From assembly GCF_026283925.1 (NCBI RefSeq), contig NZ_JAPDPF010000008.1, positions 62,001-126,000 on the forward strand: a DNA stretch of 64,000 nt. The letters are read 5' to 3'. A program made the translations under genes and the position numbers. Shown here in pieces: positions 1 through 64,000 of the stretch. The DNA is from Dyella halodurans (GTDB taxonomy: Bacteria > Pseudomonadota > Gammaproteobacteria > Xanthomonadales > Rhodanobacteraceae). How positions within the stretch are numbered: position 1 is the stretch's first letter; each line of letters opens with the position of its first letter. Below the pieces are notes generated by a model. That model was not told the origin of the DNA. It searched no databases and was given only the letters and a program-made list of their open reading frames with translations.

Positions 1-2
1 AG

Positions 3-1574
3 CTGGTGGGTATTGGCGGACTCAAGGTGATCTCGCGCACCTCGACCGAGAAGTACCCGAGCCACCCGGAAGACATCAGAACCATCGCGCGGCAACTGGA
101 TGTGGCGACGCTGCTCGAGGGCACGGTACAAAGGGCCGGCGACCAGGTGCTGATCAATGTGCAGTTGATCGATGCGACCAGCGGCAACCATCTCTGGGCG
201 AAAGCCTATACGCGCACGTTGGACAACGTCTTCAGTGTGGAAGGCGAGGTCGCGCAGAACGTGGCGGAGGCGCTGAAGGTGCAGCTGACGTCCGCGGAAA
301 CCGCGCGTATCGACCGCGTGCCGACCTCGAATGCGGAAGCCTACGATTTCTACCTGCAGGCCAGCGCGCATGCGAACCGCGCTTACGATGATCCCACGCT
401 GACATCGTCCGAATTGCCGCAGGCAATCTCGCTGTATCAACAGGCACTGGCCAGGGATCCGAACTTCGCGCTGGCCGCGGCTGCGCTGGCGCGCGCGCAC
501 ATGCAGATGTATTTCTTCGCGCCCGATCGCACGAACACGCGGCTGGCCGAGGCGAAGACTGCCGCCGATCGTGCGCTGGCGTTACAGCCGAATCTGGGTC
601 AGGCGCATTACGCAATGGGACTGTATGACTACTGGGGCCATCGCGACTACGCCGGTGCCATCACCCAGTTGAAGCTGGCCCGGCAGGCCTTGCCCAACAG
701 TGCCACGGTCGAACTCCTGATCGCCGCGATTGCCCGGCGCCAGGGGCGCTGGGACGAAGCGGTAACGCGCTTTCACACGGCCACCGTGCTTGATCCACAT
801 AGTGAATTCGCGTTCAACCAGCTCGGCGTGACCTATCAGAGCATGCGCCGCTACGCTGACGCCGACCAGGCCTATGCCGCCGCCCTCGCCGTGAGTCGAA
901 ATCCTTTTGCCGAACGTATGGCGCGGGCCTTCAACGAGGTGACGTGGAAGGGCAATCCTGGGCCGCTGCGCAGCGAACTGGCGACGCTGACGCCGGGCAG
1001 CGAAGCCTACGCCGGCAATGTCATGGCGATCTATTTCGAGCGCGAGCTGGCGCACGATTTTGCCGGGGCCGCCAAGGTGGCCGAGACGGACAAGGCAGAC
1101 AACTGGGACGATCCGGACAATATCGTCTTGCCCCGAATCCTGTTTGTGGCTTGGGCCTCGCAGGCGGCGGGAGATACGGCCAAGGCGGCTGCAGCGTATA
1201 CGGAGGTTGCCACGCGTGCTCGCGCCGGTCTCGTCGAGCGGCCGGACGATGCGGACCTGCATCTCACCCTGGGCTATGCCTATGCCGGACTCGGCCGAAA
1301 AACCGAGGCCGTCACCGAGGGCGAGCGCGCCGTCGCCTTGATGCCGGTCTCTGAGGACGCCCTCACCGGAGTCGATATGCTCGAGCACCAGGCGCAGCTC
1401 TATGTCCTGGTCGGCCAGCCGGACCAGGCCATTGCCCTGATCGAACGCGTACTGTCCCTGCCTGCTGGCGGCATCATGTCGAGCGCGTTGCTGCGGCTGG
1501 ACCCGGTCTGGGATCCGTTGCGCGACGACCCTCGATTCAAGGCGCTGCTGCTGAAGTATCCCAGCGCCAGCTAG
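3..1574 (+). CDS. TolB-like/TPR repeat protein, 5' truncated
   Basis: The open frame runs in from the window edge, so the true start is upstream. The first visible residues (VISRTS, then LLEGTVQRAGDQVLINVQLIDATSG) match the TolB-like/FlgO-like region found before TPR arrays in bacterial signalling proteins; the missing N-terminus is usually a winged-helix or adenylate-cyclase-type domain. From about residue 110 onward the protein is helical with TPR-like repeats, for example the ALARDPNFALAAAALARAH and ALQPNLGQAHYAMG segments. It ends in a final TPR-like unit (DPRFKALLLKY). The role is probably protein-protein interaction or regulation; the output domain is not visible. Family is fairly sure, function is not. 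Confidence 0.8.
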   Translation: MVGIGGLKVISRTSTEKYPSHPEDIRTIARQLDVATLLEGTVQRAGDQVLINVQLIDATSGNHLWAKAYTRTLDNVFSVEGEVAQNVAEALKVQLTSAETARIDRVPTSNAEAYDFYLQASAHANRAYDDPTLTSSELPQAISLYQQALARDPNFALAAAALARAHMQMYFFAPDRTNTRLAEAKTAADRALALQPNLGQAHYAMGLYDYWGHRDYAGAITQLKLARQALPNSATVELLIAAIARRQGRWDEAVTRFHTATVLDPHSEFAFNQLGVTYQSMRRYADADQAYAAALAVSRNPFAERMARAFNEVTWKGNPGPLRSELATLTPGSEAYAGNVMAIYFERELAHDFAGAAKVAETDKADNWDDPDNIVLPRILFVAWASQAAGDTAKAAAAYTEVATRARAGLVERPDDADLHLTLGYAYAGLGRKTEAVTEGERAVALMPVSEDALTGVDMLEHQAQLYVLVGQPDQAIALIERVLSLPAGGIMSSALLRLDPVWDPLRDDPRFKALLLKYPSAS

Positions 1575-1798
1575 CGTGCCGTTCGCACCGCTTGCTCACG
1601 CAGGCTTCAAAAGGGGCCGGTGATCGTTGAGGCCGTTGCACCAAGGTCACGCCAACCAGCGTCGCGTGCGGGGCGGATGCAAGTTGAACCGGGTCTACGC
1701 CGCCCCCTGGTCGAAGTGTTCCAGGCACGAGCCTGAGCAAGGCCCCGTGCTTCTCATGATGTCTTTGCGCCATCGCATGAACTCAACAGGAGGTCAGC

Positions 1799-2404
1799 GT
1801 GTACCGAACGATATCGACAGCGTCGAAGCTCGCCATCTGCTTGCTGGTCGGGACGGCATCGTTGGTCGGCAGCATGCCGTCGACGATGGCAGCCGATGCT
1901 CCAACCGATCCAACCGCGGTATTCGCCGCGCCGCAACGTGACGGGTCCCGGGATTTCGATTTCCTGATCGGCGATTGGAAAGCCCATGTTCGCCGCCTGC
2001 CCGATCGTCTGAACAACTCCACCGCCTGGGACGAATACGACGGCATCTCCAATCACCACAAATTGCTCGATACCAACGCGAATTTCGAGCAGTTCGAAGT
2101 GACCAGCCCGGACAAGAAGCTGCACATCAAGGCGCAGACCTTGCGGATGTACAACCCGGACACGCATCAATGGAGCATCTATGGCCTGGACCTGGACAAG
2201 GGCGAGCTGGACGCTCCCGTGGTGGGTGAATTCCACGGCAATCGCGGCGAGTTCTACAACCACCAGGCCTGGAAAGGGCGCGTGATTCTCGTTCGCTGGA
2301 TGTGGCTCAACATATCGCCAAAGGCGGCCCGCATGGAGCAATCGTTTTCTCCCGATGGTGGCAGGCATTGGGAAGTGAACTGGATCTGCGAGTTGTCACG
2401 GTAA
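1799..2404 (+). CDS. Exported DUF1579-like hypothetical protein
   Basis: A 201-residue protein starting at GTG, placed by a strong AGGAGG ribosome site about 6 bases upstream. Residues 1-31 form a signal peptide ending near TMA/A, so the product is likely periplasmic. The mature part begins with the DFDFLIGDWK motif, typical of DUF1579-like, lipocalin-type beta-barrel proteins, and is rich in alternating beta-strand patterns (HIKAQTLRMYNPDTHQW, GRVILVRWMW). No catalytic residues can be named. It stands alone between the TPR gene and a small unknown gene. Confidence 0.75.
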   Translation: MYRTISTASKLAICLLVGTASLVGSMPSTMAADAPTDPTAVFAAPQRDGSRDFDFLIGDWKAHVRRLPDRLNNSTAWDEYDGISNHHKLLDTNANFEQFEVTSPDKKLHIKAQTLRMYNPDTHQWSIYGLDLDKGELDAPVVGEFHGNRGEFYNHQAWKGRVILVRWMWLNISPKAARMEQSFSPDGGRHWEVNWICELSR

Positions 2405-2634
2405 CTGGGAGTTATTCCCGCGTGGTCATCTACGCCTCGGGGACTGGCGTCAGGTCGAGGCGCAAGCAGGTTGCTTTCGGACTGCGGATCCGCTCCCGCG
2501 TTGTTTTCACCCACTGATCGCCGAGTTGCCCGCATCAGGCGCGACCGCGAAGCCGCGTCGTGCTGCGGTCGCGGGAGCAAGTCCCGCCGGGGTGCTTGGG
2601 ACGCAGCACGAGGTATTGGGCTTACAATCGCCAG

Positions 2635-2946
2635 ATGGAATATCAGCTTGTCATCAAGTTCTGGCGCAAGTCTCTGGCCGACGAAGCCTTTCTCGCGGTC
2701 ATTGAGGGCAGGTTGAAGGAGGCATTGGGCGCTGCGGTCGAACTGGAGGGCTACGATGTCAGTCCGAAAGAGATCAACCTTTTCATGCTCGCGTCTGACC
2801 CACGACTCTCGTTTCGGCGCGCAAAAGACGTTCTGGAAGAACTGGGCGCGCTGAATGGCATGTCAGCCGCGTTCCGCGTGGCGGGCGGCACGAGTTTCAC
2901 GTCGATCTGGCCGCTACGCGCGACGCGCAAGTTCCGGCTGCCGTAG
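2635..2946 (+). CDS. Small hypothetical protein (103 aa)
   Basis: The start is taken at the ATG giving MEYQLVIKFW; an upstream in-frame start would read through an apparently non-coding stretch. The protein has no signal peptide or membrane segment. An alternating alpha/beta pattern (QLVIKFW, then helix LADEAFLAVIEGRLKEAL, then VELEGYDVSPKEINLFMLAS) suggests a compact ferredoxin-like fold. The family is not recognised; similar small cytosolic proteins include some immunity proteins, but no toxin partner is adjacent, so no function is assigned. Confidence 0.6.
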   Translation: MEYQLVIKFWRKSLADEAFLAVIEGRLKEALGAAVELEGYDVSPKEINLFMLASDPRLSFRRAKDVLEELGALNGMSAAFRVAGGTSFTSIWPLRATRKFRLP

Positions 2947-3025
2947 TGCCAGTGAATACCTGGCCATGCGTCAGGTGAGGACCTTGGCCGGTCGACTATT
3001 AGCGGTTTGAGATGAGGATGCTGCC

Positions 3026-3943
3026 ATGCCAGTGCGGAGCGATGTCCTTCCCGATCCATGGCCCCCTCTTGCCTACCCGGACTTCGCCAGCACCCAGTAT
3101 TTGTTCCACATGGGCCTGCAAGCGGTCGGCAAGCTGAAGCTGAAGGCGCCGTTTCAGCCGCAATGGTCGGCCGTGCCGTTATGGATTAGCGCGCGCGGGT
3201 TGACGACCGGGCCGATCGATTACGCAGGCGGAGCGTATGAAGTCAGCGCTGACCTGATCTCTCACGAACTGACATGCGTGACCAGCTGGGGCGCCGCCAA
3301 GCGCTTCAAGTTGGCGTCGATGTCGGTGGCGGAGTTTGTGGAGCAGCTCTTCGACCTTCTGCAAAACGTGGGCATCGATGTCTCCATCAACTTGATGCCG
3401 CAAGAAGTCGCCAGCCCCACGCGCTTCGACCAGGACCAACAGCAGCGCGCCTATGAGCCGGCCATGGCTAACCGCTGGTGGCGAATCCTGCTGAGCACGC
3501 AACGGGTGATGCAGATGTTCAGGGGCGGCTTCCAGGGTAAGACGCAGCCGATCGGCCTCATGTGGGGAACGCTGGATATCCGCGATGTACTCTTTAACGG
3601 CAAGCCCGCCGCACCTGCTCCCAACGCCGACTACATCCGTCGCAATGCCATGAATGCAGAGCTCATCGAGATGGGGTGGTGGGCCGGCAGTGCCGCTTAC
3701 CCCAGGCCGGCGTTCTATTCCTTCACCTATCCGCAGCCCGCGGGAATCGAAGACGCCGAAGTCAGCCCCGCGAGCGCGCACTGGGATGCAGCCATGGGCG
3801 AGTTCATCCTGGACTATGACGAGCTGCGCAAATCGAAAGACCCGGATGCTGATCTGCTGCAGTTTTTCCGCTCTGCCTTTCATGCCGGTGCCGAATGCGC
3901 GCGCTGGGATCCGCATCTCATGGGCAGCGGAAGGCCCGATTAG
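3026..3943 (+). CDS. DUF5996 family protein
   Basis: A 305-residue cytosolic protein. The opening WPPLAYPDFASTQYLFHMGLQAVGKLKL and the following PFQPQWSAVPLWISARGLTTGPI block are the hallmark of the DUF5996 family: a ~300-residue protein of unknown function with conserved Trp/Pro-rich motifs. The C-terminal AEFILDYDEL-like and ADLLQFFRSAFHAGAECARWD segments also fit this family. It is monocistronic, with no clear partner. Family assignment is good; the biochemical role is unknown. Confidence 0.85.
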   Translation: MPVRSDVLPDPWPPLAYPDFASTQYLFHMGLQAVGKLKLKAPFQPQWSAVPLWISARGLTTGPIDYAGGAYEVSADLISHELTCVTSWGAAKRFKLASMSVAEFVEQLFDLLQNVGIDVSINLMPQEVASPTRFDQDQQQRAYEPAMANRWWRILLSTQRVMQMFRGGFQGKTQPIGLMWGTLDIRDVLFNGKPAAPAPNADYIRRNAMNAELIEMGWWAGSAAYPRPAFYSFTYPQPAGIEDAEVSPASAHWDAAMGEFILDYDELRKSKDPDADLLQFFRSAFHAGAECARWDPHLMGSGRPD

Positions 3944-4099
3944 CTGATTTCCGGGCCCCATGCCGCCTGGCTGCATGGTCGGGGCAGCGGTCACCGCGGC
4001 CAATAACGGTTTTCGCCAGGCACGTCCCATGCTGCAAATAAGTGCCAAAATAAAGCGCTCTGCAGGCGTTGAACCATGTCCCTAGCGAGGGAACAGGCC

Positions 4100-5143
4100 A
4101 TGCTGGAAGTTGCGGGAACCCAAGCAGTCACGGTGGTACGCAGGATGTTTGCATCCTGGTGGGTGCCGCTTTCAGTGGTGGCCCTGGTGGCTGGCCTGCC
4201 CAGTTTGGCTTCGGCACAGGAGCAAGCTCCTCCCTTCGAATCGTTCGCGGTGCCCGCGGGCAGCGGCCCGCACGACGTCGCCCCCGCCGCTGACGGCACC
4301 GTGTGGTACACGGCGCAGGCGCGCGGTGCGGTCGGGCGGCTGGACCCTCGTCGTGGCAAGGCCGACTGGGTTCCGCTTGGCAACGGCTCAGCGCCACACG
4401 GCGTGATCGTTGGTCCAGATCAGGCGGCCTGGATTACCGACGGCGGCCAGAACGCGATCGTGCGAGTCGACCCCAAGACGCTTGCCGTCACGCGCTTCCC
4501 GTTGCCACAGGAGCGCTCGAACGCCAATCTCAACACGGCGGTCTTCGACCGGCGGGGGCACCTGTGGTTTACCGGGCAAAACGGCATCTACGGCGAACTC
4601 GATCCGGCGAGCGGCCGGATGCGCGTTTTCGATGCACCGCGCGGACGCGGGCCGTATGGCATCTGCGTGACTCCCGATGGAAACCTCTATTACGCATCGC
4701 TGGCTGGCAGCTACATCGGCCACATCGACCTGGCGAGCGGGAAGGCGCAGGTCATCGAACCGCCGACACCGAACCAGGGAGCACGACGTATTTGGTCCGA
4801 TTCGAAAGGGCGCGTCTGGGTCAGCGAGTGGACCGCAGGAAAGGTCGCCATGTTCAACCCGTCGTCGCATCAATGGCGTGAATGGCCACTGCCAGGACAC
4901 GATCCGCACGCGTACGCGATCTTCGTCGATGACCACGACATCGTCTGGTTGAGCGAATGGAGCGCCAACGTGCTGGTGCGCTTCGACCCGGGAACCGAGC
5001 GCTTCGACGCATTCACGCTACCGCGCCCAAACTCAAACGTGCGCCAGATGATGGGGCGCCGCGGAGAGGTCTGGCTGTCCGCGTCGGGTACCGATCATGT
5101 GTTGCTGTATCGAACGCGTGCGTCCGATGCCGGCAGCAAGTAA
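4100..5143 (+). CDS. Streptogramin-lyase-like (Vgb) beta-propeller, exported
   Basis: The ATG at 4100 is preferred because AGGGA lies 7 bases upstream; 4076 and 4145 are in-frame alternatives. The N-terminus has an Arg-Arg pair and a hydrophobic stretch ending in ASA/QEQ, a signal peptide, so the propeller is exported. The body is made of repeated blades with the W-x-T/S-(E/D)-x-x-x-(N/G)-x-(V/I)-x-R-x-DP pattern (AWITDGGQNAIVRVDP, VWVSEWTAGKVAMFNP, VWLSEWSANVLVRFDP), as in virginiamycin B lyase and related six- or seven-bladed propellers. Most chromosomal homologues are not proven antibiotic lyases, so a role in resistance is only a possibility. Confidence 0.8.
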   Translation: MLEVAGTQAVTVVRRMFASWWVPLSVVALVAGLPSLASAQEQAPPFESFAVPAGSGPHDVAPAADGTVWYTAQARGAVGRLDPRRGKADWVPLGNGSAPHGVIVGPDQAAWITDGGQNAIVRVDPKTLAVTRFPLPQERSNANLNTAVFDRRGHLWFTGQNGIYGELDPASGRMRVFDAPRGRGPYGICVTPDGNLYYASLAGSYIGHIDLASGKAQVIEPPTPNQGARRIWSDSKGRVWVSEWTAGKVAMFNPSSHQWREWPLPGHDPHAYAIFVDDHDIVWLSEWSANVLVRFDPGTERFDAFTLPRPNSNVRQMMGRRGEVWLSASGTDHVLLYRTRASDAGSK

Positions 5144-5246
5144 AGGCGCTACGTGGTGCCGCTGTGCATCTCGTCGCTGAACCACGGGCTGACGCATGGC
5201 GGGGCTCATTGGCGCGGAGAGCAGGGGACAACGGTTGCCCCGCCCA

Positions 5247-5930
5247 CTATTTGCCTTTGCCGATCCGCCAGCAGGCCTCGAGGAAGATCCGTCGTTCCTG
5301 CTCGCTGTCTATTTCGGGTGCTAGGCGCCGCGCAAGAGCATCCAGGTCGCCGCCACCCTGGGTGGCCCGACGTACCAGGTGTGCGGCCACCGGCCCGATG
5401 TGCTTCGCGAGCTCGACCTCGAGCAGGCGCAAGTGCGCCGCATCGACGCTGCCGGCCGGTTCGGCGTTATCGGCGGGCCTGGTGTCCCGCGCTGGCCGAT
5501 GTGCGGCGGGGAGGTCGTGGGCCGCGTACCCGCGGAGGGTCGTATCGAGGTAATCGCACAGGCGTGTGATGTGCGGCTCGAGTGGTGGCGGGAACGCATC
5601 CATCCAGTGCTGCGTGCTGAGAAAGTACTCCAGGCTCTTTGATGGCAGCACGTCCTCGAGCCGAAACGGCAGGATCGGCAACTGCTTGTGCACGGCCCGT
5701 TCCACCTCGCGGCGTACCTGGCCTGAGTCGTTGCTGCTGGCGGAGAACACCAGCACCATGAGCCGTGCACTGGAAATCGCATCGATGATCTCGGCGGCCC
5801 AGTCGGCGGCCGGGGATACGTCGCGCGGCGCGATCCATACCTTGATGCCGCGCGCTTCCAGTTGCTGCACGAGCGCGAACGCAGCTTCGCGATCCGGTTG
5901 CGAGTAGCTGACGAACAGGTCGTGTGGCAT
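5247..5930 (-). CDS. TIR-domain protein with C-terminal helical module
   Basis: A 227-residue protein. Residues 1-135 are a TIR domain: box 1 is DLFVSYS, followed by VWIAPRDVSP (BB-loop region). The segment QVRREVERAV places Glu75 where NAD-cleaving TIR enzymes carry their catalytic glutamate (W/V-x-x-x-E pattern). After a Pro/Ala-rich linker (about 136-165), residues 166-222 form a helical module (LLEVELAKHIGPVAAHLVRR, then LARRLAPEIDSEQERRIF). This resembles the short module seen at the C-terminus of some bacterial Ser/Thr kinases and regulators. It starts 3 bases after the stop of the membrane sensor gene, so the two are very likely co-transcribed. It could be an NADase effector or a scaffold; the sequence alone does not decide. 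Confidence 0.85.
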   Translation of the reverse strand: MPHDLFVSYSQPDREAAFALVQQLEARGIKVWIAPRDVSPAADWAAEIIDAISSARLMVLVFSASSNDSGQVRREVERAVHKQLPILPFRLEDVLPSKSLEYFLSTQHWMDAFPPPLEPHITRLCDYLDTTLRGYAAHDLPAAHRPARDTRPADNAEPAGSVDAAHLRLLEVELAKHIGPVAAHLVRRATQGGGDLDALARRLAPEIDSEQERRIFLEACWRIGKGK

Positions 5931-5933
5931 GGC

Positions 5934-6797
5934 TCAGCCGCCCAGCATCTGCAGCGCCTTGTCCAGGCTCTTGCGCATGCGGTTGAAGGCGGCCGACAAC
6001 GCCGCCACCTCGGGCCCACCGCCACGCGGGAAGTCCGCCGCTGCGGTATCGCCGAGGCTCACCTGGTCGGCTATCCGCGCGATCCGGCGTACCGGGCGAA
6101 TGACCAGCACATAGATCGAGGCGTTGACGACCAGCAGGACGCTGACGAGCATCGCGGCGATGGCAGTCAGCACCTCGCGTCGCACGCGTGCGGCATTCGC
6201 CTCCGCACTGGCGAAGGGAACCGAGATGACTTGCGCGCCGACGACCTCGTTGGGCTGCCAGCCAAAGCCATGCTCGTTGCCATAGCGTGCGAGCATGGTT
6301 GCCGGTGCTGCAGACGGCAGACTGTGACATCCCAGGCAGCCGGCATCGACGCGGATCGGGCGCGCCAGATAAAGAGCTTTGCCCATCGGCGTGTCGCGCG
6401 TCCCGCTTACTTCCCTGGTCGTGGTGTCGTTGCGGAAGCGCTGCACGATATCCGCTTCCCAGTCCGTCGCGCGGTCGCGTGGATTGGTCGGGTTGAGCGT
6501 GGCTTCCTTGTAGGAGTAGTCGGGGTGTTCTTTGTGCAGGGTGAGGAAGTTCTGTGTCGCGGCATAGAACGGCACGCTCTGCGGGCGGAACGCAGTGGCC
6601 ATCTTGTCGTCGAGTAAGGGGTCGATCTCGGTCTCGGTGTAGGAGCGGATCGCCGCAGCGCTGTCCAACATCAAGCCGGCCTGGGCGAGCACTTCACGCG
6701 TCGCGTTTTCCTGCAGCGTCGAAGTCACGATCAGGGAGATCGCCACCATGCCGAGCGCGAATGCGACTAGCAGTATCAGGTTGATCCGCAGCAGCAC
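5934..6797 (-). CDS. Membrane sensor: DUF3365 (Tll0287-like) haem domain plus HAMP
   Basis: GTG at 6797 is preferred over the longer GTG at 6839 because AAGGGGG sits about 6 bases upstream and the protein then opens directly with its first membrane segment (LLRINLILLVAFALGMVAIS). Residues 30-205 are an extracytoplasmic DUF3365/Tll0287-like domain with a C-x-x-C-H haem c attachment motif (CLGCH, about residues 154-158). A second membrane segment (about 210-233) leads into a HAMP linker (RPVRRIARIADQVSLGD) and a short helix, with no kinase or cyclase domain. Output must therefore pass to a partner, and the TIR gene follows 3 bases downstream. Proposed role: redox, oxygen or ligand sensing in the periplasm. 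Confidence 0.85.
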   Translation of the reverse strand: MLLRINLILLVAFALGMVAISLIVTSTLQENATREVLAQAGLMLDSAAAIRSYTETEIDPLLDDKMATAFRPQSVPFYAATQNFLTLHKEHPDYSYKEATLNPTNPRDRATDWEADIVQRFRNDTTTREVSGTRDTPMGKALYLARPIRVDAGCLGCHSLPSAAPATMLARYGNEHGFGWQPNEVVGAQVISVPFASAEANAARVRREVLTAIAAMLVSVLLVVNASIYVLVIRPVRRIARIADQVSLGDTAAADFPRGGGPEVAALSAAFNRMRKSLDKALQMLGG

Positions 6798-7037
6798 GCT
6801 CGACCCCCTTGTCGGATTGCCGGCCCACTGGCCCGGCACCGACGGTGTTCATGGCTGTTGGAACCTCGGTGGCGCCCTGCAAGCGCGCCACTCATGCCGC
6901 CGTGGGAAATCATGACACAAAGCGCCAGACGGGGGACCCGAGCGGTTTTCGCATGATTTCCCGTGCTCGACCGTAACGAGCCGAGTCCGATCCGCAAGGG
7001 CCGGGCTGACGACATGGGCGCTCGCCCTCGTCGGCGG

Positions 7038-7937
7038 CTAGCGGGAGGACTTGATGAAGTCGACGAACGCACGCAAGGGAGCAGGCAGCAGGCGTCGGCC
7101 GGAATAGTAAAGAAAGGGTCCCGTGAAGCGTGGCCACCACGGTTCAAGAATGGGCTCAAGAGCGCCGCTGTCGAAGTGGGGGCGCAGCCAATCCTCGAAC
7201 AGATAGATGACGCCTGTACCGGCAATGGCCGCATCGATGGCAAGCTCGATGGCCGAACCCGCCTGCACGATCAGGCGGCCGGGGGGATCGAGCCGCACCA
7301 GCTCGCCGTCTCGCTCGAACTCCCACGTGGTCATTGCGCCGCTGCTGAAGCGACTGCGCAGGCAGGCGTGGTTCAGGAGTTCCTGCGGGTGTGCGGGCCG
7401 CCCGTGACGGGCGAGATAGGCCGGAGATGCGGCGGCCGCAAACCGCTGGCTGCGCGGTCCCAACGGCAAGGCGATCATGTCCTGTTCCAACCGTTCTTCG
7501 TAGCGTACGCCCGCATCGCAACCGGCCGCGATGATGTCGACGAAGCTGTCTTCGGCGATCACGTCCACCTGGATCTCGGGATACGCGGCAAGAAAGGGCG
7601 GAATGATGGCCGGTAGCACCAGGCGCGCCGCGTTGACGGGGACATTGAGCCGCAACGTACCGGTCGGCGTATCGCGAAAGCCGTTGACGACGTCGATCGC
7701 CGCTTCCACTTCGGACAGCGCCGGTCCAAGACGTTCAAGCAGACGCTGGCCCGCCTCGGTCGCGATCACGCTGCGGGTGGTCCGGTGCAACAGCCTGACC
7801 CCGAGCTGGGTTTCCAGCCGACGTACGGACTCACTGAGCCCTGAAGCGCTGTAACCGCTGGCGCGCGCGCCGTCACGAAAGCCCTTGGCGCGTGCCACGG
7901 CAACGAAGGCCTTAAGGTCGTTGAGGTCGATGTCCAT
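7038..7937 (-). CDS. LysR-family transcriptional regulator
   Basis: A 299-residue regulator. Residues 1-60 form the winged helix-turn-helix (DLNDLKAFVAVARAKGFRDGARASG, then RRLETQLGVRLLHRTTRSV). The rest is the periplasmic-binding-like effector domain with the usual GTLRLNVP start. It is divergent from the SDR gene at 8040, with about 100 bases between the two starts. The classic LysR arrangement makes that SDR its probable target. The inducer is unknown. Confidence 0.92.
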   Translation of the reverse strand: MDIDLNDLKAFVAVARAKGFRDGARASGYSASGLSESVRRLETQLGVRLLHRTTRSVIATEAGQRLLERLGPALSEVEAAIDVVNGFRDTPTGTLRLNVPVNAARLVLPAIIPPFLAAYPEIQVDVIAEDSFVDIIAAGCDAGVRYEERLEQDMIALPLGPRSQRFAAAASPAYLARHGRPAHPQELLNHACLRSRFSSGAMTTWEFERDGELVRLDPPGRLIVQAGSAIELAIDAAIAGTGVIYLFEDWLRPHFDSGALEPILEPWWPRFTGPFLYYSGRRLLPAPLRAFVDFIKSSR

Positions 7938-8039
7938 TGTTCGCCATACCGCACGGCCTGCTCGGTTTATACCGGATTATCGAGGAAGTGACCAAGGCCT
8001 AGGATGCCGCCACCTCCCATCCCATCGCAGGTTTCAGGC

Positions 8040-8804
8040 ATGAACATGCAGACTCAGAAAATTGCCCTCGTCACTGGCGGCAGCCGCGGGCTCGGCCGCA
8101 GCACCGTCCTTAGCCTCGCCAGGCGTGGCGTCCCATCGATCTTCACCTATCACTCGAATCGCACGGAAGCCGACAAGGTCAGCGCGCTCGCTCGTGATGC
8201 GGGCGCGAGCGCCATCGCCCTGCAACTCGATGCGGGCAATATCAGCGCACTCGACGGCTTCGTGGCAGGCGTGCGGGTGGCCTTGGCCGAGTTGGGCAGC
8301 GAGCACTTCGACTATCTCGTCAACAATGCGGGCACGTCGCATCACCAGGCCTTCGAGCACACCACCGAAGAAGAGTTGGACGCGCTCTACCATGTTCACT
8401 TCAAGGGCGTGTTCTTTCTCACGCAGAAGCTGCTTCCATTGATCAACGACGGCGGCCGCATCGTCAATATCTCTTCTGGCTTGACCCGCGTCACCATACC
8501 GGCAAGCGGTGCCTACGCTTCGATGAAGGGTGCGATTGAAGTGCTGACCCGCTACCTCGCCAAGGAGCTGGGCGAGCGCCGGATTGCAGTCAACACCGTG
8601 GCCCCGGGCGCCATCGCCACCGATTTCAGCGGCGGCATGGTGCGTGACAATCCCGAGATCAACAAGCGTGTCAGCGACATGACGGCACTCGGGCGTGTTG
8701 GCCTGCCCGATGACATCGGCCCGATGATCGCCTCGCTGTTGTCCGAGGACCATCGATGGGTCAATGCCCAGCGCATCGAAGTGTCGGGCGGCATGTCCAT
8801 CTAG
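8040..8804 (+). CDS. SDR-family NAD(P)-dependent oxidoreductase
   Basis: A 254-residue classical short-chain dehydrogenase. The start is the ATG giving MNMQTQKIALVTGG; the upstream ATG at 8004 would add an unconserved Pro-rich leader. It carries the cofactor motif TGGSRGLG, the NNAG motif, the catalytic Ser in NISSGL and a Y-x-x-x-K pair in the AYASMKGA segment. The end IEVSGGMSI is typical of the family. Being divergent from a LysR gene suggests substrate-responsive expression. The substrate cannot be read from the sequence. Confidence 0.9.
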   Translation: MNMQTQKIALVTGGSRGLGRSTVLSLARRGVPSIFTYHSNRTEADKVSALARDAGASAIALQLDAGNISALDGFVAGVRVALAELGSEHFDYLVNNAGTSHHQAFEHTTEEELDALYHVHFKGVFFLTQKLLPLINDGGRIVNISSGLTRVTIPASGAYASMKGAIEVLTRYLAKELGERRIAVNTVAPGAIATDFSGGMVRDNPEINKRVSDMTALGRVGLPDDIGPMIASLLSEDHRWVNAQRIEVSGGMSI

Positions 8805-9037
8805 TTGCAGCCGTTGTCGTGTGCCTTCGAACAAACGCGAGGGCGCACCTGACAGCAGCTGGCAGTGATCCAGGGGGAGAGCAGGGTTGTCCTGGTAACT
8901 GCACATGCATGTCATCGGTAAGGCGATAGGGTACGAGGCCGTCTACGCCGATTGCCCTATAGCCCGGACGGGCACGCGGCCTTATATAGAGCCGGCACGT
9001 GGTCGCGGGCCGCGTCATTCGCACAAGGAGCGAACAC

Positions 9038-9490
9038 ATGTTGCTGAGGTCGATCCTGCTGTTATGCCTCGGATGTCTCGTGATCGCCTGTCCGGCTGAG
9101 GCGGCGCAGCCCACGGCGGCCGGACACATCACCGGCGTAGGCGGCGTGTTTTTCAAGGCGAAGGATCCGAAGGCGCTGGCCGCGTGGTATCGCGACGTGC
9201 TTGGGCTGCCGGTGGAAGCCTGGGGTGGTGCGGCACTACGCTACGACGCAGCCAAACATCCGCCGGTGCTGGCCTGGAATGCATTCCCCGCCTCGACGAA
9301 CTACTTCGCGCCGTCGACCAGTGCGTTCATGATCAACTACGCGGTCGATGACATGGACGCCTTGCTCGCGCGCCTGCATGCCAAAGGCGTCACCATTGTG
9401 AAGCGCGACGACAGCGACCCGAACGGCCGCTTCGCATGGATTCTGGATCCGGAAGGCAACAAGATCGAGCTGTGGCAGCCGAAACCCTAG
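9038..9490 (+). CDS. Exported VOC (glyoxalase-fold) protein
   Basis: A 150-residue protein with start ATG 9038, preceded by AAGGAG. Residues 1-22 are a hydrophobic signal sequence (LLRSILLLCLGCLVIACPAEAA), so the product is probably exported; a lipobox-like reading at LVIAC is also possible. The mature part is one VOC module (GVFFKAKDPKALAAWYRDVLGLPVE to FAWILDPEGNKIELWQP), the paired beta-alpha-beta-beta-beta fold of glyoxalase/bleomycin-resistance proteins. Most VOC proteins of this type are cytoplasmic, so the signal peptide is unusual. The ligand is unknown. Confidence 0.8.
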   Translation: MLLRSILLLCLGCLVIACPAEAAQPTAAGHITGVGGVFFKAKDPKALAAWYRDVLGLPVEAWGGAALRYDAAKHPPVLAWNAFPASTNYFAPSTSAFMINYAVDDMDALLARLHAKGVTIVKRDDSDPNGRFAWILDPEGNKIELWQPKP

Positions 9491-9787
9491 GCACGTCCCT
9501 ATAAGCCAGAATCACCGCGATCACGGCGGCCGTGCCACCCGTGCAACCGATGCGCTCAACCATCGCGTGCAGCAGCGTCGCTGCTTTTCCTCGCGACTGA
9601 CGAAGGCTAGTCGCATGGCAGTGGCCGGGCTGCATCGACCGGCCGAATGCGCCATCGAACGCGGACGTCAAAGCTCCCTTCACGGTAGCGCGAGGGTCTG
9701 CGCGAGAAAATCGCGGTGCCAGGCTGGTTTTTGCCGGCCTCGTGGCATGGGCCGCAGCGTGGCCGCTGCTGCATGTGGGGATCGATC
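9491..9787. other. Non-coding gap before carbonic anhydrase gene
   Basis: Nearly 300 bases between the VOC protein and the carbonic anhydrase. The possible reading frames look like chance frames and no hairpin with a T-run was seen. It probably holds the carbonic anhydrase promoter, with no recognisable operator. Confidence 0.5.
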
Positions 9788-10588
9788 ATGCATACCTCCA
9801 AGCGACACCTGGCTGGTTTCACCGCCATCGTGGTCATGGTGGCCTCAGTGAGCGTGCTGGCGCTGCCGCTCTCATCGGACGACTGGGCATCGATGCCACG
9901 CTGGTCATACGCGGGGAAAACTGGTCCCTCGTATTGGTCGGCGATGGCGCCGAGCTTCGTCGCGTGTGGCCATGGCAAGGCCCAGTCCCCTATTGATCTC
10001 GAGTCACGTGATGCGAAATCCGGAAAGGCCGGAGAGTTCCATATCGACTATGAGAAGGGTGCGGTCGCCCTGGTAAACAATGGGCATACGGTCCAGGCCA
10101 ATGTCAGCGATGCCAAGGACACCGTGGTCTTCGATGGCGATACGTATCGCTTGGCCCAGTTCCATTTTCATTCGCCGAGCGAGCACACCACGGACGGCAC
10201 GCGTTTCCCGCTGGAAATCCACTTCGTCAACGAGGATGCAAAGAAGCGCGTCGTCGTGGTCGGCGTGGTGGTGAAGCTGGGCAAGCCAAACGATAGCCTC
10301 GCGCCGGTGCTCAAGAGTCTTCCTGCCTCGGACAAGGAGACATCGAAGGGCAGCACGCCGCCGATCGCGGTCGACGTGGGCTCCATCCTTCCCCGCGATC
10401 ACCGGGCCTATGTCTACGCAGGGTCGCTGACCACGCCACCCTGTACGGAGGGTGTGCATTGGGTCGTGCTCAAGGAGCCCATTCAAATGTCGAACGACCA
10501 GATCGCGTCGTTCACGCGGATCTTCCCCGACAACCATCGACCCCTGCAAAAGGCCAATGGACGGGAGATCGACAACGAATCGGAATGA
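9788..10588 (+). CDS. Periplasmic alpha-carbonic anhydrase
   Basis: A 266-residue protein starting at ATG 9788 with GGGGA upstream. The N-terminal 25 residues are a signal peptide (FTAIVVMVASVSVLALP), placing the enzyme in the periplasm. It hydrates CO2 to bicarbonate. Alpha-class motifs are all present: WSYAGKTGPSYW, QSPIDL, the zinc histidines in FHFHSPSEHT and EIHFVNED, and the C-terminal GSLTTPPCTEGVHW. Length fits bacterial alpha enzymes. It is a single gene, convergent with the downstream MarR gene. Confidence 0.93.
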   Translation: MHTSKRHLAGFTAIVVMVASVSVLALPLSSDDWASMPRWSYAGKTGPSYWSAMAPSFVACGHGKAQSPIDLESRDAKSGKAGEFHIDYEKGAVALVNNGHTVQANVSDAKDTVVFDGDTYRLAQFHFHSPSEHTTDGTRFPLEIHFVNEDAKKRVVVVGVVVKLGKPNDSLAPVLKSLPASDKETSKGSTPPIAVDVGSILPRDHRAYVYAGSLTTPPCTEGVHWVVLKEPIQMSNDQIASFTRIFPDNHRPLQKANGREIDNESE

Positions 10589-10638
10589 GCGTCGCGGATG
10601 GGCGGGTGAGCTAAAGCTGAGCCTGGCGCGTCGAGGCG

Positions 10639-11169
10639 TCAGTCCTTTTCGTTGGAAACCTTGACGAAGCCATCGCGCATACGTCGCAGCAGACTTCGAA
10701 TCACGCCCAGCTCGTCCGGCGAAAGGTCGACAAAGACCTTCTCCAGCCTGTGTGCATTCAGCTCCATCGCGCTGGTGATGACTTGTTTGCCCTTGTCCGT
10801 CAGCGTCGCGAGCAACCGGCGCCGGTCTTTCTCATCGCCGATCGATTGCACGAAGCCGTCTTGTTCAAGCGAGAACATCAAGGCGGACACCGTGGCGCGC
10901 TTGACCTGCAAGGCCGCAATGATTTCCTGATGCGGAACCGGGCGACCGCCCGCACCCCATAGCACGGCCAGCGCCATGAACCGCGCCGGTGAACCCGCCG
11001 TGCCTTCCAGCCACGTGTTCAACACGTTGTTGATTTGCTGGCCCACCAGTTTGAGCGTGAAGACGGTTTCCAGGCGCTGGGCCGCGGCCAGCGGAAACCG
11101 GCGCAGATAAGCCTCGCGCAGATACGGGGTGGGAAAGTTCTGCTCGCTGGTCGAATCGTCGTCTGTCAC
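10639..11169 (-). CDS. MarR-family regulator 1 of efflux locus
   Basis: A 176-residue MarR protein. GTG at 11169 is preferred to an upstream TTG because GGGAGAG lies 6 bases before it. The core helix-turn-helix is HQEIIAALQVKRATVSALMFSLEQDGFVQ followed by the wing D-E-K-D-R-R-R-L, a classic MarR signature. It is transcribed away from the efflux operon (emrB at 11541). The intergenic region contains inverted repeats suited to a dimeric regulator, so it is a likely repressor of the pump and itself. Confidence 0.88.
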   Translation of the reverse strand: MTDDDSTSEQNFPTPYLREAYLRRFPLAAAQRLETVFTLKLVGQQINNVLNTWLEGTAGSPARFMALAVLWGAGGRPVPHQEIIAALQVKRATVSALMFSLEQDGFVQSIGDEKDRRRLLATLTDKGKQVITSAMELNAHRLEKVFVDLSPDELGVIRSLLRRMRDGFVKVSNEKD

Positions 11170-11204
11170 AGCTTTCTCTCCCGCCAAAACTATTCGCAGC
11201 TGAA

Positions 11205-11217
11205 TTGTATGTTACAA
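11205..11217. promoter_or_regulatory. Candidate MarR operator TTGTATGTTACAA
   Basis: A perfect 5-bp inverted repeat with a 3-base centre lies about 36 bases upstream of the MarR 1 start. This position and symmetry fit autoregulation, but binding is inferred only. Confidence 0.45.
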
Positions 11218-11472
11218 GACAATTTCTTGCGATAGGTCTAAATCATTAAAAAACAACAACATAAGGCGTTCGCTGCGCGCTGTAGCATGGTCTGTTGACT
11301 TGTATGTCGCCTAACAGTATTGTCTGCCGCCATACAAATATGGCGAGCAAGCCCCGGCACGAATGGTCGTGCCACCACGATGGCCTTTGATGCTTCGACC
11401 CGCGAAGGGAGCCCCGATGGCGATCCCCGAAACGCAGGTGAGGCAAACGGATAGCACTTCCTTTGACCAGAT

Positions 11473-11488
11473 ATCTGACTTGTCAGAT
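11473..11488. promoter_or_regulatory. Perfect 16-bp palindrome upstream of emrB
   Basis: The sequence ATCTGACTTGTCAGAT is a 7-bp inverted repeat with a 2-base centre, 52 bases before the emrB ATG. It differs from the TTGTA-type repeats in the same region, so it may be the site of one of the other two MarR proteins. Confidence 0.45.
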
Positions 11489-11540
11489 GCCTGAGCCGCT
11501 AGGCGTTGCATTGACACCTACGTCGGCGCACCGGACCTCC

Positions 11541-13109
11541 ATGAACGCACCCACATCCCCCGCTGTACCGGTCCCGGCCCCATTGACCGGTTTCCGGTTT
11601 GCCCTTGGCGCTTTCGCCGTCGCGCTCGCCACGTTCATGAACGTGCTTGATTCCTCGATAGCCAATGTCGCCATTCCGACGCTGTCGGGCGATCTGGGCG
11701 TCTCGGTTGACGAAGGTACATGGGTGATCACCATGTTCGCCGCCGCCAACGCGGTAGCCATCCCGCTGACCGGCTGGCTCACCCAGCGTATTGGCCAGGT
11801 CAAGCTATTCGTCGGGGCGATCCTGCTGTTCGTGATCTCGTCTGCGTTGTGCGGCATTGCGCCAAGCCTCCCGGTCTTACTGGCGGCCCGCGTGCTGCAG
11901 GGCTTGGCTGCGGGTCCACTGGTACCGTTGTCGCAAGCCTTGCTGCTCACCACGTTTCCAAAACATAAAAGTGGCAGCGCGCTGTCGTTGTGGGCCATGA
12001 CGGCAACGGTCGGTCCCATCGCTGGCCCGGCGCTGGGCGGCTGGATTACCGATAGCTACAGCTGGTCGTGGATCTTCTATATCAACGTGCCGGTCGGCCT
12101 GTTCGCTGCCGCCGTGGTGTGGGCGATCTATCGCGACCGCGAGTCGCCTGCCCGTCGTTTGCCGATTGACACGGTGGGACTGATCTCCCTGATCGGCTGG
12201 GTGGCTGCACTGCAGATCATGCTCGACAAGGGCAAGGATCTGGACTGGTTCAACTCGCCAGTGATCTGCGCGCTAGGCGTGTTCGCCCTGATCACCTTTG
12301 CATTCTTCGTGATCTGGGAGCTGACCGCAGAGAAGCCGATCGTCGATCTTCGCCTGTTCGCCCAGCGCAACTTTCTCGGCGGCACCGTAGCCATCTCCGT
12401 CGCCTATGCCATCTTCTTCGCGAACCTGGTGATCCTGCCGCAATGGATCCAGGAGTATCTCGGCTATCGCTCGGTCGACGCAGGCTTGGTCACTGCTCCA
12501 CTAGGTGTCTTCGCCGTGATGCTGGCGCCGATGATGGGCAGGATGATGGAGAAGATCGATGCGCGCATCCTGGCGACCATGGCCTTCGCCGGCTTTTCGG
12601 CCGTCTTCTTCTTGCGTTCGAATTACACCACCGAGGTGGATCAATTCACCTTGATCCTGCCCACCCTGTTGCAGGGTATTCCGACGGCTCTGTTCTTCGT
12701 GCCGTTGACGGCGATCATCCTGTCGGGATTGACCCCGGACAAGATCCCCTCCGCCGCAGGCTTATCGAACTTCGTGCGCATCTTTGCAGGCGCCGTGGGC
12801 ACCTCGCTGCTGGCCACCAGCTGGAATGACCGCACGATCCTGCATCACGCACGACTGATCGAACAGGCCAATAGTTACAACGCGATCTTCAAGGATTCCC
12901 TCTCACAGGCGCAGTCGACGCTGCAGGTCGGTGCATCCAATGCACTTGCCTTCGTCGAGCACGGCCTGGGCGCGCAGGCGGCCATGCTTGGCTTGAACGA
13001 CATCTTCTGGATGTCCGCGATCATCTTCGTCCTGATCATTCCGCTCATCTGGATCACCCATCCAAGTAAGGACGCTGCAGCCGGAGCGGCAGCAGCAGGC
13101 GGCCATTGA
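11541..13109 (+). CDS. emrB: DHA2-family multidrug efflux MFS transporter (EmrB)
   Basis: A 522-residue inner-membrane antiporter starting at the ATG giving MNAPTSP; longer in-frame starts run into the operator region. About 14 membrane segments are visible, as expected for DHA2 pumps. Family motifs include FMNVLDSSIANVAIPTLS in segment 1, the loop G-W-L-T-Q-R-I-G after segment 2, and AARVLQGLAAGPLVPLSQALL in segment 4. It works with the EmrA-like adaptor and NodT-type channel encoded downstream to expel drugs across both membranes. A MarR gene sits between it and the channel gene. Confidence 0.92.
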   Translation: MNAPTSPAVPVPAPLTGFRFALGAFAVALATFMNVLDSSIANVAIPTLSGDLGVSVDEGTWVITMFAAANAVAIPLTGWLTQRIGQVKLFVGAILLFVISSALCGIAPSLPVLLAARVLQGLAAGPLVPLSQALLLTTFPKHKSGSALSLWAMTATVGPIAGPALGGWITDSYSWSWIFYINVPVGLFAAAVVWAIYRDRESPARRLPIDTVGLISLIGWVAALQIMLDKGKDLDWFNSPVICALGVFALITFAFFVIWELTAEKPIVDLRLFAQRNFLGGTVAISVAYAIFFANLVILPQWIQEYLGYRSVDAGLVTAPLGVFAVMLAPMMGRMMEKIDARILATMAFAGFSAVFFLRSNYTTEVDQFTLILPTLLQGIPTALFFVPLTAIILSGLTPDKIPSAAGLSNFVRIFAGAVGTSLLATSWNDRTILHHARLIEQANSYNAIFKDSLSQAQSTLQVGASNALAFVEHGLGAQAAMLGLNDIFWMSAIIFVLIIPLIWITHPSKDAAAGAAAAGGH

Positions 13110-13190
13110 TGCCACGCAAATAGAACGGTTGACCGGGCGAGCAATGACAGATTGCCTGGCTACGCACGCAACGGCCCCGAGGAACTCGAC

Positions 13191-13649
13191 GTGGAACATT
13201 ACACAAAGAAAACCTTTGCAGCGACACGCAGCATCGGCTTCATGTTGACGAAGGCGCGCAACATGCTGACCGCGGATATGGATGCGGCCGTCAAGCAGCT
13301 CGATATCACCAATCAGCAGATGGGCATCATCCATTGGCTCAGTCGTGGCATTGCCACCACGCCGTTCGGGATGTCGAAGCATCTCAGCATCGATACCGGA
13401 CTGATGACGCGGATGCTGGACAAACTAGAGGCAAAGGGACTGCTCACGCGTTCCCGCAGCAACACGGATCGCCGTGTCGTCGATTTGAAGCTGACCAGCA
13501 AAGGCGAGGCGATTGCCGCCGCGATTCCAGATATCGCGCTGCCAGTCTTCAACCGGCGCCTGAGGAACTTCAGCACGGCCGAATTCGCGGAACTGCTGCG
13601 CCTGCTTGGCAAGTTCATTGATGACGAAACCCGGCGCGAGCGTTCCTAA
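13191..13649 (+). CDS. MarR-family regulator 2, inside efflux operon
   Basis: A 152-residue protein starting at GTG 13191 with AGGAA upstream. The helix-turn-helix is PFGMSKHLSIDTGLMTRMLDKLEAKGLL and the wing is SNTDRRVVDLKLT. It lies 81 bases after emrB and 57 bases before the outer-membrane factor, same strand, so it is probably part of the operon and gives feedback control. Confidence 0.88.
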   Translation: MEHYTKKTFAATRSIGFMLTKARNMLTADMDAAVKQLDITNQQMGIIHWLSRGIATTPFGMSKHLSIDTGLMTRMLDKLEAKGLLTRSRSNTDRRVVDLKLTSKGEAIAAAIPDIALPVFNRRLRNFSTAEFAELLRLLGKFIDDETRRERS

Positions 13650-13706
13650 GGGCGAAACGCCCGCGCACCCCTGCCGACCAATCCCCCACTTACTGAGACC
13701 AAGATC

Positions 13707-15191
13707 ATGCGTGTTCAGCTCGTTGCAGCAGCGGTCGGAATGGCCCTGGCCCTGGCAGGCTGTGCCAGCACCGGCGGCCTGCATCCGGACGGCAGTCCCA
13801 TCGACCCGGGCTCGCTCGCGGTTGAGCGCACGCTCGCGGACGTCAAGGTGTCACCTGCCGCCTGGCCTGAAGCGGACTGGTGGACCTCCCTTGGCGACGG
13901 CCAGCTCGATGCCCTGATTGCCGAGGCCTTGCATGACAACCCCAGTCTCGCGCAAGCCGACGCGCGCGCACGCCAGGCGCAGTCAGAGGCGTCGAGGGCC
14001 GACGCCGAGCGCAAGCCGGAGGTCGATCTAGCGGGAAGCGTCAGCGAGGTTCGCCTGCCAACCACGCTGCCACCCATAGGCAAGGGTCATAACATTACCG
14101 CCAAGAATGTCACCGCCAGCTTCAAATGGGATCTGGATCTTTGGGGTGGCGAACGCGCGGCATGGGAGGCTGCGCTCGGTGTACAGCGCTCGGTGGAAGT
14201 CGACGCACATGCCGCGCGTATCGAGCTGTCCACGAATGTCGCGCGCGCTTATGTGCAGCTCGGTTACGCCTACACGCAACAGGATGTCGCATCGGCGGAG
14301 CTCGCGCGGGCCACCGACGTACGCGAGCTGACGCAACGACGTGTTGCCGCCGGCCTCGATAGCCAGGTGCAGCTCAAGCAGAGCGATGCGGAAGTTGCCA
14401 GTGCACAAGGTAGAAAGGCGCAAGCGGATCGCGCGATCGATGCGGCGCGGTCCGCTCTGTCGGTGCTCCTGGGCAAGGGACCCGATCGCGGCCTGACGAT
14501 CACCCGCCCCCAGCTGTTGCCACCCACGGCCGTGAGCGTGCCCTCCAATCTGCCGGTCGAACTGCTGGGACATCGCCCCGACCTCGTCGCCGCACGGTGG
14601 CGCGTGGAGGCAGCCGGCAAGGACATCGACGCCGCCAAGACCCAGTTTCTTCCCAACGTCAACATCAGCGCGATGGCTGGCCTGATCGCACTTGGGGGCG
14701 GCAATCTCTTTCAAGCGAAGTCCCGCTTCTACGATGCGGGACCGGCGATCAGCCTGCCCATCTTTGATGGTGGTCGCCGCCGTGCAGACCTGAACAGCAA
14801 GGATGCGCAATACGATCTGGCCGTGGCGCAGTACAACGAAACGCTCGTGCGCGCAGTCAACGAGGTGTGCGACGACAACAACGCACTCGCCTCGTTGCAG
14901 GTGCAAACCGACGCGCAGCAGCGTGCACTCGACGCGGCCAGCGATGCCTGGACGCTGGCCGAGCAGCGCTACAAGGCTGGCGTTGGCAGCTACCTGGAAG
15001 CCCTCGTCGTGCGCCAGCAACTACTGGTCGCCCAGGATCGCATGGCCACGCTGCATGCGGAGCAGACCGATTACTCCGTGCAAATCATTCGGGCGCTTGG
15101 TGGCGGCTTCCGCCCTGGCCAGCCCGCTCCCGACGTGTCGACTGTCGCCGCCGATGCGAACTCGTCTTCCCTCATTCATCATCGCTCCTGA
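13707..15191 (+). CDS. NodT-family efflux outer membrane lipoprotein
   Basis: A 494-residue TolC-like channel. The signal peptide ends in the lipobox LAGC with Cys19 as lipid site, so it is anchored to the outer membrane. Two homologous halves each have long helical regions (ARARQAQSEASRADAERKPEVDL in the first) and the typical LGHRPDLVAARWRVEAAGKDI and PIFDGGRRRADL motifs of the NodT/OprM group. It follows the MarR 2 gene and lies 10 bases before the adaptor gene, so the two are co-translated. Confidence 0.93.
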   Translation: MRVQLVAAAVGMALALAGCASTGGLHPDGSPIDPGSLAVERTLADVKVSPAAWPEADWWTSLGDGQLDALIAEALHDNPSLAQADARARQAQSEASRADAERKPEVDLAGSVSEVRLPTTLPPIGKGHNITAKNVTASFKWDLDLWGGERAAWEAALGVQRSVEVDAHAARIELSTNVARAYVQLGYAYTQQDVASAELARATDVRELTQRRVAAGLDSQVQLKQSDAEVASAQGRKAQADRAIDAARSALSVLLGKGPDRGLTITRPQLLPPTAVSVPSNLPVELLGHRPDLVAARWRVEAAGKDIDAAKTQFLPNVNISAMAGLIALGGGNLFQAKSRFYDAGPAISLPIFDGGRRRADLNSKDAQYDLAVAQYNETLVRAVNEVCDDNNALASLQVQTDAQQRALDAASDAWTLAEQRYKAGVGSYLEALVVRQQLLVAQDRMATLHAEQTDYSVQIIRALGGGFRPGQPAPDVSTVAADANSSSLIHHRS

Positions 15192-15201
15192 GTCAGCCAT
15201 C

Positions 15202-16401
15202 ATGCCAACACAAATTTCTTCGGCTCCTAATGAAGCCGCCCAAGCCAGGAAGCCTGGCCGTCGCTTCATGCTTCGCATCCTGGGTACCGCTGTCGTGGTG
15301 GGTGCCATCGGTTTTGTTGCCTGGTTCGCGCTGGAGAGTCGTTGGTACGAAGCTACCGACGACGCCTATGTCAACGGCAATATCGTGCAAATCACGCCGC
15401 AGATAACCGGTACCGTCGTCAGTATTGGTGCCGATGACGGCGACTTCGTGAAGCAGGGCGACGTGTTGGTCACGCTCGACAAGGCCGATGCGGATGTCGC
15501 CTTGGAAAATGCCGCCGCCAATCTGGCCAACACGGTGCGCAAGGTGCGTGGCCTGTACAGCACGGTGTCGGGCGCGCAGGCCGATGTGGCGGTACGCCAG
15601 ACGGCGGTACAAAAGGCAAAGGACGACTATGCACGTCGCGTCAGCCTGGCCAACTCGGGTGCGATCTCGGCGGAAGAGCTCTCGCACGCCAAGGATGCCC
15701 TGACCGTCGCCGAGAGCTCGCTGACGACGGCCGAACAGCAACTTCAGACCAATAAGGTGCTGGTGGACGATACCATCGTCACGTCGCATCCCGACGTCAA
15801 AGCCGCCGTCGCTCAATATCGCGCCGCTTATCTCACTGAAGTTCGCACGACCATGGTGGCGCCGGTAACGGGCTACGTCGCCAAGCGCAGCGTGCAGGTC
15901 GGCCAACGCGTTCAGCCTGGCGCAGCCTTGATGGCGGTCGTGCCGCTGCATGAGGTATGGATCGACGCCAACTTCAAGGAAACGCAGCTCACCCATATGC
16001 GCATCGGGCAGCCGGTGGAAGTGACTTCCGACATCTATGGTCACGCGGTCAAGTACGACGGCAAGGTGCTGGAGCTCGGCGTGGGGACGGGTGGCGCCTT
16101 CTCCCTGTTGCCGGCCCAGAACGCTACCGGCAACTGGATCAAGATCGTGCAGCGCATGCCGGTGCGCGTGGTGTTCACCAACCCTGGTCAGCTCGACCAG
16201 CATCCGCTGCGCGTCGGCATGTCCTTGAACACCAGGGTGGACTTGCACGACAAGAGTGGACCGATGCTTGCCCAGAAGGCACCCACGCGGCCGGCTTTCA
16301 GTACGGACATCTATGAGCAGCAGCTGGCACACGCTGACGAACAAGTGGCGCAGCTTATTCACAGGAACATGGCCAGCGATGCGAAATTGGTACGCGAGTG
16401 A
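15202..16401 (+). CDS. emrA: HlyD/EmrA-type periplasmic adaptor
   Basis: A 399-residue membrane fusion protein. There is one N-terminal membrane segment (FMLRILGTAVVVGAIGFVAWFAL) followed by ATDDAYVNGNIVQITPQITGTV, the diagnostic start of EmrA/HlyD adaptors. A lipoyl half-motif, a long coiled-coil hairpin (about residues 95-200) and the second lipoyl half (TMVAPVTGYVAKRSVQVGQRV) follow. It joins EmrB to the outer-membrane channel in the periplasm. The C-terminal end has an extra helix with DEQVAQLIHRNM. Confidence 0.93.
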   Translation: MPTQISSAPNEAAQARKPGRRFMLRILGTAVVVGAIGFVAWFALESRWYEATDDAYVNGNIVQITPQITGTVVSIGADDGDFVKQGDVLVTLDKADADVALENAAANLANTVRKVRGLYSTVSGAQADVAVRQTAVQKAKDDYARRVSLANSGAISAEELSHAKDALTVAESSLTTAEQQLQTNKVLVDDTIVTSHPDVKAAVAQYRAAYLTEVRTTMVAPVTGYVAKRSVQVGQRVQPGAALMAVVPLHEVWIDANFKETQLTHMRIGQPVEVTSDIYGHAVKYDGKVLELGVGTGGAFSLLPAQNATGNWIKIVQRMPVRVVFTNPGQLDQHPLRVGMSLNTRVDLHDKSGPMLAQKAPTRPAFSTDIYEQQLAHADEQVAQLIHRNMASDAKLVRE

Positions 16402-16551
16402 GCGAACGAGGCTGGTGATGCGTCGACGACTTGACTGACGTATGCGTGAATTTCCACGTCAGTCAGGCCATGCGCCGCGGCAGGGTGAACTCCTCGCCGG
16501 CGGCGCCTCCAGCTTCGGCACTTACGCCAACCACCTCTGCGTGGAGCAAGC

Positions 16552-17091
16552 ATGAACAAGTACGCGACGCATAGCGGTCGACGGCAAACGAGGCAAGTGA
16601 TGGTTGCGCCGGACACATCAGCGCACGGGCGCGCGCAAATGGCGGCAGATACCATCTACAAGGTCGCGGAGGTCGCCCGATCGCTGAGGCGCGCGAGCCA
16701 GGTGATGGAAAAGTGGGTGCATCTTGCTACTGCGGCGAATGAACAACTGACGATGTCGCATTGGCTCGTGCTCGTTCGCCTTTCCATGGCGCCGACGTGC
16801 AAGCAGGCGGACCTGAAGTCCGACACGAAGATTGCTGCATCGCATTTGACGAGATTGATCGATGACCTGGCACGCCAGGGTCTGGCGCGCCGGCATCGCT
16901 CGTCAACGGATCGCCGGCAAGTCCACCTTACGCTTACCGAGGAGGGCAAGAGTGCCGCCCGTGAGCTGCTGGCCTCGTTGAACGAGTTCACTCAGTCTTC
17001 CCAACTCAACGCTATCGAGGATCTTGGTCCATCGCTCGAACAGTTTGTGTCGCTCGCGGCTGGTGAGGCATGGCTCGGTGATGAGGTGTAG
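16552..17091 (+). CDS. MarR-family regulator 3, downstream of efflux operon
   Basis: A 179-residue protein. The ATG at 16552 follows GGAGCAAGC, a fair ribosome site; internal ATGs at 16600 or 16639 are possible. The winged helix is ADLKSDTKIAASHLTRLIDDLARQGLA with the wing SSTDRRQVHLTLT. It lies 150 bases after emrA on the same strand, so it may have its own promoter. It is the third MarR gene of the locus and not a close copy of the other two. Confidence 0.85.
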   Translation: MNKYATHSGRRQTRQVMVAPDTSAHGRAQMAADTIYKVAEVARSLRRASQVMEKWVHLATAANEQLTMSHWLVLVRLSMAPTCKQADLKSDTKIAASHLTRLIDDLARQGLARRHRSSTDRRQVHLTLTEEGKSAARELLASLNEFTQSSQLNAIEDLGPSLEQFVSLAAGEAWLGDEV

Positions 17092-17120
17092 CCCTGGGCG
17101 TGAAGCGCCCGGATACGCCG

Positions 17121-17345
17121 TCACCAGTGCGGGTCGTGCGTGCCCATCAGTATGGCGGGCCGCCCATTCCAGTCAGGGTCGTAGCGCATCCAGGCGGCTT
17201 CGGCGAGAGCCAGCAGAATCCGCCGCCGCTCGGCATAGGCCTGTCCGGGTATGCCCGATAGCGGCAAGGCACGGGCCAGCCGCTCGTACGGTGGCTCGCC
17301 CGGGTGGGGCATGCTCGGGGGATCGTTGTGCGACTGTCGGGACAT
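17121..17345 (-). CDS. Possible small protein (74 aa), unknown
   Basis: A short frame with balanced composition (PYERLARALPLSGIPGQAYAERRRILLALAEAAWMRYDPDWNGRPA). It looks more protein-like than the overlapping plus-strand frames because of its amphipathic helix and DPDW end. There is no recognised family and no strong ribosome site. The rest of the gap between 17092 and 17678 shows nothing clear. Confidence 0.35.
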   Translation of the reverse strand: MSRQSHNDPPSMPHPGEPPYERLARALPLSGIPGQAYAERRRILLALAEAAWMRYDPDWNGRPAILMGTHDPHW

Positions 17346-17678
17346 GGGTCGCCGCGTTGCCCGCCAGGGGCTGGTATCAGCCCGAGGATCGCAGTCACCA
17401 CATTATTACAGGTACCCGCACACCGGCCTTCCACGGCAAACGTGGCTCCGCCGGCATGCTGCGCGGAACCATGGGTCACCCAAATGCGGCATACCGCCTA
17501 TTTGCTCTTCATCAGACTTCGATAAGATGCGGTAGCGCGGGCCCGTCGGAGACAGCCCCGCCGAAGGGGGATTTACCAGCTAGCCGTGCCGCTACCGCCG
17601 TGTGGCGGCCTGTTTGCGTGCGTGACCGGTGGCAAGCCGGGATTTGTCTCGTCAACTCAACAGGGGGAGTCGTTCGTG

Positions 17679-18077
17679 ATGAAGAAGGTATCAGGGAAGT
17701 TCGTGACCGCGGTTTGCATGCTCGTTCTTGCTGGCTGTTCGGCGACGCCAACGAAGCCCGGAGACGCTGCACCGGGCATCGTCTACAACAAGCCAGAAAC
17801 GACGGTCCAGAAGGCAGCCGTTGACGCCTTGGTGGCCAACGGCTTCGTGGTCAGCAAGTCCGATGCGGAGTATGTGGAAGGTGCCCGACCACACAAGGTT
17901 GGCCTGGTGGTCGGATCGGGTGGCGAGTCCGCGGGCGTCTGGCTGTCGTCGCTGGGGAGCGATAAAACGGCCGTCAAGGTCAGCACGGCCAAGTCGCTTG
18001 CAGGCATCGCTGGCCAGAAGAACTGGGACAAGGAAATCATTGCCGAGATGGATAAGAGCATCGGCTCGCATCAATAG
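17679..18077 (+). CDS. Small lipoprotein, unknown function
   Basis: A 132-residue protein. The ATG at 17679 directly follows an in-frame GTG, and GGGGGAG lies about 8-10 bases upstream. The signal peptide ends in the lipobox LAGC (Cys20), so the product is membrane-anchored. The mature part (TTVQKAAVDALVANGFVVSKSDAEYVEGARP) has the look of a small BON- or DUF-type alpha/beta domain with a hydrophilic tail. It is followed 31 bases later by a second lipoprotein gene, so the two may be an operon. Confidence 0.8.
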   Translation: MKKVSGKFVTAVCMLVLAGCSATPTKPGDAAPGIVYNKPETTVQKAAVDALVANGFVVSKSDAEYVEGARPHKVGLVVGSGGESAGVWLSSLGSDKTAVKVSTAKSLAGIAGQKNWDKEIIAEMDKSIGSHQ

Positions 18078-18108
18078 TCACATCTAGCCAGGCGGTGCGG
18101 GGGAGATC

Positions 18109-18480
18109 ATGAAAAGAATAGCGTGGGTGGTCTTCCTCGCATCGAGCCTTTGTGGCTGCATGGCGACGACGGGAAACTTTCGGCCGTTGAACGAGCGCAG
18201 TCCCGCACGGCCACCGGATTGTGACGTCGCGGTATTCAAGGATCAGCCACCAGCCAGGCCCTACACGGCAATCTCACAACTGAACGTTCATCTCGAGAAG
18301 ACCTTCTTCGTGCCTTCTGACTTTTTATCGGCAAGAGGCGAGCTGAAAAAGCAGGCATGCCTATCGGGCGCCGACGCTGTCATCGACATCGAGGAGAAGC
18401 ACTCCAGCTACCTGGAGACGCGCATCTACAACCTGTCCGCAACCGGAATTCGCTTCCTCGATAAAACCACTGCACCGTAG
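18109..18480 (+). CDS. Small lipoprotein, unknown function
   Basis: A 123-residue protein with a short signal peptide and an LCGC lipobox (lipid Cys17). The mature part holds a beta-strand pattern (CDVAVFKDQPPARPYTAISQLNVHLEK) and the segment ACLSGADAVIDIEEKHSS, which resembles heavy-metal-binding or YdgH-like lipoprotein domains only in general pattern. It is probably co-transcribed with the preceding lipoprotein. Confidence 0.8.
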   Translation: MKRIAWVVFLASSLCGCMATTGNFRPLNERSPARPPDCDVAVFKDQPPARPYTAISQLNVHLEKTFFVPSDFLSARGELKKQACLSGADAVIDIEEKHSSYLETRIYNLSATGIRFLDKTTAP

Positions 18481-18588
18481 AGACATCGTCGACGAGGGCG
18501 CCAATCGGCGCTTCCGTTGCAGCGGAGAGCCCTGCGATTCTGCGAAAATGCGCATGCTCCTATCCAGCCAGGTCTGCGGGAGGCGCCG

Positions 18589-19236
18589 ATGTCACGCTTG
18601 CAGAATCGCTCAAGGCCCATGGCCGCCCTTGGCTTGCGCGCGCACAAGGGCGGTGCCGTGGTCGTCGGCGTCGCCCTGGACAAGGGCGAGCCTCGCGTCG
18701 TCGTCGCCACCCTAATCGACACCTGTATCGACGGCGATCGGCTTTCCTGTGAACCCTACCGCGTCGCAGCCGAGATGGCACGCGGGCCTCAGGGCGGGGC
18801 CAGCGCCGAGGCGGCGGCGGTCGTCGCAGAGGGGCGCAGGCGCCAAGAGCAACTGGCCATGACCGGTCTGCACGCGATCATCGCTCAGCTGGAGGCCGCG
18901 GGGTGCAAGCCGGCCGTCGCTGCCTTGCTCGTCAATCGTGCAGGTTGGGTCAGCGACCTCCTCGAGTACAGTCTGGCCTGGTCGGAGCACGTTCCGGTGG
19001 CCGAAGGCCTTGCCGTGCGCGACGCGCTTCGCTTCGCATGCCATCAATGCGCTATCGAGATGGCGGAGTTGGACGAGAAATCGCTGCCTGATCTCGCCAG
19101 CCGGACGCTCGGCATGCCATCGACGGAAATCGCTAGCCGACTGAAGGCGATGGGCGCGCCCATGGGGAAGCCCTGGCGGCAGGAGCAGAAGCTTGCCTGC
19201 CTGTCAGCCTGGATCGCGGTTACAAGCCAGTGCTGA
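18589..19236 (+). CDS. Conserved hypothetical, possible RNase H-like fold
   Basis: A 215-residue protein. ATG 18589 is chosen because GGGAGG lies 6 bases before it. The N-terminal GGAVVVGVALDKGEPRVVVATLIDTC is a hairpin of two beta strands, and LEAAGCKPAVAALLVNRAGW, then SEHVPVAEGLAVRDALRFACHQ follow in an alternating alpha/beta order. This pattern suggests an actin/RNase H-like fold (as in resolvase-like proteins), but the acidic catalytic residues cannot be assigned with confidence. No family name can be given. Confidence 0.6.
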   Translation: MSRLQNRSRPMAALGLRAHKGGAVVVGVALDKGEPRVVVATLIDTCIDGDRLSCEPYRVAAEMARGPQGGASAEAAAVVAEGRRRQEQLAMTGLHAIIAQLEAAGCKPAVAALLVNRAGWVSDLLEYSLAWSEHVPVAEGLAVRDALRFACHQCAIEMAELDEKSLPDLASRTLGMPSTEIASRLKAMGAPMGKPWRQEQKLACLSAWIAVTSQC

Positions 19237-19857
19237 TGCCAAGGCACGAGTCGATCCGTAGCGATGCGCAGATCGAGCGCTTTCGGGGCGGCTGGACCAG
19301 CACGGCCAATCGCCGGGAAAATCCAAATCAAGATGGCGATGGCTGAGAGAGATGCTCTTTTCGCCCGTCGCTGGTGGAACACAGGGATGCGCGGTCCTGC
19401 CATGCCTCTAATGCGAGCGTTTACTTGGTGGCCGTACGTCAATAATGGCGTTGACTGAAAAGCGGCCATTTAAAAGCGCTCCCCCAACCTTGGCGCCGCG
19501 TTTCCGTTGGGGCGGGCATATTCCTGCCTAAGTTGCCCATTCCCAATCCCGCCAGGACGGGCAGGGGCCGTCCAGTCAGAAAACAGACGCGGCCACCGCG
19601 CAACGCAAACGTTGCCGGATAGGAATATTCCGAAATAGTCGTTCCAAACCCTTTCGCGATTTGCCTCGCCTTTCGCTAGCCGCGAAGGTTAATGCGGCCT
19701 GTGGTCGCGCGAATCGCGGCGGGCCAGAAAGTAGATATATCAATAGGACTTCCGACCTATTTTCGTTGATGCGCCGCAGCGTGTCGCTGGTCGATTAATC
19801 CGTTACGTTTTGGAGGGTAATACTCGTTGTTATCAGGTTGCTTATGTAACGGTCCCT
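19237..19857. promoter_or_regulatory. Long upstream region of XylR-like gene
   Basis: About 620 bases without a convincing gene. It contains a 10-bp palindrome GGAATATTCC (19622-19631), AT-rich stretches near 19720-19745 and the candidate operator at 19742-19761. It probably holds the regulator promoter and leader. Short frames on both strands look like chance. Confidence 0.55.
19742..19761. promoter_or_regulatory. Candidate xyloglucan-locus operator, site 1
   Basis: The sequence AATAGGACTTCCGACCTATT is an inverted repeat of AATAGG and CCTATT with an 8-base spacer, about 97 bases upstream of the XylR-like start. The same half-sites with the same spacing occur before the TonB receptor (29551-29570). 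A shared regulator is inferred. Confidence 0.5.
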
Positions 19858-21027
19858 ATGTCACCACATCGCATCGCACTGCTCTTCAATGCCAACAAGG
19901 TTTATGACCGACAGGTCATCGCCGGTATCGGGCAATACATCACGTGCACCCGCGTGAAGTGGGACCTGTTCATGGAAGAGGACTTCCGCAGCCGCACGGT
20001 CGGCATTCGCCAGTGGCGTGGGGACGGCATCATTGCCGATTTCGACGATCCGATGGTGGCCGAGGCAGCGTCTGCCCTGTCCATTCCCGTGGTGGCCGTA
20101 GGTGGCTCGTACGCCGACGAATCGCATTATCCGGCCGGCATTCCCTACGTCGCCACCGACAATCAGAAGCTGGTGCAACTGGCCTACGATCAACTGATCG
20201 AGCACGGCCTGCAGCGCTTCGCCTTCTTCGGCAAACCGCCTTCGCCGGACAACCGTTGGGCGCACGAACGGGAGATGTGGTTCCGTCGCCTCGCCGCTGC
20301 GGACGGCCTGGAAGGCTTTGTCTACCACGGCTCCCCGACCAGCGCCGGCGGCTGGGGCCGGGCCCAGGAAGAGGTCGCCGAATGGGTGGGATCGCTGCCC
20401 AAGCCGATCGGTATCATCGCCGCCACCGATGCCCGCGCGCGGCAGCTGCTACAGGCCTGCATCGTGGCCGACGTGCCGGTGCCGGAGCAGGTAGCCATCG
20501 TCGGCATCGACAATGATCCCATCGTGCAGATGCTCAGCTGCATCCGGCTCAGCTCGGTGATCCAGGGCGCGGAAGAAATGGGGCGCACCGCGGCGCAATT
20601 GCTGCACCAGATGCTGCATGGCGGCGACTACTCCGCCACCCGCGTGCTGGTGCCGCCGGCGGGCATCAATGTGCAGGCCAGCAGCCAGTACCAGTGCATT
20701 CGTAGCCCGCACGTGATGCGCGCGCGGCACTACATCCGTCAATACGCCTGCATGGGCATCAAGACCGAACAAGTGGCCTGCTATGCCGGTATTTCGCGCA
20801 CCTCGCTGGAGGAACACTTCAAGCGGGAGCTGAAGAAGTCCGTGCACCAGGTCATCCTGGACCACAAGCTGGAAACCGCGCGGCACATGCTGGCCAATCC
20901 GTTGGTTTCACTGTCCGATGTGGCGGTGCGCAGCGGGTTTACCTCGTTGCAGTACATGTACGCGGTGTTCCGCCGCGAGTTCAACTGCACGCCGAAGCAG
21001 TATCTGGAACAGTTGCGGGCGTCGTGA
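19858..21027 (+). CDS. XylR-like regulator (LacI-type sensor plus AraC HTH)
   Basis: A 389-residue protein; the ATG at 19858 gives MSPHRIALLFNANKVYDRQVIAGI, the usual start of the XylR family. Residues 1-275 form a periplasmic-binding-like sugar sensor (RWRGDGIIADFDDP-like segment, IIAATDARARQLLQACI, VAIVGIDNDPI). Residues 285-388 form an AraC-type double helix-turn-helix ending VRSGFTSLQYMYAVFRREFNCTPKQYLEQLR. The length matches E. coli XylR (about 390). It stands next to a GH3/GH74/TonB receptor cluster, so it is the likely sugar-responsive activator of those genes. The sugar may be xylose or a xyloglucan fragment. Confidence 0.88.
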   Translation: MSPHRIALLFNANKVYDRQVIAGIGQYITCTRVKWDLFMEEDFRSRTVGIRQWRGDGIIADFDDPMVAEAASALSIPVVAVGGSYADESHYPAGIPYVATDNQKLVQLAYDQLIEHGLQRFAFFGKPPSPDNRWAHEREMWFRRLAAADGLEGFVYHGSPTSAGGWGRAQEEVAEWVGSLPKPIGIIAATDARARQLLQACIVADVPVPEQVAIVGIDNDPIVQMLSCIRLSSVIQGAEEMGRTAAQLLHQMLHGGDYSATRVLVPPAGINVQASSQYQCIRSPHVMRARHYIRQYACMGIKTEQVACYAGISRTSLEEHFKRELKKSVHQVILDHKLETARHMLANPLVSLSDVAVRSGFTSLQYMYAVFRREFNCTPKQYLEQLRAS

Positions 21028-21040
21028 AACACGTGCGCCT

Positions 21041-21065
21041 GGGCGAGCCAGTGGCTGGCCCGCCC
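21041..21065. terminator. Hairpin between convergent XylR-like and GH3 genes
   Basis: GGGC-GA-GCCAG, loop, CTGGC-C-GCCC forms a strong GC stem between two convergent stop codons. It has no T-run, so it is probably a bidirectional or transcript-stabilising hairpin rather than a classical terminator. Confidence 0.4.
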
Positions 21066-21082
21066 CGCGTTCCAATCTCAAG

Positions 21083-23605
21083 TCATGGTGCCAGCGACAG
21101 CTCCGCTGTCAGCGGGGTGTTGTCCGAGGCATCGCCTACGTAGAGCTTGAAGCTGCCCGGGTCGATCTTCCACGCGTGCGTCGCCACGTCGTAATACGCG
21201 AACGAGCGTCGATCGAGCTTCAGCGTGACATGCTGGGTGCCGCCAGGTGCCAGCCGCACTTTCTGGAAAGCCTTCAGTTCGCGCGCCGGCCGCGCCACCC
21301 TGGCGGACGGGTCGCCCACGTACAACTGCGCGACATCGGCGGCCTCGAGCTGGCCGGTGTTGGTGAGGTCGAACGCCACGCTGACGTTGTCCTGCGCGTC
21401 CGGCTTGCCCACGCTGAGGTGGGAAAAGGCGAAGCTGCTATACGAGAGGCCATGGCCGAAGGCGAACAGCGGCTGTGTCTGCTCCGGATGACTGGTGTAC
21501 CACCGGTAGCCGAGGAATACGCCTTCGCGATACGTCACGTCGAAGGGCTGGCCGAACGTGAAGGACGCGGGTTCGTACGTGGCGTGCGCGGGATTGTTCG
21601 CGACATCGTGCTCGAAGCTGATCGGCAGCTTGCCTTCCGGCGAATGCTGGCCGAACAGCACCTGGGCGATCGCGGTGCCGCCCTCCTGGCCTGGGTACCA
21701 GGTCTGCAGCAGGGCAGGGACGTGGTCCAGCCAGCGTTCGGTCGAATAGCCGCCGCCGGATGTCACCGTCACCACGGTTTTCGGATTGGCGGCCGCCACC
21801 GCGTCGATGAGCGCTTCCTGGCCCCACGGCAAATCGTAGCTGCGATCGAAGGCTTCACTCTCCGAAGTGGGATCGAAGCCAACGGCAACGATGGCTGCAT
21901 CGGCCTGCTTCGCCATGCTTCTTGCGTCGGCTGAAATCAGCTCGTCGACGGCGACCACGCCGAATCCCATGCGGCTGTAATCGACGTCGGGCTTGTAGTC
22001 GAGGCGGATCGTCACGGGCTGGTTGGCGTGCAGTGCCAGCGTGGTATAGCGCGGTGCCTGACCTTCGCGATGCGGCTGCTCGATGGCCGGCTTGCCGTTG
22101 ACGTAGAGCGTGTAGGTATCCTCGCTGGCCGCGGCGGTGAGGAACAGGTACTTGCCATCGTGCGTCGGCGTGAAGTGGCCGCTCCAGCGAATGCTCTGGC
22201 GCTGCTTGGCCGGGCTGGTCCACAGCTCCGACTTCCACTGGTCCACGTGTGCATCGATGCTGCTGACCGGCGTGCCGGCGAACGCGTTGTTGGCGAACAC
22301 CTCCTTGCGCAGGCCGGCTTCGCCCTGCGGGCCGGTGAAGTGGCCCTGCTTGAACACGTCCATCGGCGCGGGCAAGCCGCGGGTGTACAGCACCGTGACC
22401 TTGTCGCCCAGCAGCTGCCGGATGCCATCGAGGATGCTTTGTGCATGGAACGTGTCCACGTGCGAGCTGCCGCCCGCGCTGGCAATGGCCGGCGCGGCAT
22501 CGGGCCCGATCACCGCGACGGTCTTGACGGTGGCGGCGTCGAGCGGCAGCACATGGCGCTCGTTTTTCAGCAGCGTGAGGCTTTCCAGCGCTCCCTGCAG
22601 CGCGACCTTGGCGTTCTCGCTGCTGTCTGCCGGCAAAGTGGAGATGGTCTGGTCGCGATCAAGAAAGCCGAAGCGCACGGCCGTGCGCAGGATGCGGCGG
22701 ATCTTGTCGTCGAGTTCGGCTTGCGCCAGCGTCCCGTCCTTGAGACCGGCCGTGATCAGGCCGGCATTCATGAATTCGGCATTGGGCATTTCCAGGTCCA
22801 GCCCGGCCTTGAACGCCTTCGTTCCATCGTGCACCGCGCCCCAGTCGGACATCAGCAGGCCATCGAAGCCCCATTGCCGCTTCAGGATATCGGTGAGCAG
22901 CGGCTGGCTTTCGGAGGTGTAGTCATGATTGAGCAGGTTGTAGCTGCTCATCACGGCGCCGACGTGGCCTTGCCGCACGGCCATCTCGAACGCCGGCAGG
23001 TAGATCTCGTGCAAGCTGCGTTCGTCGATCAGGCTGTCGACGTGGCGGCGGTCGTATTCGGAGTTGTTGGCCGCGTAGTGCTTGACGGTCGCGACCACGC
23101 CCTGGCTCTGGATGCCGTCGATGAGGCCGACGGCGGTGTTGCCGGACAGCCACGGATCCTCGCCAAAATATTCCATGTTGCGGCCGTTGAGCGGCGAGCG
23201 ATACATGTTCACGCCGGGGCCAAGAATGAAGTGCACGCCGCGGGCTCGTGCATCGCGGCCCATGGCCTCACCCACGCGCTCAGCCAGCGCCGGGTCCCAC
23301 GCTGCGGCCAGGCCGATGCCGGCGGCATAGGCGGTGGATGGACCAAACACGCGCACGCCATACGGACCATCAGACATCTTCAGCGGCGGCAGCCCGATGC
23401 CTGGCTGGGCGATGGTGTAGAAATTGTCCTTGCCGCCGAGCAGCTGCAGCTTCTGTTCGAGCGAGAGTTTCGCCAGCAGGTCATCCACCCGGTGTTCGAT
23501 GGCAGCGTTGTCCGGTGCCGGAGTTACACCTGCGTAGGCGAGCGGCTGCACGAGCAGCGCAAGGCTCAACGACAACAGGGCGGGTTTCAGCCAGGACTTG
23601 CGCAT
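21083..23605 (-). CDS. GH3 beta-glycosidase with PA14 and FnIII-like domains, exported
   Basis: An 840-residue enzyme; the start at 23605 follows a GAAAGG site and gives a clear signal peptide (LLSLSLALLVQPLAYAG). The GH3 catalytic region has SDGPYGVR, the conserved ATVKHYAANN (Lys-His pair) and the nucleophile Asp254 in LLMSDWGAVH. A PA14-like insert (SIRWSGHFTPTHDGKYLFLTAA) sits in the second domain, as in many beta-glucosidases, and an FnIII-like domain closes the protein (AFDLTNTGQLEAADVAQLYV). It removes terminal glucose or xylose from oligosaccharides in the periplasm. It lies with GH74 and TonB receptor genes on the same strand. Confidence 0.92.
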   Translation of the reverse strand: MRKSWLKPALLSLSLALLVQPLAYAGVTPAPDNAAIEHRVDDLLAKLSLEQKLQLLGGKDNFYTIAQPGIGLPPLKMSDGPYGVRVFGPSTAYAAGIGLAAAWDPALAERVGEAMGRDARARGVHFILGPGVNMYRSPLNGRNMEYFGEDPWLSGNTAVGLIDGIQSQGVVATVKHYAANNSEYDRRHVDSLIDERSLHEIYLPAFEMAVRQGHVGAVMSSYNLLNHDYTSESQPLLTDILKRQWGFDGLLMSDWGAVHDGTKAFKAGLDLEMPNAEFMNAGLITAGLKDGTLAQAELDDKIRRILRTAVRFGFLDRDQTISTLPADSSENAKVALQGALESLTLLKNERHVLPLDAATVKTVAVIGPDAAPAIASAGGSSHVDTFHAQSILDGIRQLLGDKVTVLYTRGLPAPMDVFKQGHFTGPQGEAGLRKEVFANNAFAGTPVSSIDAHVDQWKSELWTSPAKQRQSIRWSGHFTPTHDGKYLFLTAAASEDTYTLYVNGKPAIEQPHREGQAPRYTTLALHANQPVTIRLDYKPDVDYSRMGFGVVAVDELISADARSMAKQADAAIVAVGFDPTSESEAFDRSYDLPWGQEALIDAVAAANPKTVVTVTSGGGYSTERWLDHVPALLQTWYPGQEGGTAIAQVLFGQHSPEGKLPISFEHDVANNPAHATYEPASFTFGQPFDVTYREGVFLGYRWYTSHPEQTQPLFAFGHGLSYSSFAFSHLSVGKPDAQDNVSVAFDLTNTGQLEAADVAQLYVGDPSARVARPARELKAFQKVRLAPGGTQHVTLKLDRRSFAYYDVATHAWKIDPGSFKLYVGDASDNTPLTAELSLAP

Positions 23606-24065
23606 GGAATGCCTTTCAATGAGGGGTGGAAGGTGGTGCTGTCTTGTTCGAACATGCTGAAGAGCGGCTGCCACGATTACGTGGTTAAGGCATTGCGGCT
23701 ACCGATGCCTGGCCCCTCACTTACATTCCCGCTCCCACAGCGTCATCCCCATGGCCTCATCGTCAGCTCCATGGCCTCACACTCATCCGAATTGCCTCAC
23801 CGTCATCCCCGCGAAAGCGGGGATCCAGTGCCTTTGGCTTTTCGTTCAAACAGGCGCAAGAGCGAAAGTCGCTGGATGACTCGCTGCGCTCGCCCCTTTG
23901 GGGCCGCCCTACGGGCGTTCTGCGCGCTGCGCGCTTGTCCCGCTTTCGCGGGGATGACGGTGAGGGAGCCGGGATGACCGTGAGGGAGCCAGGATGACGG
24001 TGAGGGAACGGGATGACGACTCTTGAAGGGGACCGCAGACAACTGACGCTTGCGGTCTCACGCTC
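23606..24065. other. Non-coding gap filled by repeat element
   Basis: 460 bases between GH74 and GH3. Most of it (23741-24020) is the repeat element listed separately; the rest next to the GH3 start may hold a promoter. No gene is seen. Confidence 0.6.
23741..24020. repeat. REP-like paired palindrome with tandem 20-bp ends
   Basis: The core is an arm at 23801-23828 (CGTCATCCCCGCGAAAGCGG and on) and its inverted partner ending at 23958. On the left are three 20-bp units (23741-23760, 23761-23780, 23781-23800) of the type CGTCATCCCCATGGCCTCAC. On the right are three 20-bp units (23951-23970, 23971-23990, 23991-24010) of the type GGGATGACGGTGAGGGAGCC, which is the inverted complement of the left type. 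The whole element is thus nearly mirror-symmetric. Confidence 0.85.
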
Positions 24066-26309
24066 TCACGGTCTCCCGCCTTCGACTGGATCGCCGTAAA
24101 TGACACCGCGACCGCTGGTGCCGAAATAAACCCGGCCAAAGAATCGTGGATCGCCGGTGATCATGCTTATCTCGCCATAGCGGTGGGCGTCGTCGTCGAT
24201 GCGTTGCCAGTGCTGTCCGCCATCGATGGAACGGAAGATGCCCTGCTCGCCATCGCGCTTGCCGGCCGCATACAGCGTGGCCTGCGTTTGACCGGGCGCC
24301 GGCTTGCCAAAACCTAGGACGTCCACGCTGCCCAGCTGGCGAGCGCTGTTCAGCCGCGCGCCGGCCTCATTGCCGAGCACCAGTCCCTCGTGGCTGGACA
24401 CATACAGCTGGCCGGCGGCATCGGGCGAGGCTTGCAGGTGCAGATGCGTGGCCGCGCTGGCGAACGCGCCGAGGTCGCCCTGGATCGGCTGAAAGTGCGC
24501 GCCGCCATCGTGGCTGGCGAATAGTGCCTTGCGCTCGGCATCGACGGCGTAGAAGCGTTGCGGGTCGAGGCGATCAGCGACCACGCGCAGATGGCCCTCC
24601 AAGCCTTCAATCACCTGCCAGTGCTGGCCGAAGTCGTTGGTGACATAGCCGTGGCTCGCTTCGCGCGGGAACCACAGCACGTGTCCCGCGTCCGCCGCGA
24701 TGGCGATGCTGCCGCCGCCGACACCTTCCATGTTGGCGGGTTCGCTGGCGAAGGTCTGCCAGTGGCTGCCGCCGTCGGTGGAATAGGCCGCGCGGACGGT
24801 CGGGGTAAACGGCTTGCGCAGCCAGCCGCTGCGTACGATCACATCGGGCTTGCCGCCCGCGAAGTCCACGTCGTCGGCATCCGTGTAGCGCGGCGGCGAG
24901 GCGAATTGCGGGGACGCCACGTCGAGATCGTCATGGCGGTACCCGTCCAGGTCATACATCACGCTGATCAGATGGGCGCCGGTGGAGGGGCTGATGATGG
25001 CCTTGGGGACGATCTCCTCCAGACCTTGGTCGAGGAACTGCCAGTGCACCGTGCCGCCATGGTCGAGCTGGCCCAGGTCGTTGGTTGCCCATACGCCGTA
25101 GCCGGTGACGAACCATGCGCGATCGGCATCATGCGGGTCGATGGCGATCGAGGCAATCCAGTGCGGCGTGTGTTCCGGCAGCCACACTGGATGCTCGGTA
25201 TCGAACTGCGAGTGCGCGAACACTTCCTGCCAATGCTGGCCGCCGTCGGTGCTGCGGAACAGCAGGTCCTTGGGCGTGTAATGCGCGAAGGTGGAGGTCA
25301 TCAGCACTTGCGGGTTGCTGGCATCCACTGCGATGCCGTCCCAGCCATAACCACTGGGGTGGCCGGCCTTGCGCGGCAGTGGCGTGATGTCGAGCCACTT
25401 GCCGTTCGCCGGGGTGAATTTCCACACCGCGCCGTCGTGCACGCTGTCCGGGCCGGGCTCGTCGCCGTAGGTGAGGTAATAGGCGCCATCGCCGGCGCGC
25501 AGCATGTGATGCGGGCGCAGGCCCGCGGGCTGACCTTCGACGGCGCTCCAGCTCTGGCCGCCGTCGTTGGAGTGATAAAGGCTGGTGTCCTGGGTGGAAA
25601 CACCGGCGTACAGGCTGCGGCTGGGATGCCCGGGCGTGCCGCTGGTGGGATCAAACACGACGAACACGATGCCGACCGGCTGCGTGCGCGAGCCGTGGGC
25701 CGCGTTGGTGCTGGCGCTGGTGGCGACAGACGGGAAGCCGTCGACCTTCGTCCAATGCGCGCCATGGTCCGCGCTGCGCCACAGGCCGGCGGTGCGCGAA
25801 CCGAGGAACAGAATGCGACCGTCGTTGGGATCGACCGCGAGGCGTTCGCCATTGTTGCGGCCTTGCTCGTTGCCGCCCATCGGGAACGGCAGGTCGCTGC
25901 GCTTGAAATGGGCGCCGCGATCGTTGGAAATCAGTACCGCGCCGTTGCCGGCGCCAGGGTGGGTATAAGTGCCGGTCAGCAGGTAGAGGCGCTTGGCGTC
26001 GCGCGGATCGACGGCGAGGCTGTCCACGCCGTAGAGATTGTTGTCGGCAGCGGCTAGCCAGTCCTGCAGTGGCGTCCACTGCGCACTTCCCTGGTCCCAG
26101 CGATAGGCGCCGCCGACATCGGTACGCGCGTAGAGCAGGCCATCGGCGGCGGGATGGTAAAGCAGGCCGCTGACGAAGCCGCCGCCGCCCATGCGTACGT
26201 TGGCGTAGCGGTATGAAACGGCATCGCCGCTTGCATGCGCAAGCATGCAAGCGGCGATGAGCAGAGAGGCAAGCATCCAGTGGCTTGCCTTTTTGGCCTT
26301 AACGAGCAT
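24066..26309 (-). CDS. GH74 xyloglucanase-like glycoside hydrolase
   Basis: A 747-residue enzyme. The ATG at 26307-26309 overlaps the TonB receptor stop (TAATG), which fixes the start. A signal sequence (MLASLLIAACMLAHASG) has either a normal cleavage site or a lipobox at LIAAC. The body is two seven-bladed propellers of BNR/sialidase-like repeats (DRGAHFKRSD, DHGAHWTKVD, DGGQSWSAVE, DGGQHWQEVF). The segment ARTDVGGAYRW (Asp64) is the GH74 catalytic-base region. GH74 enzymes cut the xyloglucan backbone. It is translationally coupled to the receptor. Confidence 0.9.
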   Translation of the reverse strand: MLVKAKKASHWMLASLLIAACMLAHASGDAVSYRYANVRMGGGGFVSGLLYHPAADGLLYARTDVGGAYRWDQGSAQWTPLQDWLAAADNNLYGVDSLAVDPRDAKRLYLLTGTYTHPGAGNGAVLISNDRGAHFKRSDLPFPMGGNEQGRNNGERLAVDPNDGRILFLGSRTAGLWRSADHGAHWTKVDGFPSVATSASTNAAHGSRTQPVGIVFVVFDPTSGTPGHPSRSLYAGVSTQDTSLYHSNDGGQSWSAVEGQPAGLRPHHMLRAGDGAYYLTYGDEPGPDSVHDGAVWKFTPANGKWLDITPLPRKAGHPSGYGWDGIAVDASNPQVLMTSTFAHYTPKDLLFRSTDGGQHWQEVFAHSQFDTEHPVWLPEHTPHWIASIAIDPHDADRAWFVTGYGVWATNDLGQLDHGGTVHWQFLDQGLEEIVPKAIISPSTGAHLISVMYDLDGYRHDDLDVASPQFASPPRYTDADDVDFAGGKPDVIVRSGWLRKPFTPTVRAAYSTDGGSHWQTFASEPANMEGVGGGSIAIAADAGHVLWFPREASHGYVTNDFGQHWQVIEGLEGHLRVVADRLDPQRFYAVDAERKALFASHDGGAHFQPIQGDLGAFASAATHLHLQASPDAAGQLYVSSHEGLVLGNEAGARLNSARQLGSVDVLGFGKPAPGQTQATLYAAGKRDGEQGIFRSIDGGQHWQRIDDDAHRYGEISMITGDPRFFGRVYFGTSGRGVIYGDPVEGGRP

Positions 26310-29300
26310 TAGAACGTGCCGCGGAACACGAGCTCGTAACGACGGTCGTTCTGGAAGATCGCGCGGGTGTACAGGTTCGGATCCACCGTGCCATTGACAT
26401 AGGTGGAGGGACCCATCAGCACGCGCGTGGTGGTGTTGGTGAGGTTGTTCATCTGCAAGCCGATCTGCAGATTCTTGTTGATCTTGTAGAACACCGAGGC
26501 GTCGAGCGTACCGGCCGAATCGTTCCACATCGGCAGGTAGGTGTCACCCGAATCCTCCGCCGTGATCAGGTAGCGGCTGCGCCACGACCAGGCCACGCGT
26601 GCCGACCACTTGCTGTACTCGTACATGCCGATCAGGTTGTAGCTGTTCTTGGACAGGCCGGCCATCGGCAGCGGCGGGTTGGTGACGACGAAATTCGCGC
26701 CGCACGAACCGTTGGCATGGTCGGGATCACACGAGGTGGTGCCGGAGATCTTGCTGCTGTTGAGGTAGGTGTAGTTGGCCTGGAAGCCCAGACCCTTCCA
26801 CGCACCGGGCAGGAAGTCGAAGAACTGCGAGTAACCTGCCTCGGCGCCCCTCACGCGACCCGTACCAGCGTTCTGCGGACCGGTGACCGCGAACTCCTGG
26901 CCGCTGATGTTCTCGGTGGTGATCTCGTTGGTGATGTAGTTCTTGATTTCCTTGTAGAACACCGTCGTGTACAGCATGCCGGTGGGCGCGAAGTACCATT
27001 CCAGCGCGGAGTCGAACTGGTTGGCCTCCATCGGCTTCAGGTTCGGATTGCCGCCGGTGCTGGCAGTCCAGCCGGTGATGGTCGGTTCCTGGCCTGCCGG
27101 ACCACCCCACGAAGCGCCGAGCTTCATGTACGAGTTGAGCTGGGTGATATCCGGGCGTGTCATGGCCTTCGACGCAGCCAGGCGCAGCTGCAGATCGTCG
27201 GTCAGCTTGAAGCGCAGGTTCAGGCTGGGCAGCAGGTTGTGGTAACTGCCCTTGCCGTCGATCGGCACGTAGGCGCCGCTGAACAGGGCCAGCTGTGCCG
27301 GCGTCAGGTTGGCGGTGCTGCCGCTGATATTGCTTGCCGCGGGATACTGGATGGAGCCATTGGAACGCACGTCGGTATTGACGAAGCGCAGGCCGATGTT
27401 GCCGTCGAAGGGAACGCCCAGCGCGGTGTCATTGCCAAAGTAAAGCGAGGCGTAGGCGGCCTGCGTCTTTTCGTTCAGATGATTGTCTTCCCCGGCCAGC
27501 CCTGGGATCTGTGCCTGCCAACCACCGGCAGCCTCGATCGCATATAGCTGCTGGATTGCCGCCCTGTAGTTGCTCACCAGGGAATTGCTGGGGAACCACA
27601 GCGTGTTCGGCAGGTTCGCGCCACGGTAGAAGTTGGACATCGTGAACTGTTCGGTCATCGAGGACGGGATCTGGTTGAACCAGTCCAGGCCCGTCGACGT
27701 GTAACCGGAGGTCTTCCAGATCTGACTGATCGGGCCCCAGTTGTAGCCGCTGCTGGTGTTGTTGCTTTCGGCATCGCGATCCGTGAAACGTACGCCGACA
27801 CGGAAGAACTGCAGCCAGCTGCTGTCCTGGAAGTTGTATTCCAGGTCCGTGCGAATCGTGCGCTGCTCGGCGTAGTCCTTTTCAAGGTGGTCCATCGCCG
27901 CGCCCAGGTAATAGTTGTCCTTGTTCGCCAGGTAGCTGGGATCGGACAGGGTCAGGCTGGGCGTACCGACCACGCTCACGTTCGCCGGCGGCATGTAGAA
28001 CTGGCCGAACACCGAGAAGTCCGTCATGTCGCTGGTGGACTTGACGAGCTGCACGTCGGCCGTCAGCAGCACGTGATCGTTGATGTTGTACTTCATCCCG
28101 TTCGACCAGTCCGTGGTGCGGGTGAACTGGGTCTGGATGCGGTTATCGGTGTAGTAGTTCACGTAACCGTTGGGAATACCGATCGACGACGCGCCGCGCC
28201 ATGCGTCGGATGCCATGGTGCCGCTCTGGAAGATGCCCTGGCTGTTGTAGTTGAACTCGGTACCCGGTGCAGGCAGGACGTTGTTGTAGGCGCTCTCGTT
28301 CGTCTGCACATTGTGCTGGTCCCACTGCAGGTTGTAGTCCGAGCGGAAGAACTGCGACGTGAACTCGAGGTCGTTGGTCGGACGCCACTGCAAGGCGCCG
28401 TACAGGCCGATGCGGCGACGCTGCATCTGCATTTCCAGCCAGTTGATGTCACCGGGTACGTACACGGTGCTGGTGGGCGAGCCGGCGGCGATGTTCGGCG
28501 CGTAATACGACGTGTCCGTCGCATCGGGGCGCATGACATAGGGGTTGGTCTGGATGCCGTCGTTGCGCGACGCCAGTTCCGAGTAGGACACGTCGACAAT
28601 CGCGCCGATTTCGCCGAGGTCCTCGGTCTTCCAGCGGTCGCTGTACAGGAACGAAGCCGACGGCTTGGTCAGCTTCGCCATGTCGCCTTCGTTGATACCG
28701 GTGGAGAAGCTGACCACCTGGCCCGGATTGTCGAACGGCATGCGCGTGCGCAGGTTCACCGTGCCGCCGATGCCGCCTTCGGTGATTTCAGCCGACGGAT
28801 TCTTGTATACGTCCACGCCGGCCATCAGTTCGGCCGGCACGTCCTCAAAGCCAAGCGCGCGGCCGTTGTTGGCCGAGAAACTGTCGCGGCCGTTGAGCTG
28901 GCTGGCGACGTAGGGCAGGCCTCGAATCAGTACGCCGCTGCCTTCGGCCGACGGATGGTCCGGGTCATTGTCGGCAAGGAAGTGATCCACCGTCACGCCG
29001 CTGATGCGCTGCAGGGTTTCGGTTACGCTGCGGTCGGGCAGGGCGTTCATGTCCGTCGCGGTGACAGAGTCGACGATCTGGCTCGCGTTCTGCTTCAGCG
29101 ACTGTGCCGTCTCAAGGCTGGCGCGTATGCCGGTGACCGTCACGCCGTCGAGGTTCTGGACATCCTTCTGCTCGCCGTCCTTCTTCTTCTTCGCATCGGC
29201 CTTCGCATCGGCTTTTGCATCCGGCTTGGCCGGCGCCTGCGTCGTGGTGCCGGTGGTCTGGCTGGCGTCCTGCGCCAAGGTGACGGTCGGCGCGTACATG

Positions 29301-29410
29301 AGCGCCAGGCCCAGGGCGACGGCGGCCGTCAGTCGACGGCTGGACAGCGACAGGGCGGAAGACAGATACAGGCCGTCCTGCAACACCGAAGTTTGCATCT
29401 TGCTCTTCAT
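26309..29410 (-). CDS. TonB-dependent receptor, Xanthomonas/Caulobacter type
   Basis: A 1033-residue outer-membrane transporter; start ATG 29410 with a GGGGGAG site some 11 bases upstream. After the signal peptide and a Lys/Ala/Asp-rich linker comes the TonB box/plug entry GVTVTGIRASLETAQSLKQNASQIVDSV, diagnostic of the TonB-Xanth-Caul subfamily. The plug (about 90-240) is followed by a beta-barrel ending in the expected aromatic residue (ELVFRGTF). It likely imports large oligosaccharides such as xyloglucan fragments, given the coupled GH74 gene. A candidate operator lies about 140 bases upstream. Confidence 0.93.
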   Translation of the reverse strand: MKSKMQTSVLQDGLYLSSALSLSSRRLTAAVALGLALMYAPTVTLAQDASQTTGTTTQAPAKPDAKADAKADAKKKKDGEQKDVQNLDGVTVTGIRASLETAQSLKQNASQIVDSVTATDMNALPDRSVTETLQRISGVTVDHFLADNDPDHPSAEGSGVLIRGLPYVASQLNGRDSFSANNGRALGFEDVPAELMAGVDVYKNPSAEITEGGIGGTVNLRTRMPFDNPGQVVSFSTGINEGDMAKLTKPSASFLYSDRWKTEDLGEIGAIVDVSYSELASRNDGIQTNPYVMRPDATDTSYYAPNIAAGSPTSTVYVPGDINWLEMQMQRRRIGLYGALQWRPTNDLEFTSQFFRSDYNLQWDQHNVQTNESAYNNVLPAPGTEFNYNSQGIFQSGTMASDAWRGASSIGIPNGYVNYYTDNRIQTQFTRTTDWSNGMKYNINDHVLLTADVQLVKSTSDMTDFSVFGQFYMPPANVSVVGTPSLTLSDPSYLANKDNYYLGAAMDHLEKDYAEQRTIRTDLEYNFQDSSWLQFFRVGVRFTDRDAESNNTSSGYNWGPISQIWKTSGYTSTGLDWFNQIPSSMTEQFTMSNFYRGANLPNTLWFPSNSLVSNYRAAIQQLYAIEAAGGWQAQIPGLAGEDNHLNEKTQAAYASLYFGNDTALGVPFDGNIGLRFVNTDVRSNGSIQYPAASNISGSTANLTPAQLALFSGAYVPIDGKGSYHNLLPSLNLRFKLTDDLQLRLAASKAMTRPDITQLNSYMKLGASWGGPAGQEPTITGWTASTGGNPNLKPMEANQFDSALEWYFAPTGMLYTTVFYKEIKNYITNEITTENISGQEFAVTGPQNAGTGRVRGAEAGYSQFFDFLPGAWKGLGFQANYTYLNSSKISGTTSCDPDHANGSCGANFVVTNPPLPMAGLSKNSYNLIGMYEYSKWSARVAWSWRSRYLITAEDSGDTYLPMWNDSAGTLDASVFYKINKNLQIGLQMNNLTNTTTRVLMGPSTYVNGTVDPNLYTRAIFQNDRRYELVFRGTF

Positions 29411-30063
29411 TAATGAATCACTCCCCCAACAGGTGACATGTCGCCGCCGGCAGGCGCCAGTCGGCTTATTTTTTTCATCACGACACAAGCCCGGTCCGCA
29501 AGATCTTGCAACGCGGTCCCCATTACCCGGTCTCAGGCGTTTGTGTAGTGAATAGGACGGAGTGCCTATAAACAATTACGAAATTGCTGGCCGTCTTTAA
29601 TGATTCTTCGTTTGCAGTCGCCGCAATCAGGCGTTTGAACCGAGGGGTCGTTTATGCGATTGCTCCGCTTCGGCACGTTGCGGGGTCAAACTGGCGAGGC
29701 CCATCGTGGGCGTTGGCAGGCCCCATGGTGGCCGCCCCGCTCGAGCATTTTCGTGGGGCGCCCGTGTCTGGGTCGCCGCAGCACCGCCCGGGCCCACCTA
29801 TGGCTCGCAACTGGCCGGCTTATGGACTGCTCTTTGGGATGCTCAGGCGAGCGCAAGCATAGTGACTTACGGCGGCTGAAGTTTTGGCCTACACGAAGGC
29901 GGGTCGAGCGCCAGCAACGCCTCGCGTCAGCGCCTTTGAATTACCCATGACGTCGATCGACGGTGAAAAGGTCATGCGCGCCTCGATCCGACCCGGACAA
30001 GATCGCCGATTCGTGCCGATATCGCGATCTCGTCGAAAGGCGCTGGCCACAGGTCGACCTTCA
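29411..30063. promoter_or_regulatory. Upstream region of TonB receptor
   Basis: About 650 bases. The first 170 hold the candidate operator and probably the promoter of the receptor-GH74 operon. The remaining part, up to the degenerate dehydroquinase gene, has only low-quality frames on the plus strand (29584-29862, 29884-30129) that I do not call genes. Confidence 0.5.
29551..29570. promoter_or_regulatory. Candidate xyloglucan-locus operator, site 2
   Basis: The sequence AATAGGACGGAGTGCCTATA has the same AATAGG half-site, the same 8-base spacer and a CCTAT half-site as site 1 (19742-19761). It is about 141 bases upstream of the receptor start. Confidence 0.5.
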
Positions 30064-30492
30064 TCAGCACGGGAGCGTGCGCAGCTGCCGCAAGGCGATC
30101 CCCAGCGCAATTCGGTAACTGGTCGATAGATCCCCGTTGATGATGATGGTCGCCAGGGGAGCACCGCGTTGGTACGGTCCAGGTCCCATGGCTGTGTCGC
30201 TGTCTTCGTGGACTTCGATATAAGGCGCCGTCAGCCCGTCGAGTGCGTCGTGCAGGCCCGCCTCAGGATGGTTCAGGGCTTCCCGCGCAATCTCACCGGG
30301 ATCGAGCAGCATGAATTCCGGCGCTTGAGCGCGAGCCATGCGGAGGCCAGCAATGAACTCGCGCAGTCCGGTGCAGGCACAGACTTCGACGATACGACCC
30401 GCTTCGCGGGCCAGTTGCTGGAGGTTGCGCAGCAGCTCGCTATTGAAGGTGTGGCTGGCGAGGTGGGGGCCCCGCAGTATCATGATGGCCAT
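30064..30492 (-). CDS. Type II 3-dehydroquinate dehydratase-like, degenerate
   Basis: A 142-residue protein (start MAIMILRGPH; upstream in-frame starts exist). Its length and order match type II dehydroquinases (AroQ, about 145-150 residues): strand MILRGPHL, helix LLRNLQQLAREAG, strand VEVCAC, then LLDPGEIAREALNHPEAGLHDALDGLTAPYIEVH. The conserved IEVH (Glu93, His95) is kept. However, the active-site N-P-G-x-Y-x-H-x-S segment has become DPGEIAREA, losing the catalytic His, and the N-terminal G-P-N-L-N is RGPHLAS. It is therefore probably not an active shikimate enzyme and may bind another ligand. Confidence 0.65.
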   Translation of the reverse strand: MAIMILRGPHLASHTFNSELLRNLQQLAREAGRIVEVCACTGLREFIAGLRMARAQAPEFMLLDPGEIAREALNHPEAGLHDALDGLTAPYIEVHEDSDTAMGPGPYQRGAPLATIIINGDLSTSYRIALGIALRQLRTLPC

Positions 30493-31082
30493 GACGGTAC
30501 GCTGGTGTCGGCGAATGTCCCATGCTGCGACCCACGAGCGTAAAGACACCATGCTGGCGCTGATGGATAGCGTAAATTTTCCGCATACTTTCAAGCGCGG
30601 ACGTTGGCAACACGAGACGTATCCCGGTGCCGCGCCGCGCGTTACACGTATTAGCCGGCTAGTGGCAGCGTGATGTTGCTGGATTCTTTCGCGCGTCATC
30701 GCCTTCAAGCAGGCATGCCCGTGCGCGGATAAAGCACCCCCCCCAGCACCCGCATTCCACTCCACTTCAGCAGGCCGTGGATCAGTAGCGCCAGGCCGTC
30801 TTCTCGATGGAGGAACCAGCGGGATATGTCGAGGGCCGTTGCGGTTTTCGATGACGCCAAGGGTCTCCAGCGGACCGGAGATAACGCTGGCCGACGCAGC
30901 CCCAAGGGATGACGATCGGCACCAGCACTACGCCCATCAGGCAGGCGAATGAGATCTTCTGGAAGCGGCTTTTGGCGCCCGGCGATCGGGCGGAGCCATG
31001 CCGGCGCGCCACCATGGTCGGCATCGCCGGTTTTCTCGCCGCCACGATCAGCGTGACGGCGAGATGGGCTTCAAAGGGCTGA
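30493..31082. other. Gap, possibly holding a decayed gene
   Basis: About 590 bases. On the minus strand two overlapping frames (near 30782-31045 and 30705-30905) have protein-like pieces: SFACLMGVVLVPIVIPWG in one and GLALLIHGLLKWSGMRVLGGVLY in the other. This could be a frameshifted small membrane protein, but no family is recognised and the evidence is weak. Confidence 0.25.
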
Positions 31083-32075
31083 TCAAACGTTGACCATGTG
31101 CATCATCGCTTCGTGGTAGCGCGTGCCGGCCGCAGCATCGAGTGGAAAGACGGCGTCGATCGCGCGCAATTCTGCTGCATTGAGCGTGACCTCGAGCGCA
31201 GCAAGGTTTTCATCCAGGCGGTCGCGGCGTTTGGTGCCGGGAATGCCGATCAGGTCCTTGTCCTGCGCCAGCACCCAGGCCAGCGCCAGCTGCGCGGGCG
31301 TGCAGCCCTTGTTCGCGGCGAGCGCCTTCACCTCGTCCACCAGTTGCAGGTTGCGCACAAAGTTTTCGCCCTGGAAACGCGGCGAGTGGCGGCGGTAGTC
31401 GTCCTCGGCGAAGTCGTTGGGGCTGGCAAAGGCGCCGGTGAGGAAGCCGCGGCCCAGCGGGGAATACGCGACCAGGCTCACGCCCAGGCGGCGGCAGGCG
31501 TCGAGCATGCCGTTTTGCTCCGGGTCGCGCGTCCATAGCGAGTACTCCACCTGCAGCGCGGCGATGGGGTGCACCTTGCTGGCGCGTTCCAGCGTCGCGC
31601 CCGAGGCTTCGGACAGGCCCAGGTAGCGCACCTTGCCTGCCTTTACCAGGTCAGCCATGGCGCCGACGGTTTCCTCGATCGGTACGCGCGTATCCACGCG
31701 GTGCTGGTAATACAGGTCGATATGATCCAGCCCCAGGCGCTTGAGGCTGGCGTCGCAAGAGGCACGCACGTAGTCGGGGCTGCCGTTGACGCCGCGCCTG
31801 GACGGATCATTGAGGTCGCGCACGATGCCGAACTTGGTGGCGATGAAGGCCTGGTCGCGACGGTCGCGAACGGCCTTGCCCACCAACACCTCGTTGGTGA
31901 AGGGGCCGTAGACGTCGGCGGTATCGAGCAGGTTGACGCCACGCTCCAGCGCATGATGGATGGTGGCGACGGATTCGGCGTCATCGCGCGCTCCGTAGAA
32001 TTCGCTCATGCCCATGCAGCCGAGGCCGAGGGCGGATACGAGAGGACCATTCTTGCCTAATTGTCGTGTTTGCAT
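31083..32075 (-). CDS. Aldo/keto reductase
   Basis: A 330-residue NADPH-dependent oxidoreductase with the TIM-barrel AKR pattern. It starts [28 protein letters not shown] and shows the catalytic Asp/Tyr region [10 protein letters not shown], the Lys in FIATKFG, and the C-terminal cofactor motif [16 protein letters not shown]. It belongs to the YajO/AKR13-like group acting on small aldehydes. The start is the ATG at 32075; the longer open frame upstream runs antisense through the LysR gene and is not coding. It is divergent from that LysR gene, its likely regulator. Confidence 0.92.
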
Positions 32076-32180
32076 GGCGGAGGCTCGCGTGGGGGGATGG
32101 TGAGCATCATTAGGCATGACGGCGTTTTGATAAATGATCAATAATCGCCATATCTGTTGCCAAAAATGCCAACAATCACC

Positions 32181-33080
32181 ATGGACCGACTGCAAGCCAT
32201 GCGGGTCTTCACGCGGATCGTGGAACTGGGCAGTTTCACTCGTGCCGCCGACGACTTGAGCCTGCCGCGCGCCACCCTGACCCATACGATCAAGCGGCTG
32301 GAGGAGCGCGTGGGCGCGCACCTGCTGCAGCGGACCACGCGCAGCGTGCGGCCCACCCGCGACGGCGAGTTCTACTACAACCACTGTGTGCGCCTGCTGG
32401 CTGACCTCGATGCGGTGGAGGCCGATTTTCGCGAAGCCGCCTCGGTGCCCAAGGGCAAGTTGCGCGTGGACCTGCCCTCGACGGCGGCAGGCACGATCCT
32501 GATCCCCGCCTTGCCGGACTTCTTTGCCCGCTATCCGCAGATCGAGCTGGAGATCAGCACCAGCGACCGCTTCATCGATCTGGTGCAGGAGGGCGTGGAC
32601 TGCGTCCTGCGTTCCGGTGAACTGTCCGACTCGAGCCTGGTGGCGCGCCGCGTTGCCACGTTGTCCCAGGTCACCGTGGCCAGTGCTGATTATGTGCGTC
32701 GGCAAGGCATACCGCTGACCTTGGCGGAGCTGCAGGACGGCCACCTGGCCGTGAACTGGGCTTCGCCGACGACGCGTCGCGTGACGCCGCTCGAATTCAT
32801 GGTCGGCAAGCGGATGCGCGAAGTGCCGCTTCCATCGATGGTCACCGTCAACGGTGCGCATGCCTATCTCAGCTGCTGCGAAGCCGGCTTGGGCATCGCC
32901 CAACTGCCGGCCTATCGCATCGTCGACCAGCTTTCGCGTGGCGCCTTGGTGGAACTGCTGCCAGCTACGCCACCGCCGCCGATGCCGATCAGTGTGGTCT
33001 TTGCATCGCAACGCCAATTGCCGTTGCGGTTGCGCGTCTTCATCGATTGGGTCGCCGAACAGCTGCGCGACATGCGCTGA
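32181..33080 (+). CDS. LysR-family transcriptional regulator
   Basis: A 299-residue regulator; the ATG giving [19 protein letters not shown] is chosen because LysR proteins usually begin there (ATG 32166 and TTG 32157 are in frame). The winged helix covers residues 1-60 ([38 protein letters not shown]). The C-terminal part is the effector domain. About 105 bases separate it from the divergent aldo/keto reductase. Confidence 0.92.
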
Positions 33081-33093
33081 TTGGCGCGATCGT

Positions 33094-33858
33094 TCATTGT
33101 CCCAATTGCGAGTAGGCATCGCGCATCGGCGTCACTGACACCTTGACGATGCCGGTGAGCGGTGTATTCATCTCCAGGATCACGAAGATGGCACCCGACG
33201 CAGACAGCGCGCACAACAGGAAAAAGAACATCACGGTGCCGTTACGCGGGGCGAGCAAGCCGTAGGTGCCGAAGATTACGCACAACCACGACACCAACGC
33301 GATCAGCAAGGTCATCGGAATGGCGCCGCTTTTATGCATAAAGGCCAGCCAGCGTTCAGAGAACAACTCCTCGGAAATTCCCAGCGCGCGCTGCTGCAGC
33401 TGCCGCTGGTTCGCGCTGGTTGGCGCTAGTTCCGCCAGCCGGCGCTGAAAATCGTCGATGCGGTTCTGCATCTGTGGACTGTCCATCGTCTCTAGCGTCA
33501 CCGAATTGCCGGAGGCCAGGATGTCGATCCAGATGCCGTAGCTGCGCTTGAGCTGCTCGCGCAGTGACTGCACCTCGGGCCCGTATTGCGCCAGCGCGCG
33601 ATCCAGCCGAACGATGTCGACCGCGGTGCGCTTCAGATCGCCACTGACCGTGTCGAAGGAACTCTTGGCCGAGGAGATCAGCAGGCCCAGCACCAGCGCG
33701 ACGATCGTGGCGATAAGGCCGGTGGCAAGTTTGATCGCGGTGGCCGACTCGTCATCGAGGTGGTGATTGGGCAGGCGGGTGCGCATATGCATGCCAAGCA
33801 GCGCACAACCGAACACGCTGATGAAAATGAGCAGGAAGATCAGCAGGTGCTGCGTCAT
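33094..33858 (-). CDS. DUF4239 (bestrophin-like) membrane protein
   Basis: A 254-residue protein, start ATG 33858 after GGGAGGG. It has two N-terminal membrane segments ([18 protein letters not shown] and [19 protein letters not shown]), a long soluble helical region (about 80-185), and two C-terminal segments ([35 protein letters not shown]) followed by the EMNTPLTGI motif. This is the DUF4239 layout. Function is unknown; an ion-channel-like role has been suggested for the superfamily only by fold similarity. Convergent with the LysR gene. Confidence 0.85.
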
Positions 33859-33993
33859 GGACACCCTCCCCAGCGGACCCAGCCCAGGCCCGGTGGCTGC
33901 GCAAGGCCGGGATGGCGTCTCCGGCCTTGTGCAAACATTGCCACTGCGGCTGGGCCGCGTCGAGCATCCGTTCCTGGGAGGTCCCGCTGCCGC

Positions 33994-36036
33994 TTAGTCC
34001 TGGTACGCCGGGCGCTTGCTGATGCCGCCGGCCGTGCGCAGCGCATTGGCGTCCATCAGCTTGCCTTCCATCATCACCACATCGGTATGGCGCAGGTCGC
34101 CGATGTTCACCGCCGGGTTGCCGTCGACCAGTACAAGGTCGGCCGACTTGCCGACCCGGATGCTGCCAGTGCGCTGGTCCGCGCCCACCAGATGCGCAGT
34201 CGCCAGCGTAGCGCTGGCCAGTGCTTCTTCGTTGGTGAAGCCGGCCTGCACGTAGAGTTCAAGCTCGCGCACCAGTTCCAGTCCCGAACCATCGGTGCCG
34301 GCCACGATCGGCACGCCCGCCTTATGCATGGCGGCCACCAGGGCCTGCAACTTGGCAAAGCTGGCGCGATAGTCGGCGCGGGTCAGGTCCTTGGGTACCG
34401 CGAATCCGCCCTGGCGAAAGCCTCGCTCGACCGCTGGCGGCAAGGTGCCCACAAAGGGTGCGTACGCCGGCGAGAGATCGCCGTTCTCCGGTACATACAG
34501 GCTTTCGGCCACGACCAGGGTCGGGTCCGAGGTGATCTTGTGCTGCGCCATGCTGGCGATCAGCGACTTCATCGGCTCCTTGGTGAGGTCGACATCCTTC
34601 GCATAGCGGCCCGGGCCTTCGAAGCGCGCCATGCCGTTGGACACCTTCACCACCGAATCGGGCATCGCCTGCATCATCACGAAGTAGATGTGGGTGATTT
34701 CGTCATAGCCATCGGCGATGGCCTCGCTGGGCCGCATGCCGGCGGGAAGATGCCCATGCACATGCAGGCCGAGTCGATGCGCCTCCGCCGCCGTGGCGGA
34801 GACCCAGGCCGGATTGAAGGTGCCGTAGATTTTGATTGCATCGAAACCATCGGCCTTGGCCTTGCGCACGAGGGCCAGAGCTTCGTCCTGCGACGTCGCC
34901 ACGCTGGCCACCTGGGCGGTATTCGGGCCCTTGCCGTCAATCAGCGAGGACGGATAGACCTTCGGGCCCAGCAGCTCGCCCTTCGCGCGCCGCGCCGCGC
35001 GCGCCATGGTGAGTTCGTTGATATTGCCGGGGTCACGTACGGAGGTAATGCCGAGCGACAGCAACATCGGGCCGGCAGCATCGTCAGGCACGTGCTGGTG
35101 CGAATCCCATAGGCCAGGGACCAGGGTCTTGCCCTTGCCGTCGATCACCTGCGCATCCTTCGGCACGCTGACCGACGCGGCCGCGCCGACCTGGGTGATC
35201 ACACCCTTGTCCACCAGCACGGTCTGGCCATCCGCAAAGTGCGTGCCGTCGAGAAAGGCGCGCACGTTGGTGAAGGCCACCGGGCCCGTGGGCGTCTTCA
35301 ACAGCTTGGGAACCAGCGCCTTCGAACTGAGCGCCAAGGCGTCCGATTGCGCCTTTTCCAGCACCGGCTGTGCGCTTTCGTAGCCGACCGGCATCCACGA
35401 GAGTCCGTCCACGAAGGCGAAGAACTTGCCCGACGCATCGGCCCATACCGGAATCGGCGTGTTGGCGATACCAGTGATCGCATAAGCCGTTACTTTCTTC
35501 TTGCTGGCGCCCTCCCCTACGGTGGCGGTAGTGAGTACTTCGGCATGGGCCTGGCCTCCGGGCAGCAGCGCCATCGACTTGCTGGGCGACGCGAGCAACT
35601 TTTCGAGCATGTCGGCAGTGAGGTCCATCGGTCCGCCAAAGCTCACGTATTCGGCGGCCGCCTTGTACGGTGCGGAGCCCGCATCCACCTGGCTCGTCCA
35701 GGTGGCGGTGCCGTCTTTCACCGCGAACGTCTCCGCGGCATCGCCTTGCGGGATGTGGCCGCGAATGGTCACGTGATTGAACATGCCATCGCCACCGGTG
35801 GTGGCCGCGCTATCCATTTCAAATACCTGGCCACGCAGCACCATGCTTTCGCGGCCCATGTGGGTGCCATCGGCGGCGGTCCAGCGGGCCGAGGTGCCGT
35901 GCTTGCCGGCCGTCGACATGATGGTGAAGTGCTGTGCGTTGGAAGGTGGAGTGGCCAGCTGCTCGGTGGGCGTAGGGGTGCCGGCGAGACAGGGCAGGGC
36001 GAAACTCAAGGCGAACACGACGAGCGGGGCGCGCAT
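33994..36036 (-). CDS. Exported amidohydrolase-family protein
   Basis: A 680-residue protein with a signal peptide (APLVVFALSFALPCLAG). The first ~240 residues are an extra beta-rich region. From about 250 the amidohydrolase fold begins: a composite sandwich (VLVDKGVITQVG), then GLWDSHQH (first metal His pair), HLGLHVHGH (further ligands), and the Asp in VAGTDGSG. It closes with the family motif RTGSIRVGKSADLVLVDGNP. It is likely a periplasmic metal hydrolase (imidazolonepropionase-like or related). The substrate is not readable. Confidence 0.88.
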   Translation of the reverse strand: MRAPLVVFALSFALPCLAGTPTPTEQLATPPSNAQHFTIMSTAGKHGTSARWTAADGTHMGRESMVLRGQVFEMDSAATTGGDGMFNHVTIRGHIPQGDAAETFAVKDGTATWTSQVDAGSAPYKAAAEYVSFGGPMDLTADMLEKLLASPSKSMALLPGGQAHAEVLTTATVGEGASKKKVTAYAITGIANTPIPVWADASGKFFAFVDGLSWMPVGYESAQPVLEKAQSDALALSSKALVPKLLKTPTGPVAFTNVRAFLDGTHFADGQTVLVDKGVITQVGAAASVSVPKDAQVIDGKGKTLVPGLWDSHQHVPDDAAGPMLLSLGITSVRDPGNINELTMARAARRAKGELLGPKVYPSSLIDGKGPNTAQVASVATSQDEALALVRKAKADGFDAIKIYGTFNPAWVSATAAEAHRLGLHVHGHLPAGMRPSEAIADGYDEITHIYFVMMQAMPDSVVKVSNGMARFEGPGRYAKDVDLTKEPMKSLIASMAQHKITSDPTLVVAESLYVPENGDLSPAYAPFVGTLPPAVERGFRQGGFAVPKDLTRADYRASFAKLQALVAAMHKAGVPIVAGTDGSGLELVRELELYVQAGFTNEEALASATLATAHLVGADQRTGSIRVGKSADLVLVDGNPAVNIGDLRHTDVVMMEGKLMDANALRTAGGISKRPAYQD

Positions 36037-36190
36037 GGGAAAGCCTCCGATGGGTTCGCGCCGAGTATGGGTGAGTGACGATCCCGGTAGAAGTGAGATT
36101 TGGGGGTGCCTGATGGCATAGGTAGCGTTGACGTCGGGGCAACGCGGGTTGGCGGCACACTACGGCCGGTCAACACCTGGCGTCACATCG

Positions 36191-37339
36191 ATGGGTCTGC
36201 CGAACGACATTCAGAGCGCCACCAGCGCGGCCGTGTTGATTGCCGGCGCCGGCCCTACCGGGCTGGCGGCGGCCCTGTTTCTCGCGCGGCGCGGGATTGC
36301 CGTGCGCATCGTCGACGCGGCGCCGCAGCCTTCGGTGAATTCCAAGGCATTGGCCGTCAACAGCCGCACGCTCGACATGCTGCAGGACACGGGTGTATCC
36401 GACCGCATCGTCACGCAAGGCTGGTCGGCGAGGGGCGCCACCCTGCACCAGGGGGACAAGGAGATCCTCTCGTTCGACCTGCCCTCGACGCTCGGGTCAC
36501 CACGTGCCATGACGGTGTTGCCGCAGGCCCGTACCGAGGCGCTGCTGACCGAGGCCTTGCAGGCGCAAGGCGTGAATGTCGAGCGCGGCGTCAGCCTGAA
36601 AGCGCTGGCGCAGGACGAGCGGCAGGTGACATCGACGCTTGTACATATGGACGGCCACACGGAAGCCGTGAAAAGCCAGCTGCTGCTCGGCGCCGATGGC
36701 GCGCACAGTACGACGCGCCATGCGCTCGGGCTCGACTTCGCCGGTAGCGAGCTTCCCGAACCCTGGAAATTGTGGGATGTGCAGCTGGAGACGCCGCTCG
36801 ACCCCTGGCACGCCCACATCATGTTCGAACCGGATGGCTTCATCTTCCTGCTGCGCTTGCAGGCCGGCCTGTGGCGTGTGATCGGCAATGGCGACGACCC
36901 GCTCGCGGCCTTGCGTCGTACCAGCACCTTGGGGCCGGTCGCCTGGAAGTCGGAATTTCGCATCGGTCACCGCGTGGCCGCGAAGGCGGCGCAAGGTCGT
37001 GTTGCACTCGGTGGCGACGCGGCGCATATCCATTCGCCGATCGGTGCGCGTGGCATGAACCTCGGCATCGAAGATGCGTACGTCTACGCCGATTGTGCCG
37101 CCGATGCGCTGGCGGGAGACATGGCGCGACTGCACGACTATGCCGTGCTTCGGCACGCCGTGCACAAGGATGTCGTACGACGCATTGGCGCGATCACCCG
37201 CCTGGTGCATGGGCGACCCACCTGGCTGCGCCGGGTCCGTGATGAAGTGGTGCCGCTGGCCGCCCACCTGACCCTGGCACGACAGCTGATGCTGCGCACC
37301 GTGGGTGGCCTTGACCATCCCCTGAAGACGCGTCCCTAG
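36191..37339 (+). CDS. FAD-dependent aromatic monooxygenase-like protein
   Basis: A 382-residue flavoprotein starting MGLPNDIQSA. The Rossmann motif is IAGAGPTGLAAALFLARRG. The FAD-ribityl motif VALGGDAAHIHSPIGARGMNLGIEDA marks the PheA/TfdB/UbiH-type hydroxylase family. The middle D-G-A-H-S segment (LLGADGAHSTTRHALG) also fits. It lacks the long C-terminal thioredoxin-like domain of phenol hydroxylases. It is monocistronic, and the substrate is unknown. Confidence 0.9.
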   Translation: MGLPNDIQSATSAAVLIAGAGPTGLAAALFLARRGIAVRIVDAAPQPSVNSKALAVNSRTLDMLQDTGVSDRIVTQGWSARGATLHQGDKEILSFDLPSTLGSPRAMTVLPQARTEALLTEALQAQGVNVERGVSLKALAQDERQVTSTLVHMDGHTEAVKSQLLLGADGAHSTTRHALGLDFAGSELPEPWKLWDVQLETPLDPWHAHIMFEPDGFIFLLRLQAGLWRVIGNGDDPLAALRRTSTLGPVAWKSEFRIGHRVAAKAAQGRVALGGDAAHIHSPIGARGMNLGIEDAYVYADCAADALAGDMARLHDYAVLRHAVHKDVVRRIGAITRLVHGRPTWLRRVRDEVVPLAAHLTLARQLMLRTVGGLDHPLKTRP

Positions 37340-37564
37340 GCGACCCGTGCTGCGGTCGACCCGCTGCGGTGCACGGTCTGGTCGGCATCCTCCCTAAAGT
37401 CGGCCTGCCCGTGGCCGATAACGGAGAACGCGCGCAATCCGTACTCGGCATGTCGCCGGCGGCTCGGCCTGTGTGCGGACACGGCCCGCCGGCTGCCGAG
37501 GTGATGGACGAGGCGCCGGTGGATGACGGTCGGCTGCACGCAGTCCCATGGGATGTATATCTGT

Positions 37565-37933
37565 ATGAACGCTCACAAGCATCAAGCAAAAGGCAATCGC
37601 GTGGACTGGAGCGACCCGCGCCTGGAAGCCCTGCTGCGCAAGACCGAAGCCTGGAAGCTCGACAATCGCGGCACTTATGCACCCAAGGACGTGCAGATCC
37701 ACATGGGCTGGGGCGCCACCACGGCCCGCCCGGCCATCCTGGTGTGGGAGCGTGATCAGGTGATGATGATCGAGACGCGCTTTCCGATCGAGCTGGGCGA
37801 ACACGTCCGTGTCGACGAAGCGCAGGGCGTGAGCATACGCAGCGTGTGGGGCATCGTGGCCGAGGGTCGCGAGGGCTTTCGTGCCGAGGATCGCGCCAAC
37901 GGCGTGCACCTGCATTGGTTGCATTTGCGCTGA
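37565..37933 (+). CDS. Small hypothetical protein, beta-rich
   Basis: A 122-residue cytosolic protein starting MNAHKHQAKG. The second half (RPAILVWERDQVMMIETRFPIELGEHVRVDE, then GIVAEGREGFRAEDRANGVHLHWLHL) is a run of beta strands with a pattern reminiscent of PilZ barrels, but the R-x-x-x-R and D-x-S-x-x-G signatures are not clear. No family is assigned. A REP-like element follows it. Confidence 0.65.
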   Translation: MNAHKHQAKGNRVDWSDPRLEALLRKTEAWKLDNRGTYAPKDVQIHMGWGATTARPAILVWERDQVMMIETRFPIELGEHVRVDEAQGVSIRSVWGIVAEGREGFRAEDRANGVHLHWLHLR

Positions 37934-37985
37934 GCGCGGTTGCCCTCTCTCCGCAAGCAAAACCTCCAAGGAACCTCGAAAGACT

Positions 37986-38070
37986 CGTCATTCCCGCGAA
38001 CGCGAGAATCCAGGGATTTTCGGTCCACTAGAGACAAAGGCACTGGACTCCCGCTTTCGCGGGAACGACG
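37986..38070. repeat. REP-like paired palindrome
   Basis: Arm 37986-38013 (CGTCATTCCCGCGAACGCGA and on) and inverted arm 38043-38070 (ending CGGGAACGACG) surround 29 bases. It belongs to the same family as the copies at 23.8, 49.9, 50.4 and 53.6 kb. It lies in an intergenic gap before mdtJ. Confidence 0.85.
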
Positions 38071-38219
38071 GGACAGTTCGCGGCTCCTCAATATCGCCTT
38101 AAAGGCGACCGCAGACCGGAAGCGATCCGCGCCACCCCGGCAGCACCCCGCGCATTCCACTGGCCGAAACACAGCACGCAGGCGCTACGATGTAGCCACC
38201 GCAGCCCTGGGAGAACCGC

Positions 38220-38585
38220 GTGCGCTACTGGCTATTCATGGCGGCCGCCATCATCACCGAGGTGATCGGTACGGTGGCGATGAAGTACGGCGCCCACCAG
38301 GGCTCGCGTGCCGCCGGGTTGGCGGTGATGTTCGTGATGCTGGTGCTCTCGTACACCTCGCTGGCGATGGCCATCAAGCGCATCCCGCTGGCGGTGGCGT
38401 ATGGCATGTGGGAGAGCCTGGGCCTGGTGCTGATCACGCTATGCAGCGCATGGCTGTTCGGCGAAGACCTGAAGCCGGTGAAGCTGGTGGCCATTGCCCT
38501 GATCATTGGCGGCATCGTGTTGCTCGAGCGTGGCACCGAGGAGGCACCTGCCCCCGTACGCGCGGGGGACGATCATGCTGCCTGA
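38220..38585 (+). CDS. mdtJ: SMR-type spermidine exporter subunit MdtJ
   Basis: A 121-residue protein (same length as E. coli MdtJ) starting at GTG. It has four membrane segments: WLFMAAAIITEVIGTVAMKYG with the essential Glu of SMR pumps, AVMFVMLVLSYTSLAMAI, PLAVAYGMWESLGLVLITL and LVAIALIIGGIVLL. It forms a heterodimer with MdtI to export polyamines across the inner membrane. The mdtI start overlaps its end by 11 bases. Confidence 0.92.
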   Translation: MRYWLFMAAAIITEVIGTVAMKYGAHQGSRAAGLAVMFVMLVLSYTSLAMAIKRIPLAVAYGMWESLGLVLITLCSAWLFGEDLKPVKLVAIALIIGGIVLLERGTEEAPAPVRAGDDHAA

Positions 38586-38907
38586 GTTTGCGCCCATCCA
38601 TCTGCTTTATCTCGCCATTGCCATCGTGCTGGAAATCGCCGCGAACGTCCTGATGAAGGTCTCGCATGGTTTCACCTACAAGCGCCCCGCCGTCGCGGCG
38701 ATCGCCTGTGCACTGGCGGCGTTCACAGCGCTCAGTTTCGCGGTCAGAGGGATCCAGCTGTCGGTGGCTTACGGTGTGTGGGGTGGCGTGGGCCTGGTCG
38801 CCACGGCGGTATTGGGCATTACCGTATTCCACGAGCACCTGCGCCGTTCCGGCTGGTTGGGCCTGGGGCTCATCATGTTCGGTGTCTACCTGATGAAGTT
38901 CGCCTAG
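38575..38907 (+). CDS. mdtI: SMR-type spermidine exporter subunit MdtI
   Basis: A 110-residue partner of MdtJ with four membrane segments. It has LAIAIVLEIAANVLMKVS, close to the E. coli MdtI pattern, then GIQLSVAYGVWGGVGLVATA and LGLGLIMFGVYLMKFA. The membrane Glu is kept in VLEIAAN. The overlap with mdtJ indicates translational coupling and one-to-one synthesis. Confidence 0.92.
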   Translation: MLPEFAPIHLLYLAIAIVLEIAANVLMKVSHGFTYKRPAVAAIACALAAFTALSFAVRGIQLSVAYGVWGGVGLVATAVLGITVFHEHLRRSGWLGLGLIMFGVYLMKFA

Positions 38908-39025
38908 GCTTGCCTCGCCCCCGACCTATGGCAGGGGTCCGCGCGTCGTGGCGACGCTACGATGAAAGGTTACAGTAGGCGCCAGGTCTGGCGTCTGCAT
39001 GCAGTGGATTATCCGGGGAGTTGGC

Positions 39026-41362
39026 ATGGTTTTGACGACACGCAGCTCGCGCCTGATCGGCGCGTTGGTGATGAGTACGCTATCGGCAGGGGTGGCTGCG
39101 CAGGGCAAGACCTTGACGGCCGACGACTACGCCCGGGCCGAGCGCTTCGTGGGCTACAACACCACGCCGCTGGTCGACCACGCGGTGCATGGCGTGACCT
39201 GGCTGGACAACGATCACTTCTGGTACCGCGACCACGATGCCCGCGGCGATCGCTACCTGCGCTTTGACACCGCCACGGGCAAGACCGAGGCCGCGTTCGA
39301 TCAGGCCCGTCTCGCCAAGGCGCTGGGCAAACTGCTCGACAAGCCGGTGGACGCAAACAAGCTCGGCCTCACCAACTTCGGCGTGATGGCCGATGGTCGA
39401 CTCGACGTCAACTTGCGCGGCAAGCACTACCTGTGCGAGCTCCGCGCTACGACGGTCTGCACGGCGGGCAAGGACGACAACGCGGAAGGCGTCGGCAGCG
39501 AGCCCGGCGTGCTGTCTCCGGACAAGCGCAGCGAAGCCTTCGTACGCGACTGGAACCTGTGGGTGCGCGACGTGGCCACCGGCAAGGAAACGGAGCTCAC
39601 CCTCGATGGCGTGGAGAACTTCGGCTATGCCACCGACAACGCCGGCTGGAAGCACAGCAACAAGGCCATCCTGGTGTGGTCGCCCGATTCGAAGCACATC
39701 GCCACCTTCCAGCAGGACCAGCGCAAGACCGGCGACATGGTGCTGGTCGGCACCAATGTCGGCCATCCCAAGGTGGAGAAGTGGAAGTACCCGCTGGTCG
39801 GCGACAAGGACGTGACCATGATCGAGCGCGTGATCGTCGGCGTGGACAGCCACAAGGTGCTGCGCCTGAAAATGCCGCCGGACCAGCATCGCTCCACCTT
39901 GTGCGATGACGTGAGCTGCGGTCGCGATGGTGGCTGGGACGATGTGCAATGGGCGCCCGATGCACGCACGCTGGCCTTCGTATCCTCGTCGCGCGATCAC
40001 AAGCAGGCCTGGTTCCGCGTTGCCGACGCCGCGACCGGCGAGGTGCGCACGGTGTTCGACGAGAGCGTTCCCACCTATTACGAAAGCGGCGACGGCAAGG
40101 TCAACTGGCAGTACCTCCCGGGCAGCAACGAGGTCGTCTGGTTCAGCGAGCGCAACAACTGGGGCAACCTCTACCTGTACGACCTGGGCACCGGCAAGCT
40201 CAAGCACGCCATCACCACCGGCGAAGGCAATGTCACCGAAGTGCTCAGGCTCGATCCGAAGACGCGCACGCTGTGGTTCCGCGGCGTGGGTCGTCAGCAA
40301 GGCGTCGATCCGTATTACCAGCAGTTCTACAAGGTGAGCCTGGACGGTGGCGAACCGACTCTTCTGGCGCCGGAACCGGCCGACCACACAATCACCCTGT
40401 CGCCCGACGGCCGCCTGTTCGCCGATGCTTATTCCACCCCGACCACGCCATCGATCACCGTGCTGCGCAGCGCGGACGACGGCCACGTGGTGAATAGCAT
40501 CGCCAAGGCCGATATCGCGCGCCTGAGTGCCACCGGCTGGCAGCCGCCGGAGCCGTTCACGGTAAGGGCACGTGATGGCAAGACCACACTGTACGGCCTG
40601 ATGTTCAAGCCGACGCATTTCGATCCGAGCAAGAAGTATCCGATCGTTGATTACGTCTATCCGGGACCGCAGACCGGTTCGGTGGGCACACGCAGTTTCA
40701 ACCCGGCCCGTGTCGATCATCAGGCGCTGGCCGAACTGGGCTTCATCGTCGTCGCCATCGACGGCATGGGCACGCCGGGCCGTTCCAAGGCCTTCCATGA
40801 CGCGTATTTCGGCAATATCGGCGACAACACCTTGCCCGACCAGGTGGCCGCGCTGAAGGAGCTGGGCCGGCAGCACGCGTGGATCGATCTTGATCGCGTT
40901 GGCATCTGGGGCCACTCCGGCGGCGGCAACGCCACGGCGGACGCGATGTTCCGCTACCCGGACTTCTTCAAGGTTGGCATCGCCGAAAGCGGCAACCACG
41001 ACAACCGCAACTACGAAGACGACTGGGCGGAGAAGTGGCAGGGCCTACTGGTCACCGACAAGGACGGCAAGAGCAACTACGACGACCAGGCCAACCAGAG
41101 CCACGCCGCCGACCTCAAGGGCCATCTGCTGCTGGCCCATGGCACCATGGACGACAACGTGCCGCCGTACGAAACCCTGCTGGTGGTCGATGCGCTGATC
41201 AAGGCCAACAAGGACTTCGACCTGCTGCTGATTCCCAATGCGCATCACGCCTACGGCGCCGCCGCGAACTACATGATGCGCAAGCGCTGGGACTACTTCG
41301 TGCGCAACCTTGCCGGCGATACGCCGCCAAGGGAATACACGATGAAGCCGCCGAAGGACTAG
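39026..41362 (+). CDS. S9-family dipeptidyl peptidase IV-like serine peptidase
   Basis: A 778-residue exported peptidase; ATG 39026 follows GGGGAG and gives a signal peptide (LIGALVMSTLSAGVAAQG). The N-terminal half is a DPP IV-type beta-propeller. The C-terminal alpha/beta-hydrolase domain carries the nucleophile Ser in GHSGGG, the Asp in HGTMDDNVPPYET and the His in PNAHHAYG. The nucleophile elbow is normally GWSYGG in DPP IV enzymes, so this is a variant. It would release N-terminal dipeptides in the periplasm. Confidence 0.9.
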   Translation: MVLTTRSSRLIGALVMSTLSAGVAAQGKTLTADDYARAERFVGYNTTPLVDHAVHGVTWLDNDHFWYRDHDARGDRYLRFDTATGKTEAAFDQARLAKALGKLLDKPVDANKLGLTNFGVMADGRLDVNLRGKHYLCELRATTVCTAGKDDNAEGVGSEPGVLSPDKRSEAFVRDWNLWVRDVATGKETELTLDGVENFGYATDNAGWKHSNKAILVWSPDSKHIATFQQDQRKTGDMVLVGTNVGHPKVEKWKYPLVGDKDVTMIERVIVGVDSHKVLRLKMPPDQHRSTLCDDVSCGRDGGWDDVQWAPDARTLAFVSSSRDHKQAWFRVADAATGEVRTVFDESVPTYYESGDGKVNWQYLPGSNEVVWFSERNNWGNLYLYDLGTGKLKHAITTGEGNVTEVLRLDPKTRTLWFRGVGRQQGVDPYYQQFYKVSLDGGEPTLLAPEPADHTITLSPDGRLFADAYSTPTTPSITVLRSADDGHVVNSIAKADIARLSATGWQPPEPFTVRARDGKTTLYGLMFKPTHFDPSKKYPIVDYVYPGPQTGSVGTRSFNPARVDHQALAELGFIVVAIDGMGTPGRSKAFHDAYFGNIGDNTLPDQVAALKELGRQHAWIDLDRVGIWGHSGGGNATADAMFRYPDFFKVGIAESGNHDNRNYEDDWAEKWQGLLVTDKDGKSNYDDQANQSHAADLKGHLLLAHGTMDDNVPPYETLLVVDALIKANKDFDLLLIPNAHHAYGAAANYMMRKRWDYFVRNLAGDTPPREYTMKPPKD

Positions 41363-41370
41363 CGCGCTGG

Positions 41371-41510
41371 TCTTCCTCTCCCCGCTGGGGAGAGGACCGA
41401 GGTGAGGGGTGGGTGCTCGCGGTACCGTTTCAAAAGAAGCGGCTTTCGTCGAAGCGCTCCCGCAAGATTGGCCCCTCACCCCAACCCTCTCCCCAAAGGG
41501 GAGAGGGAGT
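41371..41510. repeat. Second repeat family: paired CCTCTCCCC hairpins
   Basis: Hairpin 41375-41395 (CCTCTCCCCGCTGGGGAGAGG), followed by GGTGAGGGG, has an inverted partner in which CCCCTCACCCC precedes hairpin 41485-41507 (stem CCCTCTCCCC/GGGGAGAGGG). The two units face each other between two convergent genes. This may also end transcription from both sides. Confidence 0.7.
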
Positions 41511-41521
41511 TAGTGAACGCT

Positions 41522-42736
41522 TCACCCACCTCTGGTCGCCACCACCGGCGGCACCGCCGCCGCACGCAGCGCCGGCCCGAGCACGGCCAGCTGCCCCAGC
41601 AGCCACAGCGCGACCGCACCCGTCGGCAAGTAGAACCACGGCAGTCGCCGCAACGCGTAGTGCTCCATCAACACGAGGTTGAGCGCAAAGGCGAGCACCA
41701 CCCCCAGCACAATGCCGCCGCTGACGATCAGGAAATTCTCCAGTTGGAAGTAATGCAGGATGTTCTCGCGCGTGGCGCCCACGGCGCGGCGGATGCCGAT
41801 CGCCTGCCGTCGCTGCTGTACCCAGAAACTGGCCAGGCCGGCGATGCCCGCGGCGGTCACCAGCAACAGGCCACCGGCCGCGGCCAGCAACAGGCCGATC
41901 ATGCTGCGATCACGCGAAAAGTAGTCCGCCCGCAGTTGCTCGAATGTCTGCCCATGGCGCAGTACACGGTTGCTGTTGAGGCGGGTGAGCGCCTCGGTCG
42001 CCTGCTTCAGTACACGTCCGCGTTCGGACGGTGCGCTACGCAGCACATAGATCACGTTGCCGCTGTCGGGCAGCAAGGGCAGCAGGGTGCTGTAGTCGTT
42101 GCCGGCGCTTTCGTCCAGGGTCGGACGCAGCAGGTGGTCGACGACGCCCACGATGCGCACCGGACCGTCGCCTGGATAGATCAGCCTGCCCAAAGGATCC
42201 TGGCCGGGGAACAGCCGGTCGGCCAGCGCCCGCGTGATGATGGTGGCGGCGACGTGGTTAATGCCCGACCAGTCGTGCGCGCTGTCGATAGGAAGGTATT
42301 CGTCGGGCAGGAAGTCGCGGCCGGCGACCAGACGCAGGCCGAGCGCCTGCCGTTCGCCTGGCGTGCCGTTGAACGCCGTCGCCGTGACGGCGGCATTGCC
42401 ACCAGGCTCGGTGGCAATGCCATTGCTCCAGTTGTTGCTGTTGAACGGCAGCGCATCGACGGCGACGGCCGCGGTCACGCCGGTAATCTGCCGTAGCGCC
42501 GCGAGGTCGCTGGTGTGGCGAACCAGCGGGTCGTTGTGTTCGTCCACGCTGATGCTTTCCAGCATCACCAGTTCGTCTTCGGCCACGCCGCTGGGCTGGC
42601 GCATCTGGGTGGTGCGGTGGCCGATCATCGACGCGACGTTGCAGACGATGGCGCAGGTAAAGCCGACCTGGAGGATCAGCAGCAACACGGTGAGCTTGTG
42701 TCGGGTCAGGCTGGCGAGCATGGGGGAGCGACGCAT
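41522..42736 (-). CDS. FtsX/MacB-type ABC transporter permease
   Basis: A 404-residue permease starting MRRSPMLASLTRHKL. It has an N-terminal membrane segment (LTVLLLILQVGFTCAIVCNV), a large periplasmic MacB-PCD-like domain, and three C-terminal segments of the FtsX domain (LLLAAAGGLLLVTAAGIAGLASFWV with RRQAIGIRRAVGATRENIL after it). It starts 8 bases after the stop of the upstream permease, so they form one operon. No ATPase is encoded beside it. Confidence 0.88.
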   Translation of the reverse strand: MRRSPMLASLTRHKLTVLLLILQVGFTCAIVCNVASMIGHRTTQMRQPSGVAEDELVMLESISVDEHNDPLVRHTSDLAALRQITGVTAAVAVDALPFNSNNWSNGIATEPGGNAAVTATAFNGTPGERQALGLRLVAGRDFLPDEYLPIDSAHDWSGINHVAATIITRALADRLFPGQDPLGRLIYPGDGPVRIVGVVDHLLRPTLDESAGNDYSTLLPLLPDSGNVIYVLRSAPSERGRVLKQATEALTRLNSNRVLRHGQTFEQLRADYFSRDRSMIGLLLAAAGGLLLVTAAGIAGLASFWVQQRRQAIGIRRAVGATRENILHYFQLENFLIVSGGIVLGVVLAFALNLVLMEHYALRRLPWFYLPTGAVALWLLGQLAVLGPALRAAAVPPVVATRGG

Positions 42737-42744
42737 GGTGGGCC

Positions 42745-44046
42745 TCACTGTGTCTTCAATTGCAGGGCGGGGGTGATGCGGCAGGCGCGCCAGGCCGGCA
42801 GCAGTCCGGCCAGCACGCTGGCGATCACCGCGAGCACGAAGGTGCCCATCAACATGCTCAGGTCCAGGTGCGCGAGCTGGGCGTAACCATCGGGTCGCTG
42901 GCGCACGCTCCATAGGCCGGCACAGGCCAGGACCAGGCCGAGCACGCCGCCGGCCAGGCCGATCACGGAGGCCTCCACCCCGAGTTGCAGGAAGATGTCG
43001 CGCCGGCGGGCGCCCAGCGCACGCCGCACACTGATCTCACTGGCGCGGCGCAGGAAGCGGGCAAGCAGCAGTCCCACCACGTTGAGCATGCACACGGCCA
43101 GGAAGCCCAGTGACAACGACAGCTGCAGGCGCAGGTCGTCGGGGATCACATGCTGGTAAGCGAGCCAGCCCATCAGGTCGTAAAGCCCGGGCTCTACCGG
43201 CCGCGGGAAGCGTCCATGCGCCTGCTGCTCGCGCCAGTAATCGGCGAGGAAGGCTCGGTAGTCCCGCGCCTTGGCCGGACTGTCGAGCTGGACCCAGAAC
43301 TGCAGCCAGATGCAGTGATCGCTGGTGCGTCCGTCGCCGGCATTGCCCCAGCACGAGAAGCGGCCGCTGAAGTCCAGGCCCAGGTCCATCGCCGTTTGCA
43401 GGGGCACGAAGAATTCATCGCTGCGGCCGAATGCGCGACTGTCGAGCTGCGCATAGAACAGCGGCCGCGGATGCCAGTCGTCCACCACGCCAATCACGCG
43501 AAAGTCCGTGTTCTTCAAGCGCACCGTGCGCCCCACGGCCGATGCGCCGTCGAACAGCTTGCGACTGAGGCCGCTGTTGAGCACCACTACTCTCGCGCGT
43601 TGCTCATCGTCCTGCGCGCGCCAACCGCTGCCGGCGCTGAACGGCGCGCCAAACATACGGAAGAAATCGGAGGTGACGTAATGCCCTGTTTCATACACCG
43701 GCGACTCACCCGCGCGTGTCGATCGCACCGGTGCGGAGCCGCCCGTCATCGCGGCCTGACGGTCGGCCCTGGCCGCGCGCAACAGCGCCTGTGCGTCGGG
43801 CCAGGTGAGGTTGCCGTCCGGCGGAGATGCGTCGTTGCGTGTGGTGGCAAGCGGGCGCGCATCGATCGCCGGGACATACAGCGTCGCGCTGCGCCCGGGC
43901 AAGGGATCACCCGACATCGCATGGAAGACGGTGATCATGGTCATGCTGGCGCCAATGCCCAGGCCGATCACCAGGACCATCAGCGCGGTCTGCGCCTTGC
44001 TCAGGCGCAGGCTGCGCAACGCCATCGAAACGTAGTAGTGGAACAT
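42745..44046 (-). CDS. FtsX/MacB-type ABC transporter permease
   Basis: A 433-residue protein with the classic start MALRSLRLSKAQTALMVLVIGLGIGASMTMITVFHAM. A periplasmic domain (about 60-280) precedes three membrane segments. The cytosolic loop RASEISVRRALGARRRDIFLQLGVEASVIG is the ATPase-contacting motif of FtsX permeases. It is the first of two permease genes. The partner ATPase must be encoded elsewhere. Confidence 0.88.
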   Translation of the reverse strand: MFHYYVSMALRSLRLSKAQTALMVLVIGLGIGASMTMITVFHAMSGDPLPGRSATLYVPAIDARPLATTRNDASPPDGNLTWPDAQALLRAARADRQAAMTGGSAPVRSTRAGESPVYETGHYVTSDFFRMFGAPFSAGSGWRAQDDEQRARVVVLNSGLSRKLFDGASAVGRTVRLKNTDFRVIGVVDDWHPRPLFYAQLDSRAFGRSDEFFVPLQTAMDLGLDFSGRFSCWGNAGDGRTSDHCIWLQFWVQLDSPAKARDYRAFLADYWREQQAHGRFPRPVEPGLYDLMGWLAYQHVIPDDLRLQLSLSLGFLAVCMLNVVGLLLARFLRRASEISVRRALGARRRDIFLQLGVEASVIGLAGGVLGLVLACAGLWSVRQRPDGYAQLAHLDLSMLMGTFVLAVIASVLAGLLPAWRACRITPALQLKTQ

Positions 44047-44195
44047 CGCGTTGCCTCCGTGGGGCGTGAGCTCCCGGGCGATGCGTCGCCGAGGGAGCGC
44101 GCGACGATGCCGTCAGGGAGCTTGAGGTGCAGCTTCCTATCCCGCTCTCCTTACGGGGAGCGACCAGGATGGATATGCGTGTCGGCGTTATGCGA

Positions 44196-44222
44196 TAGCG
44201 GCCCCGGCTAGGGTGGCCGCTA
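44196..44222 (-). terminator. Hairpin after M56 gene
   Basis: TAGCGGCC pairs with GGCCGCTA across an 11-base loop, about 39 bases beyond the M56 stop codon. It has no clear T-run, so this is a probable but weak terminator separating that gene from the permease pair. Confidence 0.4.
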
Positions 44223-44260
44223 CCGGCTCGTGCTCAGCGCGAGGCTATCCTCGGCTTTCT

Positions 44261-46288
44261 TCAGTGCGCGCTTACCGGCTGCGCCGCACCCTTGGCAATG
44301 GCCTCGGTCATCAGGCTTTGCATGTCGCGGTCGGCCTTGGCGAACACCTCGCGCTGCTGTTTCTCCAACGCCTGCTGCTGGTGTTCGAGATCGGCTTGCT
44401 GGCGCTCGAGATCCGCCTGTTGTTGCGCGAAGGCTTGTTCCTCGCGCGGCTCCCGCTGCCTGTCGGCAAGCGCCTTGATCTGATTATCGAGTGCGCGCGT
44501 TTGCGCATCGAGCTGGCGCAGCGCCGTCGCGGGCACGGACGACTGCGCTTCCAGCGCGGCGCGTTGGGCTTCCAATACGCCACGTTGCGATTCGAGCTGG
44601 GCCTCGCGGGCGGCAAGTGCTCCCATGCGTGAGGCCATCGCGCCTTGCTGGCCCGCCAGGCGGCCCTGGGCACCGGCGAGGCGGCCTTGTTCCGTGGCCA
44701 GGCGACCCTGCATCCGGGCCATTTCCTTCATCGGTGCATAGACGTTCTGCGCGCGCCGGATATAGGTGTCGTCCCGAATCACATAAGCCTGCTGGTCACG
44801 ACGTATCCACAACATGGATTCGTTCGCCTTGCGCTCGCGCTTGGCCGCTTCGATATCGCCACTCGTACCGTTGACCATGATGCTGTCGGCATCACGATCA
44901 AACAGGGCGAAGCCGTTCCTGGAGCCGTTGTCGATATCGATATCGACATGACTGGCGTGCAGGCCATTCGTATCCGCGGGCGGCGTCGGGGGCGTGGGTG
45001 GCGTCGGCGGTGTTCTTGGGATCGGCGGCGTCAGCGGCACGGGTGGCGTCGGCGGCACCGGCGGCACCCTGCTTGTATGCGCATGGAGGTGCGTCTCCAT
45101 CACAGTGGCGCTCCCCGCCGTCGGGGCGGCACTCGCCGCCTTGGCAGGCTCGGCCTGGGTCACTTCGACGGCCTGTGGTGCGGGTTGGGCCGCGCTGGCG
45201 GCTGCTGCCGGTGCCGCGCTGCTGGCTTCGGAAGCCGCCCGGGTGACGCGATACGGCAGCACGCCCGCAGCAGCGACCAGGACGATCAGCAGCCAGCCGC
45301 GTGCGCTTGAGCTGGTGTCCTGGGCACTCTGCTGCAGCATGGTCAACCGCCTCTTCAAATTGTTGAAGGTGGGAGAGGCACCGGCGAGGCCGGCGTGCAG
45401 CGGATGAGCGACGCCGAGCCGCAACAACAGGCGGCCATAATCCTGCGGGGCGGCATCGTGCTGTTGCACCACCTGGGCATCGCACGCGGCTTCGCGATGC
45501 AGCGCGTACTCGCGCATGCCCCACGCCACCAGCGGGTGGAAGAAGAACAACCGATGCGCCATTGCCGGCACCCAGCCCATCCACAGATCGCCACGACGCA
45601 GGTGCGCCAGTTCATGCGCTAGCGCCAGCGCGGATTCCTCCGCGGAAAGGTTCTGATGCGCGGGCAGCAGCACGGTGGTGCGCCATAGTCCGGTGACCTG
45701 CGGCGATCCGATGACAGGCGACACGCGCAGCGAAGGGCATCGACGCAAGCCCATGGCCTTCGCTTGTCTTGCACACGCGGCCTGCAGGGCCGGATCGTTC
45801 ATCGGCAGCGAGCTGCGCATCACGGCGCGGGCTTCCAGCCATTGGCGCCAGGCCAACAACGCCTGCACCAGCACGCCAGCCAGCCACAGCACGAACAGCG
45901 CGAGCTTCCAGTTCACCGGCGTCGATCCGGCCTCCGGCGCGGTCGCTACGACGGCCGTGTCAGCCGCCTGCGTCGAGGTGGCATCGGCGACTCGGCCGAC
46001 GGTGGTGAAGTGATGTTCCAGGGGGGCGCTGGGCGCGACCACGACCGGCGCTTCCGCAACGGTGGCGGGAGCAGGGGACAGCAGGCGCAGTTGCAGCGGC
46101 GACGCCACGACCAGCCCAAGCAGCAATTGCACGCCAAGCAGCCACCACAACAGGCTACGCGTCGAAGCCGGCAGTCGCGGCATGTAGCGGCCAGCCAGCC
46201 AGATGCCACCGGCGAGCAGGGCTGCCTGCAGGGACGTCCAGGCGAGACGGTCGACGACGACGTCGGCGAATGAGGTGAGGGCGCTCAT
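44261..46288 (-). CDS. BlaR1-like M56 metallopeptidase with coiled-coil tail
   Basis: A 675-residue membrane protein. The N-terminal half has about four membrane segments and the zinc motif HELAH (His225, Glu226, His229), with Glu266 and Asp270 in HREAACDAQ completing the M56 gluzincin site. After a membrane segment near 330 comes a Pro-rich stretch with repeated T-P-P units (about 415-445) and then a long Gln/Glu/Arg-rich coiled coil with repeats such as EQGRLAGAQGRLAGQQG. There is no penicillin-binding sensor domain. The gene starts 1 base after the BlaI-type repressor stop, so it probably cleaves that repressor on an unknown signal. Confidence 0.9.
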   Translation of the reverse strand: MSALTSFADVVVDRLAWTSLQAALLAGGIWLAGRYMPRLPASTRSLLWWLLGVQLLLGLVVASPLQLRLLSPAPATVAEAPVVVAPSAPLEHHFTTVGRVADATSTQAADTAVVATAPEAGSTPVNWKLALFVLWLAGVLVQALLAWRQWLEARAVMRSSLPMNDPALQAACARQAKAMGLRRCPSLRVSPVIGSPQVTGLWRTTVLLPAHQNLSAEESALALAHELAHLRRGDLWMGWVPAMAHRLFFFHPLVAWGMREYALHREAACDAQVVQQHDAAPQDYGRLLLRLGVAHPLHAGLAGASPTFNNLKRRLTMLQQSAQDTSSSARGWLLIVLVAAAGVLPYRVTRAASEASSAAPAAAASAAQPAPQAVEVTQAEPAKAASAAPTAGSATVMETHLHAHTSRVPPVPPTPPVPLTPPIPRTPPTPPTPPTPPADTNGLHASHVDIDIDNGSRNGFALFDRDADSIMVNGTSGDIEAAKRERKANESMLWIRRDQQAYVIRDDTYIRRAQNVYAPMKEMARMQGRLATEQGRLAGAQGRLAGQQGAMASRMGALAAREAQLESQRGVLEAQRAALEAQSSVPATALRQLDAQTRALDNQIKALADRQREPREEQAFAQQQADLERQQADLEHQQQALEKQQREVFAKADRDMQSLMTEAIAKGAAQPVSAH

Positions 46289-46289
46289 C

Positions 46290-46676
46290 TCAGGTCTCCT
46301 TGCGGCGCGACTGCAGCTGGCTCACCAGCGCTTCCAGCTCGGCGAGTTCCTTGTCGCTGACCTCGGCGCGCTCGGACATCCACGCGACGAACGGCGATAC
46401 CGAGCCGCTGAGCGTCTTCTCCACGAACTGCCCCACGGCCGATCGCATCACTTCGCCCGGCCCGGTGGACGGGCTGTAGCGATACACGCCATCGACCTGC
46501 CGACGGCGCAGAAACGACTTGCTGCGCAGGCGATCCATCATGGTCAGCACGGTGGAGCGGGCCAGCCCGCGTGGTTCGCCAAAACCGGTGGCGACTTCGC
46601 CGACCGAGGCGTTGTTGTGATCGGCGATGTATTGCAGCAGCGCCAGTTCCTGGTCGCCGATGGATGGCTTGGCCAC
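46290..46676 (-). CDS. BlaI/MecI/CopY-family repressor
   Basis: A 128-residue winged-helix repressor. GTG 46676 is the better start: AGGA lies 8 bases before it, and the longer reading from GTG 46718 would translate one of the operators. Motifs: GDQELALLQYIADH, ASVGEVATGFGEPRGLARSTVLTMMDRLRSKSFLRRRQVDGVYRY (recognition helix and wing), and a C-terminal dimer region with the VEKTLSGSVSPFVAWM segment where M56 proteases cut family members. Two operators lie immediately upstream. Confidence 0.92.
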   Translation of the reverse strand: MAKPSIGDQELALLQYIADHNNASVGEVATGFGEPRGLARSTVLTMMDRLRSKSFLRRRQVDGVYRYSPSTGPGEVMRSAVGQFVEKTLSGSVSPFVAWMSERAEVSDKELAELEALVSQLQSRRKET

Positions 46677-46690
46677 TTCGCGATTCCTTT

Positions 46691-46708
46691 TGACTACATC
46701 TGTAGTCA
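46691..46708. promoter_or_regulatory. BlaI-type operator 1
   Basis: TGACTACATCTGTAGTCA is a perfect 8-bp inverted repeat around a 2-base centre and contains the BlaI/MecI consensus TACA-NN-TGTA. It lies 15-32 bases upstream of the repressor GTG, so the pair autoregulates. Confidence 0.85.
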
Positions 46709-46718
46709 AGCTAATCAC

Positions 46719-46736
46719 TGACTACAGGTGTAGTCA
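46719..46736. promoter_or_regulatory. BlaI-type operator 2
   Basis: TGACTACAGGTGTAGTCA has the same half-sites as operator 1, centred 28 bases away (just under three helical turns). This suggests two dimers binding on nearly the same DNA face. Confidence 0.85.
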
Positions 46737-47080
46737 ATAGGTCGATGGGCAGGCCAGGTATCGGTAACATCCTTGTTGCGTCGCACAAAAAACGGAGTAG
46801 AGTTCGCGCCGTCCTCATCCAGCGGCGCGCATTGGAGTGCGCTTATATGAAGGCCACAAGTACCTCAAGGCGGATCGAAAGTCGGCTCGTCATCCCAGGC
46901 GGCCACAGGTTGTCAGATCCGCTGATCCTACGCGCGGCGTCCCGCAGCTGACGGGCTAGCGCTCCCAATCATTCTCTGGCGGTGAACTCCACCAGCGTGT
47001 CACTCGCGCTGACGGGTGGCGCATGCCGGATGGACATCCAGATCGGCGCTCTTCGCCGAGTTCAACCCAAGGGGAAATCC
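46737..47080. other. Gap between BlaI operators and membrane protein gene
   Basis: About 340 bases. It probably includes promoters for the two divergent units. The short plus-strand frame at 46745-46951 is not convincing. No further hairpin or repeat was seen. Confidence 0.5.
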
Positions 47081-47278
47081 ATGAAGACCTTCGTCAATTG
47101 GCTGGCGCATCGGTGGTGGCCGTTCGTCGTCTGCCTGCTGGTCTATGTCGCGGTGATCGGCCCGGAACTGATTTCTGCCGCGCGCACGTCGGCCGTGCTC
47201 GTCGGTATCGGTCTGCTGGTGGTGTTGGTGGCGTGGGGCTATGTGGTCCTGCGCCAGGTTATCTCTCACAAGGAATGA
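47081..47278 (+). CDS. Small two-segment membrane protein
   Basis: A 65-residue protein starting at ATG 47081 with AAGGGGAA 5 bases upstream. It has two membrane helices (WWPFVVCLLVYVAVIGPELI and SAVLVGIGLLVVLVAWGYVVL) and a short basic tail. It ends 7 bases before the SPFH lipoprotein gene, so the two are an operon and the small protein may be a membrane partner of it. No family is recognised. Confidence 0.7.
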   Translation: MKTFVNWLAHRWWPFVVCLLVYVAVIGPELISAARTSAVLVGIGLLVVLVAWGYVVLRQVISHKE

Positions 47279-47285
47279 TCAAGTC

Positions 47286-48155
47286 ATGAAACGCGTAGTC
47301 ACCGTGTTGTTATCGCTTTCGATGTTCTTGCTGGCCGCCTGTTCCAAGGTGCCTGCAGGCAATGTCGGCGTGAAATTCCAGATGTATGGCGACGACAAGG
47401 GCTCGTTGCACGAACTGCCCCCGGGCCGCTACTGGGTGGGTTGGGGCTATGAGATGTACACCTTCCCCACCTTCACCCAGACGTATACGTTCACCCGCTC
47501 CACCTCCGAAGGGCGCCCGGTCGACGAGTCGATCAGCTTCCAGACCTCGCAGGGCCTGACCGTGAATGCCGACTTGGGCATCACCTATCACATCGATCCC
47601 TCCAAGGTGACGTTGATCTTCCAGAAGTACCGCAAGGGCATCGATGAAATCACCGACGTCTACCTGCGCAACATGATCCGCGACGCGCTGGTGAAGGACG
47701 CCTCCAGTCTCGACATCGAATCGGTCTACGGCAAGGGCAAGGCCAGCCTGATCGAAGCCGTGCAGAAGGACGTCGCCGACGAAGTGGGGCCGGTCGGCAT
47801 CACCGTGGAGAAAATCTACTGGATCGGCGAACTGCGCCTGCCGGAGAACGTGGTCCAGTCGATCAACGCCAAGATCCAGGCCACGCAAATGGCCGAGCAA
47901 CGCCAGAACGAGGTGGCCCAGGCCCAGGCCGAGGCGCAGAAGGTGGAAGCCGAAGCGCAGGGCAACGCGCAGGCCCAGCTCACCATCGCGGAGGCGGAGG
48001 CCAAGGCCATTTCGCTCAAAGGCGAGGCGCTGCGCCAGAACCCGAACGTGGTGCAGATGTCGGCCATCGAGAAATGGGATGGCCACCTGCCTACCTATAA
48101 CGGCGGTGGCGCCTTGCCCTTCGTGAATCTGGGCGGCCAGGTGCCGCCCAAGTAA
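47286..48155 (+). CDS. SPFH/prohibitin-like lipoprotein
   Basis: A 289-residue protein. The signal peptide ends in LLAAC (Cys19), so it is a lipoprotein facing the periplasm. Residues 24-185 form an SPFH (band 7) domain: [12 protein letters not shown], then [27 protein letters not shown], and [27 protein letters not shown]. An Ala/Glu/Gln-rich coiled coil (about 195-255) follows, as in prohibitins and HflK/C. Most bacterial SPFH proteins are anchored by a membrane helix, so lipid anchoring is unusual. Confidence 0.88.
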
Positions 48156-48336
48156 GCCAGCATGGGTCGGGCGGGCAGGGGCCTGGCCTCGCCCGCTCCT
48201 CATGCAAGGGGCGCGCTGCGCCTGCGGTGTGGTGCCGCGATCACAGGGCGATTTCGCCGCGCTTGATGCAGGTCATCCCACGGGCGCCGCCGATGCCCGC
48301 CAATGGGCCGGACTAACGCACAATGGAGAGTGCACC

Positions 48337-48810
48337 GTGACCTATATGGCTTGGCAGGACGATCTCAACACCGGCATCAAGGTGATCGATAATCAGCACT
48401 GGCGCATCGTGGAGATGATCAATCATCTGCATGACGCCATGGAGCACCGTGAACGACAGGAAGTCAGCGACATCCTCGACGAGCTGGTGGATTACACGCT
48501 GTCGCACTTCACCTTCGAAGAGTCGCTCATGGAGGACGCGGGCTACGAGTTTTGCCGGGCGCACAAGCGCGTGCACGAAGTCTTCGTCAAGCGCGTCTCC
48601 GAATACCGCCTGCGCTTTCGTGCCGGCGAGGATATTTCGAAGGAACTGCTGCACACGCTGTCCCATTGGCTGTTCAACCATATCCGCAACGATGACAAGG
48701 CCATCGTCGATTCGGTGCGGCGCCATATGCACGACGTGGGCGGCGAACCTCACCAAGGCGGCTGGCTAGCGAACGCGCTAAGGCGGTTCTTTGGCGGTAC
48801 GCGCCACTGA
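48337..48810 (+). CDS. Bacteriohaemerythrin
   Basis: A 157-residue protein starting at GTG 48337 with GGAGAG 6 bases upstream. The diiron-binding four-helix bundle is clear: [18 protein letters not shown], then [30 protein letters not shown], and [14 protein letters not shown]. It binds or senses oxygen. The C-terminal tail ([13 protein letters not shown]) is extra. It is convergent with nrdB. Confidence 0.92.
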
Positions 48811-48841
48811 GGCAGCCTGTCTGCCTCAGTGCCGCTTGGCA

Positions 48842-49867
48842 TCAGAACGCCATGTCGAACGACACTTCGCCCTGTACACCGACCTGATAGGCAGAAACGC
48901 GACGTTCAAAGAAGTTGGTGACCTCCTGCACGTCCTGCAGGTCCATGAAGTCGAACGGGTTCCTTGCACCGTACTTCTTCGGCAAGTCGAGCTGGGTCAG
49001 GCGCTGGTCGGCGCAATACTCGAGGTACTGGCGCATCTCCTTCGCCGACAGGCCGGCCACGCCGCCGGACAGCACATCCTCGGCAAACTGCGTCTCGCAA
49101 GCGATCGCCTCCTCCAGCATCTCTTCGATCTGGCTGCGCATCGCATCGTCGAACAGCTCCGGCTCCTCCGATCGCACGGTGCGTACCACGTCGAAGGCGA
49201 AAGCCATATGGCAGCTTTCGTCGCGAAACACCCAGTTGGTACCGGAGGCCAGGCCGTGCAGCAGGCCGCGCGAGCGCAGGAAGTAAACGTAGGCAAACGC
49301 AGCGAAGAAGAACAGTCCTTCGATGCAGGCGGCGAAACAGATCAGATTGAGAAGGAACTGGCGGCGATGCTCGCGCGTTTCGAGTCGATGCAGGTTTTGC
49401 ACCGAATCGATCCACTTGAAGCAGAACTCGCCTTTCTGGCGGATCGAAGGAATGGTCTCGATCGCATGGAACGCCTTGTTGCGCTCGGCCGGATCGGGAA
49501 TATAGGTATCGAGCAGGGTAAGGTAGAACTGCACATGCAGCGCTTCTTCGTACAGCTGGCGCGAAAGATACATGCGCGCTTCCGGTGCATTGATGTGCTG
49601 GTACAGGTTGAGGACGAGGTTGTTCGCCACGATGGTGTCGCCGGTGGCGAAAAACGCCACCAGGCGATGGATCAGATGCCGATCCGCCTCGGACATCTTG
49701 GACTTCAGGTCGGTCACGTCGAGCGAGAAATCCACTTCCTCCACCGTCCAGGTGTTCTTGATCGCATTGCGATACATCTCGTAGAACTCGGGATAGCGCA
49801 TGGGGCGCAGTGTGAGTTCGAAGCCGGGGTCGAGGATGTGGTGGTTGCGGTCGGACTGGACGGACAT
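48842..49867 (-). CDS. nrdB: Class I ribonucleotide reductase, beta subunit
   Basis: A 341-residue diiron protein that generates the tyrosyl radical for NrdA. Ligands and radical site are visible: Asp77 in ATGDTIV, Glu108 and His111 in YEEALHVQFY with Tyr115 four residues after the His (the radical position), a further Glu in ACIEGLFFF, and Glu/His in FRDESCHMAF. Tyr is present, so this is not the Phe-containing class Ic type. The end SFDMAF is the NrdA-docking tail. It follows nrdA on the same strand but is separated by a repeat-flanked gene. Confidence 0.95.
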   Translation of the reverse strand: MSVQSDRNHHILDPGFELTLRPMRYPEFYEMYRNAIKNTWTVEEVDFSLDVTDLKSKMSEADRHLIHRLVAFFATGDTIVANNLVLNLYQHINAPEARMYLSRQLYEEALHVQFYLTLLDTYIPDPAERNKAFHAIETIPSIRQKGEFCFKWIDSVQNLHRLETREHRRQFLLNLICFAACIEGLFFFAAFAYVYFLRSRGLLHGLASGTNWVFRDESCHMAFAFDVVRTVRSEEPELFDDAMRSQIEEMLEEAIACETQFAEDVLSGGVAGLSAKEMRQYLEYCADQRLTQLDLPKKYGARNPFDFMDLQDVQEVTNFFERRVSAYQVGVQGEVSFDMAF

Positions 49868-49921
49868 AGGTTTCTTCCTGTTGTGTCGCGCCCCTGAGTC
49901 CGGCGCTGTTGTTCTTTAGCT

Positions 49922-50017
49922 CGTCATTTCCGCGAAAGCGGGAATCCAGCGACTTCCCTCACGCCGCCACGTTGCGTCGGAGAAAGGCACTGGATCCCCG
50001 CTTTCGCGGGGATGACG
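49922..50017. repeat. REP-like paired palindrome, left of GIY-YIG gene
   Basis: Arm 49922-49949 (CGTCATTTCCGCGAAAGCGG and on) and inverted arm 49990-50017 (ending CGGGGATGACG) enclose 40 bases. It is one of two copies bracketing the GIY-YIG gene. Confidence 0.87.
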
Positions 50018-50075
50018 GTCGAATTGGGTTGGTGGCAACGGCAAGCTCGGGCGGAGCCAAATCGGATCCGTTTCC

Positions 50076-50372
50076 GTGCTTGAACGCCAACCTTGCGTCT
50101 ACCTTCTTGCCAGCGGCCGAAATGGCACCCTGTACACAGGTGTCACGTCCAACTTGCCCGCCCGCATCTGGCAGCACCGGCACGGTGTCGTGGAAGGTTT
50201 CACCCATCGTTATCACGTCCATCGGCTGGTCTCGTACGAATTGCACGAAACCATGGAGTCGGCCATCCGCCGCGAGAAAGCCATCAAGAAATGGATGCGC
50301 GCCTGGAAAACTGACCTCATCGAAACGTGCAATCCCCATTGGCGCGATCTCTACCCCGAAATCTGCTCTTGA
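50076..50372 (+). CDS. GIY-YIG nuclease-domain protein (YhbQ-like)
   Basis: A 98-residue single-domain protein starting at GTG. The GIY and YIG elements appear as C-V-Y and L-Y-T-G (CVYLLASGRNGTLYTGVTSNL), followed by the catalytic Arg in ARIWQHRHG and the Glu in ELHETMESAIRREKAIKKW. It ends WKTDLIETCNPHWRDLYPE, typical of the small UPF0213-like group. It lies opposite to nrdA and nrdB, between them. REP-like palindrome pairs stand on both sides (49922-50017 and 50419-50501). It may act on repeat DNA, but this is inference. Confidence 0.88.
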   Translation: MLERQPCVYLLASGRNGTLYTGVTSNLPARIWQHRHGVVEGFTHRYHVHRLVSYELHETMESAIRREKAIKKWMRAWKTDLIETCNPHWRDLYPEICS

Positions 50373-50415
50373 ACGTCCTCCCAGTGACCGTCCTCCCAGT
50401 GACCGTCCTTCCCAT
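50371..50415. repeat. Three 15-bp tandem units next to REP element
   Basis: Units at 50371-50385, 50386-50400 and 50401-50415 of the type GACCGTCCTCCCAGT. Each echoes the outer end of the REP arm (CGTCATCCC) that follows at 50419. The first unit contains the GIY-YIG gene stop region. Confidence 0.75.
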
Positions 50416-50418
50416 GAA

Positions 50419-50501
50419 CGTCATCCCCGCGGAGGCGGGGATCCAGCTTTCTAAGCTTCTGGCAGGAGAGGCACTGGATCCCCGCCTTCGCGGGGATGAT
50501 G
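50419..50501. repeat. REP-like paired palindrome, right of GIY-YIG gene
   Basis: Arm 50419-50446 (CGTCATCCCCGCGGAGGCGG and on) and inverted arm 50474-50501 enclose 27 bases. It ends 2 bases before the nrdA stop codon, so it lies in the nrdA 3' untranslated region. Confidence 0.87.
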
Positions 50502-50503
50502 GG

Positions 50504-53017
50504 TCATTGGCACGCCTCGCAGTACTCCGGATTCTCCAGCGAACAGAACACCGCAGCCGTCGCCTCCTCCTGCTCCACCACCGGCACCACCTTCGCCGCC
50601 GCAGCCGTCGCCACCGTGGTCTTGGCAATCTTGGTGGCCGGACGCGAGCGCAAGTAATACGTGGTCTTGATGCCGGCCTTCCAGGCGTACATATACATGG
50701 AGCTGAGCTGCCCGATGTTCGGGTTTTCCATGAACAAATTCAGCGACTGGCTCTGGTCGATATAGGCGCCACGCGCCGCACCCAGATCGATCAGCGCCTT
50801 CTGCGGCAGCTCCCACACCGTGCGATAGATGCTGCGCAGGCGTTCCGGGATCGCCGTGATGCCCTGGATCGAACCTTCGGCCAGCTTGATGGCGTCGCGT
50901 ACTTCGCCGGTCCACAGGCCCAGCGTCTTCAGTTCCTCGACCAGGTAGCGGTTCACCACCAGGAAGTCACCGGACAGCGTTTCGCGCTTGAACAGGTTGC
51001 TCACCTGCGGCTCGATGCACTCGTAGCAACCGGCGATCGACGCGATCGTGGCGGTGGGCGCAATCGCGATCAGTAGCGAGTTGCGCAGGCCCTTGGCCTT
51101 GATCGCCTCGCGCAAGGCGTCCCAGCGAGCGCGGTCGTGCGGCTGCGCATTGCTCCAATAGTCGAATTGCAGTTCGCCATTGGCCGCGCGGCTTTCGGCA
51201 AAGCCAGGATGGGCGCCTTGCTGCGCAGCCAGTTCATTCGACTGCGACAGCGCATGGAAATAGATTTCTTCGGCGATGCGCGTGGACAAGGCCAGCGCCT
51301 CGGCGGAGTCGAACGGCAGGCGCAGCTTGAAGAACACGTCCTGCATGCCCATCACACCCAGGCCGACCGGACGCCACTTGCTGTTGGCGGTCATCGCGGT
51401 GGCGATGGGATAGAAGTTCAGATCGATCACGCGATCCAGCTGGCGCACGGCGGTGCGTACGGTGCTGGCAAGCTTGTCGAAATCGAACACCCCATCGACG
51501 ACATGGCGCGCTAGGTTCACCGAACCCAGGTTGCACACGGCGGTTTCCTCTGCCGAGGTCACTTCCAGGATCTCGGTGCAGAGGTTGGACAGGTGGATGA
51601 CATTCTCTGGGCGCGCCGTCTGGTTGCTGGTGGCGTTGCTGCGGTCCTTGAAGGTGATCCAGCCATTGCCGGTCTGCGCCAGCGTGCGCAGCATGCGTGC
51701 ATACAGCTCGCGCGCCTTCACCTTCTTCGCGGCCAGGCCGTTGGCTTCGGCTTCGCGGTAGGCCTGTTCGAAGCGCTCGCCCCAGCTGTCGACAAAGTGC
51801 GGCACGATCTTGGGATCGAACAGCGACCAGTCGCCATCACTCTCCACCCGGCGCATGAATTCGTCGGGAATCCAGTTGGCGAGGTTGAGGTTGTGCGTGC
51901 GGCGCGCCTCGTCACCGGTGTTGTCGCGCAGCTCGAGGAATTCCTCGACGTCGGCATGCCACGGTTCCAGGTAGACGCAGGCCGCGCCCTTGCGCTTGCC
52001 GCCTTGATTGACCGCGGCCACCGAGGCATCCAGCGTCTTCAGCCACGGCGTCAGGCCGTTGGAATGGCCATTCGTGCCCTTGATCAGCGAGCCGCGCGAA
52101 CGCACCCGCGAATACGCGAGGCCGATGCCGCCGGCGAACTTGCTGAGCTTGGCCACGTCGGCGTATTTGTCGTAGATCGACTCCAGCGAGTCGGCCGGCG
52201 AGTCGAGCAGGAAGCACGAGCTCAACTGCTCATGCGCGGTGCCGGCATTGAACAGGGTGGGCGAGCTGGCGATGTATTCCAGCGACGACAGCAGGCGATA
52301 CAGCTCCAGGGTTTCACCGATCTCGTTGCCGCCCAGCGCGCAGGCGATGCGCATGAAGAAGTACTGCGGCGTTTCGATCACCTTGCGCAGCTGCGGGTGG
52401 CGCAACAGGTAGCGGTCGTACACCGTGCGCAGGCCGAAGTATTCGAAGCGACGCGAGGCGAGCGGATCGATCGCGTCGTTGAGCTTGCGCGCATTGGTGG
52501 AGACGAAATCGCGCAGGCGCGCATTGAGAATGCCAAGCTCGGCGCCGCGAGCGATGGACTGGGAGAAGCTCTGGATTTCCTGGCCGCTCACTTCCTTGTC
52601 GACATAGGCGCTGAGCAGGCGCGCGGCCAGCTGGCCGTATTCGGGTTCTTCGGCGGTGAGCGCGGCAGCGGTGCGGATCGACAGTTCGTCCAGCTCGCGC
52701 GTGGTGGCACCGTCGTAGAGGCCGCCGATGGTCTTCAGCGCCACGCGCAGCGGGTCGACGCCATGCAGGCCTTCGCCGCTGCGGGTCACCGCGCGCACGA
52801 TCTTGTTGACGTCGACAATCTCCTGGCCGCCGTTGCGCTTGGTGACGCGCATCTGGCCAGGATTGTGTGGAGGAGTCAGGGCAAACGGCGCGTCGCCACC
52901 CGTTTGGGCAGGCGTGACGGGCTGTGAAGCCTCGGCCACGACGGCGTCAGCAGGGAAAACGGCGGCGTCCGCGCGGTCGTCAGTACGCTCGCGCGAGGTG
53001 GTATCGATAGGTTGCAT
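50504..53017 (-). CDS. nrdA: Class I ribonucleotide reductase, alpha subunit
   Basis: An 837-residue catalytic subunit that reduces ribonucleotides to deoxyribonucleotides. It has an N-terminal extension, then the ATP-cone (MRVTKRNGGQEIVDVNKIVRAV). Active-site cysteines appear in QLSSCFLLDS, SNLCTEILE and AVCNLGSVNL, matching C225, C439 and C462 of E. coli. The C-terminal redox pair is in CSLENPEYCEACQ. A Lys/Ala-rich linker precedes that tail. A cobalamin riboswitch lies about 160 bases upstream of the start, so expression should fall when B12 is abundant. Confidence 0.95.
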   Translation of the reverse strand: MQPIDTTSRERTDDRADAAVFPADAVVAEASQPVTPAQTGGDAPFALTPPHNPGQMRVTKRNGGQEIVDVNKIVRAVTRSGEGLHGVDPLRVALKTIGGLYDGATTRELDELSIRTAAALTAEEPEYGQLAARLLSAYVDKEVSGQEIQSFSQSIARGAELGILNARLRDFVSTNARKLNDAIDPLASRRFEYFGLRTVYDRYLLRHPQLRKVIETPQYFFMRIACALGGNEIGETLELYRLLSSLEYIASSPTLFNAGTAHEQLSSCFLLDSPADSLESIYDKYADVAKLSKFAGGIGLAYSRVRSRGSLIKGTNGHSNGLTPWLKTLDASVAAVNQGGKRKGAACVYLEPWHADVEEFLELRDNTGDEARRTHNLNLANWIPDEFMRRVESDGDWSLFDPKIVPHFVDSWGERFEQAYREAEANGLAAKKVKARELYARMLRTLAQTGNGWITFKDRSNATSNQTARPENVIHLSNLCTEILEVTSAEETAVCNLGSVNLARHVVDGVFDFDKLASTVRTAVRQLDRVIDLNFYPIATAMTANSKWRPVGLGVMGMQDVFFKLRLPFDSAEALALSTRIAEEIYFHALSQSNELAAQQGAHPGFAESRAANGELQFDYWSNAQPHDRARWDALREAIKAKGLRNSLLIAIAPTATIASIAGCYECIEPQVSNLFKRETLSGDFLVVNRYLVEELKTLGLWTGEVRDAIKLAEGSIQGITAIPERLRSIYRTVWELPQKALIDLGAARGAYIDQSQSLNLFMENPNIGQLSSMYMYAWKAGIKTTYYLRSRPATKIAKTTVATAAAAKVVPVVEQEEATAAVFCSLENPEYCEACQ

Positions 53018-53175
53018 GCGGCATCGCTCCAGGCCTGGTCATCAACCGCCTGCTCCCGCGCGCAGGGCTGAAACAGTGCGAATCCCACGGACGGTCGAGC
53101 GACAGGGCATGCCGCCCTGCGCATCGACGCGCCTCCCCGCGGAAGCCGTCACCACGCATCGCGGCGCTCAGGCCA

Positions 53176-53355
53176 CGATGTGCCGGCAGGTCTTCGGACT
53201 CGTGGACATGGGTCTTGCGACCCGACCTACTTGCTCCCGCTTCCCAGCCGCTGAGGGCCAGTGCGATGGGAGCTTTCGTTTCCACTTACCGCTGCGGGGC
53301 AGTTCCGGATTCGCACCGGATTCCCTATTAAGCCAATCCGACCGTAGGTCTGAGA
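53176..53355 (-). ncRNA. Cobalamin (AdoCbl) riboswitch upstream of nrdA
   Basis: Read on the minus strand, the RNA shows the conserved cobalamin elements in order: GGGAATCCGGTGCGAATCCG, then AACTGCCCCGCAGCGGTAAG, a middle arm with CGCACTGG and GGCTGGGAAGCGGGAG, and the B12 box GTCCGAAGACCTGCCGGC. Spacing and order match the class. Its 3' end is about 160 bases before the nrdA ATG, leaving room for an expression platform. It should turn nrdA down in the presence of adenosylcobalamin. Confidence 0.92.
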
Positions 53356-53549
53356 GAGGCACCGACGGGCACAACATATCGGGCTAAACCGGGTCGGTCA
53401 ACCCAATAGATTGTGGATTGGTCGGTGGATAAGCCGGAAAAACCGAAGCCGTGGCGGGGCTTATCGGCCCGCCAGAAAAATTTTCCGGGTTCTGTTCAAT
53501 GGCTCCACAGGAAGGACTGCAACAGCCGAAAGCGCCACCTCTCCCAAAC

Positions 53550-53651
53550 CGTCATCCCCGCGAACGCGGGGATCCGGTGCCTTTCCTCGCGTCCGAATGG
53601 CAGGGGCAAATTGGAGCAAGTCGCTGAATCCCCGCGTTCGCGGGGATGACG
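53550..53651. repeat. REP-like paired palindrome upstream of riboswitch
   Basis: Arm 53550-53577 (CGTCATCCCCGCGAACGCGG and on) and inverted arm 53624-53651 enclose 46 bases. It lies between the nrdA leader and the DJ-1/PfpI gene. The remaining part of this gap shows nothing else. Confidence 0.85.
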
Positions 53652-53704
53652 GCTTACTTCGGCCATGTTCCCGGGATTCTGTAACGGCGCGCGCAGGCTC
53701 AGGC

Positions 53705-54568
53705 TCAGACCCGGCGACTGGAGAGAATCTCGCCAAACACCGCAGCAAAACGGTGCACATCCCCAGGCCAGCGGGCGGAGACGTAGTTCCCATCGCGCAC
53801 CACAAACGCCGGCGTCGCATCCGCGTCGCTATCGCGCACGAGCCCGGAGGTCTTACGGCGATAGTGCGCCGCGTCGCGCGGTACATCGAGGAAGTCTTCC
53901 GGTCTGGCCAAGGCGCGCGTCACTTCCTGCTGCACCGACATATGGCCCACCGGCTGGCCGGGACCATCGGCATAGGTGCGGTAGTAGTCCGGGTCCCAGA
54001 AGCGGGTGATGCGGGTCAAGGTCCACGCGGATTTCTCCAGCGCCCAGGTCAGCGCGGTGGTACGTCGGCCATGCAGCACGGAACGCCCATCCGCGCCACG
54101 GCTGCGCGCAGCCAGCACCACGCCATGACAGATCGCGGCGACCGGTTTGTTGGCGGCGAAGAAGGCGGCGACTACACTTTGCAGTCGCGAGCTTTCGAGA
54201 TACACACGCACGCCACGCGCACAGTGGCCACCGGGAAGCAGCAGTCCGTCGAAGCTCGCAGGTTCGATGTCGTCCCAACGCAGTGGCGCGTTGAAGGCCT
54301 GGTCCTTCAGCAGCGCGGCGTAATCGCGGCGCGCGACCGCGTTGGCGCGTAATAGACGGCCAAACGCCGTCAGCTTGCGCAGGCCCGGTATCCAACCCCA
54401 CAGATCCAGCCCTTCACCGCTGATCATGATCGGGTCCGCGCTTGCCGGCTGGCCATCCGGCGTGGCGAATGTCACCCGATGTCCCGCCTGGGTCAGCACG
54501 CGCCAGGGCACAGCGACTTCGCTGGGGTCGAAGTCCAGGTGGGGGAGGGGGATGAGGACAGTGGCCAT
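53705..54568 (-). CDS. DJ-1/PfpI (class I glutamine amidotransferase-like) protein
   Basis: A 287-residue protein, start ATG giving MATVLIPLPHLDFDPSEVAVPWRVL. The nucleophile Cys is in PVAAICHGVV, the conserved elbow of the DJ-1/PfpI superfamily, and the acidic residue lies in ISGEGLDLWG. It is longer than PfpI (about 170 residues) because of a C-terminal extension with a SARWPGDVHRFAAVFGEIL segment. It may be a glyoxalase III/chaperone-like or hydrolase enzyme. It is the only gene of its unit. Confidence 0.85.
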   Translation of the reverse strand: MATVLIPLPHLDFDPSEVAVPWRVLTQAGHRVTFATPDGQPASADPIMISGEGLDLWGWIPGLRKLTAFGRLLRANAVARRDYAALLKDQAFNAPLRWDDIEPASFDGLLLPGGHCARGVRVYLESSRLQSVVAAFFAANKPVAAICHGVVLAARSRGADGRSVLHGRRTTALTWALEKSAWTLTRITRFWDPDYYRTYADGPGQPVGHMSVQQEVTRALARPEDFLDVPRDAAHYRRKTSGLVRDSDADATPAFVVRDGNYVSARWPGDVHRFAAVFGEILSSRRV

Positions 54569-54914
54569 GTGGATCTTTCTGCGGCAGGTTGGGTGAGGCA
54601 TAGCGGCTGACTATGGCGCATAGCCCCTGCGCTAGCCATCACCCGGCCATACGGCAAGGATCGATCGCGTAACCAAGGACGCCGCCATCCGGTTGTTTGC
54701 GACGGACCCGGCCCCGCGCCCTGGTTGCCCGGCCGGCAAGGCGGCTGGCCCAGGCTTCCAAAGTGTGACGTGGATCACATTTTGTGTGCTACCGTGATGA
54801 AATCGAAACCATGTGTCGGCGTGTTCGGTGGGCCGGTGCCTGATCTCCGGTCGATTGTCGTGGGGATTCCACGGCCATGGAAGGCTGCAGCCTTCTGCAG
54901 GAGTGCGTTGCGAT
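54569..54914. promoter_or_regulatory. Control region of TIR-TPR gene
   Basis: About 345 bases between two divergent genes. It contains the Crp site listed separately. No convincing reading frame is present apart from an upstream extension of the TIR-TPR frame that lacks a start with a ribosome site. Confidence 0.6.
54764..54779. promoter_or_regulatory. Crp/Clp binding site
   Basis: TGTGACGTGGATCACA is a perfect match to the TGTGA-N6-TCACA consensus. It lies 136 bases before the TIR-TPR start and 196 bases before the DJ-1/PfpI start. In Xanthomonadales the protein binding such sites is the Crp homologue Clp. Confidence 0.75.
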
Positions 54915-57125
54915 ATGGCGCAGGCACCCGCGGTATCGGAATTCCGGTACCGCGCCTTCATCAGCTATAGCCACCAGGACAAGTCCTGGGCCGATTGGCT
55001 GCACAAGGCTTTGGAAACTTACCGTGTCCCCTCACGCCTGGTCGGCCAGCAGACGGCCGCGGGAACGATCCCGCGACGTCTCGTGCCGATCTTTCGCGAC
55101 CGCGACGAATTGGCCAGCGCGACCGACCTGGGGCGCAAGGTCAATGAGGCGTTGGCCCAATCGGAGAACCTGATCGTCATCTGTTCGCCGCGCTCGGCGA
55201 GCTCGCACTGGGTGCAGGAGGAAGTGCTGGCCTTCAAGCGGCTGGGTCGCAGCGAACGCGTTTTTTGCCTGATCGTCGACGGCGAGCCCAATGCCAGTGA
55301 TTGGCCGGGCCGGGAGGCCGAGGAATGCTTCGCGCCGGCGCTGCGTTTCCTACTGGACGCCCATGGGCAGCCGACCACGGCGCGCACCGAGCCGATCGCG
55401 GCGGACGCGCGCGCCGGCAAGGACAGTCGCGGCAAGGCCAAGCTGAAACTGATTGCCGGCATGCTCGATATCGGCTTCGATAGCCTGAGGCAGCGCGAGC
55501 TGCAGCGCCGTCATCGGCGCATGACGGCGATCACCGCAGCGGCACTGGTGGTCATGGCGGTCACCACCGCCCTGGCGATCAGGGCAACCATCGCGCAGCA
55601 CGCCGCGGACGCGGCCAGCCAGCTTGCCGAACGTCGCCAGAAGCAGGCCGAGGACCTGGTCGACTTCATGCTTGGCGATCTCAATGACAAGCTGCAGGAG
55701 GTGAAGCGGCTCGACATCATGGCGTCCGTCGACGACAAGGCAATGGCGTATTTCGCTTCGCTGCCGCTCACCGATGTCACCGACCAGGCTCTGGCCCAGC
55801 GCGCCAAGGCCTTGGAAAAGATCGGCCGCATTCGCGAGGAACTGGGTCACCTGCCGGACGCCATGGCGTCTTACCAGGCCGCCGCGAAGCTCACCGCCGC
55901 GCTGGCCGCGGCCGCTCCCGCCGACACGTCGCGCCAGCTCCAGCACGCGCGCATCCTCACCTTCATTGGCCAGAACCACTGGTTCCAGGGACAGCTCGAC
56001 GAGGCCCAGGCGAGCTTTGCGTCGGCGCAGGGCGTGCTGCGGCAGGCCGGGCCTCACGCACCGGATGATCTTGTGTTGCAGTTCGAGCTGGAGATGATCG
56101 ACAACAATCTTGGCCATGTACTTGAGGCCCGCGGTCGGCTGGATGAAGCGTCCGTGCAATACAAAAGCGCACTCGACCTTTCCAGGAAACTGGTGGCGGC
56201 CGATCCCGGCAAGACCGAATGGGCTCTTGAGCTCGGCGGTGCGCACAATAACCTCGGCAAGATGGCCTTGCTGCACGGGGACCTTGTCACCGCCATCACC
56301 GAGTACGGCAACGATGACGCTATCGAAACTGAATTGGCGGAGCGCGACCCCAAGGACAATGGGCAAAGCGACGCCATGCTCACGGTACGGGCCATCCTGG
56401 GACGCACGCTGGCGTTGGCCGGTGATGACGAAACCGGCATGCATCATTTGCAGCAGGCGGTGCAAATGGCGACCGCGTTGGTGAAGCTCGATCCGCACAA
56501 CAGCGGCTTTCAGCGAGACCTTGCCCACTATGCCCAGCAGCTGGCCCGGCTCAAACGCCTCAACGACGATCTGCCATCGGCGCAGGCACTGACCGCGCAG
56601 TCGCTATCGATATATCCCGAGCTGGTTCGGAAGAACCCCGACGACACAAGCTTGCAACGTGAGCTGGCCGAGGCGCAGACCGAGCAGGCTGCCGAAACCC
56701 TGGCCGTGGGCCAGGCGGATGCGGCGCGCGCACAGGTGCAGGCAGCGCTGCACACGTTGGAACCCTTGCTGCAACAACAGCCCCGCGACCGCTCGACCCT
56801 GCTTGCCACGCTCGCTGCGCAAGCCTTGCTGGCCAGGCTCAGCAACGACCCGGCCGCCGCCGCGCAGCTGCAGGCTGCGGTGGTGACGGCCGCGCAGGCC
56901 CAGATTCGCGGCCAGGGCGATCCGCGCCTGCTGGCCCTGCAGGTGGAGGCGCTGCTCGCGTTGGGTCGCAAGCCCGAGGCGCTGCCGCTGATCCGGCAGC
57001 TATGGCTGAGCGGTTATCGCGATGCGGCCCTGCTCGCGGTATTGCAGCGCGAACACATTGCTTATCCGGTCAATGCGGCGTTCCAGAAACAGCTGCTGGC
57101 GGCAACCAGCAGAGACGATCGCTAG
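54915..57125 (+). CDS. TIR-transmembrane-TPR protein
   Basis: A 736-residue protein starting at ATG 54915 after an AGGAG site. Residues 9-150 form a TIR domain (YRAFISYSHQDKSWADWLH; VICSPRSASSHWVQEEVLAF) with Glu103 at the catalytic-glutamate position of NADase TIR domains. Residues 203-223 are one membrane helix (MTAITAAALVVMAVTTALAI). The rest (about 230-736) is helical with TPR-like repeats (LAQRAKALEKIGRIREELGHLPDAMASYQAAAKL; NNLGKMALLHGDLVTAITEY). The TIR domain should face the cytoplasm and the TPRs the periplasm, or the reverse. A Crp site is upstream and a small unknown gene follows. Confidence 0.87.
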   Translation: MAQAPAVSEFRYRAFISYSHQDKSWADWLHKALETYRVPSRLVGQQTAAGTIPRRLVPIFRDRDELASATDLGRKVNEALAQSENLIVICSPRSASSHWVQEEVLAFKRLGRSERVFCLIVDGEPNASDWPGREAEECFAPALRFLLDAHGQPTTARTEPIAADARAGKDSRGKAKLKLIAGMLDIGFDSLRQRELQRRHRRMTAITAAALVVMAVTTALAIRATIAQHAADAASQLAERRQKQAEDLVDFMLGDLNDKLQEVKRLDIMASVDDKAMAYFASLPLTDVTDQALAQRAKALEKIGRIREELGHLPDAMASYQAAAKLTAALAAAAPADTSRQLQHARILTFIGQNHWFQGQLDEAQASFASAQGVLRQAGPHAPDDLVLQFELEMIDNNLGHVLEARGRLDEASVQYKSALDLSRKLVAADPGKTEWALELGGAHNNLGKMALLHGDLVTAITEYGNDDAIETELAERDPKDNGQSDAMLTVRAILGRTLALAGDDETGMHHLQQAVQMATALVKLDPHNSGFQRDLAHYAQQLARLKRLNDDLPSAQALTAQSLSIYPELVRKNPDDTSLQRELAEAQTEQAAETLAVGQADAARAQVQAALHTLEPLLQQQPRDRSTLLATLAAQALLARLSNDPAAAAQLQAAVVTAAQAQIRGQGDPRLLALQVEALLALGRKPEALPLIRQLWLSGYRDAALLAVLQREHIAYPVNAAFQKQLLAATSRDDR

Positions 57126-57202
57126 GGAGGGTGCACAGGGCTGGCAGGGGAGGCGGAAACATCCACAAGCACGGGGACCAACCTCTCGCATAGGAGTTCA
57201 CC

Positions 57203-57646
57203 ATGAATCAGCAAGCCGAGCAGCACGTCGAGGTGAGTGTCGAGCTCAAGGACGATCTGAGCAAAGGCAACGACTACAACGTACTCGTCGTTGATGGTGG
57301 CAAGCACCACCACAGTTTCGAAAAGCTGAATGACTCCCGGCATATGCATACCATCACGTGGGTGCTCAAGGGCAACGCCAGTAGCGGTGAATTCTGCGCG
57401 CTTGATGACAAGGAAAATCCCGGTTTTGCGTGGCTCATCAAGAAACCCGACGAAAAGGTCTTTCATAAACTGCAGCGCGTCGGCAAGAACAAGCTCACCA
57501 TCCACAATCACCATATCGACAAGACCAGCGAAGGAACCTGGCATTACCAGCTGTTCGCCCGCTTCGGTGACAAGGTGTTCGGCGTGCCGCTGACATTTGC
57601 CGCGGGCCCCGCGAACAACCCCAACCCATCGATAAAGAACAACTAG
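57203..57646 (+). CDS. Hypothetical protein, His-rich, possible beta-sandwich
   Basis: A 147-residue protein with TAGGAG 8 bases before its ATG. There is no signal peptide. It has many His residues (GGKHHHSFEKLNDSRHMHTITWV; TIHNHHIDKTSEGTWHYQLFARFG) and alternating strand patterns suggesting a beta-sandwich. It starts 77 bases after the TIR-TPR gene and may be co-transcribed with it. No family is recognised. The His clusters could bind metal. Confidence 0.65.
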   Translation: MNQQAEQHVEVSVELKDDLSKGNDYNVLVVDGGKHHHSFEKLNDSRHMHTITWVLKGNASSGEFCALDDKENPGFAWLIKKPDEKVFHKLQRVGKNKLTIHNHHIDKTSEGTWHYQLFARFGDKVFGVPLTFAAGPANNPNPSIKNN

Positions 57647-57741
57647 CACCTGGCGGACGCCGCTTGCCGCTTGGGGCAAGGCCAAAACGTCTCGACTTGG
57701 AATTCGCCGGGATGACCCGATAACGAAGGAACGACCTTCGC

Positions 57742-57763
57742 CGCCGCCGGAACACCGGCGGCG
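57742..57763. terminator. Hairpin after the His-rich protein gene
   Basis: CGCCGCCGG-AACA-CCGGCGGCG is a perfect 9-bp stem about 95 bases after the stop codon. It has no T-run, so it may be a processing or termination hairpin. Confidence 0.4.
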
Positions 57764-57831
57764 GGCATGTCTCATGCGTCGACATTCCACGTGAACGGGT
57801 GCGCCGATAGCGTCTGCCCGGGAGGTTCGAG

Positions 57832-58923
57832 ATGGCTTTGTTTGCCCGACATGCAAGCGGTCTCCGGCTTGAGCGGATGCAGGCGTCCGCGCAGTACGCC
57901 GGCGATGGCTTCGTCAATACCTACCCTTCCAGCGCGCAGCTTGTGCGCGAGAACCGTCCCTCGCTGGTCGACTTTGTCTTTGGCGGCGAAGGACGTACCC
58001 CGGGTCAACCCTTGCCCGCGCTCGATCCGCGCAGCGTCTGGACACGGCCCGTGGAAACGGGCCTGCGCGCCACCTGGCTGGGACACTCGACGGTACTACT
58101 GGAGATCGACGGCCACCGCGTATTGACGGATCCGGTGTGGGGACAGCGCGCCTCGCCGTTTTCCTTTTTCGGGCCCAAGCGCTTCCAGCCGGTGCCAGTC
58201 GATATAGCGCAACTGCCGCCGCTCGATGCGGTGCTTATCTCGCACGATCACTACGACCATCTCGACTACCCGAGCATTCGCGCGCTGGCCGCCTTGCAGG
58301 TGCCGTTCGTCACCTCACTGGGCGTGGGCGTGCATCTGGAAGCGTGGGGCGTGCCGGCGGAACGCATCACCGAACTGGATTGGTGGGAGCACACCGTCTT
58401 GCCAGGTGGACTGACCATCACCGCGGCACCTTCGCATCATTTCTCCGGGCGTGGCTTGCACGATCGCAACGCCACGCTGTGGTCGTCGTTTGCCTTGCGT
58501 GGAGAGCGGCATGCAGTGTTTTTCAGCGGCGACACCGGCCTGTCGCCGGTCTTCACCGAAATCGGTCAGCGCCTGGGGCCATTCGACCTGGTGATGATCG
58601 AGGTCGGCGCGTTTCATCCCTCCTGGGGCAATGTGCACCTGGGCCCGGACAATGCGCTGGAGGCCTGGGCCCAACTAGGCAGCGGTCGCCTGCTGCCGGT
58701 GCATTGGGGCACCTTCAATCTGGCCATGCATCCCTGGGCCGAGCCGGCGGAAGTGTTGCTCGCCAAGGCACCCGAAGGGCTGCTGATGCCGCGTCTGGGC
58801 GAACCGGTGGAGCCGGTCCAGGTGGAAGGCGTGCAGCCGTGGTGGCGGGGTGTGGCTCCGGGCCAATGGCAAGGCCCGGCGCTCGAGGCGGCCGAATTCC
58901 TGGCCATGCGCACGAACGACTAG
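57832..58923 (+). CDS. UlaG/NAPE-PLD-like metallo-beta-lactamase-fold hydrolase
   Basis: A 363-residue cytosolic metal hydrolase with GGGAGG before its ATG. The MBL metal motif is ISHDHYDHLDY; the later ligands are in APSHHFSGRG, the Asp in FFSGDTGL, and the final His in LLPVHWGTFNLAMH. The segment LRATWLGHSTVLLEIDGHRVLTDPVW is typical of the UlaG/NAPE-PLD branch. The substrate may be a phospholipid-like or ascorbate-type ester and is not decided here. Confidence 0.9.
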   Translation: MALFARHASGLRLERMQASAQYAGDGFVNTYPSSAQLVRENRPSLVDFVFGGEGRTPGQPLPALDPRSVWTRPVETGLRATWLGHSTVLLEIDGHRVLTDPVWGQRASPFSFFGPKRFQPVPVDIAQLPPLDAVLISHDHYDHLDYPSIRALAALQVPFVTSLGVGVHLEAWGVPAERITELDWWEHTVLPGGLTITAAPSHHFSGRGLHDRNATLWSSFALRGERHAVFFSGDTGLSPVFTEIGQRLGPFDLVMIEVGAFHPSWGNVHLGPDNALEAWAQLGSGRLLPVHWGTFNLAMHPWAEPAEVLLAKAPEGLLMPRLGEPVEPVQVEGVQPWWRGVAPGQWQGPALEAAEFLAMRTND

Positions 58924-58956
58924 GCTCCCGCATTTTCAGAGCCGCGGCATGGCGCG

Positions 58957-59688
58957 TCAGGGCGAAACCGCTTCCTTTGCAGCGCTGAGAATGTCGCCAC
59001 CTCGCGGAACCTGGACCAGCGCGGCCGTCGACAAGGCCGATGATTGCGCAGGTGGGAGCGGGAAGGCCTGCGCCGCTCCGCTCCACGTACCGAGGTGAAC
59101 GAGTTCGCGCACGACATTGCGATGCTGTAGCGTGCGGCCGCTGTTCTCACCGGCACCAATACGAACGCTGAGCATGTGCGGGTCATAACGCACCAGCCAG
59201 ACATCACAAGGTGCGGACGGCTGGCCTGCACCCACGACGACTTGACCTTGCTTCCAATCGATCGAAGGGCCGCTGCTATTGGCATGCGCGATGGCGTCGG
59301 CGAGCTGGGCGCGATCCGTCCCCACGATGTCCGTGTGGCCATTGATATAGATTTGCGGCGTCCAGACGTTGTCGTGCTTGTGCGCGCGCGCGTAGTCCCA
59401 TTGCCGCTGCGTATAGGCATCGCGGGCGAAGGTGTCCTTCCAGCCAAGATCATCCCAATACGTCACGCCGAACGACAGCGCAAGAATGTCTGGCTGTCCG
59501 GCGATCGCATTGAGGTTGGCTTGCGCGGGTGGACACGATGAACAGCCCTGGCTCTGGAACAGTTCCACCACCACCAGGCGTTGTCGCTGCGTTGATGGCG
59601 AGTCCTGGGCTTGGCTCAGCGCACTGAAGCCGAGCAACGCGACAGCGCCGAGCAGCGTCTGGTGCAGCCTGCTGAAGATCATGGCCAT
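58957..59688 (-). CDS. DUF1223 thioredoxin-like exported protein
   Basis: A 243-residue protein, ATG 59688 with GGAGAG upstream. The signal peptide (LLGAVALLGFSALSQAQ) is followed by VVVELFQSQGCSSCPPAQANL, the C-x-x-C motif of the DUF1223 thioredoxin-like family. FGVTYWDDLGWKDTFA and TPQIYINGHTDIVGTD complete the signature. It is likely a periplasmic thiol protein; the partner is unknown. It is convergent with the UlaG-like gene. Confidence 0.88.
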   Translation of the reverse strand: MAMIFSRLHQTLLGAVALLGFSALSQAQDSPSTQRQRLVVVELFQSQGCSSCPPAQANLNAIAGQPDILALSFGVTYWDDLGWKDTFARDAYTQRQWDYARAHKHDNVWTPQIYINGHTDIVGTDRAQLADAIAHANSSGPSIDWKQGQVVVGAGQPSAPCDVWLVRYDPHMLSVRIGAGENSGRTLQHRNVVRELVHLGTWSGAAQAFPLPPAQSSALSTAALVQVPRGGDILSAAKEAVSP

Positions 59689-60040
59689 GCAGCTCTCCGG
59701 GCAAGGACGAAGCTTGGGGCGGGCTTAGCTTACCCCTACGTGATTGCTTCGCCGCATCGCCTGCGTCGGTTACACGACACGCCCTCTTGTGCGGGCAAGC
59801 GCCCATTGCAGCGAAGTCGGCCCGGCGCCGCGCTGGACGCACGGTATAGCCGCGTCTGCAGTTTGAAGTGGAAGCGCAGGGGACAAAGTCTGGACAGGTG
59901 ACCAGACGGGCCGGGGCTTGATCCCGCAGCCGGCGAAGAAGCGATGGATTGACGGGATCTTGCTCGTCCGTCTTTCCAGGCGACTCCACCCTGCTGCACG
60001 CCGCGCTCACGGCGGCGTGCTGGCAGGTGTTCGTACCGGC
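59689..60040. other. Gap between DUF1223 and small gene
   Basis: About 350 bases. The only structure seen is a hairpin GCACGCCGC/GCGGCGTGC (59996-60020), about 20 bases beyond the stop of the small minus-strand gene, which could be its terminator. No gene is supported. Confidence 0.45.
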
Positions 60041-60250
60041 TTAGCGCCGGAAACGCGTATTGGGTGCCAGCGGCTTTGACGGAGCGGTACCCGAGTGGTT
60101 TGGCTCGCGTGCGAACTGATTGGTGGTCTTGTAGCTGACTTGCGATCCCTCGGCCTTGCTTGGGTTCGCGTCCGGCGCAGTTTTTACGACCGCACCGCTG
60201 TAAACGCTATGGATATTGGCGAGTGAGAGTGCTTTGGGAAACGGATTCAT
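60041..60250 (-). CDS. Possible small protein (69 aa), unknown
   Basis: The frame starts with ATG (MNPFPKALSLANIHSVYSG) and is followed by a hairpin that could end its transcript. Composition is polar and low in predicted structure. There is no homologue I recognise. Confidence 0.4.
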   Translation of the reverse strand: MNPFPKALSLANIHSVYSGAVVKTAPDANPSKAEGSQVSYKTTNQFAREPNHSGTAPSKPLAPNTRFRR

Positions 60251-60459
60251 TCGGTCGCTCTGAGTTGAGCCTGATCCAGATGATCAGGGTGAATCATCGT
60301 TTCGAAACCTCGATTGCTGAGGCGCTAGGTGCGGTGGGCACGAGCAGCGGATGCATAGAGGCATGAGCGGCGGGCACCCACACGTTCCTTCACCATACGC
60401 TAGTTGGCCGGCGGGTCAAGCGCTTTTCGGCGGCGGCGCCCCTGGGTGCCAGGGCGGCC

Positions 60460-60663
60460 TCAGTGCATGCGGTGGTACCAAAGGACCTCGCGGCCAAGCG
60501 GAGTGAGCGAGACCTTGGATCGGCCAAGCCTGACCAAGTTCTCCTTGAGCAGACCGCGCAAGTCGCTCAGGTGGCCAACCGCGCCCAAGGATATGGGGCA
60601 CTCATGATCGATCCCACGCAGCAGTACCCACTGGGACAGTGTCAGGGTTGCCGGGTGATGCAT
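60460..60663 (-). CDS. Small winged-helix-like protein (67 aa)
   Basis: The frame MHHPATLTLSQWVLLRGIDH, then ISLGAVGHLSDLRGLLKENLVRLGRSKVSLTPLGREVLWY has the order helix, helix, recognition helix, wing expected of a minimal winged-helix domain. In particular L-x-D-L-x-x-L-L-K-E-N-L-V followed by K-V-S-L-T-P-L-G-R-E is typical. No partner gene is evident. The call rests on pattern only. Confidence 0.5.
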   Translation of the reverse strand: MHHPATLTLSQWVLLRGIDHECPISLGAVGHLSDLRGLLKENLVRLGRSKVSLTPLGREVLWYHRMH

Positions 60664-60814
60664 GAGGTTCTCCGCCAGTGAAGCATGAACTTCATCCGAG
60701 AAGGGCTGGCGGCAGGCGCTCCCGGCATCTGCAAGGCTGCATCTTCAAATCGACCCGCCGGCTTTGGACGGCCAATCGGACCGCCGGCCCCGCAACCGCC
60801 GTTCGAGCTTGCCG

Positions 60815-61042
60815 TTACCGCCAAGGCTCGCCCTTGATGGATCGGACAAGCGTGAGACGGCGCGCCGTCTCCTGCGCTTTCTTGCTGTCCTGGGCCAGCA
60901 GCAACGACTGCCGCCGCGTCAACGGGACCGGCGCTGCCGCGGGTGCCAGGTAACCCATCTGGCGCGCGATCCGACGGGCGCGATCGAGCCAGGTATCGAA
61001 ACGAGTGTGAAGCTGCGATCTTGAAGTCGAGCGCGCGATCAT
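60815..61042 (-). CDS. Possible small basic protein (75 aa)
   Basis: The frame MIARSTSRSQLHTRFDTWLDRARRIARQMGYLAP with AAGGTCCTCCC before the ATG looks coding; an upstream start at 61120 adds 26 residues. It is rich in Arg and predicted helical, with a repeated R-R pattern. It may be a small nucleic-acid-associated protein, but there is no family evidence. Confidence 0.4.
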   Translation of the reverse strand: MIARSTSRSQLHTRFDTWLDRARRIARQMGYLAPAAAPVPLTRRQSLLLAQDSKKAQETARRLTLVRSIKGEPWR

Positions 61043-61226
61043 GGGAGGACCTTCGTCGACGCTGGCGATCGTCAGGTAATCGCCGTTACGTAGTAAGGAT
61101 GACGGTGCGCCGGATCGCATTAACAGGCTGTGATGAAGCGTGTCTGCTGACTCGACGCAGCACACCCCTCGTCGGTTTTTCCCGAGTTGAGGCGTGCATG
61201 GAAGTGCATCGCAGCACGGCTTTAAG

Positions 61227-61274
61227 CCACACGATCAGGGCGCACTCCGAACATCGGAATGCGCCCTTGTGTGG
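61227..61274 (-). terminator. Hairpin after SDR gene
   Basis: The stem CCACAC/GTGTGG with the inner stem AGGGCGCA/TGCGCCCT forms a long, stable hairpin that starts 13 bases beyond the SDR stop codon. It is a probable terminator, though without a clear T-run. Confidence 0.5.
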
Positions 61275-61286
61275 TCGGTTGTTCGA

Positions 61287-62033
61287 TCAGCGCAGACCGC
61301 CGCCTGCAAACAGGTGTTCGCCAGTCAGCCAGGCCGAGTCGTCGGAAGCGAGGAAGGTGACGATCGTGGCGATATCGTGCGGCTGGCCTATGCGGCCAAG
61401 CGGCGTGTTGGCGACGGCGTGCGATTCGAATTCAGAGCCGATAAAGCCTGCCGTGTGCGCGCCTTCCGTTTCGACCATGCCGGGATTGACCGCATTGACG
61501 CGAATCTTGCGCGGGCCAAGCTCACGCGAGAGCACGCCGGTAATCGCATCCACGGCGCCCTTGGTGGCGGTGTATACCGAGCTGCCGGGAGGCACGACGC
61601 GAGTAACCAGCGAACCGATATTAATCACGCTGGAACCTTCGCCCAGGTGCTTGGCCGCCGCCTGCGTGGTCAGCAGCAGGCCAAGCACGTTGACGTTGAA
61701 CTGCTTGTTGAAATGCTCTTCGGTGATGTCTTCGAGCGGGGCAAACTCGTAGACGCCCGAATTGTTGACCAGGACATCGAGCTTGCCGAAATGCTTGATG
61801 GCGGCGTCGACGATGCCTTTCGCATCGGCGGCCTTGGAGACATCACCGCCTACCGACACTGCCTTGCCGCCGGCCGCGGCAATCTCGGCAACCACGGCGT
61901 CGGCGCCCGCCTTGCTCGACGCATAGTTCACGACGACCGATGCACCGGCGGCAGCGAGCGACTTGGCGATGGCGGCGCCAATGCCTTTGGATGCGCCGGT
62001 GACGATGGCGACTTTACCTTTGAGCTTGCTCAT
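61287..62033 (-). CDS. SDR-family oxidoreductase
   Basis: A 248-residue classical SDR starting MSKLKGKVAIVTGASKGIG. It has the NNSG motif, INIGSL (catalytic Ser), the Y-T-A-T-K catalytic pair and VNPGMVET. The C-terminus GEHLFAGGGL is usual for 3-oxoacyl-ACP-reductase-like members. It is divergent from an ArsR-type regulator with about 100 bases between starts. It may act on small carbonyl compounds or acyl chains. Confidence 0.93.
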   Translation of the reverse strand: MSKLKGKVAIVTGASKGIGAAIAKSLAAAGASVVVNYASSKAGADAVVAEIAAAGGKAVSVGGDVSKAADAKGIVDAAIKHFGKLDVLVNNSGVYEFAPLEDITEEHFNKQFNVNVLGLLLTTQAAAKHLGEGSSVINIGSLVTRVVPPGSSVYTATKGAVDAITGVLSRELGPRKIRVNAVNPGMVETEGAHTAGFIGSEFESHAVANTPLGRIGQPHDIATIVTFLASDDSAWLTGEHLFAGGGLR

Positions 62034-62132
62034 GACGTGTTCCTTTGGAGGGAGGGAGAGGCACGATCTACTTCAATAGTTCGCAACATATGAACTTCTG
62101 AACTAATTATCAAGAGCTGATAAAATCAAACG

Positions 62133-62516
62133 ATGAGGCCCCTGACCCACCCGTCGCTGGAAGACATAACCGTAGAGGGCATCCTGCATGCGCTATCGGA
62201 CCCCGTGCGCGTGGCGATCTTCGCGGAGCTGGCTGGGTCCGCCTGCGCCCACACCTGCTCGAACTTCCTGCAGGTGAGCGACCGCAGCATTCCGAAGTCC
62301 ACGCTTTCGCAGCATTTCCGCGCGTTGCGGGAGGCGGGGTTGATACGCAGCGAGCGGCATGGCGTGGAAATGCACAACAGCTCTCGCCGCGAAGAAATCG
62401 AACAGCGCTTTCCGGGCTTGCTCGCCGCGATCATGAATGCACACCGCATTCAATCCACCAGCCGCTCGCGTCCAGCGAAACGACAGGCTGCCACGTCGAA
62501 GGCGAAGGCAGGATGA
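62133..62516 (+). CDS. ArsR-family winged-helix regulator
   Basis: A 127-residue protein starting MRPLTHPSLEDITVEGILHALSDPVRVAIF. The helix-turn-helix is SIPKSTLSQHFRALREAGLIRSERHGVEMHNSSR, the common ArsR/SmtB form without an obvious metal-binding Cys motif (ACAHTC is present near residue 38). A basic Lys/Arg tail follows. It is divergent from the SDR gene and probably controls it. Confidence 0.9.
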   Translation: MRPLTHPSLEDITVEGILHALSDPVRVAIFAELAGSACAHTCSNFLQVSDRSIPKSTLSQHFRALREAGLIRSERHGVEMHNSSRREEIEQRFPGLLAAIMNAHRIQSTSRSRPAKRQAATSKAKAG

Positions 62517-62737
62517 TGTTGGTGTCGCGCGGTGGTCTGAGATGGTGCGTCACGCCACGCCGCGTCCCCGCGCTCGCGGCAGGCATCATGCACGAAGCGG
62601 GCAGTTGGCTGACTTCGTAATAGGGCAATGCCTGCATAAAGGCGTTTCCAGTCGCGGCATCCTACCTACGTCTGATCGGTCCTCTGTTAGATCCAGACGC
62701 CATGAGTCGGTCCTCTACCCCCTAGAATCGGCTCATC

Positions 62738-62764
62738 GGCCCCCCGCAAGGGGGGCCTTTCTTT
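62738..62764 (+). terminator. Rho-independent terminator
   Basis: GGCCCCCC-GCAA-GGGGGGCC followed by TTTCTTT is a classical terminator for the plus strand. It lies about 220 bases after the ArsR-type gene, so the transcript has a long 3' tail or an unseen small RNA. Confidence 0.8.
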
Positions 62765-62772
62765 GTCCGTTC

Positions 62773-63090
62773 TTAGAGCCTGTTCACGATCTCCGCGTAG
62801 CCCGCGTTGAGTGCGTGTGCCCGCCAGGGAGTGGTGCGTGGCGAAGCGCCTGCACGCGGGGAGGCGCCATGCATGGCGCCGGCTTTGAGGAGCGAGGACT
62901 GGTTGTCAGGTCGAGCCGCGCGCCGGTTCCTGGCGGGCACACGCACTCAACCCTTCGGGCCGGGTCTGTTTGCCCCCAGCCCCGCGTCATCACTCAGTCG
63001 TGTACGGACGTACACTCCTTCGTTCTTCCTTGGTCTGCGCGCAAACAGCTCCCGGCGCGGGCCACGCGGAGATCGTGAACAGGCTCTTAG
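62773..63090. repeat. Nested inverted-repeat element, MITE-like
   Basis: Outer arms AGAGCCTGTTCACGATCTCC (from 62775) and its exact inverse (ending 63088) enclose inner arms GTTGAGTGCGTGTGCCCGCC (from 62806) and its inverse (62929-62951). Between the inner arms is a perfect 18-bp palindrome GGCGCCATGCATGGCGCC (62863-62880). There is no coding capacity. Three nested palindromes in about 315 bases point to a small non-autonomous mobile element or structured repeat. Confidence 0.75.
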
Positions 63091-63117
63091 GCCGCGCCCT
63101 GGCCCGCGCAAGCAAGC

Positions 63118-64000
63118 TCAGCTCGCAGCACCGTTCAGGTAATCCAGCGTGGCTTGCAGCATGGACGCCATGCCGATCTTGAGTGCGGCTTCGTCCATGA
63201 AGAATTTCGGCGAGTGGTTGGCAGGCGCCTTCGAGGCATCCTGTCCAACCGGCGTGGAGCCAACGAAGAAGTAGACGCTGGGCACTGCCTTGGCGAAATA
63301 GGCGAAGTCTTCCGAGGCCATCCACGGCTTGGCTTCGATCGCGTGGTCGCTGCCGATCGCCTTGCCGATGCTGGCGCGCACGCGCGCAGCCAGCGCAGGG
63401 TCATTCACCAGCACCGGGTTGCTGTCGCCAACGGGAATGGTGGCGTCCACGGTGGCGCCATTGGCCTGGGCAATGTGATCGGCGATGCTCTTGAGGTTGT
63501 CGATGGCCTGCTGGCGCATGACCGGATCGAAGGTGCGCAGCGTGCCTTGCAGCTCCACCTTGTCGGGCACGATGTTGAAGCGTTCGCCGCCTTCGACGAT
63601 GCCGAAGCTGAGCACGGCAGGGAGGTCACCGATATTGAGTTTGCGACTCACGATGGTCTGGGCGGCACTGATGATTTCTGCCGACGTGACGATGGGATCC
63701 ACGCCATTCCAGGGCAAGGCGCCGTGGGTCTGGCGGCCGTGCACGACCAGCTTGAACCAGTCCGAGCCGGCCATCGTCGGGCCCGGGCGCACGGCAACTG
63801 TGCCGGTGTTGAGCGCGCTGACCACGTGCATGCCGAACATCGCATCCGGCTTGAAGTCGCGGAACACGCCTTCCTTCAGCATCAGCGAGGCGCCACCTTC
63901 TTCGCCAGGGGGCGCACCTTCCTCGGCGGGCTGGAACACGAACATCACTTCGCCGGGCAGGTCCTTCTTCATGCCGGCCAGCACGGTCGCCAGTCCAAGC
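63118..64000 (-). CDS. M20-family amidohydrolase, N-terminus cut by window edge
   Basis: The open frame continues past the right end, so the start and first metal ligands are missing. The visible part has MFVFQPAEEG (metal-ligand Glu pair), MFGMHVVSALNTG, the dimerisation domain KLVVHGRQTHGALPWNGVDP, and the last ligand in NHSPKFFMDE. This is the hippurate hydrolase/aminoacylase type of M20D peptidase, which removes acyl groups from amino acids or similar amides. It is alone on its strand in the visible region. Confidence 0.9.
   Translation of the reverse strand, partial: LGLATVLAGMKKDLPGEVMFVFQPAEEGAPPGEEGGASLMLKEGVFRDFKPDAMFGMHVVSALNTGTVAVRPGPTMAGSDWFKLVVHGRQTHGALPWNGVDPIVTSAEIISAAQTIVSRKLNIGDLPAVLSFGIVEGGERFNIVPDKVELQGTLRTFDPVMRQQAIDNLKSIADHIAQANGATVDATIPVGDSNPVLVNDPALAARVRASIGKAIGSDHAIEAKPWMASEDFAYFAKAVPSVYFFVGSTPVGQDASKAPANHSPKFFMDEAALKIGMASMLQATLDYLNGAAS

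Follow-up and report, generated by a model that had tools for sequence, protein, structure and literature searches.

A haem-Cache HAMP receptor without an output domain is paired with a TIR protein whose STAC-like tail also ends other effectors

INTRODUCTION

A HAMP receptor that lacks an output and has its STAC-type partner encoded by a gene of its own is already known from archaea. In Archaeoglobus, HAMP is the only cytosolic part of Af1503, which has no recognizable effector module, and the receptor is translationally coupled to Af1502, a STAC domain bearing an LGPx(x)A motif (PMC4834066). The same paper also places STAC in CbrA-type histidine kinases and describes stand-alone archaeal STACs that have no SLC5 transporter in cis. 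SLC5 is the usual company of the domain. Removing STAC from CbrA or from CrbS left growth without an obvious change (PMC5715377). In these SLC5-STAC histidine kinases the domain has a membrane protein on one side and a signalling output on the other, and two papers call its role unknown or unclear, in 2017 (PMC5715377) and again in 2026 (PMC13022988).

On the sensor side, DUF3365/Tll0287 has been described as a Cache domain with a covalent c-type haem. A member from P. azotoformans, with two membrane helices and a HAMP domain, formed a dimer in detergent, bound NO with a slow off-rate and gave no stable O2 complex; the axial Cys found in the redox-type member is missing from it (PMC12889525). 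Control of a separate Ser/Thr kinase by a membrane protein has been suggested for GlnX and PknG of Corynebacterium (PMC9769921). The sensor in that case is of a different kind from the one studied here. To our knowledge, neither a HAMP domain nor a STAC-like tail takes part in the GlnX/PknG system.

The locus that we describe resembles the Archaeoglobus pair in that the receptor ends at HAMP and the adjoining gene codes for a short helical domain bearing a motif of the LGPx(x)A type; the archaeal genes are translationally coupled, and those here lie 3 bases apart. It differs in that the archaeal partner is a bare domain of 60–90 aa, whereas here the domain is fused behind a TIR domain and, elsewhere, behind a kinase, a cyclase or other parts, and in that the sensor domain is a haem Cache. 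With the P. azotoformans NO sensor it shares DUF3365/Tll0287, CxxCH, the lack of an axial Cys, the two membrane helices and HAMP, but we found no discussion of a partner protein for that sensor, and the main text of the paper has 0 occurrences of ‘TIR’ and ‘operon’ (PMC12889525). In CbrA and CrbS, STAC acts in cis between a transporter and a histidine kinase, while here a STAC-like domain would stand in trans to a HAMP receptor (PMC13022988 and PMC5715377).

A preliminary description of this locus had proposed an undescribed path from a haem-type, output-less HAMP sensor to a soluble TIR protein. The conserved pairing of two such proteins stood, but ‘undescribed’ was too strong, because Af1503/Af1502 and an NO-binding haem Cache had both been described before. 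In the accessible literature on Tll0287, DUF3365, Af1502/Af1503, STAC, and HAMP with TIR or kinase, we found no HAMP receptor with a STAC-tailed TIR, kinase or cyclase. As far as that literature shows, what is new is that effectors are fused to the tail, that they are exchanged within a single sensor family, and that TIR is among them.

RESULTS

Anatomy of the receptor and TIR genes

The window, that is, the whole stretch of 64,000 nucleotides analysed, holds two adjoining genes whose features are collected in Table 1. The sensor reading frame is open to 6839 (listed as 5934–6839, minus strand). Within it, GTG 6797 is the likely start, since AAGGGGG lies six bases ahead of it and the close homologue L035 has stops in frame upstream of the matching point. 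The encoded protein consists of a first membrane helix, a haem-Cache domain (Tll0287/DUF3365), a second membrane helix and a HAMP domain, after which it stops. Pfam searches gave matches to the Tll0287-like family (E 1.7e-37, 129.5 bits against a curated cut-off of 24.1) and to HAMP (E 1.3e-7) and no output domain, so that HAMP is the sole cytosolic part of the sensor. The AF2 model (pLDDT 78.5) found Tll0287 (5b82) as its best Foldseek match, with an E value of 8.6e-8. These results agree with the preliminary description as to the GTG start (likely), the DUF3365 domain with CLGCH between two membrane segments, the HAMP without output and the TIR gene 3 bases past the sensor stop.

Table 1. 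Features of the receptor and TIR-tail genes, in positions of the window
Feature	Positions	Strand	Evidence
Output-less sensor gene, 287 aa from GTG 6797	5934..6797	minus	ORF listing, Pfam, start-site evidence
Periplasmic haem-Cache domain, about residues 29–198	6203..6713	minus	PF11845 match; AF2 model and Foldseek
CLGCH, c-type haem attachment motif, residues 154–158	6324..6338	minus	Read from sequence
HAMP, residues 232–278, protein end 9 residues on	5964..6104	minus	PF00672; profile A1 against PDB
TIR-tail protein gene, 227 aa	5247..5930	minus	ORF listing, Pfam; 3 bases from sensor stop
TIR domain, residues 1–125	5556..5930	minus	PF13676 TIR_2, E 9.2e-22; AF2 model resembles solved TIR domains
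Glu75 codon, catalytic-position Glu, QxxxE in place of WxxxE	5706..5708	minus	Alignment rows; TIR-STING alignment
Variable linker, residues 126–160	5451..5555	minus	pN/pS 0.70; pLDDT < 50 for residues 139–160 (AF2)
STAC-like tail, residues 161–227, IGPVA motif	5250..5450	minus	Tail profiles; AF2 helices

Neither the sensor nor the TIR protein has a histidine kinase or receiver domain in Pfam, as a two-component system would require. The NCBIfam histidine kinase matches were all far below cut-off and fell around the second membrane helix and HAMP.

In the TIR protein, Glu75 is invariant in the 17 aligned TIR rows, and HMMER pairs it with the Glu in the WSKFE stretch of a metazoan TIR-STING, in keeping with the catalytic position assigned to it earlier. 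The Trp of that stretch corresponds to Gln71, and Gln occupies the WxxxE Trp position in 17/17 rows; this Trp is dispensable in some TIR NADases. The SYS, WIAPRD and QHW stretches are also invariant. Judging from Glu75 and from the slow change of the TIR domain, catalysis is plausible. The tail was modelled as three helices (residues 164–191, 196–206 and 210–225) with pLDDT values of about 75–87; for comparison, STAC folds as a four-helix bundle.

Haem attachment and candidate ligands

CxxCH was present in 69 of the 73 receptor rows. The four others comprise a broken fragment (L163), a receptor that lacks the motif stretch (L146), and two with CMSCR (L045) and CATCY (L176) at this position. 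The last two are complete receptors without the haem His, and are natural tests of the need for haem. At L146, the sensor (4315–4935) lacks the CxxCH stretch, about 81 profile positions, and still lies beside a cyclase-tail gene; as the genome is a draft, an assembly error is possible. None of the 69 receptors has a Cys ahead of CxxCH in its periplasmic part, a likeness to the NO sensor of P. azotoformans. CcmH is encoded in the genome of the window. The sensor probably carries haem, and by analogy with the P. azotoformans relative this haem would be covalent and able to bind NO. The input is likely NO or a redox change, with NO as the favoured ligand on the same analogy.

Conservation of the receptor–TIR pair

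As orthologues we took nearly full-length matches of at least 70% identity in a sample of 233 genomes of the family. The TIR protein had an orthologue in 17 of them, and the sensor adjoined it in all 17. In one (G160), the TIR gene contains two stops and the sensor match is split in two. A further genome (G056) has a TIR remnant with stops only, and no sensor was found within the 3.3 kb covered. At the level of the genus, an unbroken TIR copy is present in 6 out of 20 genomes, plus one remnant. Two more distant pairs (L044 and L046) showed TIR identities of 54–55%. The pair singled out in the preliminary description is hence conserved, both in the 17 family orthologues and at these two loci. 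Another TIR pair, L043, has 87% TIR identity to that of the window and comes from a contig assigned to an Eremiobacteraeota bin, a case of either transfer or mis-binning.

Among ORFs of at least 150 aa, the sensor and TIR positions were the only ones common to all 14 TIR loci of the sensor scan presented below. When the 11 neighbour genes of the window were sought at these loci, only two weak paralogue matches appeared, both in L045, and a conserved gene neighbourhood was rejected. Five Rhodanobacter loci have flanks in common with one another. The convergent neighbour of the pair in the window, a virginiamycin B lyase-like protein (PF24684, 4076–5143), was not found beside the 14 other TIR loci.

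We also compared pN/pS across six parts of the two proteins in 12 orthologues. The TIR domain gave the lowest value (0.13), followed by the haem domain (0.15), the tail (0.18), helix 2 with HAMP (0.23) and the first membrane helix (0.28), with the linker at 0.70. Selection maintains the working parts and not the linker. From the ORFs common to the 14 loci and from these pN/pS values, the pairing of sensor and TIR protein exceeds chance.

A common tail behind exchangeable effectors

Scanning bacterial and archaeal contigs with the sensor yielded 39 loci, in groups that range from Rhodanobacter and Dyella to Polaromonas, Azoarcus, Competibacteraceae and Acidiferrobacterales. The same tail ended the neighbouring protein in all 39. 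Its front part was a TIR domain at 14 loci, a Ser/Thr kinase at 23 (9 alone and 14 with a cyclase-like part) and a class III cyclase at one (L053), while at L070 a kinase and a cyclase flank the receptor. The kinase, cyclase, TIR and HAMP labels come from small in-house profiles; Pfam, run on 12 kinase/cyclase partners, confirmed the kinase in L047, L049, L055, L056, L060, L061, L067, L145 and L173 and the cyclase in L053, L070 and L144, with a partial cyclase match beside the kinase in L047, L049 and L056. The ‘kinase-associated helical tail’ of the preliminary description is thus real, in that the same domain ends Ser/Thr kinases beside related sensors.

At three loci (L070, L142 and L143) a single receptor is flanked by tail effectors on both sides, with the Ser/Thr kinase upstream and the cyclase downstream of it, which suggests one sensor with two outputs. 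Kinases mostly carry two tandem tails, and cyclases one or two. In a tree of 55 receptors, obtained by a quick method that leaves many deep forks open and after leaving out 12 near-duplicates of 67 loci, the TIR-type receptors formed one group (SH-aLRT 100) among those of the kinase and cyclase types. Hence, at least one exchange of output has taken place. Taken by sequence, it is the tail that generalises, with TIR as one of several exchangeable outputs, a point that had been missed before.

Resemblance of the tail to STAC

The tail does not belong to a known Pfam family, as none of the 19 tails passed a cut-off (the best E value was 0.028, to unrelated families), and its position beside receptors led us to reject a chance helical stretch. 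All 19 contain GP and 17 contain GPxA; five read LGP, and the remainder IGP or VGP. The LGPx(x)A-type motif of STAC is present in the window as IGPVA. When the A6 tail profile was compared with solved structures, the two best matches tied at E 0.05, one being a TetR-type regulator and the other Af1502 (5a1q, 25 residues). With the A2 profile, whose alignment does not include L058, Af1502 was absent from the list up to E 10. The best PDB match of the sensor profile A1 was the HAMP of AF1503, with an E value of 2.4e-10. Chance is an unlikely explanation for the Af1502 match, because Af1502 is the known partner of this independently found receptor type.

Searches for SLC5 (PF00474) in 94 and 12 genomes returned no frame above 750 aa, and so there was no CbrA-type protein for comparison. 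The pair itself includes no SLC5 transporter, and genome G000 gave 0 SSF matches at 1e-10. The tail appears to resemble STAC, with a match to Af1502 that is borderline; given this, the A2 result and the lack of a CbrA-type protein, we call it STAC-like only. On this likeness rests the coupling of the sensor to a STAC-type partner, with a 3-base spacing and a STAC-like tail in the partner.

The tail and its receptors in class, phylum and plasmid samples

A strong sensor match (E<1e-50) was found in 26 of the 369 genomes of the class sample, with an adjoining tail partner in 24 of the 26. In G502, covered at the first of its sensor pieces, a kinase directly downstream is cut by the contig end. 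In G517, a kinase-tail gene lies 260 kb from the sensor.

The narrow profile A2 detected the tail in 30 class genomes at E 1e-3, and the wider A6 in 36. A6 was made with tails from the window, from class genomes G246, G264, G545, G593, G386 and G238 and from phylum genome G924, so its matches in these source genomes are by construction. The G593 tail was chosen because it lies beside a receptor, and those of the other five class genomes had first been found by A2. In these searches, at most 15–16 candidates per genome were scored for tails and at most 6 for the sensor, and misses are possible.

The tail adjoined an output-less HAMP receptor in 33 of the 36 class genomes, in either gene order, and these receptors end 0–16 residues past HAMP. 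The exceptions were G517, G522 (contig end) and G394 (CorA-like chance match); L209, CorA-like by eye, was rejected as a tail protein and taken as a false tail match. Tail genes with no receptor in view were those of G517 and G522 and the second tail piece of G524, which is also at a contig end. Conversely, no tail partner was in view for the receptors of a cyanobacterial plasmid locus (L249) and of L177 in G575 and for the second partial sensor of G479. L177 encodes, at 5612–6574, a haem-Cache-HAMP protein with neither output nor tail partner, and its opposite-strand neighbour is a receiver-kinase fusion.

Receptors outside the haem family accounted for 7 of the 33 genomes (G246, G264, G274, G545, G387, G498 and G594), and G446 and G325 have non-haem pairs alongside haem pairs. 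All ten non-haem receptors were above the Pfam HAMP cut-off. dCache_1 was above cut-off in L170, L171 and L206 and below it in L172, L203, L204 and L205, while the periplasmic part of L207, L208 and L210 is short and cannot be placed clearly in any family. By eye, their tail partners are PATAN/DUF4388-like or, in L171, roadblock-like. The PATAN/DUF4388-like proteins beside output-less HAMP receptors are those of L170, L172, L178, L203–L208 and L210, mostly non-haem, with L178 of the haem type; Pfam placed DUF4388 below cut-off in L172, L203, L204, L205 and L178, and gave no DUF4388 match in L170, L206, L207, L208 and L210. The roadblock-like front of the L171 protein (3665–4336), beside a dCache-HAMP receptor, had no Pfam match. 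L163 (475–1029) encodes a 185-aa tail protein with an ACT-like front, for which a Pfam ACT-like family gave E 0.003, below cut-off.

In the phylum sample, five of 398 genomes, including that of the window, had the tail at E 1e-5, all of them beside a receptor. Among plasmid records, nine had a sensor relative at E 1e-15 and none a copy of the TIR protein at E 1e-8. We examined regions from six of the nine (all but H3, H8 and H9), and in five of the six the gene directly after that of a DUF3365 protein is annotated as a Ser/Thr kinase and carries two tails; the remaining region is the cyanobacterial L249 locus mentioned above. Three of the five plasmid kinase loci have the type VI secretion genes tagF and tssM close by, and a fourth (L248) has hcp, tssC and tssB in its vicinity. 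The kinase version occurs in or by type VI secretion clusters at L246, L247, L248 and L251, as annotated, and at L060 and L072, by eye. A PP2C phosphatase is present at the type VI-linked kinase loci L247 and L251.

DISCUSSION

We propose, with a probability of roughly 0.7, that the two genes encode a split receptor, in which a HAMP domain without an output of its own acts in trans on a STAC-like domain that carries an exchangeable effector, here TIR. The periplasmic haem Cache would sense NO, another haem ligand or a redox change, and the second membrane helix would relay the signal to HAMP, which has no attached output. The STAC-like tail of the neighbouring gene's TIR protein would then be the docking site, in trans, for the end of HAMP. 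Since the receptor should be a dimer and a TIR protein brings a single tail, each receptor dimer would gather or release two TIR domains. This would switch TIR–TIR assembly, and with it NAD+ cleavage or a scaffold. Most kinases have two tails and, by copy number, could bind as monomers. The anatomy, the conserved pairing and the common tail behind different effectors can be read from the sequences analysed here; from them we infer the docking, the direction of control and the TIR activity. Against the proposal weigh the borderline match of the tail to Af1502, the lack of an SLC5 transporter in the pair, the CbrA and CrbS deletions cited above, the receptors and tail genes with no partner in view, the two complete receptors that have lost the haem His, and Gln71 in the TIR domain.

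A broader reading, which we favour by a small margin, is that the STAC-like domain serves HAMP ends as a general plug. It would dock any fused effector in trans, be it TIR, Ser/Thr kinase, class III cyclase, PATAN-like, ACT-like or roadblock-like, and one receptor would be able to drive two of them.

One could argue that the TIR protein is a catalytically inactive scaffold, recruited to the membrane by the receptor in order to gather partners, with no NAD chemistry. The Gln that replaces the WxxxE Trp in 17/17 rows is consistent with this, and so is the presence of the tail behind parts that look non-enzymatic (PATAN-, roadblock- and ACT-like), assigned mostly by eye with Pfam matches below threshold or none. 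However, Glu75 and the SYS, WIAPRD and QHW stretches do not vary, and none of the other five parts had a pN/pS as low as that of the TIR domain, 0.13. We hold the scaffold to be a real but secondary possibility.

It is rather unlikely that the genes are merely co-transcribed and that the tail has another role, such as effector dimerisation, instead of docking on HAMP. The tandem double tails frequent in kinases could indeed serve oligomer formation, but in 33/36 genomes the tail goes with output-less HAMP receptors, whose sensor parts come from unrelated families and whose genes may lie on either side of it.

Bacterial TIR NADases are common in defence. Together with the patchy distribution of the TIR gene (6/20 genus genomes with an unbroken copy, and one remnant), this could point to an anti-phage or abortive-infection device, in which a membrane sensor of envelope damage triggers NAD depletion by TIR, but such a device is improbable, as PADLOC matches reach the TIR part only (the best being SAVED_TIR, 5e-8, residues 4–81) with 0 matches for the sensor, relatives of the sensor serve kinases and cyclases, several of them in type VI secretion clusters, and the neighbours in the window look metabolic, by eye only. 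Thoeris and other TIR defence systems were rejected on the same partial TIR matches and the lack of a sensor match in PADLOC.

Compared with TIR NADases such as SARM1 and the bacterial defence TIRs, the TIR protein described here shares the TIR fold and the catalytic-position Glu, and differs in that its control is proposed to come from a haem sensor in the periplasm, by way of a separate receptor. A TIR protein under such a sensor would lie outside the known defence systems tested here. The natural fusions place recognisable enzymes ahead of a STAC-like tail, and each of them is an assay for the effect of HAMP on STAC, so that both the role of STAC and the effector question of Af1503 become testable by ordinary means. 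If the STAC-like domain does act as such a general plug, Af1503/Af1502 and STAC would gain a function, and TIR chemistry would be added to periplasmic gas sensing. The tail would be a modular, ready-made part for wiring sensors to outputs, and swappable outputs may be a general form of receptor wiring.
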